Positions 1 to 30,358 of a DNA stretch of 30,358 nt are shown here, in pieces. A model generated the notes under the pieces. That model ran no database searches and had not been told where the DNA came from. It was given only the letters and a program-made list of their open reading frames with translations. Numbering within the stretch: position 1 is the first letter of the stretch; the number at the start of each line of letters is the position of its first letter. The DNA is from a virus. Made by a program: the position numbers and the translations under genes. The stretch is taken from positions 1 to 30,358 of the IMG/VR virus record IMGVR_UViG_3300027659_003275; one strand, written 5' to 3'.

Positions 1-2
1 GT

Positions 3-2393
3 GAGGAGACTATCTCTGGTTGGAGATGGGATAGAAAGGTGATAGGTGGTGATTTTCGGCCAGCCTCTCGTCACCAGACTTACCTCGGCGGACATGCTCA
101 CGGCCTGCGCGACGGGACAAAGCTTCTGGATTGGCAGAGTGGTACTCTCGATGGATGTGGGTACAAACAACTTCGTTTTACCCAGAAGGGACATCGGGTA
201 CAATGGGTACCCCAGGTAGAAGTCGGGGAATACTCCACCTACTGGAACCGTCGTCCGCTGTTCTCTGACTACTCTATGAGTACCAATCTAACTACTGATG
301 TAACTATGAACGACCGGTACATTATAGCTCTTCAAGATGAAGAGCTATCTCAGGTGGTACTTGGTTCTTTATTCGTGGCAATCTGGAAGAGACTTGATGA
401 TTTCACTCTGATGACAATCGTAGAGTACCAGCAAGTAGGGGAGTTCACTCCCCTACCGGAGTATGGGAGCACACTAGACGAAGATGGGAATGTTGTCTGG
501 GCACAGGTGTCGGATATCCATAATGAGTACACTATAGATGATGATCGTTTAGTACAATTCAATAATCTTAAATGTATTGAAGTTGCTATAGACGACCTCT
601 ATGAAGATTACATCGAAGACTCGTGGGAAGCTCATGGGCCAAACTCTGATGATGGTAGGACTGTTTTTGCTAACTATTTTCCTTTTGAACCTTATAGCGT
701 TAGGGTCGCGACGGTAGATAGCGCAGGGGATCATATAATCTGGGAGGAAGTAACTTCATTTAGGACCTCCGCGCCTGGCGATCGACACTATGTAGTCAAC
801 TACGATCTTGGCACTATTCGAATGGGTGGGTTTAGGGCCTCTCCTCTGATCCTTAAGACTGGCATAGATACGAACGATACAGAGATCCTTGTGTACGTAG
901 ACGAGGAAACCTTGGATGACTATCCAGATCAAGGTGTAATCCTTATCGGCTCTGAGAAAATCTTTTATGCTGAGCGCGGATATTCTGGCTTCTACCAGTG
1001 TACAAGAGGTTACGATGGTAGCACTGCTGCCGTACATGCAGTGGGAGTCGAGATCCAAGACACTAGACATGGCTTTGGAAATACTGACGAGATCTATATT
1101 TCTTATCGTGCTGTGCCACGAGTAGATATGGAAGTCACTGAGCACCAGTTGCGCTCTGCGAACCGCAGTCAGTGGGTGGACGTTCGAGCTTCTTCTAATG
1201 TCGAGACTAATAACATTCTTCAGATCCTTTCGGCTAATATCAATCTTGCCGAACTGACTCTAGAGATAGACCGACCCCTTATTGGGGGGACTCTCTATGG
1301 CCCAGTCTATTATGGAACTGACTCGGGTAGACTTACGGCTACGGGATTAGACTCAAGAGGTAACCCCGTAGAGGATATTGATATCACTATAGAGATACTT
1401 GATGGAACGGGTCTTCTAGATGGAGAGAGCACTTCTATAACTAAGTCGAGCAACTCACTCGGAAAGATATATGGTGCTTTCCATGCGCCATATTCCGATG
1501 CAGAAGTTGCATATGATATTACTTCTGTCACCCATGATGCTGGCAATACTCTAATGGAAGTTAGTGGGCTACCCCTTGGTATTTCTGTTAGTGACATCTG
1601 GGTTTTCCAGGTTCTTAAGAGAGATCCATTCAGGGGCACAGTCGGCAAGCCCGGCACTATCGCCGCAAGCGGTTTGAGCGGTGCCCCAAATGGGGACTCT
1701 TATATTACGATTGAAGGGCGATACGATGACAACTATCGTGATGGGAAGATCTATGTTTTGACTACAGCAAATATCAAAAGATCACATACTATCGTTTATT
1801 CTGAAGTAATAACGAGCCCTATAAATGGGCATGTGAACACTCGAGTATTCGTTGAGGGGACATTCCTTCCAGTCACCTATACCGGTCAGCCAGCATGGCT
1901 CTTGACATCTGAAGACATAGAGTGGGATCCTGTAGAGAAAAGGGGGCAGCGGGTCATACTCTATGAGTGGTCTACTGATGCTACCCATCCTATTACTGAT
2001 GACCCTGGTGCTTATACTCCTGTGCATCCGAGTAGCATTTCTGGGACTACGCTAACTTTTGATAGTCGTGAGCTAGCAATTCCTGATGCGAACGATGATA
2101 CTGTAGAACTAGGTGCTTATATGATTGTAGCTCCTGGTGAAACTACTTTTGTAGCTTCTGCCCAAGACCCTTTCACAAATCTAACAGTTACTTCTAATCA
2201 ATTGCGGGTTCGTGTTTCTTTGCCCCAGAGTCTTCTTGGGGTTGATTCATCTGGCGCTTTACCTGTACCATATGGATTCAAGTTCGCTGTAGATGAATAT
2301 AATCTTGGCTCCGGAATAGGAGGAGCGAACTTTATTACTATAAACCCGCGCGCTAGTGGTATTAACCAATTTACCTTTACAGGGACGTTCTAA
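3..2393 (+). CDS. Virion structural protein with Ig-like domain (5' partial)
   Basis: The frame is open to the left edge, so the gene starts upstream and at least 796 residues lie here; a GTG at 39 is only an internal codon in plausible coding sequence. I infer a tail or baseplate-associated protein. Visible signs: a segment near 950-1060 with the pattern ILIGSEKIFY, CTRGYDGSTAAVHAVG, which recurs in many phage minor tail proteins (CTRG, then TAAxHxxG). An Ig-like or invasin-like beta domain follows (about 1330-1480; LTATGLDSRGNPVEDIDI). The remainder is beta-rich with no membrane segment. Its stop overlaps the next ATG (TAATG). Exact role in the particle is not identifiable. Confidence 0.75.
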   Translation, partial: EETISGWRWDRKVIGGDFRPASRHQTYLGGHAHGLRDGTKLLDWQSGTLDGCGYKQLRFTQKGHRVQWVPQVEVGEYSTYWNRRPLFSDYSMSTNLTTDVTMNDRYIIALQDEELSQVVLGSLFVAIWKRLDDFTLMTIVEYQQVGEFTPLPEYGSTLDEDGNVVWAQVSDIHNEYTIDDDRLVQFNNLKCIEVAIDDLYEDYIEDSWEAHGPNSDDGRTVFANYFPFEPYSVRVATVDSAGDHIIWEEVTSFRTSAPGDRHYVVNYDLGTIRMGGFRASPLILKTGIDTNDTEILVYVDEETLDDYPDQGVILIGSEKIFYAERGYSGFYQCTRGYDGSTAAVHAVGVEIQDTRHGFGNTDEIYISYRAVPRVDMEVTEHQLRSANRSQWVDVRASSNVETNNILQILSANINLAELTLEIDRPLIGGTLYGPVYYGTDSGRLTATGLDSRGNPVEDIDITIEILDGTGLLDGESTSITKSSNSLGKIYGAFHAPYSDAEVAYDITSVTHDAGNTLMEVSGLPLGISVSDIWVFQVLKRDPFRGTVGKPGTIAASGLSGAPNGDSYITIEGRYDDNYRDGKIYVLTTANIKRSHTIVYSEVITSPINGHVNTRVFVEGTFLPVTYTGQPAWLLTSEDIEWDPVEKRGQRVILYEWSTDATHPITDDPGAYTPVHPSSISGTTLTFDSRELAIPDANDDTVELGAYMIVAPGETTFVASAQDPFTNLTVTSNQLRVRVSLPQSLLGVDSSGALPVPYGFKFAVDEYNLGSGIGGANFITINPRASGINQFTFTGTF

Positions 2394-4216
2394 TGGCTGA
2401 TTCTTTACAACCAGGTATTAAGGTAGCTCCTACCTTTGTTGATGGAGAATCTTCTCCTGCAGCCAAGTTTACTTCTATTGGCGCTCAGCTTATGAGGGCA
2501 ACACGTAGGCTTGAGTTAGCTTTTGGGGATGCTCATGATGAATCCTATCCCTATAGTTCTTTAAATGACGCTAGACTTTCGGTTGAGTGGGGGCGGTCCA
2601 GAACTACTGATGCTGCACTCTCGGGCACTGCCACTCGTTCATTAGATATTGCTAATTTAGCTCGTCTCATCGGGCCTGCTTCGAACTTGAATCCTAAACT
2701 TCCGGCTGGAACAGTAACTATTACTGAAGATATCCCTGCTGATGTTCATGAGTTTACACTTAAATACCCTCCGGTTTCTATAACCTCAAGTGATGATACT
2801 GCTATCGATGTTGGGCAAGTCCAGACCGATCCAAGCGATCTCGCTACTGATGGTGATTTCTATGTAGATGGCAGCACGATCTACACTTATCGCATTACTA
2901 ACGGTGATACGATTACCTATACACTTACTCCTAGCGCTTGGGGGAGCGGACCAAACTACACTGGGGCAACGTTTAATGTTATTCCTGATCTGAATCAGCT
3001 TGAGGCTGGCGGAGATGGTTGCACTGTTAGCCCCACCTTAGATGGTGATGGCCGTCACACAATTACACTTCCTGTTTGTACCCATCTATCTTCCACACGG
3101 AATGGTCTTCAGGTTGCTCTAGGATCATATGAACCCTTCTATAATGAACAAATTATTCTACCTAGAGTACTTGTAGATAATTATGCTTCTGAAGAAGTCA
3201 TCCCCGCTGGGTTTATGTACCTCCGGAACTGGACTACCGGCGAAGTATACGATGATGCTGTCTATTATTACTCTGCAGAGGATACTGTTCTGATCAGTGG
3301 CGTTAACCTCGAAGACGAGGTGGCTGCTGGAGATCTCTTTGTGTTGGTCACTGTTGGCACTGATATCTGTACTTCGATTGATGATTTACGCCAGAAGATG
3401 GCTTATCATACTCATGATCGAAGCTTTGGAGAGAGCGCTATTGATGCCGAGGATATAGTGGGCTGGACAAAGGAGGCTCCTGATAGCGGACAGTATACGA
3501 AGAGTAATATCCCTGGAAACTATGCCCCTCAGTATTTGCATAGAGATGGTTATAACTCAGGAACAGATAGTGGCTTAAATGACGAAAACGTTATGCGTGG
3601 TGACTTGGCTCTTGGAGTAGAAGGAGCCACTGCTGGAAATTACACAACAGATTCTGGGTCTAGCTTCAAGTTACGATTCCTTGGTGCAAACATAGGTGGG
3701 CAGAATCCATATATCCAGAAGAATTCTAGTGGAGCTTTAATCTTAGATGCAGATATGGATGTCGTAGGAGATTATTACGACGACCCGAACCTAAAGGGCA
3801 TTCGTGTTAAGAATGGATATTTCGTCCCTGAGAAGGGAGTAGTTAGTGGACTGAATTCATCTCTAGGAGAGTTTAGCGCAGAGCTTCCTACGAAGATGCT
3901 ATCTGTAAAACTACAGGAGGCTACCCCTACGACTTCAACAAACGGAACGTATGACCTTACTGCTTATGGGTTGAGTTCAGTGGACCATATACTACTGGGG
4001 GCAATTGTGCATACAACACTTACTGGAACTTACACCTTTATAATTCCCCCTAACGCGACAAGCGGGTATGCTACTAACTATGAATGGGACTATAAGATGG
4101 GTCTCGAAACCTCCGGAAGCCCTTTTGTTCTTACTATTAGATGGATCGGAAGCTTGTGGACGGGTTCCCCGGGGGCTGATATTCACGTAACAGTATTTTT
4201 TGCTGAAAGGGTCTAA
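2393..4216 (+). CDS. Tail appendage/fibre-like virion protein
   Basis: 607 residues, starting in a TAATG overlap with the preceding gene and ending in another with the following one. The N-terminal half is Thr/Ser/Asp-rich beta sequence. The middle has a His-containing segment (MAYHTHDRSFGESAIDAEDI, then NYAPQYLHRDGYN) of the kind seen in fibre and baseplate proteins of large phages. The last about 110 residues form a compact beta domain ending in IHVTVFFAERV, suggesting a terminal head or trimerising domain. No catalytic motif is visible. Context between other virion proteins supports an external structural role; the specific function is inferred. Confidence 0.7.
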   Translation: MADSLQPGIKVAPTFVDGESSPAAKFTSIGAQLMRATRRLELAFGDAHDESYPYSSLNDARLSVEWGRSRTTDAALSGTATRSLDIANLARLIGPASNLNPKLPAGTVTITEDIPADVHEFTLKYPPVSITSSDDTAIDVGQVQTDPSDLATDGDFYVDGSTIYTYRITNGDTITYTLTPSAWGSGPNYTGATFNVIPDLNQLEAGGDGCTVSPTLDGDGRHTITLPVCTHLSSTRNGLQVALGSYEPFYNEQIILPRVLVDNYASEEVIPAGFMYLRNWTTGEVYDDAVYYYSAEDTVLISGVNLEDEVAAGDLFVLVTVGTDICTSIDDLRQKMAYHTHDRSFGESAIDAEDIVGWTKEAPDSGQYTKSNIPGNYAPQYLHRDGYNSGTDSGLNDENVMRGDLALGVEGATAGNYTTDSGSSFKLRFLGANIGGQNPYIQKNSSGALILDADMDVVGDYYDDPNLKGIRVKNGYFVPEKGVVSGLNSSLGEFSAELPTKMLSVKLQEATPTTSTNGTYDLTAYGLSSVDHILLGAIVHTTLTGTYTFIIPPNATSGYATNYEWDYKMGLETSGSPFVLTIRWIGSLWTGSPGADIHVTVFFAERV

Positions 4217-6312
4217 TGGCTCAGATTACTCTAGAACTACTAGCTAATAGCTCCGAGATTTTGTCTTGGGGGGTACCACTTTATGTACATGTACATAATA
4301 GAGTGGAGCAGTTTGTTTATCTAGACAAGATCAGAGATGGTGCCGCGCCTATTGCTTATATAGAGAATCAGCAGTTAGACAGCCATAGAAATCTTCATGT
4401 TGTTAATCGCAGCTATCAGATCCCGGGCAACTCTATTAGCAAGATCTATCAGCAGGCAAGCTGGGATAAGACTACAAGCTCATCCTATAGCTCTATCTAT
4501 AAAGATCTATTCATCACCAATAGAACTTACATAGATGAGAATGGGAAAACTCAGCCTCTATTTTTCAAGCATGTGCTTCCTGAGAATACATTTTCAGTAA
4601 AGCTACAGATGGTTTCGGCCGGGGAGCGACAAGCCGTTCAGTCGGGATATTCTTTTACCTCTTTAGACTCTGCTCTTTATACCAACTATCAGAATTTCTT
4701 TGATCCTGACACAGGGGCCTACAAGCTGTTCTTTGTGCATAGCGTCGATACCTCCGGGAACTCAACGCATGTTCTTTTGAATCCGGAGTCTGCAGTAGCA
4801 GAAGGCACTTGGGAGGATATCGACTTAGATACTGGTGATTGGAAGGAAGGGCGGATAGTCTATAATAAGACTACCAGCTCGGGAACCACTTACTACTTCA
4901 GCGAGAGTGGAACTTATTATACTAAACCAAAAGATACTTCTCTTATTATTCCTAGACTCCCTTACGGACGAGAGCCAACAGATCCTTGGTATATGAGATT
5001 CACGGCAGGGGAGATTACGACATCTGTTAATGGTGCTGCACGCCGCTATTACGTTCCCGAGTATGAACTACAGAATTTCTTCCCAAGTAAACCTTATGTT
5101 TATTTTCCAGAAGCTTCGTTCATGTATGTTAACGAAAGGGTCATTGCCGCTAACAGGGGGCATCTCAAGATTGATCCAACGGCAAGTCTTCATGTAGAGT
5201 TATATATCTATGATGCGGATGGGATACTTATTCGCGCCTTGTCTACGAATACCGGGCTTGAGGGGACACGCTACTCTAACACTGAAATCTTTTATGAGAC
5301 GGATAAGATTCTTTCCTGGGATGAGGATTCTGGCAAGATAGCCCTAGGCATTAAAGCCCTTCCAAGCTGGACTATCAGTGGGAATATTTTCTATGAAGCT
5401 GATGACTATCAGTATACTTCAATAGACTTGAATCCCTTAGCGAATAAGACCCTCTTGGACCAGACGGTAGTATTCTACTTGGTTCCTGGTGTAGATTCAG
5501 AAGACTCTGCAATTCATCATCTTGTAGTAGATCAGTCTGGAGTAATTACGGCTTGTAGTCAAGGAGAGGGGTTCGCGCATTCTTCGCTTAAGCTTCTTTT
5601 TGACGATGGGAGCTATAACAACAGTACTGTCATAGGTATGCCCTATATCAGTGGCGATATAAACGAAGATACCTTTGTTACTTTGTATACTGCCGGAGCA
5701 GATAATGCCAATGGCTATTGTATCCTTGCTGAAGTCTCTTTCCTAGATCGTAACTTTCCAGAAGACCAAATAGTCTATGATGTCAGGCGCGAGGGGGCTA
5801 TCATTTCACCTTCTGCTTTTGACGATGTTATTAAAGCTAACCCTAAGATTCTTCAGAGTGTCTTGGGTTATGGAGAGTTCGGCGAAGAGATTCCACGCAA
5901 TGGTGTCGTGGTTTTTAATGTGCCCCTTACAGTCCTGTCTGACTACGGTGGCGATCTCAGTGAATCTGATGTTAAGAAGTTGATTACTCAGCACTTAGAT
6001 TCTGCTGTTTATCCTCTGATAAAATATGACTATCCAGTATCTGAAGTAGACGTTGATGCGACTGTAACAGAGGAGTTAACTCTGTCTTGGACTTGGGAAG
6101 GCCCCAATCAGACGTATGAGCTTCTCCGCAGAGCTAACCCGACAGATGCTTGGGAAGTAATAAATACCCTTATAGCGCCGCCACGCGGCACGTTAACTCA
6201 TACCGATAGTGGACTCGATGTAAATGCTGTATATTATTACACTGTCAGAATTACTGAGAATGATATAGTATTCCCCAATGGTAACAGTGTAGCAGCAAGG
6301 GTGCGAGCATGA
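4216..6312 (+). CDS. Virion protein with C-terminal fibronectin type III domain
   Basis: 698 residues, starting in TAATG. Most of the protein is unrecognised beta-rich sequence. Residues about 610-695 read as an FN3 fold: a core Trp (LSWTWEG), a central YELLRR strand, and the typical YYYTVRITE strand near the end. FN3 domains are common surface decorations of phage tail proteins and often bind carbohydrate or spread proteins laterally. The stop overlaps the next start (ATGA), consistent with translational coupling within the virion operon. There is no signal peptide or membrane segment. A tail or baseplate role is inferred from context. Confidence 0.7.
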   Translation: MAQITLELLANSSEILSWGVPLYVHVHNRVEQFVYLDKIRDGAAPIAYIENQQLDSHRNLHVVNRSYQIPGNSISKIYQQASWDKTTSSSYSSIYKDLFITNRTYIDENGKTQPLFFKHVLPENTFSVKLQMVSAGERQAVQSGYSFTSLDSALYTNYQNFFDPDTGAYKLFFVHSVDTSGNSTHVLLNPESAVAEGTWEDIDLDTGDWKEGRIVYNKTTSSGTTYYFSESGTYYTKPKDTSLIIPRLPYGREPTDPWYMRFTAGEITTSVNGAARRYYVPEYELQNFFPSKPYVYFPEASFMYVNERVIAANRGHLKIDPTASLHVELYIYDADGILIRALSTNTGLEGTRYSNTEIFYETDKILSWDEDSGKIALGIKALPSWTISGNIFYEADDYQYTSIDLNPLANKTLLDQTVVFYLVPGVDSEDSAIHHLVVDQSGVITACSQGEGFAHSSLKLLFDDGSYNNSTVIGMPYISGDINEDTFVTLYTAGADNANGYCILAEVSFLDRNFPEDQIVYDVRREGAIISPSAFDDVIKANPKILQSVLGYGEFGEEIPRNGVVVFNVPLTVLSDYGGDLSESDVKKLITQHLDSAVYPLIKYDYPVSEVDVDATVTEELTLSWTWEGPNQTYELLRRANPTDAWEVINTLIAPPRGTLTHTDSGLDVNAVYYYTVRITENDIVFPNGNSVAARVRA

Positions 6313-6764
6313 GTGTACATGATTTAATGTTTGAGATAGTTTCGTCTTCGGAGACCATCTACGATCCTCTTGGTGTTGTAGCTGATACTCCTATAGAGCT
6401 TCGAGTGACGAACATGGGAACGGAAGACCTTACTGATTTGGGGTTCTATCTTGTTCCTTCTGCATCTTTGGGTGATGCGGATAATCCGTCAGGGGTTCCT
6501 GCCGAGACTGATTATCAGGATATTTTGACTTGGGGACAGGCTGTCGATCTTGGAGAAGAACTTACGGGTGGCCTCAAAATTACATGCGATCCTGGAAGCG
6601 GAGTAGATACTTTCTACTTCACTAGATCCGCCGGTGCCTCTGAAACACTTAAGCTTCCCTTGGCTGATTTGGATGCTGGCGACTCGACCACTTTTACACT
6701 TGAACTAGAGACACCCCCCGGTGTAGCTTCACGAAGATTCTATGTAAGCCTTGTTCTGGAGTAA
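6309..6764 (+). CDS. Small beta-sandwich virion protein
   Basis: 151 residues, overlapping the FN3 gene by ATGA and followed after 3 bases by the next gene. The sequence alternates hydrophobic and polar residues as in an Ig or CARDB-like beta sandwich (PIELRVTNMGTEDLTDLGFY; later DSTTFTLELETPPG and RRFYVSLVLE). The arrangement resembles extracellular domains that define additivity of beta strands around a conserved Asn-x-Gly turn. No enzyme motif is visible. It is probably an accessory partner of the neighbouring tail proteins, but nothing in the sequence fixes its role. Confidence 0.6.
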   Translation: MSVHDLMFEIVSSSETIYDPLGVVADTPIELRVTNMGTEDLTDLGFYLVPSASLGDADNPSGVPAETDYQDILTWGQAVDLGEELTGGLKITCDPGSGVDTFYFTRSAGASETLKLPLADLDAGDSTTFTLELETPPGVASRRFYVSLVLE

Positions 6765-6767
6765 GTC

Positions 6768-8858
6768 ATGCCTTTGAAACTAACAGATGCAATAGACTTC
6801 ACAGTAAGTGAGCGAAAGGCTGCGAGGAAAAGAGCTTCAGATATATCTGGTGTGGACCTTGCAGCTCGGAGACTAGACCAGTTAGAGGAGGGTTTTCTTC
6901 AGAGTAAGCAGGCTCTCGAGCCTCGAAGAGATATGGCGGCTGGAGGCCTAAGTAGCTCGGGGAGCGAAACTCTTTTCGTTAAGAATGCGAAGTATCAAGC
7001 TGCGCTCATGGCAGATAAGACTGACACACTTGGACAGCATATCTTTCGGAGTACGCAGGAAACCTTTACTATCATTGATGGTATTGAGCGAGCCGTAGCT
7101 TCTCTTGAGTCTGATGTGAAAGAGAGCGAATTAGAAATCAAAGAAGGATATTCGAAGGTACACTACAATGCTTTTGTACGACATATCGACGCCGATGAAG
7201 ACTTCGAAACTATCCCTCTTAGAAGAGACCCGAAGACAGATGTGCCGTTCCTATCCGGGCATATTTGCGAAGTAGATTCCGGGCATGGGATTACCTTGCC
7301 CCTGGTGCATGAAGAGTTAATTGTGTTCTCAGATGCTGTTCTTCTCTCAGAAGAAACTGATAGAGGGGACACAGAGAATCCTCTTATTCAGACCTCACCA
7401 AGAAATCTCTTTCTAAACGGTGAGATCTTTCGGTATTCTATAGTCAAGAGGGAGTTTGATGAGACTTCTCGACTCTATACCTCTGGAGAGGTTACTTGTA
7501 CGATCCAGTTAGAGCTGGCTGCGTTACAACTAATCAATACTCTTGTCATTGAACCTGCTGCTACATCTTCAGTATTCTTAACTGACATAGATGTCCTTTC
7601 TGACGATAACACTGAATTCGATTTAGAGATCGATGTTCAGGAACTTAAGAAGAGAACGGTTATTACCTTTGACGCCATCCGTGCTCGGTATATAAACTTT
7701 ACCTTCAAACAGTATGCTCCAGTAGAGCGAACCCGTGTTGTTATTAGCGATCAGAGAGCTGCCAAGCTCAATGAGCTACTGGAGTCCTCGGGATTCACAG
7801 GAGCCGAGGAAGAGGCCATAGAGACTGTTTACGGGGCGGTCTACGACTTCTCTATGAAGAGTATCAAGGGGTATCTAAGAACTTACAATAGTACTGGTGT
7901 ATTTAGTTCGGCTCCTATAGCGGCAAGGAACCTTATAGCCTTGAACCTAGTAGATGATATTGAGCCTCCGACTACTTGGGAGGCTCCGTATAGCTATGGT
8001 GCTGGCGGCGTGGATCCTTTAATTGAACGTTATGTCTTTGTTGATATGAAGACCCCTGATGGAGTCACTATCATGAGAGGCGCGGTGCCTCTTCGCTCTG
8101 GAAGCGAACAGAGAGAGGGGCTTCCTCTTTTTGGTAAGACCTCGAAGCTTTCACTCTATCCCGATGTCTATAAGGGTCTATCGAAAGCAAGAGTTACCGC
8201 AAGCTACAATCTTGGGGTCTGGTCGGTCTCCTGTCCAGATGGTATTCCGGGCCTAGCTGGCAAGCCCACTCTTTCTCCTCAGTCAGATGAAGACTTAAGA
8301 TTTATTGGGCCTGATGGCTCTGAGCTTACGCAGGCCCCCCCAGTTTACACAAAGATATCTTCTACTAGCTTATGGATAGCTCCTGCCGGTACAGGTAATC
8401 GGGACGCTATCACTGCTGCTACGACACCATATCTTTATGCGTTCTTTGCTTCTGAGCAGACTAATCCAATTACCGTAAAGGAAGACACAACTACTCTTGT
8501 TCTAGGAACTGATTATCAACTCTCTTTTGATCGTGGCGCTAGCTGGGTAGACGAAATCCCCTGGGGGAGAAGCCTTGTAGATGGAAACATAGCTGGTAAT
8601 GTGTTGGTAAAATTTACGGATCCAGACTATGATAAGTTTTACAGTGTTGAATACGCTGTAGCGAAAGATCAATGGCTGGAAGATAGCAAGACTATTAAGC
8701 TAAAGAACTTCAGAACTATGGTTGATTCCGCTCGGAAAAAGAATGTTTGTGATCTTCACACTATCTATATACTCCGTGGCTGGAACACCAGTACCTACGT
8801 TACTCCTCTAATAGAAAACTATTCTTTACGCCTCAGAGAGCTGAATGTCAGTAAGTAA
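6768..8858 (+). CDS. Virion structural protein, discoidin-like core (paralogue 1 of 3)
   Basis: 696 residues. The N-terminal about 130 residues are helical and charged (ARKRASDISGVDLAARRLDQ). A beta domain at about 225-315 resembles an F5/8-type C (discoidin) jelly roll: a strand ending in LELAALQLINTLVIEP and a closing strand RARYINFTFKQY. It is followed by the motif YDFSMKSIKGYLRTY at about 365, which recurs in the next two genes (YGLGIKEVRAFSSKY and YTFALDSLKVYSDEY). These shared features make the three proteins paralogues. They are likely tail or baseplate components with a carbohydrate-binding-like module; the ligand is unknown. The 3' end overlaps the next gene by 14 bases. Confidence 0.7.
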   Translation: MPLKLTDAIDFTVSERKAARKRASDISGVDLAARRLDQLEEGFLQSKQALEPRRDMAAGGLSSSGSETLFVKNAKYQAALMADKTDTLGQHIFRSTQETFTIIDGIERAVASLESDVKESELEIKEGYSKVHYNAFVRHIDADEDFETIPLRRDPKTDVPFLSGHICEVDSGHGITLPLVHEELIVFSDAVLLSEETDRGDTENPLIQTSPRNLFLNGEIFRYSIVKREFDETSRLYTSGEVTCTIQLELAALQLINTLVIEPAATSSVFLTDIDVLSDDNTEFDLEIDVQELKKRTVITFDAIRARYINFTFKQYAPVERTRVVISDQRAAKLNELLESSGFTGAEEEAIETVYGAVYDFSMKSIKGYLRTYNSTGVFSSAPIAARNLIALNLVDDIEPPTTWEAPYSYGAGGVDPLIERYVFVDMKTPDGVTIMRGAVPLRSGSEQREGLPLFGKTSKLSLYPDVYKGLSKARVTASYNLGVWSVSCPDGIPGLAGKPTLSPQSDEDLRFIGPDGSELTQAPPVYTKISSTSLWIAPAGTGNRDAITAATTPYLYAFFASEQTNPITVKEDTTTLVLGTDYQLSFDRGASWVDEIPWGRSLVDGNIAGNVLVKFTDPDYDKFYSVEYAVAKDQWLEDSKTIKLKNFRTMVDSARKKNVCDLHTIYILRGWNTSTYVTPLIENYSLRLRELNVSK

Positions 8859-11805
8859 TATTAAAGAACGAGTATACGATATAGAGATTGCAGGTCTTAG
8901 GACAGTGCTTCCTGAATTTGTATTCCGGTGGCAACTTGCGGGGACTGCCGAGGCGAAGGTAGCTATTGAAGGCGAAGCTATGGCCTGGATAGAACAGTTG
9001 CTCGATGATTCTATTCCAGTGCCCTTGGTGAAAGAAGGGGATTCCCTAATACTGGAAGATGCGCTTCTGGCACATAGGAGATATGTGGGATTGACCCAGT
9101 TGCTCAGAGGTAGCTTTCAGGCGCTAACAGATCTTTACATACAATATGAGAATACGAAGAAAGTTAAACTCCTTGACATCACGGCGAAGTTGAAGAGAAT
9201 TCAGCAGAAGAAGGCATCACTCTCTTTCGGGCAGGGAGAAGTAAAATATGCTTTGATAGATAGTTTCTTCAATCAGGACTGGCTCATTGAGAAGTTCTTG
9301 TCCGATAAGGTCTGCGCTCTTCATCCGGCGCAGGGGATAGTCACTCTTCCTATTCAGAGCAAAGTTCAGCCTCGTATCAAAAGTGTCATTATTGGTGCGG
9401 GCTCAAATGGAAGTCCAGGAAACTCCGATGTAGTTGTTGACACAACTATTGGAGACACTTCGAACATTCTGGATGGTTCAGATAGCACCTGGTTTGAATA
9501 TGAACGTATGGATACTGGTCCTTGTCGTTTGGTTTTAAATTTTGAACTTGAAGCCAGTCAGATTCTAAATTCGTTACAGCTAGTAGCAGCTAATCTTTCT
9601 GGGCTTTCTACCTTTGAAATAGAGGATATAGTTTTTAGTGACTCTGGAACGGAGAGTATCAGTATTAAGAAGCTAGTGAATAAAGACCTACCAAAGTCTT
9701 TCTGGTCTTGTAACGGGAGCGCGGCTGACGGCTATTGGGATGTAGTCTTCCTTCCTGTTAAGGCAAAGACATTTTCTCTTCAACTATTACAACGTACCTC
9801 TACTAAGATTACAACTGTAAGTGCTGATCTTAGGCATGTCTCGAGGGACCGATATGGATTAGGGATAAAGGAGGTCCGCGCTTTTTCTAGCAAGTATGTA
9901 CGCAATGGCCAGCTTGGGAGCGTTGCTAGAGAGTATCCAGCGGGTCTCTTCTTAGCTCAAGGAACCTCTGAAGTTCATCCTCCTTCTCCTGATTTATACA
10001 ATCTGTATTTCGAGACCTCTCTCGATGACGGAGCCTCCTGGTCTCAAAGAGAAAATATAGATTCAGGGAAAACCAAAGCTTTATTCCTTGAAGGAGAGGG
10101 GGGTGATATTCTCTGGAGAATAGGACTAGAAAGACAAGACGAAAGCTTCCAGTTTCTAAGTAGTCTCTTCTCCACAGAGAAGACTCTGAAACACACAGAG
10201 TCTTTACTGAAGAGTTTCTCCCGGTTTAATTCTCCGGTGTCCATAGCACTCAAAGAGAAACCCTCGGAAGCTAAAGTCTTCCTAATGCAACCCAAGATCG
10301 CCCGACGGGGAGATAGGCTTAGTGCTGTCCCTATCCATAGGAACATGAGTCTTACCTCGGCTGTGAAGGCACCGATTAATTTACTTAATTCTACTCTAGA
10401 TGTGAGTGCCTTCCACCTATTCGTAAACGGTACAGAGTACTCCCTTAATGAAGATAACACCTCGCTAGGTGTGGGCGAGTGGTCATTCTCTGATGATTAC
10501 GAAGAGCTTTTATTCGCTGATGATCTTAGTGTTAATACTCAGGTGAGATTCGTTCTCGATCCAGAGCTAATGGTATTCGAACAGCGAGCTGATGGTTATT
10601 TCCATCGAAGCGAATTCTTGTTTGACCCAGATAAGAAGAACATTAAGATTGCTTTTCTTTCAAAGGATACCAAAAGACTTAATAGGCTTCTTCCTCGGGA
10701 TAAAAGGATTATCCCTTTGGGCGTACAGTTCATTGAGGATGATAGTATTAAAGTCACTAGCAGCGATGGAACCGAGCTGGACTTAGTTAGCTCTAGAGCT
10801 GATGTTGTAGCTACCACTGATTGTTATGTTGATTCGATTAATGGCGTTCTTTATCTACAAGCAGAGAGCGCTGAAGAGCAGTATCGCATCTCCTTAAATC
10901 ATCACACTCCAGTTATCTTTAAGGATGAGAACTATGAGATTGTTTACGACAATCTCAAGCCTGTAGGTATTTTGATTGGAGCTTCAGTCTTTGAAGCAAA
11001 GACAATGACAGAGACTGCATCGAACGTAACTGAAAAGGTCGTGAATCCGATTACTGGTGTTTACGAAACTCGCGATGCCCTCTTCCCTAGTACAGTAGAT
11101 GCTTTGACTCTTAGTGAGAAGCCAGTTGTTCGGGGAACTCTAACTGTTAGCTCGGATTTTATTGAAGACACTACCTCTCCGGAAGAGACTGTTTTTATTG
11201 ATGGGTATAGCGAATTCTTGGGTCTTATCGAGATGAATAGAGAGACTACTCCGGCAGCTGAAGCAGACGGCTCCGGACTTATCTCGTTCACACTTGCGGC
11301 AGGCGCCTTATGGTTCTCAGCTTATGCTGTTGTTTTTGAAGATACAGATGTATTCAGCAATCTTCTTGGCTCTGTCCCTACTGGTGGTAGCGCAACAGGA
11401 GACTACTATGTTAGCTCTACTGGCGTGGTTACTGTAAAGGCGCCGGCTGGGATTACCGAGCAACAGTTTAGCTACTTTTATAAAGATCCTTATTTCAATC
11501 CAGATCGGAAGTATTCTGTTGATTATTTAAATGGTAGGGTTTATTCATATGCCAATATGAATTCAGCAGCTTCAGTTACTTATAAAGTAGCTACATACAT
11601 TATGTCTTACGACGTTGCTGAAGAAATAAAAGATTTTACTTATGATTCCAACACGAATACTGTTTCAGTAAAGACTGAAGGTCTAAGAGAAATGAACAAC
11701 CTAATAAAGGTTATCTGGGAAAAGTCTCAGGGCGCTGCTCAGATAGCAGAGTTGAAGGACTACTTCTCCCCTCTACTTACTTCAATTAGCCTAGAGTTCG
11801 CCTAA
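8845..11805 (+). CDS. Large virion structural protein, discoidin-like core (paralogue 2 of 3)
   Basis: 986 residues, the largest protein in the window. The start ATG lies inside the end of the previous gene. The N-terminal 150 residues are helical. A discoidin-like domain at about 205-325 begins with an ILDGSDSTWFEYE segment, typical of F5/8C modules (a Trp after a DG-x-x-xTxW pattern), then LVLNFELEASQILNSLQLV. The shared YGLGIKEVRAFSSKY motif follows near 335. The C-terminal 600 residues are beta-rich with several likely Ig-like repeats and no enzyme motif. The stop is in TAATG with the next gene. It is inferred to be a major baseplate or tail appendage subunit. Confidence 0.7.
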   Translation: MSVSNIKERVYDIEIAGLRTVLPEFVFRWQLAGTAEAKVAIEGEAMAWIEQLLDDSIPVPLVKEGDSLILEDALLAHRRYVGLTQLLRGSFQALTDLYIQYENTKKVKLLDITAKLKRIQQKKASLSFGQGEVKYALIDSFFNQDWLIEKFLSDKVCALHPAQGIVTLPIQSKVQPRIKSVIIGAGSNGSPGNSDVVVDTTIGDTSNILDGSDSTWFEYERMDTGPCRLVLNFELEASQILNSLQLVAANLSGLSTFEIEDIVFSDSGTESISIKKLVNKDLPKSFWSCNGSAADGYWDVVFLPVKAKTFSLQLLQRTSTKITTVSADLRHVSRDRYGLGIKEVRAFSSKYVRNGQLGSVAREYPAGLFLAQGTSEVHPPSPDLYNLYFETSLDDGASWSQRENIDSGKTKALFLEGEGGDILWRIGLERQDESFQFLSSLFSTEKTLKHTESLLKSFSRFNSPVSIALKEKPSEAKVFLMQPKIARRGDRLSAVPIHRNMSLTSAVKAPINLLNSTLDVSAFHLFVNGTEYSLNEDNTSLGVGEWSFSDDYEELLFADDLSVNTQVRFVLDPELMVFEQRADGYFHRSEFLFDPDKKNIKIAFLSKDTKRLNRLLPRDKRIIPLGVQFIEDDSIKVTSSDGTELDLVSSRADVVATTDCYVDSINGVLYLQAESAEEQYRISLNHHTPVIFKDENYEIVYDNLKPVGILIGASVFEAKTMTETASNVTEKVVNPITGVYETRDALFPSTVDALTLSEKPVVRGTLTVSSDFIEDTTSPEETVFIDGYSEFLGLIEMNRETTPAAEADGSGLISFTLAAGALWFSAYAVVFEDTDVFSNLLGSVPTGGSATGDYYVSSTGVVTVKAPAGITEQQFSYFYKDPYFNPDRKYSVDYLNGRVYSYANMNSAASVTYKVATYIMSYDVAEEIKDFTYDSNTNTVSVKTEGLREMNNLIKVIWEKSQGAAQIAELKDYFSPLLTSISLEFA

Positions 11806-13817
11806 TGAATATCTCTGAAGAATATAAATCTGCTATTCGAAAACGAGTAGTGACAGAATTTATAGAAACAAATAGTCGGGCTCCGACTGAGGCGCAGCTG
11901 AGAGAGCTGCTTAATGAAGCCTACAAGACTTATAGTGCTATAGATGAAGTTGGGTTCTCCGGGTTTGATTTAGAGAGGCCAGGCTATAGCCACGCAAGCT
12001 CAGCAGCGATTGAGAATACTAATAGAAAGGCTTTAGCTCTTGACCAAGAAGTACTCAGAGATCGGCTTAATGGACTCTCTGATAAGCTCGAGAACTCTTT
12101 TAGAACTTTCCTCTCTGTCCTTTCTAAGAATTATCGGAATCTTTCCAGGCTTGAGAGCCGGATAGATTCGTTGCTTCTTACTCAAGGAGCTAGCGATACT
12201 TTTCTCGCGGGAGTTGAAGAAGAATTTGACTCTCATCAATTCGTAGACTACGCAGCAACAGATGCTACTGTCGCTGACGGATACGTCACGATTGGTAGAG
12301 GGGGGTATAGTCAGCTAGACCTCACTGAAGCTAATATGAAGTATACTGTGTTAGCTCCTCAAGGTATTCTCTCTAAGCGGACTTCTTCTGGAATAGAAAG
12401 TCTGCTAGACGATGATGGGAAGTTTTGGGAGTATATCCTTTATACAGATTATGAGTCTGGAAGAATTACCTTGGCTATCGAGGTTGAATTTTCTGAGGCT
12501 AAGTATGTTTCTGATATTAGACTTGGACTATCCCCCTCCTCGGTAACCAAGAAAATGGTAGGGAATTTCTTTGTTTCGATTGACGGGAAAGTCTTTACCC
12601 CTGTAGGCGTGGCGGACACCCCATTAGAGAAGCAATCATTCCTTTTGAATATAGGTCAGCATGGAGTTAAGAAGCTCCAGATTCTCTTATCGAAGGATGC
12701 CTATGATACGAAGTCTCCCGATAATAAACAGAGTATCTATACCTTCGCGCTAGACTCTCTCAAAGTCTATTCGGATGAGTATAAGAATCTTCTTTCTACC
12801 GTAGTTTGTGGACCGTATCCTATAACTAGTCTGGACGGCGAAGCTATTGCTTTCTCAAAGGCAAAACTCAAGGCTTGTACTTATGAGCCCGCTGGCACTT
12901 CTGTCGATTTCTATTTGTCGAACGATGGAGAAGTGTGGACTTTCTGCTCCCATGATAGTAGTTCTGGGGATCTTGTCTTCTTCGGTTATCCTGGATTCGA
13001 AGAGAGTATAGTCGCTCAGTCTGGCTCTGAAGATATCGGTGTTTTAGTAGATGATGATGAAGATGTTTTAGCTTTAGATTATGCTACAGAGGCTACACTG
13101 AATGGCTATATTAATGAGGATTACTCAGATAAAGTTCCTTTAGAAACTATTGTGATCAAGCGAAATGTAAATGAAGATTATGATACTTCTATTATTCTTG
13201 GGGCGGAGCGTGGGTGGACACTAGACTCGGTGACGAAACGTTATTCGACAACTGTCTATTTAGGGGCTAGCGAAGGCCGGATAATTGACTTTGGACCTAG
13301 GCCCGTTATTATGAATGGGAAACCAGTTAGTGGTCTTGTCCGTGTCCTGCCAGGGTACACTGTTTTTCAGGTCGATGATATAAACTTTGGGATAGTAAGT
13401 AGCGGAATAACTGATCTTACTTCCCTCAAAGCTGCAGACCCTCTATACCCTTTCAACCATAAGCTTCTTATTTCGGGATATGATTACCCTAATTCTTTCT
13501 CAGGAGAGAAGGCCTATTTGGGATTGGATGAGTTCTTTGGAGTAAAGTTAAGGTATATGTCTCCTGACTATTTTGCTTTCTTGGAGCCAACTGATCCTAA
13601 TTACTTTAAAGTCTTTACCATTGAAGAGGTAGATGATAGGCTTTACTTTAAAGTAAAGGTGAATAAAACTGATGCTTCCTGGTCGAATGAACTCTTTGGT
13701 ATGAGTTGGATTTTCCAGGACTCTAGTAGTTCTCAGCTATGGGTGAAGGCAATTTTGACTTCAGATAGTAAACAGAACACTCCTAAACTAGAATCTTTTT
13801 CGGTACAGGTGATATAA
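11805..13817 (+). CDS. Virion structural protein, discoidin-like core (paralogue 3 of 3)
   Basis: 670 residues. Residues 1-130 are helical and coiled-coil-like (ALDQEVLRDRLNGLSDKLEN). A discoidin-like domain at about 200-325 contains FWEYILYTDYESGRITL and EFSEAKYVSDIRLGLSPSS, then FFVSIDGKVF; it closes with YTFALDSLKVYSDEY, the motif shared with the two preceding proteins. A second beta region (about 350-420, VDFYLSNDGEVWTFC) resembles another such module. It starts in TAATG and its stop is directly followed by the next ATG. No catalytic residues are visible. Tail or baseplate function is inferred. Confidence 0.7.
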   Translation: MNISEEYKSAIRKRVVTEFIETNSRAPTEAQLRELLNEAYKTYSAIDEVGFSGFDLERPGYSHASSAAIENTNRKALALDQEVLRDRLNGLSDKLENSFRTFLSVLSKNYRNLSRLESRIDSLLLTQGASDTFLAGVEEEFDSHQFVDYAATDATVADGYVTIGRGGYSQLDLTEANMKYTVLAPQGILSKRTSSGIESLLDDDGKFWEYILYTDYESGRITLAIEVEFSEAKYVSDIRLGLSPSSVTKKMVGNFFVSIDGKVFTPVGVADTPLEKQSFLLNIGQHGVKKLQILLSKDAYDTKSPDNKQSIYTFALDSLKVYSDEYKNLLSTVVCGPYPITSLDGEAIAFSKAKLKACTYEPAGTSVDFYLSNDGEVWTFCSHDSSSGDLVFFGYPGFEESIVAQSGSEDIGVLVDDDEDVLALDYATEATLNGYINEDYSDKVPLETIVIKRNVNEDYDTSIILGAERGWTLDSVTKRYSTTVYLGASEGRIIDFGPRPVIMNGKPVSGLVRVLPGYTVFQVDDINFGIVSSGITDLTSLKAADPLYPFNHKLLISGYDYPNSFSGEKAYLGLDEFFGVKLRYMSPDYFAFLEPTDPNYFKVFTIEEVDDRLYFKVKVNKTDASWSNELFGMSWIFQDSSSSQLWVKAILTSDSKQNTPKLESFSVQVI

Positions 13818-15317
13818 ATGTCCAGCTTAGCAAATGAACTTCGTGAGATTCAGCAGCGAGTAGGTATCAACGTTGGTAAGTTGCGCACAGATAGTGAGCG
13901 CGCTGCCTTCGTAACCAATGTTCGTGCTGATATTTCAAATATAATCTATCAGCATAACACTATAGTTAAAGCTATTTTTGCCACTTTGCCTGATGGTATA
14001 TTGGATGTAGGTCTTGATGGTGCTCGCTTATTCACTGATACCGAGGCTACAGAAGCAAGTGGTCCTACTTATTTTAGTCCCGATCTAGCTAGAACTTTAA
14101 CTGTCAAAGAATCTTTTGATGTTATTGTCGGAGAGCTTGGAAGGTTAGAGAACTCTATTGCAGCAATAGATACGGCATCTGCTTATGATGACAGTGCTTT
14201 GGTATCTGCTGTAGATGAATTGGAGTATAATGATACTCAGTTTGTTGAAGATGTTATGGGACCAGACTATGTCTTGGATGGTGACGGGGCCCCCAACTTA
14301 AGCTATCCGCTTTCACAGATAATTGATGCGATTGGTGCATTCTTCTCTGGCTTCCCCGGGACAGGAAACACTTATGCGGGCGCATATCCTGCGCTTTCTT
14401 TTACTGGAAGCACTCTTCAGGGCTCATACGACTCTGGAACAATAGATGCTGGCGCCATTGAATTAGAGAATGCGAAAGGGCATATCGTTATCAAAGACGA
14501 TAGCAGCAGCCCCCTTGATCTTTATTTAGAATGGGAGAATGATAGCAACGTTTCTAAAGGGCAGATAGATGTAGATGGTTTACATCTGAGAACAAATGCG
14601 ACTAGAATCAAGATGGACAAGAAAGCATCCGACCCTGTTGATGATGCTGATACCGGAATGATTTATGTAAAGGACGATGCTGATTCAAAAGCAGAACTCT
14701 ATTATAGAAATGATGACGGTGGCGATGTAGCCACTCAGGTTACTCGTGGCGGGAGAGTAACAGAAAAGGAAATTGGCTGTGACTGGTTTCCCGCTACAAG
14801 CCTAAGTATCTATGGTGGAGCGCCATTTGTTTCGCTTACTATAGGAACTCCCCCTGCAACTGATATGATGTATCAGATAGTAGAGTGTGTTGGAGCAGTT
14901 AATGAGACTGTCTGTTACGGTAACCTTTTAGTTCCTGTAGACGAAGACGGGTTTGCGCCCTCTCGTATGCGGCTAACGATTCTAGCCGGACCCTCTACGA
15001 ACCCCGCGTCAAACGGTTTTTATACCTTGACTCTATTTACGAATGACAGTACAGCAGGCTCTGGCTCTGACATAGAGCTTATCTCTAGTGGGATGAATGC
15101 CGTTCCAGTTGCTTGGGGATCGGCTGGAGGTAGTACTCCTGCTGAAGTTGTAATGCCTGGACACCTCTATCGTATAGATGAACATACGTATGACCTGGAT
15201 ATTTCTGGGTCGGGGGGCCTTGTTCCTTTCAAGATCAAAAGAGATCCCCTTGCTGGCTCTGATACGTTCACTGGAAATGTTGCTATCTATGGAGTGCGCA
15301 TTACCTGGTGGAGATAA
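13818..15317 (+). CDS. Tail-fibre-like protein
   Basis: 499 residues. The N-terminal about 60 residues are helical. The middle has a segment common in fibres of environmental phages: KASDPVDDADTGMIYVKDD followed by AELYYRNDDGG (about residues 272-305), which probably forms a beta-helical or intertwined shaft. The C-terminal 190 residues form a separate beta domain ending in GVRITWWR, likely a receptor-binding or tip domain. The stop TAA overlaps the ATG of the glycosyltransferase gene (TAATG). Receptor recognition is inferred from architecture; no chaperone gene is obvious next to it. Confidence 0.65.
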   Translation: MSSLANELREIQQRVGINVGKLRTDSERAAFVTNVRADISNIIYQHNTIVKAIFATLPDGILDVGLDGARLFTDTEATEASGPTYFSPDLARTLTVKESFDVIVGELGRLENSIAAIDTASAYDDSALVSAVDELEYNDTQFVEDVMGPDYVLDGDGAPNLSYPLSQIIDAIGAFFSGFPGTGNTYAGAYPALSFTGSTLQGSYDSGTIDAGAIELENAKGHIVIKDDSSSPLDLYLEWENDSNVSKGQIDVDGLHLRTNATRIKMDKKASDPVDDADTGMIYVKDDADSKAELYYRNDDGGDVATQVTRGGRVTEKEIGCDWFPATSLSIYGGAPFVSLTIGTPPATDMMYQIVECVGAVNETVCYGNLLVPVDEDGFAPSRMRLTILAGPSTNPASNGFYTLTLFTNDSTAGSGSDIELISSGMNAVPVAWGSAGGSTPAEVVMPGHLYRIDEHTYDLDISGSGGLVPFKIKRDPLAGSDTFTGNVAIYGVRITWWR

Positions 15318-16081
15318 TGTATAAGTATCTACTCTCCTATCCTCTTGCTTCTTGTTGCATAAAGAAACAAGGGGGAGGTATAGGCGACAGTCTGATGCTG
15401 GAGTACTCCGTTGCTTTTCTAAGGAGGGAATTCCCGAGAGCAAATATACAAGTGGCTTATGGGACGGCTCATGAGGCGGAGTATTTTAGCGGCCTTCTTC
15501 TCGAGGAGACGGACTTTAGAAAGTTTTCTTTCGTGACTGACGTTACGAGAGTAGGCGTCTTTTATGAAAGACCTGGAGCCCCTGTAAAGAACCGCATAGA
15601 CATCTACCGAGAAGCCTTGGGGAGTCCTGGAGTGCGTTCTCCTCTGATAAGGCAATCGCCAGTTTTATGTCCTGATGAATTTATTTCTTTGCATCTTAGT
15701 TCAGATGACCCTAAGCGGTCCTGGGCAATAGAAAATTATTATGAGTTAATAAAAAAGTTTTCTAAAGAGACCTTTGTTATTTTAGATTCGCTGTATAGTC
15801 TCGATGAAATTGCGTTTTTAATTTCCAGAAGCAAGCTTTTTGTCGGGCCTGATTCTCTGCATATGCATATAGCTGGATTGTTAGGAAAAAGATCAATAGT
15901 CTTATTTGGACCTTCTGTTCCTGAAGCTAGAATAAACCATTACAAAATGATAGAAGCTCTCAAAGACCCTGGCTGTGAGCATTGTTGGCATCAAGAGTGC
16001 TTGCGTAAACTACATTGTGTCAATAGAATTCATGTAGATACCGTTAGTGCTCGGCTAGAGAAAACTTTAGCCGAGATTTAA
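15317..16081 (+). CDS. GT9-family (heptosyltransferase-like) glycosyltransferase
   Basis: 254 residues. The start at 15317 is preferred over a GTG at 15308 because it forms the same TAATG junction as other genes here. Family signs: an N-terminal GGGIGDSLMLEYSVAFLRRE loop-helix, matching the glycine-rich acceptor-side start of ADP-heptose:LPS heptosyltransferases; the C-terminal donor-binding block LFVGPDSLHMHIAGLLGK followed by SIVLFGPSVPE; and a Cys cluster C-x2-C-x4-C-x5-C (CEHCWHQECLRKLHC) as in RfaF-like enzymes. It is shorter than the usual roughly 350 residues. It lies directly after the fibre gene, so glycosylation of virion protein or of host envelope is possible; the substrate is unknown. 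Confidence 0.75.
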   Translation: MYKYLLSYPLASCCIKKQGGGIGDSLMLEYSVAFLRREFPRANIQVAYGTAHEAEYFSGLLLEETDFRKFSFVTDVTRVGVFYERPGAPVKNRIDIYREALGSPGVRSPLIRQSPVLCPDEFISLHLSSDDPKRSWAIENYYELIKKFSKETFVILDSLYSLDEIAFLISRSKLFVGPDSLHMHIAGLLGKRSIVLFGPSVPEARINHYKMIEALKDPGCEHCWHQECLRKLHCVNRIHVDTVSARLEKTLAEI

Positions 16082-16106
16082 TTATCTCTAGATTTTGGAA
16101 ATTGCT

Positions 16107-16544
16107 ATGTCTTCTGATAATAAAATACTTGAGTTCGAGGTAGTCCAGTATGATCTCTCTCGTAGAGTCGGCAGGCTAGAAAGCGATACAGCTGCCATGA
16201 GCAAGAGCTTGAAAGAGATTCAGGATCAAGTAATCGTATATAACACAAATTTAGATAGGTTTTGGCAGCATGAGTGGCCGACTGTCCATAAGTCTATCAC
16301 GGAAACCAACGCAAAACTTGCAAGCTTTGCAGAAGCAGCCATAGATGAGAAAGTAAAATCTGCAGTAGAGGCTGAGCGCGGGCGTAATGAGAATGCAGCG
16401 AGACTAGCAGAGACTACACAGCTTAAAAAAGACGTAGAAAGTCAGAAGAACTTTTTAATGAAAATGGTGATGGCTGCAGCTGGCGGTGGCGGGGCTGCCA
16501 CCATCTTAACGGAAGTGCTTACGGCTCTTTTTAAACCAGGATAA
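16107..16544 (+). CDS. Coiled-coil protein with C-terminal membrane segment (lysis or anchor candidate)
   Basis: 145 residues from ATG 16107; the frame also contains an upstream TTG at 16095. Residues 1-115 are charged heptad-like helix with no strong hydrophobic stretch. Residues about 117-140 (FLMKMVMAAAGGGGAATILT) are a Gly/Ala-rich hydrophobic segment followed by a short tail ending KPG. The layout, a long soluble N-terminal helix plus one C-terminal membrane helix, is like XhlA-type haemolysin or holin-associated proteins, although it is longer. A virion anchor is an alternative. It sits at the end of the virion operon, where lysis genes often lie, but no endolysin is in the window. Confidence 0.6.
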   Translation: MSSDNKILEFEVVQYDLSRRVGRLESDTAAMSKSLKEIQDQVIVYNTNLDRFWQHEWPTVHKSITETNAKLASFAEAAIDEKVKSAVEAERGRNENAARLAETTQLKKDVESQKNFLMKMVMAAAGGGGAATILTEVLTALFKPG

Positions 16545-16548
16545 CAAT

Positions 16549-16776
16549 ATGGCAGTATCAGACGAAGATCACAGAAAACTAAAAGCTAGATTAACTAAGA
16601 TCGAAAGAACACTAAACGATCTTATTACTGCTACTAATAATTTAGTTAGCGCATTACAGGTTAACGAAGTTTTTACAGTGCTTCAGACAGACATTCAGTC
16701 TTTAAGTAGCGATGTTGCTGCGCTCACTACAAGAGTAGAGACTATAGAGTCTGAACCTTATGATGAGAACGGATAA
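16549..16776 (+). CDS. Small coiled-coil protein
   Basis: 75 residues starting 4 bases after the previous stop. It is almost entirely helical with heptad spacing (LKARLTKIERTLNDLI, then LQTDIQSLSSDVAALTTRVE). No membrane segment, no Cys and no catalytic motif are visible. It is the last gene before the bidirectional terminator. It could form an oligomer with the membrane coiled-coil protein upstream, but this is inference from adjacency only. Confidence 0.55.
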   Translation: MAVSDEDHRKLKARLTKIERTLNDLITATNNLVSALQVNEVFTVLQTDIQSLSSDVAALTTRVETIESEPYDENG

Positions 16777-16787
16777 CGGTTCTCTTA

Positions 16788-16821
16788 AAAGAAGAAGGCC
16801 CCGTTTGGGGCCTTCTTCTTT
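16788..16821. terminator. Bidirectional intrinsic terminator
   Basis: A perfect inverted repeat, GAAGAAGGCCCC with a GTTT loop and GGGGCCTTCTTC, extended by A-T pairs to 15 bp. It is flanked by A-rich sequence on the left and T-rich on the right, so it gives a GC-rich hairpin followed by a U-rich tract in both directions. It lies between the convergent ends of the + strand virion genes (stop at 16776) and the - strand gene ending at 16831. A smaller 6-bp hairpin (GAGAAC/GTTCTC, 16765-16784) overlaps the preceding stop codon. Confidence 0.9.
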
Positions 16822-16830
16822 ATGCGGGCT

Positions 16831-17049
16831 TCAGTCTTCTGGGTTTCTAATTAAAGAAACTGCAGGAGGAAGCCTGGTCTTGTAAAGCTTCTCGGTTGAA
16901 GATTTCCTTGCCAGTTTAATATTCTCAAGAACGGAAATTCTACTCTCTTGTTTAGAGAGAGCCATTCTTAGTTCTTTAGTTTCAGCATGTAGAGTTTCTA
17001 TCTCTACAAAGAGAGCGTCGATGTCAGCATCACTTACGGTGGATGGCAT
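16831..17049 (-). CDS. Small coiled-coil hypothetical protein
   Basis: 72 residues from ATG 17049 (an in-frame GTG at 17055 would add two). GGGTG lies a few bases upstream of the ATG, a plausible Shine-Dalgarno. The sequence is a single amphipathic helix (DIDALFVEIETLHAETKELR) with a basic C-terminal tail. It overlaps the end of the preceding gene by 20 bases and is the last gene of the - strand block, ending just before the terminator. Its function is not recognisable. Confidence 0.5.
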   Translation of the reverse strand: MPSTVSDADIDALFVEIETLHAETKELRMALSKQESRISVLENIKLARKSSTEKLYKTRLPPAVSLIRNPED

Positions 17050-17560
17050 ATTCACCCTTCGCTTTGTAGTTGGGGAGGAACTCCATGTAAGGTTCGAAGT
17101 TCTCAGACTTGTCGCTAAAAGTATTAGTGCTATCTACGATAGCCGTGATACCTTTTTTGTCTACGTCGATAGCGACAACGTGTTTATTGTTGTACACAGC
17201 ATCAGCAATCATCTCAGCGAGGTAGTACTTTCTTCCTGGGTGTACCTGCCAGATAGGAGATCCATCTGGAGTAGCATCGAATTCCTGCATTTTTATTGCA
17301 CGAGTCTTGAGTTTATCAGGCTCTTTTGCGAAGCCAAGACGAACTTCAAGGAAGAAGCGTGTATGACGAAGCCAGTTGTATATGGCAGCAGTTAGCTCTT
17401 CCTTGGTGGCGATCGAACCCTCCTCGGGATCCATCATACTTTTCCCGCCAGGGATTGTGAATCTACTAAGACCTTTAGGGGATCGTAGCTTTTTCTTTAC
17501 GAGTGCCTGCTGATTGCCGACACCAGAATCTTTAGCTATGTCGTATTTAGTTGGTTCCAT
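17030..17560 (-). CDS. Hypothetical phage protein
   Basis: 176 residues. It is not recognised. It is basic near the N-terminus (KKKLRSPKGLSRF) and mixed alpha/beta afterwards, with a Trp-containing strand (GSPIWQVHPGRKYYLAEM) and a hydrophobic strand HVVAIDVDKKGITAIV. No membrane segment or Cys cluster. It overlaps the sigma-like gene upstream by 25 bases and the coiled-coil gene downstream by 20, so co-expression is likely. The overlaps and ordinary codon pattern support it being real. Confidence 0.55.
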   Translation of the reverse strand: MEPTKYDIAKDSGVGNQQALVKKKLRSPKGLSRFTIPGGKSMMDPEEGSIATKEELTAAIYNWLRHTRFFLEVRLGFAKEPDKLKTRAIKMQEFDATPDGSPIWQVHPGRKYYLAEMIADAVYNNKHVVAIDVDKKGITAIVDSTNTFSDKSENFEPYMEFLPNYKAKGEYAIHRK

Positions 17561-18213
17561 AGTTCTGTTAGTTCTCTTCTGATTATGTGTTGTGGATAAT
17601 GAGTGTAGGCTATAACTTCATCTCTGCTGTAGCCTTGTTTGTACATCTCAAAGATGTAACTCTTCCATGAGGAGAGGCCTAGTGCGTTGATTAATAGATG
17701 ATCTATTTCAGAATCACACCAAGGCTCTGTATACTCTTCTATATCCACCACAGGGACGTAGTCAACTTTCTTCCAGGTATTTTGGATTTGATTACGAAGT
17801 TTATATCGGAAGAGCACTGCTGCTACTTGAGCACAGCACCTTGGGTTGGCAAACCCAGTTTTAGATATCCAGTATTTAGACCTTACTAGTTCGATCAATA
17901 AATACTCTAATTCACTTTTCACAGAAGTGCCGCTCCCCTGTAGTGTGGATAGCCAGCTATTTATTAGTTGGCGGGGATCCCCCACTAACTCCAACCCCAT
18001 CATCAGGAATTGCATTTGAGCCCCTGGTAATGGTTTTAGAGTAGTGAGTTCTTCCTGCCATTCATCTAACCAAGGCCCACAGATAAAAAAGAGTTTGTTT
18101 AAACTTCTCGTTTTATCTTTTCTTAGCGCTGACCATTCTTCTTCTAGCTCTTCAAAAGAGCTATTCAGTGGCATCACTTGATGTGGAAAGTCCCTGTTCT
18201 TGTATAGATGCAT
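17536..18213 (-). CDS. Sigma-region-4-like helix-turn-helix protein
   Basis: 225 residues from ATG 18213, preceded by GGAGAGA at good spacing; a later ATG at 18174 is less supported. The N-terminal 160 residues are helical and unrecognised. Residues about 168-222 read as a region-4-type HTH of sigma-70 factors: ALGLSSWKSYIFEMYKQGYS, then RDEVIAYTHYPQHIIRREL, corresponding to the core helix, the turn, and the recognition helix. Regions 2 and 3 are not visible. It could be a divergent phage sigma or middle/late transcription factor; a DNA-binding terminase-small-subunit-like role is an alternative. It overlaps the resolvase gene by 53 bases. Confidence 0.45.
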   Translation of the reverse strand: MHLYKNRDFPHQVMPLNSSFEELEEEWSALRKDKTRSLNKLFFICGPWLDEWQEELTTLKPLPGAQMQFLMMGLELVGDPRQLINSWLSTLQGSGTSVKSELEYLLIELVRSKYWISKTGFANPRCCAQVAAVLFRYKLRNQIQNTWKKVDYVPVVDIEEYTEPWCDSEIDHLLINALGLSSWKSYIFEMYKQGYSRDEVIAYTHYPQHIIRRELTELWNQLNTT

Positions 18214-18586
18214 TATTCTCTCCAGCTAGTCGGTCTGCCAACCAGGCATTGAATAGAATTATCCAATCTCTATATGGCATTGTGACTAACATTTCTTCTC
18301 GGTCGTCTTTAGTAATTACTATTAAAGATCGTTCCTGTAAAGAACTTTTGATATCGGCCTTGCCTTGACGAATTGCATCTTTAATGTTGCAACGGATTTG
18401 TCGTTTGCATTCAATATGAATATCATCAAAGACTGGAGTGAATACATCTGCCTGCTCTGAGGCGCCGGCACGAGTCTGACCCAAGCCACGTTTGAAAGGT
18501 AGCTTCGTACTCTCTGTTAGGAGGTGCGCAATCTCTCTTTCGAAGTTGGCGCCTTTCATTCTGGCACCCTTACCTACACTAGCCAT
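18161..18586 (-). CDS. Holliday-junction-resolvase-like PD-(D/E)XK nuclease
   Basis: 141 residues. Motifs of the PD-(D/E)XK fold are in order: an N-terminal helix with Glu16 (KGANFEREIAHLL), a loop with GQTRAG, then Asp47 (EQADVFT) and E59-x-K61 (HIECKRQ). This is the pattern of archaeal-Hjc or phage resolvase-like and VRR-related nucleases of the same size. The probable role is resolution of branched DNA during replication, recombination or packaging. It starts in a TAATG overlap with the ClpP-like gene. The catalytic set appears intact; the junction specificity is inferred. Confidence 0.7.
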   Translation of the reverse strand: MASVGKGARMKGANFEREIAHLLTESTKLPFKRGLGQTRAGASEQADVFTPVFDDIHIECKRQIRCNIKDAIRQGKADIKSSLQERSLIVITKDDREEMLVTMPYRDWIILFNAWLADRLAGENNASIQEQGLSTSSDATE

Positions 18587-19245
18587 TACTCTACTCTTAA
18601 ATTTAGTTTTGGTTTCTTGGGGTACTCAATAATTTCATCAATGATTTTCAGATCTTTAGCTTCCTGAGCACTGAAGTAGACTGAAGTTTTTCCGGCGAAG
18701 TGTTTATTCCAGTTGGTTTTACTGATCTTGGTACGCTTGCGGATAACCTCATTCATTGTTTCAAGACTCCAGGCGTAGCTCTGTAAAGATACAGCAGCTT
18801 CAGTCAATGAATTGTTTTCGTTGACACCAATTGGTTCATGATAGAAGAATCTGCTGTTAGGGAAGGAGAGCCGAAGGTCTCCAGCCTGAGCGAGCACAAA
18901 TCCCCCTGAGAAAGCCATGCCCTGAGTAAGTGTGATAATAGGGCAGGTCACAGCACGAAGCATGTCGTAGATGGCCATAACCTGTATGATATCTCCACCA
19001 GGACTGTTGATAACTACCTTGATGAAATCATCACTCTCTGCTGCTAGTCGCTCCACTTGAGAGCAGATAGCGGAACCCATCACGGGCTCAATGGTGCCTC
19101 CGACAAGTACTGTGCGTGTACCCGGGCCGAACCCAACTAGAGTTGTTGGAGTCCAGTTGTCCGGACCGTCACCGGGGGTACCTTCTAGCTCTTCCTCTGG
19201 TTCACCTTCACACTCGTCTACTTTATTTAACATTTTTAATTTCAC
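18586..19245 (-). CDS. ClpP-like serine protease
   Basis: 219 residues; the GTG start at 19245 has AGGAGAT upstream and forms a GTGA overlap with the preceding gene. An acidic N-terminal extension of about 38 residues precedes the ClpP/crotonase-like domain: VVINSPGGD at 78-85, the nucleophile Ser113 in GMAFSGGF, and His136 in FFYHEP. In E. coli ClpP the third triad member precedes the FLSAPEA segment; the equivalent position here (before YFSAQEA) is Ser188, so the Asp is apparently missing or moved. Phage ClpP-like enzymes often serve as capsid maturation proteases, but this gene lies among nucleases, not capsid genes. A Clp-like regulatory role is equally possible. Confidence 0.8.
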   Translation of the reverse strand: MKLKMLNKVDECEGEPEEELEGTPGDGPDNWTPTTLVGFGPGTRTVLVGGTIEPVMGSAICSQVERLAAESDDFIKVVINSPGGDIIQVMAIYDMLRAVTCPIITLTQGMAFSGGFVLAQAGDLRLSFPNSRFFYHEPIGVNENNSLTEAAVSLQSYAWSLETMNEVIRKRTKISKTNWNKHFAGKTSVYFSAQEAKDLKIIDEIIEYPKKPKLNLRVE

Positions 19246-19679
19246 TCTGTATCTCCTGAGAGTAATAGCTCTTTCAATCTTTCGGCTGTTAGTTTTCCAG
19301 CTTCTTTGTATGAAATTACTTTATAAGTAAGCTCACTCTCTTCTGCTGCTGTTTGTTTATCGTGATCCCTTACTTTGCTTTTCAAGAAATCCTTATGGGC
19401 TATATTGTATTCTTTGTTTCCTCGGTTGGTGAACTTATAGTGTTGTGCACCATGAAGTTCTACAACCATGCCTAGATTTTCAATATACCAATCGAATCTA
19501 TGGTTGGGGCTATAATAGCCTGGACATAAATCTTTTACAGGTACTTCCTGATAGCATTTCAGGCGTTTAAAGAACGGATCGGTAGCGAAGATTTTACGGA
19601 CTTCATTATGGAAGTTGGAGTTACCTTCTATGATTTCAAATTGTGTTTGCCAGTGAGTTCTAGGGAGAGATTTTGACAT
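19242..19679 (-). CDS. Small nuclease-like protein (Vsr/DUF559/PD-(D/E)XK-like)
   Basis: 145 residues from ATG 19679, which has GGAGAG upstream; the longer open frame 5' of this overlaps another gene and is not coding. The core FDWYIENLGMVVELHGAQHY followed by about 20 residues and DFLKSKVRDHDKQTAAEES resembles the D...ExH-x-x-QHY plus R-D-x-x-K pattern of Vsr/EDxHD and DUF559-type endonucleases, many of which are free-standing homing enzymes. It ends in the GTGA overlap with the protease gene. A repair or mobility nuclease role is inferred; which family is uncertain. Confidence 0.55.
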   Translation of the reverse strand: MSKSLPRTHWQTQFEIIEGNSNFHNEVRKIFATDPFFKRLKCYQEVPVKDLCPGYYSPNHRFDWYIENLGMVVELHGAQHYKFTNRGNKEYNIAHKDFLKSKVRDHDKQTAAEESELTYKVISYKEAGKLTAERLKELLLSGDTE

Positions 19680-19962
19680 GCTTAAACTCTCCGAGAGATA
19701 GACAGCCTCGATCGCGCAAGAACAAATACAAGTCCTGCCAGAGAGAGTCGTCTTCAATTCTCTTGAAGCATCCTGGGTGATGTATATCGACTTCTTCAAT
19801 ATACGTTTTAGTGTGTTTGAATTTATGAGTAAAGCACACATACTCATTGAAGCCACGTTTAATCGTGGCGAGGTGTATCCAAGGGCCGCCCTTAAAGATA
19901 TTAGAGGGCAGTTCCTGACGCACATCATTTACTAGAATAAAATCAGTTCCGAATGAACTCAT
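19660..19962 (-). CDS. Hypothetical protein
   Basis: 100 residues. The start ATG has a strong GGGAG site just upstream, within the end of the Cas4-like gene, and its 3' end overlaps the nuclease gene by 20 bases. It contains TYIEEVDIHHPGCFKRIEDD, with adjacent His and one Cys, but no complete metal site. Probably a compact cytoplasmic alpha/beta protein. Not recognised. Confidence 0.5.
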   Translation of the reverse strand: MSSFGTDFILVNDVRQELPSNIFKGGPWIHLATIKRGFNEYVCFTHKFKHTKTYIEEVDIHHPGCFKRIEDDSLWQDLYLFLRDRGCLSLGEFKHVKISP

Positions 19963-20704
19963 CTTTTCTCCCGGGAAAGCAGTTTAGTTTAAAAGGACAC
20001 CGATACGCACAAGGTACTATGGGGTAGTGGTATCCTGTTTCAAGAGCCATTACTACTCTTTCAGTCGACTTAAGTTGAACCCCTGTATAGTCTGTGTCTC
20101 TTATTTCAGATATAGTAACCTCTCCAGAAGAGTTAATTTGAAACGCTATTATAGTGACTGTTGGTCTACTATGGTGCTTGGTCCCAAACTGAGCTACAGT
20201 ATTCATTTGTAAGTACAAGACTGGGTCAGTTTCTACACTATGATTATAAGCATATGGCGTGAAGAATGGCACAACCAATTCTTTATTTTTTTGACGACGG
20301 AATATACCACTTACGTGTAGATCTATTGGGGTCTTCGAGACGACAACACGATGAGAGAGAGCCCCAATAACAGGTATAAGCTCTGTGGGATTCAAGGCTA
20401 ACCATATAGCGTGTAGGGCATAGGTAGCCGCGCGAAGGAACTCCTGAGACTCAATAGGAGAGAACTTCTCATCTATGTTCTCAGCGACCCAGATGCGTCG
20501 TAGAGCGCTCTTAAAAGAAAGCGCAGGGTTAGTAATAGGCTCTCGTAGAGAGTAAGCAATCATATACTCTACGGTCTTCCGAACTATAGACTGAACTATA
20601 GTCTCTTCTACAAGACCCCCATAATGAAAGAACTGAGAGCACTTCACGAATGCTCTCAGTTCCGATTCCTTTAGGACTTTGCCTAAGGTAATGACCTCTT
20701 GCAC
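19943..20704 (-). CDS. Cas4/RecB-like iron-staple protein, probably catalytically inactive
   Basis: 253 residues from GTG 20704, which follows the previous stop by one base; an ATG at 20749 would give a longer form overlapping the previous gene. Cas4/AddB-type signs: an N-terminal ELRAFVKCSQFFHYGG block (single Cys before an aromatic YGG) and a C-terminal CAYRCPFKLNCFP cluster, together four Cys as in the 4Fe-4S staple. In the nuclease core, where Cas4-like enzymes have GxxD followed by (D/E)xK, the text is SKTPIDLHVSGIFRRQKN then LVVPFF; no (D/E)xK is apparent. It may bind DNA or act as a structural partner of another nuclease. Divergence rather than loss cannot be excluded. Confidence 0.55.
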   Translation of the reverse strand: MQEVITLGKVLKESELRAFVKCSQFFHYGGLVEETIVQSIVRKTVEYMIAYSLREPITNPALSFKSALRRIWVAENIDEKFSPIESQEFLRAATYALHAIWLALNPTELIPVIGALSHRVVVSKTPIDLHVSGIFRRQKNKELVVPFFTPYAYNHSVETDPVLYLQMNTVAQFGTKHHSRPTVTIIAFQINSSGEVTISEIRDTDYTGVQLKSTERVVMALETGYHYPIVPCAYRCPFKLNCFPGRKDEFIRN

Positions 20705-20705
20705 G

Positions 20706-21029
20706 TTAAGACCAAGGGTTTGCTTTTGCCTTAGGGGACTTCGCCTCATCGGCAAGTATAGACTTGGAGATATGCTCGTTTAGAAACACGCGCTCAATGG
20801 CGTATTCCTTTTCTCTTGCTGTTTCAAGAGTCATATCTAGATAGGGTTCTTGACCTTTAATAGTCTTAATCCTTGCATTGAACTTAAGTATCCCCCGAGA
20901 CATGAGAGCACCCCGGAGTTTATCTCCGGCATAAGTCAACATAGTTGGGCCAGTCTCAAGCCAATAGAATGTACGGTTAGCTCGAATCCATACGCCCCAA
21001 ATTTCAGACGGCGGTTTATTTCCTATCAT
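20706..21029 (-). CDS. Hypothetical protein
   Basis: 107 residues from ATG 21029, in a TAATG overlap with the cupin-like gene; the open frame 5' of this is not used. It contains IWGVWIRANRTFYWLETGP and a basic segment with KFNARIKTIKGQ. The C-terminus is Lys/Pro-rich. No known motif. It is coupled to the Cas4-like gene one base downstream. Confidence 0.5.
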   Translation of the reverse strand: MIGNKPPSEIWGVWIRANRTFYWLETGPTMLTYAGDKLRGALMSRGILKFNARIKTIKGQEPYLDMTLETAREKEYAIERVFLNEHISKSILADEAKSPKAKANPWS

Positions 21030-21535
21030 TATGCACCTAATGTAATTGTGTCGTAATCCGAGTAATTTGGATCTGTAATAATTAGAAGCTGACTCGGGAC
21101 ATAGCTTCCAAATCTGTGAATCAGACCCGGAGGAATGAGCCACCCAACCCCTGGGGTCAAAGAGTATCTATAGAAAGTCTTCTCAGAGTATACCTCTAGG
21201 ATAATCACGCCCCCGAGGACTATCAACCTCTTCTCATTTTTAGTGTTGTACATAAGCGGAGTAGACTTTCCAGCTTCAAAGGAAGATATCCTCACAGAAG
21301 GAGAGTCATCCGAATAAGTAAGTTCAGAGCCCCAAGGAAGACCTTCATAGAAAGGAAGGATCTTCCCAGTAACACTCTTTCCAGCAAAGTGAGAAGCAGA
21401 GATACAGGGACCGAGAGAAGAGTTCTCTTCAGGATCCTCTAATGGGTTAATCACCTGAAGAGTCTCAGGGGAGAGATTCGCAAGACGAATCTCCTCAAGG
21501 TCTAATTCAGGGAAAGTAAATTCAAGAGTTTTCAC
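21029..21535 (-). CDS. Cupin-like protein
   Basis: 168 residues, starting with GTG 21535 inside the end of the preceding gene. Residues about 98-155 match a cupin barrel half: KRLIVLGGVIILEV, a strand with FYRYSLTPG, then GWLIPPGLIHRFGS, the typical G-x5-PxxxxH closing motif. Cupins bind metal ions or sugars; phosphomannose-isomerase-type C-terminal domains have this pattern. Only the closing His is clear, so catalysis is uncertain. It is in a run of small early genes and no pathway partner is visible. Confidence 0.5.
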   Translation of the reverse strand: MKTLEFTFPELDLEEIRLANLSPETLQVINPLEDPEENSSLGPCISASHFAGKSVTGKILPFYEGLPWGSELTYSDDSPSVRISSFEAGKSTPLMYNTKNEKRLIVLGGVIILEVYSEKTFYRYSLTPGVGWLIPPGLIHRFGSYVPSQLLIITDPNYSDYDTITLGA

Positions 21536-21797
21536 GAAGTATCCGGGGTGAACGACCGCCGATAGAGGTAAGCTCTATCTTGGTATCGTCCTGAAGGAGT
21601 AAGTAAGGAGTGTAACCGAAGAGACTCATACAAAAGGCGGGACCACCTTGATGAGAGTATCCAGTGCCCATAGCCCGGGACTTCTTTAGATTGCCCCAGG
21701 AGTCCGAGTACCAAACGGTATCACCGGGGTAAACTTCCTGGCTATTCACATCGAGACAAAGGACTTGAGGAACGAAGTCAGAGTGACCATCAGACAT
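21522..21797 (-). CDS. Hypothetical protein
   Basis: 91 residues with GGGAG about ten bases before the ATG. It begins FVPQVLCLDVNSQEVYPGDT and continues with VWYSDSWGNLKKSR, the look of a small SH3-like or KOW-like beta barrel with a Pro-Gly-Asp turn. Not assigned to a family. Overlaps the next gene by 14 bases. Confidence 0.5.
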   Translation of the reverse strand: MSDGHSDFVPQVLCLDVNSQEVYPGDTVWYSDSWGNLKKSRAMGTGYSHQGGPAFCMSLFGYTPYLLLQDDTKIELTSIGGRSPRILRENS

Positions 21798-21817
21798 CTA
21801 TCTTTAACTCCCTAAGT

Positions 21818-22006
21818 CTAATATTCATGTTCATAGTCTCCTTCGTCTCTCATGCGTTCGAGTTCCTCAATCTGAGCCGAAAGCTCATCGAGTTCCTCGG
21901 CTTCATCTATACCTCGGCCGCCAAGAACATTAACAAAAACGTCCATGAGGCTCGTGTACTCCATGCGAAGTGTGCGAAGCTCTTCTGTTATTTCATCTCG
22001 CGTCAT
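21818..22006 (-). CDS. Small acidic helical protein
   Basis: 62 residues. It is acidic and helical (MTRDEITEELRTLRMEYTSL and AQIEELERMRDEGDYEHEY). The start lies inside the end of the preceding gene (14-base overlap). No further function can be read from it. Confidence 0.45.
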   Translation of the reverse strand: MTRDEITEELRTLRMEYTSLMDVFVNVLGGRGIDEAEELDELSAQIEELERMRDEGDYEHEY

Positions 22007-22292
22007 CAGTAACTACCGGCTGTATCCAATACCCAGTACTTTCTAGTCTGGGTATATATCGTTTAGACATAATACTTTCAATTGAAAGTACCTTTGTGGG
22101 ATTAAGTGTGTCCTCGGCATAATAGATGCCCTCTGCTTCGTCGCGGCAATCCCAAATGCCTGAGATGTACTGTTCATTGGTTTCCTCATCTATGGAAATT
22201 TCCATAGCCAGGCCCAGGGGGTGGAGGAAGAGCCTATTGAGTTCATGGAGATAACCAGTATCTCTAAACTCTTTAATATTCATATATTTCAT
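21993..22292 (-). CDS. Conserved-type phage hypothetical protein
   Basis: 99 residues from ATG 22292 (a second ATG at 22283 is also possible; GGCGAGA lies upstream). The pattern MNIKEFRDTGYLHELNRLF, HPLGLAMEI and ISGIWDCRDEAEGIYY resembles a family of uncharacterised proteins found in many tailed phages. It is about the usual size for such proteins. Function is unknown. Confidence 0.6.
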   Translation of the reverse strand: MKYMNIKEFRDTGYLHELNRLFLHPLGLAMEISIDEETNEQYISGIWDCRDEAEGIYYAEDTLNPTKVLSIESIMSKRYIPRLESTGYWIQPVVTDDAR

Positions 22293-22297
22293 TTTAT

Positions 22298-22390
22298 TTA
22301 TATCTCGCCAAAGAACTTTAGTAATAGGAAAAAGGCTAGCACCGCGGCGAGCCCTAATCCGCAACAAAGTCCACCAAGAAATGTTAGCAT
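22298..22390 (-). CDS. 30-residue single-pass membrane peptide
   Basis: A short open frame with ATG at 22390 and TAA at 22298-22300, preceded by AAAAGGAAATTAG, a good ribosome-binding site. The peptide has 30 residues, nearly all hydrophobic and Gly-rich (LTFLGGLCCGLGLAAVLAFF) with a short C-terminal KFFGEI. It is predicted to be a single membrane helix. Tiny membrane peptides of this kind are common in early regions of phages; function is unknown. Confidence 0.45.
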   Translation of the reverse strand: MLTFLGGLCCGLGLAAVLAFFLLLKFFGEI

Positions 22391-22410
22391 CTAATTTCCT
22401 TTTAGTTTAA

Positions 22411-22620
22411 TTATACCGGGGGGTCGGGGAGTTTAGGAAGGCGAAGGAACCAAATAGGGTCTTCACCATCACAATAGCTCCCGTCAATAACGAGAAAGCT
22501 TGTATCCTTCAGCCGGGTGATATGTCCGATGCGGCCATCGTCATTCATCCCCCAGCTAAACAGGACAGTTTCTCTATTTAGCGGCTCTGTGTCAGAGACC
22601 CTCAACCATCTACACTCCAT
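22411..22620 (-). CDS. DUF551-like hypothetical protein
   Basis: 69 residues from ATG 22620, with AAAAGGAAAAAG upstream; a longer frame 5' of this is rejected. It starts CRWLRVSDTEPLNRETVLFS and ends PIWFLRLPKLPDPP. This fits the shape of phage DUF551 proteins, which begin with a W-x-x-x-x-x-P pattern and end with W-x-x-LPxPP. The domain has no assigned biochemical role. Confidence 0.55.
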   Translation of the reverse strand: MECRWLRVSDTEPLNRETVLFSWGMNDDGRIGHITRLKDTSFLVIDGSYCDGEDPIWFLRLPKLPDPPV

Positions 22621-22636
22621 AGCTTTTTCCTTTTGA

Positions 22637-22726
22637 TTAAGGATGTGGGGCGGGGATGGAGGCAATAAACAGGGCGAGAGCCACTGCAAGCCCTACAACT
22701 ATTACAGATAAGATAAATTCAATCAT
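22637..22726 (-). CDS. 29-residue single-pass membrane peptide
   Basis: ATG at 22726 and TAA at 22637-22639. The peptide starts MIEFILSVIVVGLAVALALF and ends in a Pro-rich tail (SIPAPHP). It is one hydrophobic helix, analogous to the 30-residue peptide 250 bases downstream. The ribosome-binding site is weak (AGAGAA), inside the leader motif described at 22731-22753. Confidence 0.4.
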   Translation of the reverse strand: MIEFILSVIVVGLAVALALFIASIPAPHP

Positions 22727-22730
22727 TCAG

Positions 22731-22753
22731 TTTCTCTATTTTTATGTTTGTGT
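22731..22753 (-). promoter_or_regulatory. Leader motif copy 1
   Basis: On the - strand, ACACAAACATAAAAATAGAG followed by AAACTG then the ATG of the 29-residue peptide. The text closely matches a leader upstream of the exonuclease and, more loosely, one upstream of the primase gene. It may be a shared ribosome-loading or expression element; the match may also be chance. Confidence 0.35.
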
Positions 22754-22758
22754 GAATA

Positions 22759-22929
22759 TTACCCTCCGCCCTCAGGATACGTATTATCGTGAAGATAGAA
22801 GATATAGAGCGAGAAGAAGTTTGGCCCAAATTGACCGGCCAGGAAATCGGCTATAGGCAGGACCGGATGAATAATACAGTTATGGACCACGGACCAGAAG
22901 TACCATGTGAGACCACGGGGGCTACTCAT
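22759..22929 (-). CDS. Small membrane-associated phage protein
   Basis: 56 residues from ATG 22929, in an ATGA overlap with the preceding gene, which decides this start over a longer frame. The segment WYFWSVVHNCIIHPVLPIAD is similar to short phage proteins with a VHNxxxHPLL pattern followed by a C-terminal LHD (here FYLHDNT). One or two hydrophobic stretches suggest membrane association. Function is unknown. Confidence 0.5.
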   Translation of the reverse strand: MSSPRGLTWYFWSVVHNCIIHPVLPIADFLAGQFGPNFFSLYIFYLHDNTYPEGGG

Positions 22930-23165
22930 AGGACACCGTAACAGATAAAAAATCCAAACCAACAGAAACATCTATAATGTGAATGTGATTTAGGAAGGAT
23001 CTTGGAAACATATTGAGGGCGCCAAGACAAAGGCATTTCATGGTCATGCCCCCAACCGGCTACCGTAGCCCAGCCATTTGGGATGTTCCCCACGCCGAAG
23101 GAAGCTTCCCATGCGCCATCTTTATTAGGACCAAAGGCATAAAGTATTCTGTAATTTTCTAGCAT
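22926..23165 (-). CDS. Hypothetical protein
   Basis: 79 residues. N-terminal half is Trp/Gly-rich (GAWEASFGVGNIPNGWATVA), the C-terminus aromatic and Cys-containing (YRCFCWFGFFICYG). Start overlaps the preceding gene by 7 bases and stop overlaps the following ATG. These junctions are the main support. Not recognised. Confidence 0.45.
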   Translation of the reverse strand: MLENYRILYAFGPNKDGAWEASFGVGNIPNGWATVAGWGHDHEMPLSWRPQYVSKILPKSHSHYRCFCWFGFFICYGVL

Positions 23166-23437
23166 GTTTGAACTTCTTTCTCTAAATATATTTTCATAAT
23201 ATCGAGCAGTTGGTTGTAGTCCATCTCTGGGATAGCTTGCAGTTCTTTTACAAAGAACTGCTCATCGCAGAAATCGCTAGAAAGATATTCACTAATTATT
23301 TCGACCTCTCTAGGAGTTAGCATCTCTCTGAAATAAGAGACTACAATCACTTTTCTTGCGGTATCAAGGTCAGGAACGACTACTCTAATTTTTGTTTTTG
23401 TGACTGTAATAGTATCTACGGAGTATGGGTAACTCAT
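23159..23437 (-). CDS. Hypothetical protein
   Basis: 92 residues in an ATGA overlap with the exonuclease gene. An N-terminal beta part (TITVTKTKIRVVVPDLDT) and helical C-terminal part (NQLLDIMKIYLEKEVQTC). No family recognised. Position suggests co-translation with the exonuclease. Confidence 0.5.
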   Translation of the reverse strand: MSYPYSVDTITVTKTKIRVVVPDLDTARKVIVVSYFREMLTPREVEIISEYLSSDFCDEQFFVKELQAIPEMDYNQLLDIMKIYLEKEVQTC

Positions 23438-23985
23438 ATCAATCCTTGTTCTTTGTAGAATCTCTCAACTAGTTCTATTTGTGCTCTACAATCTGCCAAC
23501 GGGTTATGCAGATTGGGATTCTCCGGGAAACTTTTATCCTTTAAGAATTCTCTGATAGTCCGAACATCACGCCATTCGCGGAACTTCCATGGAGGGGCTA
23601 CGGAGAACTCTTTATAAAGTCCAGTCATGATTGTTTCATCGAAGTTAGGTGAGTTACCCCACCATATAGCTTGATCCCAGGTACCAGGCCCATAAATGAC
23701 TGGGTTTACTCCCCAGCTCAACTCTTTAAGAGCTTGTAGCGTAGGGGTGCGGCGAGAGGGGATAGCCCAATGTGCTGCAGCTTCAGGTCGCTGTTTCATC
23801 CACCATTGAATAGTGGCGAAGTCTGCCTTTCGGTTTGGCTGGTCATCAGGGTCGAGTATCCATAGACTCTCTCGCTGGATCCCTCCCCCTGGCCTAAAGG
23901 CGACCAGGGCTATAGAGACCACAGAAGCGACTCTTGTATCTTGGCTCAGAGTTTCTATATCAAGCATGAAGTGTTGTGTTATCAT
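23434..23985 (-). CDS. DEDDh 3'-5' exonuclease (DexA/Rv2179c-like)
   Basis: 183 residues. All five catalytic positions are visible: D9-x-E11 in MLDIETL, D104 in GTWDQAIWW, and H160 and D165 in HNPLADCRAQIELV, the ExoIII DEDDh signature (His five residues before the last Asp). The overall size and pattern resemble the phage T4 DexA and Rv2179c-like exoribonuclease family. It should degrade single-stranded DNA or RNA from the 3' end, perhaps recycling host nucleic acid. Start forms an ATGA overlap with the preceding small frame, and the stop overlaps the next gene. Confidence 0.8.
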   Translation of the reverse strand: MITQHFMLDIETLSQDTRVASVVSIALVAFRPGGGIQRESLWILDPDDQPNRKADFATIQWWMKQRPEAAAHWAIPSRRTPTLQALKELSWGVNPVIYGPGTWDQAIWWGNSPNFDETIMTGLYKEFSVAPPWKFREWRDVRTIREFLKDKSFPENPNLHNPLADCRAQIELVERFYKEQGLI

Positions 23986-24191
23986 TCTGTTGGTTTCTCT
24001 ATTTTCATATGTTTGTAGGTATGATACTGGGCTGAAAGTTGTGAAGTTGTAGAAGAGTTTCCTTTATTTAAACAAGTAGCGAACCAGACATCGCCCAATC
24101 TATATACAAAATTAAGTGTTATGTATGGCCAACCCCCTTGGTCTTCAGAGTAGAACCAGTAGTAGCCTTTCTCTTTAGGGTGTCCGTTAAT
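23982..24191 (-). CDS. Coding-like frame without a standard start codon
   Basis: Directly after thyX, a frame of 69 codons runs without stop from 24191 to a TGA overlapping the exonuclease ATG (ATGA). Translated text looks like protein: KEKGYYWFYSEDQGGWPYIT, then NFVYRLGDVWFAT. The frame is bounded upstream by TAG, and no ATG, GTG or early TTG is available; the first codon is ATT, overlapping the thyX stop (ATTAA). It may start at ATT by re-initiation from thyX, be a C-terminal extension reached by frameshift, or be a remnant. No clear Shine-Dalgarno precedes the ATT. Confidence 0.45.
   Translation of the reverse strand: MNGHPKEKGYYWFYSEDQGGWPYITLNFVYRLGDVWFATCLNKGNSSTTSQLSAQYHTYKHMKIEKPTE
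23994..24018 (-). promoter_or_regulatory. Leader motif copy 2
   Basis: On the - strand, CTACAAACATATGAAAATAG then AGAAA, just before the exonuclease ATG, sharing ACAAACATA and AAAATAGAGAAAC with copy 1. It lies inside the coding-like frame that ends at 23982, so the conservation is at nucleotide level. Confidence 0.35.
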
Positions 24192-25152
24192 CTATTCTGA
24201 ATTTGGCAATGAATTCCTCTCGTTCTCTTTTGTTAGTTAGTATCGCTGGCAAGTAGATTTCGTTTTCTTTTTGTTCTTTTTGCAAGCGCATTCCTTCTAG
24301 ATTTTCTTCTGTCCCGGCTGTCATCTGGGGGTAGGCGGCGGCTAATTCTTCTGCTGAATAAGGTCCCCTGCGTAGAGATTTACCAGCTAGAAGTTGCATA
24401 AGTACTTCATGCTCGGCGGCGCTTAACACTACTCTATTCAATTGATAATCTCTAAACGCTTCCATACATATAGGAAACAGTTCATTCAGAATCTTTTCTA
24501 TAGCCTGGGCGTAGACCTGGATTTCTAGCTGAGCGTGAGGGTCGAGGCGCTGCTTCAAGAGCAACATCCAATCACCAAGATTAGCTGTTACAACACCCTC
24601 TGTGTACTGACCCTGAGGGAGTACGGCGCGCGCCTGCTCTCTACAAACACCGAGATTAAGAAGCTCCTGGTAATTAAGTTGAGAGTTGTGATTAGCAGAT
24701 TCGATGGCGATGAATGCATCTTCTTCTGCCTCAACATCAAGCTTACCATTACCGACCTGCTTGTTTCCTTGACCCTGCCCTCGGATATCCTCTGGGAGAG
24801 CCGGTGCCCACTTCTCATCAGGCATAACCGAGTAGCGACCACTCATCATATTCCAATGGAACCGATCATGGCGAATGAACTGATTATGGATGAAGATAGG
24901 AAGCCGCAAATGAAACTTAATCGTAGCCATGCTGAAAGGACTATAGTGTTCGTGGCGCATGAGGAATCTAATGAGATCACGATCCTCAGAAACCTTTCTG
25001 GTGCCTTTAGCGTAGCTAACTCTTGCTGCCTGGCTAATCGATTCGTCAGTTCCCATGTGGTCGATGTATTTACAAAATCCGTCGTTTAGTACTGGGATTG
25101 GTTTTTCAAGTTCATCTATATCTATTTGCATTTGCTTTATTAATCCTTGCAT
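24187..25152 (-). CDS. thyX: Flavin-dependent thymidylate synthase ThyX
   Basis: 321 residues from ATG 25152, chosen over an ATG at 25182 because AGGGG precedes it by six bases. It makes dTMP from dUMP with methylene-tetrahydrofolate and FAD/NADPH. Family blocks: HYSPFSMATIKFHLRLPIFI at 69-88; the ThyX motif at 94-108 (RHDRFHWNMMSGRYS); ARAVLPQGQYTEG; and the C-terminal QRLDPHAQLEI, all in the right order. The motif departs from the usual RHRxxSxN pattern: third Arg is Asp96 and the next Ser is His99, while Arg94, His95, Asn101, Ser104 and Arg106 are kept. It is longer than typical (about 220-250), with an extended C-terminus. Identification is firm; activity is not proven. Confidence 0.9.
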   Translation of the reverse strand: MQGLIKQMQIDIDELEKPIPVLNDGFCKYIDHMGTDESISQAARVSYAKGTRKVSEDRDLIRFLMRHEHYSPFSMATIKFHLRLPIFIHNQFIRHDRFHWNMMSGRYSVMPDEKWAPALPEDIRGQGQGNKQVGNGKLDVEAEEDAFIAIESANHNSQLNYQELLNLGVCREQARAVLPQGQYTEGVVTANLGDWMLLLKQRLDPHAQLEIQVYAQAIEKILNELFPICMEAFRDYQLNRVVLSAAEHEVLMQLLAGKSLRRGPYSAEELAAAYPQMTAGTEENLEGMRLQKEQKENEIYLPAILTNKREREEFIAKFRID

Positions 25153-25154
25153 AT

Positions 25155-25208
25155 TTACCCCTGGGTAAGGTTTCGGAAGCATCTGGGGCAGTATTCTTTT
25201 TTAGTCAT
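25155..25208 (-). CDS. 17-residue CPRC peptide upstream of thyX
   Basis: A minigene with ATG at 25208, an AAAGGA site seven bases upstream, and TAA at 25155-25157, two bases before the thyX ATG. The product is MTKKEYCPRCFRNLTQG, which holds a CxxC knuckle (CPRC) and basic residues, like half of a zinc ribbon. Its stop and the thyX start are close enough for coupling, so it might be a leader peptide or a tiny real protein. Chance cannot be excluded given its length. Confidence 0.4.
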   Translation of the reverse strand: MTKKEYCPRCFRNLTQG

Positions 25209-25239
25209 TTTAAATCCTTTAGTATTCCAATGTTGATGA

Positions 25240-25255
25240 AGTGCCCGAAGGCACT
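25240..25255 (-). other. Stable stem-loop in the thyX leader
   Basis: In the - strand RNA this reads AGUGCC UUCG GGCACU, a 6-bp stem with the extra-stable C(UUCG)G tetraloop. It lies in the gap between the stop of the 79-residue gene (25268) and the CPRC minigene. It lacks a U-tract, so RNA stabilisation or partial attenuation is more likely than intrinsic termination. Confidence 0.5.
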
Positions 25256-25267
25256 AAGATTACAAGA

Positions 25268-25507
25268 CTAGTGTTCAGCTAATTTTGCTACCAGCTCATA
25301 AGGCCGACCAGTGACTATACTGTCGGCACCTGCTGTGCAGAGAGCATCTTGAATTTCTCTTTGAATGAATTCGATCTCTCTCTGAAGGGCCTTAGTAGCA
25401 TTTACATCATCAATGCTGGGGTCTCCAGTAAAGTCAATGTCAGCCTCTATTGCCCGATCTAATGTCACCAAGAAGGTGACATTCTGTTTCACTATACGTG
25501 TTTCCAT
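25268..25507 (-). CDS. Hypothetical protein
   Basis: 79 residues, starting in a TAATG overlap with the last exon of the helicase gene. An N-terminal strand (VTFLVTLDRAIEADIDF) is followed by a helix (TKALQREIEFIQREIQDAL) and an AGADSI turn. No known motif. Translation is probably coupled to the helicase. Confidence 0.5.
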   Translation of the reverse strand: METRIVKQNVTFLVTLDRAIEADIDFTGDPSIDDVNATKALQREIEFIQREIQDALCTAGADSIVTGRPYELVAKLAEH

Positions 25508-26016
25508 TAAGCCTCAGCCTCTACTGTGTAGAGTTCCTCATAAGTTTCTTCTATGTCTTCTTCCATAGTTAGAGCGTGCTTCGACTCAAGTCGAGCTTCT
25601 TCTAGATCTTTCTCTACTAACGATACAGTGGATGAATCTAGGTCCATCATGATTTTGTTTTCAGGAGATTTGAAAGAAGTGATTTTGTTCTTACCAAAGA
25701 CTAACATAAGTCTGGGACTCAAAGTTCCAGTCTCTCTGTTTAGCCAGTGGATAGTTGCATCGGCGCCGCGATCATTAAGGTCGTTATAGACATGAATGAT
25801 AATGTTAGGTCGATACATCATTGCGCGAGCATCAGCGATATCATCGTTGACTGGGAGTTTCATCTTGCTAGTATCCATGGGCATGTTCTTTCTGTATTCA
25901 ACAGTAGCGAACATTGCACAGTGATATTTAGCAGTCATGTTTTTCTGACTGGTAGCGATATTACGCATACGACTAGTTTGATCTAGTGCGGCGTAGTCTC
26001 CGTAGTTTGCGGTATT
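25507..26016 (-). CDS. Primase-helicase, exon 2 (C-terminal helicase part)
   Basis: This exon supplies the last about 169 residues of the helicase. Read alone, the first ATG is at 25968, but the frame stays open for 16 codons upstream of it, encoding NTANYGDYAALDQTSRM, which gives the spacing DnaB-type helicases need between Walker B and the next motif. It then has the H3-like strand YHCAMFATVEYRK, an H4/Arg-finger-like region DDIADARAMMYRPN, then IIIHVYNDLNDRG, and a closing LMLVFGKNKI. No ATPase A motif exists here, so it cannot be a separate helicase. The tail after this is acidic. The first base is uncertain (26016 preferred, 26007 alternative). The stop overlaps the next ATG. Confidence 0.85.
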   Translation of the reverse strand, partial: NTANYGDYAALDQTSRMRNIATSQKNMTAKYHCAMFATVEYRKNMPMDTSKMKLPVNDDIADARAMMYRPNIIIHVYNDLNDRGADATIHWLNRETGTLSPRLMLVFGKNKITSFKSPENKIMMDLDSSTVSLVEKDLEEARLESKHALTMEEDIEETYEELYTVEAEA

Positions 26017-26321
26017 TAATTATGTTAATTGCAAGCAGAATGCTCACTTTCTTATGCTCTCGCATAAGTTCGGACTCTACCTTGATCATAGCACAATAGT
26101 GCCTTAGACCTCCTGATTAGAGTCTCTGAACCTTACGCCCGTAGGCGGCTTGGCTGCTGATTGCCCATTGTAATTGTGAGAGTCTGTTTCCACTCTCTCG
26201 CAATCCTTACTGTTGTTTCTGCTCTCGCAGCTAGTCTATTAGCCAGTAAGGCTTTAGGGGTTTCCAGCAATTTACAGGATTGTTTTACGGCGATTTCTGA
26301 CGCCGTGCGGACAATACGTTT
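26017..26321 (-). ncRNA. Group I intron, without ORF, inside the primase-helicase gene
   Basis: About 305 nt on the - strand. P1: exon end UGCGGAU pairs with GUCCGCA with the terminal U-G wobble at the 5' splice site. P2: ACGGCG/CGCCGU. P3: UCCUG/CAGGA. P4: UGCUG/CAGCA. P5 is extended (CCUUACUG/CAGUAAGG with two inner hairpins, one a GAGA tetraloop, plus an AUUG/CAAU-GAGAGU/ACUCUC arm). P6: CGCC-UACG-GGCG. P7: GACUC/GAGUC in GUUCAGAGACUC and AAGGUAGAGUCC, the classical R and S elements. P8: GCAC/GUGC. P9: CUUAUGC-GAGA-GCAUAAG. P10: IGS GUAUU with exon 2 AAUAC. The intron contains stops in the exon frame. The best in-frame 3' boundary follows an A, not the usual G; confirm by cDNA. Confidence 0.9.
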
Positions 26322-28295
26322 ATCCGCAACTACTAAAATCTTTCTGTCAGGATATTTACTGCGAGCGTACTTGAGTTGTTTCTCTAATGGACTAAGAGTA
26401 TTTCCATCTTCTGAATCGATAAGAATCAATCGCTCCTCAGCGAGCAGAGTACGTAGAGTTTCTGCTGCTCTTTGGTAGATAGCCCAGCCATCTTTCGTTT
26501 TAAGATTTCGATAAGGGTTGGCTGCCTCACCTATAGTTAGTTTAGGTTCTTCGGGCTGCCTTAGCATTGTAGCTATAGTTGCTATAGCTCTTGGGGCTAC
26601 TTGGGTATATGAATCGTCAGTCCAATGCATAATAACCATTGCGAATGGATCATGCATTGCAACGTCTATACCTAGTGAGGTGGTAACGGCAGTCTTACCT
26701 GCGTTAGCACGTCCGCCAAAGTATACTAAGTTTCCATCAGTGGCACTCATACCGCCGCTAAGAGCGGCGCCGAACCTTCTAAAGAATCCAAATTGAAACT
26801 CACTAAGATTCTTATCAGTAGCTGAGGTTGCTTTTACTTCCTCTAGCGCATCAAACCGACCCACCTGATGTCCAACACCCATAGTAGTCTTCTCGTATTC
26901 TTTATTGATTTCCTCAATATCAAGTTCATGTTGGGTTAGGGCGGTAGTCAGGTTGGCAGGATCGCTACTAACTGCACGCATATACTTCTGGGCAGCGCCC
27001 TCAAGGCGCTCACGTCGCTCCTGCTCTTTCCCGTCTCTAATAGCAGAGACATCCTGAGTAATACTCAGATAAGAAATTCCAGTGAAATCAGAGAGCTGTT
27101 TTGTTAGAAGCTCTCGTCTAATCGCTGAAGTTTCTGCTGCGATTAAAGGGACCATAGAGTTGCAGACATCATCTGGCGTTGCTTTATCAGAGATTCTTGC
27201 TAGAGTCCACTCGAAGGCACTAGTCAACGATAGGCTCAGAAAAAGCTTTCCGTCTTTCTGGCCCGCGATAAGCTCTCCCGGATCCTTTGCTCCGTTAGAT
27301 GGAGCACTAACGACAGAGCAACTAACACCTGGAGCGAACTTTATTTCGTTCATTAGGATGCGCTCAGTTGCCGTTGTGCCCGCTTCGTCCCAGTCCAGGC
27401 AGAAGTATGCCTGCCTGATCCCAAGCATCTTTAACAGGGCAAGGTGCTCACCAGTGAAGGCCGTACCACAAACTGCTGCTACGTTATAGATTCCAACTCT
27501 ATGCAAGGCTGCTAGATCCCCTGGGCCTTCTACGATGTAGAGGCCATCTTTCTTGGCACCAGCCTTAATGGCAATATCGATTCCAAGAAGGATCTTTTTC
27601 TTTTCATAGATAGCAGATTCATGGGAGTTGATATACTTCGGGCCGCTCTTCCCAAGATTTCTCGAGATAAGTCCACAAGGACGACTACGATGATCCTTTA
27701 CAACAAAGGTAATCATCTCAGTACTTACAAAGTCTGTAACACCAGTACGAATTAACATACTGCTGGCTATGTCTTGCATAGACCAGCCAAGCTCTCGTAA
27801 GCGAGCAGTCAGCTCTCCTGGATCGATAGAGCCGATAGTAAGTCTGTCTTGACTCCAGCCCCGCTCTTCGCAGTAGCTTTTAACAAGATCTGTATCTGTT
27901 GCTTCAATGATATTGCTAATATCATTTGCTAACTTAAACAGCTTCGCCTTCTCTCTATCTGCTGAACTTACTGCACCAAGCTGGATCTCTAAATCTAGCT
28001 GCGCAGCCAGGGCGGGAAGTGTCTCGAGAATGAACTCTGAGCCAGTGGAGGGAAGGTTCTCAATCACCTGTGCTGCGCGGAAGATATCGAAATCCCCACA
28101 CCCACTCCAGCATCTTACGGTCTGATACCCACTCTTTGGATTGTATGAACAGCTAGGATTCTTATCCGAGTGGTTGAAGCAGTGAAATTTACCTTTGACG
28201 TTTCCTGCTTCATTGCCTAGGTGCTTCTCAAGATAAACCGAAAGCTTTGGGCGCAGCGCGGCCATAAGGTCATCTACGTTATTTATAAATGCCAT
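26322..28295 (-). CDS. Primase-helicase, exon 1 (primase and ATPase part)
   Basis: 658 codons, joined to exon 2 by splicing for a total of about 827 residues. N-terminal zinc motif C39-x2-H42...C62-x3-C66 (CHC2-like). TOPRIM primase core: EGPGD at 256-260 and DWDEAG at 301-306, for RNA primer synthesis. RecA-like helicase: Walker A GGRANAGKT at 527-535 and Walker B ILVVAD ending at Asp658, the last codon before the intron. The unspliced frame continues to a TAA at 26133, adding 62 residues without helicase similarity (KRIVRTAS...), which are intron sequence. The combined fold resembles the T7 gp4 arrangement, a fused primase and DnaB-type helicase that unwinds the fork. Start ATG 28295 lies 11 bases after the upstream gene. 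Confidence 0.9.
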
Positions 28296-28300
28296 TTATA

Positions 28301-28324
28301 TTCTCTTTATTTTAAGTTTGCGTG
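28301..28324 (-). promoter_or_regulatory. Leader motif copy 3 (divergent)
   Basis: On the - strand, CACGCAAACTTAAAATAAAG then AGAA, just before the primase ATG; it overlaps the last codons of the GMP-reductase-like gene. Similar to copies 1 and 2 but with several changes. Confidence 0.25.
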
Positions 28325-29392
28325 ATCTAGACTTTCAATCTGTCCGGCATGTGTAATTTGTATGAACTCAACGTTATACGGTTTAAGTTGACTTAAGGAC
28401 TCAAGCCCAAGGTAAGATAGCGCAGAAGAAACTCCGCCCCTATATTTCATTACAATAGATTTTACAGTATCCCCTCCCCAAGACATCTCAGATGTGCTGG
28501 CGCCTTCTGGACACCAAGAGGCTTCGCCCTTTTGATCTATTTGGAATTCTGCACTAGCTTGTCCACGATAGGTTTTTGTATAAACCTTAGGCATCCTGTC
28601 GGCCATTGGCCCACAGATTAACAGGTTTGAATTATCAACATACTGTTGCAATTCCCAACCTGGGCTTTCAAAAGCCTTTGAGAATTCACGGCCCATCATT
28701 ATGCCACTAGCTCCAGCGGCTAAACATTTAACTGCATCGCCAGGGGTTTTGATTCCACCATCTGCGATAAGGGAAACATTTCTTTTTAGCTCGGGTCGAA
28801 GACCGAGGCGGCATGAAATAAGGTGTATAGACGTGATTGTGGGAACCCCAACTCCTGTCATCAGACGGGTGGTGCAGGCAGAGCCTCCACCGATACCAAC
28901 CCTAAGGTGAGTATAGCCCCAGAGGCAACAGTCCTCCGCAGCAACAGCTGTAGCTATAGATCCGCTCATTAACCCTTTAATAAAGGGAAGCTCTGCTCTA
29001 ATAAACTCTGCAGCATATTTTCCGGAGACAGAGTGACCGTGAGCGATATCGATCGCTACATTAAGCTCTGCTCCTTCTGGAAGTGATGCAGCGCAATCAT
29101 CTATAAAGATTTTTAGATGTTCTTTGGTAGCTCCTACCGCAAAGAAAGCAGGTGTGGAGTGGAATTCCTTAAGGCATCTTCGTCGCTCTTCTTCTGGCAG
29201 GAACCTGCTGATCACTGGAATCTCTCCCACTTCGAGCATGGCTTTAGCTAGCCAATAGCCTGTTACTCTATCCATCGGGGCGGAGTAAATGAAGGGGTGG
29301 AGTTTCGCCTCACTGCGACTTAATAACTTTCCTAGTTTTGGAACAAGGAGAAGGTCATTACAAGCTGGGTTATTATTAAAATTTGTTGACAT
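28307..29392 (-). CDS. GMP reductase/IMP dehydrogenase-family enzyme (CBS-less)
   Basis: 361 residues from ATG 29392 (GGTGAAAG upstream), overlapping the previous gene by 17 bases. A TIM barrel with CNDLLLVPK at the N-terminus, SAPMDRVTG at 37-45, DIAHGHS, the catalytic loop with Cys173 (GIGGGSACTTRLMTGVG), the phosphate site IADGGIKTPGDAVKCLAAGA at 209-228, and a C-terminal GGVSSALSYLG. No CBS domains are inserted, and the RYFQ flap of IMPDH is not found; both favour GMP reductase (GMP to IMP) over IMPDH. The Cys loop is slightly IMPDH-like (GVGVP), so the reaction is not settled. In context it would adjust purine pools for phage DNA synthesis. Confidence 0.85.
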   Translation of the reverse strand: MSTNFNNNPACNDLLLVPKLGKLLSRSEAKLHPFIYSAPMDRVTGYWLAKAMLEVGEIPVISRFLPEEERRRCLKEFHSTPAFFAVGATKEHLKIFIDDCAASLPEGAELNVAIDIAHGHSVSGKYAAEFIRAELPFIKGLMSGSIATAVAAEDCCLWGYTHLRVGIGGGSACTTRLMTGVGVPTITSIHLISCRLGLRPELKRNVSLIADGGIKTPGDAVKCLAAGASGIMMGREFSKAFESPGWELQQYVDNSNLLICGPMADRMPKVYTKTYRGQASAEFQIDQKGEASWCPEGASTSEMSWGGDTVKSIVMKYRGGVSSALSYLGLESLSQLKPYNVEFIQITHAGQIESLDHANLK

Positions 29393-29651
29393 AAATTCTT
29401 TCACCATTTTCACCGGGGATATCTCGAGCGCGCATAGCTATGTCTATCCACTGCCCCTGTCGGGGAAGCACTTCCATAACACAGGCCTCGTAAGGTCCCG
29501 TAAATTCTATCCCCTCTGTTTCGAGAATAGTTTCTGTATAATCCATCATAATAGCTGAGGCTTCAGTAAGAGATAGGTAGGGGCCAAAAGTTTTAAAGAT
29601 TTGGTCCGCACCTATTTCTCCCTGAACATAAATCAAGAAGAGCGTATCCAT
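29376..29651 (-). CDS. Hypothetical protein
   Basis: 91 residues, with its ATG directly after the nuclease stop (TAAATG). It has mixed alpha/beta sequence (MDTLFLIYVQGEIGADQIFK; YEACVMEVLPRQGQWIDIAM) and may be a small single-domain protein. No motif recognised. The 3' end overlaps the GMP-reductase-like gene. Confidence 0.5.
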   Translation of the reverse strand: MDTLFLIYVQGEIGADQIFKTFGPYLSLTEASAIMMDYTETILETEGIEFTGPYEACVMEVLPRQGQWIDIAMRARDIPGENGERIYVNKF

Positions 29652-30358
29652 TTATAGTTCCTTGGGTGTTCCGTCACTTGAGTAACAGACTGTACGCCAT
29701 GGACAATACCCACATTGATAGTCTCCCTTTGTTGGGAGTTTCAATTCAACTTTAGGTTTATCTCCGGCGCTAAGTCGTTCTTCGTTTTCTAATTCTCTTT
29801 CTTTAATCTTTTCTATTTGCGTTCTATCGGTTTTATTCAGATCACCAAAGATTTCAGGATCTTCAAAATCTGTACGATCATATTGAAGTTTGAAGTCTCT
29901 GGCCGGGATAACCCCTGATAGAACATGTTCCGCAATAATAGCGTATTGTTCTAAAACGCTATTGATTGTAATTGGGGATCTGGTCCATTCGGTTCTGTTT
30001 GGAGCGACCCCTTTGTACCAGATGGAGATTATCCCATCCGTATCCTCTTCGGTACGAATTGCATATTCTCCATACTTCCCAGTACCTCTGTCTCCATAGA
30101 TTAGCCTACTGTTCCCATAACCCTCGTCCGCAGATGCGACCCACCAATGATAGAGCGCAATCTGTATTAAGTTTTTATCTCGGGGTGTTCCGAGCTGGCC
30201 CTTGCGGCGCTCCGCATCTGTACCTATGACACCATCAGCCCCATAAGAGTAGACAGATTTCATCTCGCTGATACAGAGTAATCCGGTTTCGGGATCAATA
30301 GTAACTAAGTCTTCTTTGCCGGAAACATTATGACTTCTAATGTAAACAGGAACCTGTG
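29652..30358 (-). CDS. Cas4/RecB-type PD-(D/E)XK nuclease with Fe-S cluster (5' partial)
   Basis: At least 234 residues; the frame is open through the right edge. The first ATG in the window (30263) is the Met of the catalytic E-x-K in SEMKSV, so the true start must be outside. Catalytic block: GKEDLVTIDPETG (Asp) then ISEMK (E-M-K). C-terminal Cys cluster CGYCPWRTVC, three Cys of the 4Fe-4S iron staple of Cas4/AddB; the fourth should be near the missing N-terminus. The enzyme should be a single-strand exonuclease or end-processing nuclease in recombination. It heads the - strand series seen here. It is a likely active relative of the degenerate protein at 19943-20704. Confidence 0.75.
   Translation of the reverse strand, partial: QVPVYIRSHNVSGKEDLVTIDPETGLLCISEMKSVYSYGADGVIGTDAERRKGQLGTPRDKNLIQIALYHWWVASADEGYGNSRLIYGDRGTGKYGEYAIRTEEDTDGIISIWYKGVAPNRTEWTRSPITINSVLEQYAIIAEHVLSGVIPARDFKLQYDRTDFEDPEIFGDLNKTDRTQIEKIKERELENEERLSAGDKPKVELKLPTKGDYQCGYCPWRTVCYSSDGTPKEL

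Follow-up and report, generated by a model that had tools for sequence, protein, structure and literature searches.

A probable 305-nt group I intron with a terminal A in a phage primase-helicase gene

The minus strand of the window (the whole stretch of 30,358 nt analysed here, IMG/VR record IMGVR_UViG_3300027659_003275) very probably carries a group I intron that splits a phage primase-helicase gene and whose two-step splicing would restore a protein of 827 residues. Several lines of evidence agree with this reading: a covariance model matches the segment, 59 relatives show the exact empty site, another phage has a related intron there that differs by 18 compensatory pair changes, and the match to DnaB-like helicases is restored when the exons are joined. 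Its last base is A where G is expected.

Conserved replication genes of phages, among them those for DNA polymerases, ribonucleotide reductases and terminases, are already well known to carry group I introns (review PMC3984707). The window intron resembles such introns in having a group I core, in interrupting a conserved region of an essential protein-coding gene and in the existence of intron-less relatives, but differs in its host gene, its lack of an ORF and its last base. The new points are the host gene and the terminal A, the latter depending on one metagenome contig. Besides the correction of a split replication gene, the locus provides a compact, ORF-less group I intron, apparently of the omega-A type, whose same-site relative has omega-G; a one-base swap between the two introns would test the need of the second splicing step for a terminal G.

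The interrupted gene and the joined protein

In the list of open reading frames of the window the gene appears, as the initial annotation had described, as a minus-strand frame of 720 codons (28295-26133) and a second, separate frame that terminates at 25507. Joining 28295-26322 to 26016-25507 yields a continuous protein of exactly 827 residues, where about 827 had been proposed. The claim that helicase similarity is divided between the two frames also held: the joined protein matches the DnaB-like helicase families phrog_243 (E 7e-9, residues 516-789) and phrog_19 (5e-8), in both cases across the junction at residue 658, whereas neither exon product alone matches such families at E ≤ 0.001. 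At the same threshold the exon-1 product has matches to no families other than those of primases, and exon 2 by itself has none.

The joined chain combines a zinc finger, primase, Toprim and DnaB-like helicase, the composition of a phage primase-helicase. Among the 16 full-length members of the alignment, 13 match DnaB_C and 12 match Zn_ribbon_DnaG, the latter not being listed for the window protein itself, and D658 is invariant. The intron is located directly 3' of the codon for the aspartate of what we take, from knowledge of RecA-fold helicases, to be the Walker B motif.

It is extremely unlikely that the two frames are separate genes, encoding a primase and a small protein initiated at ATG 25968, with no splicing. 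An ATG-started ORF (25968-25507) is indeed present, but this ATG is within conserved helicase sequence (RMRN), the relatives have one continuous gene and a group I core is present.

Genes for an IMP dehydrogenase/GMP reductase-like protein (28307-29413, minus strand) and a ThyX thymidylate synthase (24187-25182, minus strand) occur near the primase-helicase gene, and a Clp protease-like gene is found at 18586-19245. No DNA similarity to the window was detected among deposited phages, and no exon-2 relative among bacterial and archaeal genomes.

Intron core and exact boundaries

A group I intron had been proposed between the two frames, together with an Rfam search as a check. This search gave a match to RF00028 (Intron_gpI) on the minus strand (26331-26051) over the full model (1-253), with 66.4 bits and E 6e-15 (gathering score, 50 bits), the sole RNA family above threshold in the window. 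The unconstrained fold has an energy of -105.4 kcal/mol (z = -5.2 versus shuffled sequences). The proposed P1 with its terminal U-G pair, P2 to P9 and the R and S elements are all there with standard pairs, and include the P4-P6 and P3-P8 domains with the P7 guanosine site (Table 1). The P7 and P3 strands are four bases apart (UAAU), and P7.1/P7.2, a trait of subgroup IA, does not occur between them; in a core-motif scan, extra sequence at this position is present in related viral introns and absent from the window intron and from that of phage L202 (see below). No endonuclease ORF was found inside the 305 nt.

Table 1. Positions in the window of the exons, the predicted intron and its structural elements
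Feature	Position	Strand	Description
Exon 1	26322..28295	-	658 codons: zinc finger, primase N domain, Toprim, RecA-like helicase up to Walker B aspartate (..ILVVAD)
Exon 2	25507..26016	-	169 codons + stop; C-terminal helicase part (NTANYGDY...TVEYRKNMPMD...)
Predicted ligated exon junction			GAUAAUACC
Group I intron (probable)	26321-26017	-	305 nt, in phase 0 and ORF-less; between Walker B aspartate codon and next asparagine codon
P1	26306..26328	-	exon UGCGGAU (26328-26322) + GUCCGCA (26312-26306); terminal U-G pair marks 5' splice site
P10 strand GUAUU	26313..26317	-	pairs with exon-2 start AAUAC (26016-26012); same strand in L202
P2 hairpin	26288..26305	-	
P3 5' strand UCCUG	26275..26279	-	partner CAGGA 26115-26111
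P4, P5 and extended P5 domain	26154..26270	-	P4 26270-26265 / 26159-26154; P5 26260-26258 / 26166-26164
P6/P6a	26131..26153	-	UACG loop
P7 5' strand GACUC	26120..26124	-	G-binding pair G26124-C26073
P3 3' strand CAGGA	26111..26115	-	
P8 hairpin	26084..26110	-	
P7 3' strand GAGUC	26073..26077	-	
P9 hairpin	26051..26068	-	GAGA loop
P9.1 hairpin	26031..26047	-	
Last intron nucleotide (omega)	26017	-	A where G expected
R element		-	present, GUUCAGAGACUC
S element		-	present, AAGGUAGAGUCC

Relatives were collected from IMG/VR by protein search for exon 2 and with a profile built from the final 150 residues for exon 1. The comparison with intronless relatives, also suggested by the initial annotation, gave 59 related contigs that read through the site uninterrupted (...D/NT.NY... 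with few substitutions, the slash marking the boundary); these comprise 42 exon-2 relatives (42/42 of the first search), 15 more, and L200 and L201. In the closest relative (L002/L003), which lacks the insert and shares 81% amino-acid identity in exon 1 and 86% in exon 2, the site reads GTAGTTGCCGAT followed directly by AACACAGCA; in the window, GTAGTTGCGGAT and AATACCGCA are separated by 305 nt. Because exon 2 and the intron both start with AA, the insert is either 26321-26017 or the same segment slid by one or two bases. The last exon-1 base, U26322, is the U of the terminal P1 pair (U26322-G26312), which fixes the first register and gives a boundary consistent with the empty site in the relatives.

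The adenosine at the 3' end

The intron 3' base is A, and not the G expected at omega, in all three registers that give the right protein, a feature overlooked in the initial annotation. Splice sites were enumerated by combining 5' ends from 26345 to 26301 with 3' ends at a G from 26060 to 25961. If exon 1 ends at U26322, the stretch scanned has a single in-frame 3' site at a G (25966), and its use would remove 17 residues, among them the conserved N, T, N and Y. Other in-frame combinations exist (e.g., exon 1 ending at A26321 joined after G26010, giving VVAD-T-NYGDY), and would produce a slightly altered protein by splicing at a nearby G. Such an event is very unlikely, as it requires a non-U at the 5' site, makes the conserved NT.NY stretch two residues shorter and leaves P10 unused.

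P10 (GUAUU:AAUAC) forms five Watson-Crick pairs from the first base of exon 2, a fit equalled or bettered at 4 of 2,475 exon positions. By inspection, the UU preceding A26017 can pair with G26071 and A26070 as a weak P9.0 with one G-U. The guanosine site in P7 is the usual G-C (G26124-C26073), unchanged. The fit of P10 and P9.0 suggests that position 26017 behaves as omega, though it is an A.

Omega-G has been called universal in papers; however, the hexacoral ND5-717 intron is an exception that ends in A and shows exact exon ligation in vivo (PMC6545197, PMC8146996), and a 2025 database paper describes the last intron position as "most frequently, the terminal G" (PMC11835236). Since ND5-717 counts as a group I intron in spite of its omega-A (PMC6545197), omega-G can be considered near-universal and not strictly defining. 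The window intron and ND5-717 are alike in having a terminal A instead of G, but the latter is mitochondrial, resides in an unrelated gene, has a large gene-bearing P8 and is removed by back-splicing in mushroom corals (PMC6545197, PMC8146996). In the literature searched, of incomplete journal coverage, no report of omega-A in phages was found.

The terminal A is the sole real oddity of the intron and may represent a tolerated variant, early decay or a wrong assembly base. It is expected to impair the second step, so that efficient second-step splicing is less certain than was initially assumed. There is about an even chance that the ribozyme splices accurately with omega-A, keeping the normal G-C guanosine-binding pair and placing the 3' splice site by means of P10 and P9.0. 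The RNA would fold into a P1-P9 ribozyme, exogenous guanosine bound at G26124-C26073 would cut after U26322, and the freed exon 1 would attack directly 3' of A26017, a splice site that P10 and the weak P9.0 would hold in position, ligation yielding the 827-residue protein.

A decaying intron, in which the first step takes place and the second fails or is slow, leaving the helicase low or as a 720-residue truncated product in a less fit genome variant, is unlikely. The terminal A alongside an unchanged G-binding pair is compatible with decay, as is the lack of an endonuclease ORF to maintain mobility. However, selection on a replicative primase-helicase should be strong, neither exon is disrupted (exon 2 keeping 86% identity with the nearest relative), P1 and P10 are preserved, and the terminal-A ND5-717 introns ligate exons exactly in vivo (PMC6545197). 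It is likewise improbable that the A is an assembly or sequencing error in a functional ribozyme and that the real phage has omega-G. The base is a single difference in one metagenome contig and both other interrupted copies (L202 and L170) end in G, but single-base errors at a chosen position are rare in assembled contigs, and no damage is seen in the other splicing features or in either reading frame.

Same-site inserts and other introns

Two other phages carry inserts at the helicase codon boundary of the window intron, a point that the initial annotation had also missed. In the first (L202, IMGVR_UViG_3300021197_001667; 52% identity to the window in exon 1 and 63% in exon 2), Rfam recognizes an insert of 1,126 nt, located at exactly this base, as group I (68 bits), and its core is the nearest to the window intron among all loci compared (nhmmer 2.6e-20; next, 2.4e-11). 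Both introns share the insertion base, a related core, the GUAUU P10 strand and the lack of room for P7.1/P7.2 between P7 and P3. The L202 intron differs in its length, its antisense LAGLIDADG ORF, its terminal G (TTACTG/AATACA) and its last P7 pair, A-U and not C-G as in the window; this pair is one of 18, out of 58 pairs aligned by hand, in which both bases differ and pairing is kept. The ORF, on the opposite strand of the 3' tail, encodes 260 amino acids with a LAGLIDADG_3 domain and a weak N-terminal HTH match.

In the second phage (L170; exon 2, 61% identity) the insert at this boundary ends in G (CGCTTG/AACACC) and holds a LAGLIDADG_3 ORF in sense orientation. It is presumably a group I intron, the contig breaking before any intron core; an intein was rejected, as the endonuclease frame differs from the exon frame. 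The L170 and L202 ORFs are 45% identical over 188 residues, and neither endonuclease has a meaningful match in the window. These homologous ORFs, in opposite orientations at one helicase codon boundary (L202:3719-4501, minus; L170:1-594, plus), are useful for studying the invasion of introns by endonuclease genes.

In the exon-2 tree the window groups with the intron-less L003 (98/95) and the three interrupted genes are not united in a single clade; the supported branches require two changes or more. The patchy distribution of the intron is what a mobile or repeatedly lost element would show. The window intron appears to be an ORF-less relative of the L202 lineage; it may have lost an endonuclease or been moved by an enzyme encoded elsewhere, a process described as collaborative homing (PMC3984707), which could apply here because the window is only a 30-kb fragment.

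Searches of viral contigs with CAAGGTAGAGTCCGAAC gave three GC-rich contigs, discarded as an 18-base chance match only, and GGTTCAGAGACTCTAANC was found at one locus (L048). A group I intron at another location (L169, G001:C1:93527-93852, minus strand; 86.8 bits) occurs in the closest relative phage (150-kb contig of L002); inspection by eye places it in a DnaE-like polymerase gene, close to the motif with the catalytic aspartate. The L202 contig carries a second group I intron (L256, G003:C1:12531-12841; 65.3 bits). An 18-base P4-P6 motif occurs in at least 120 viral contigs (L049-L168); 13 of the 14 contigs checked among the matches listed contain group I introns above the Rfam threshold, some having two to four.
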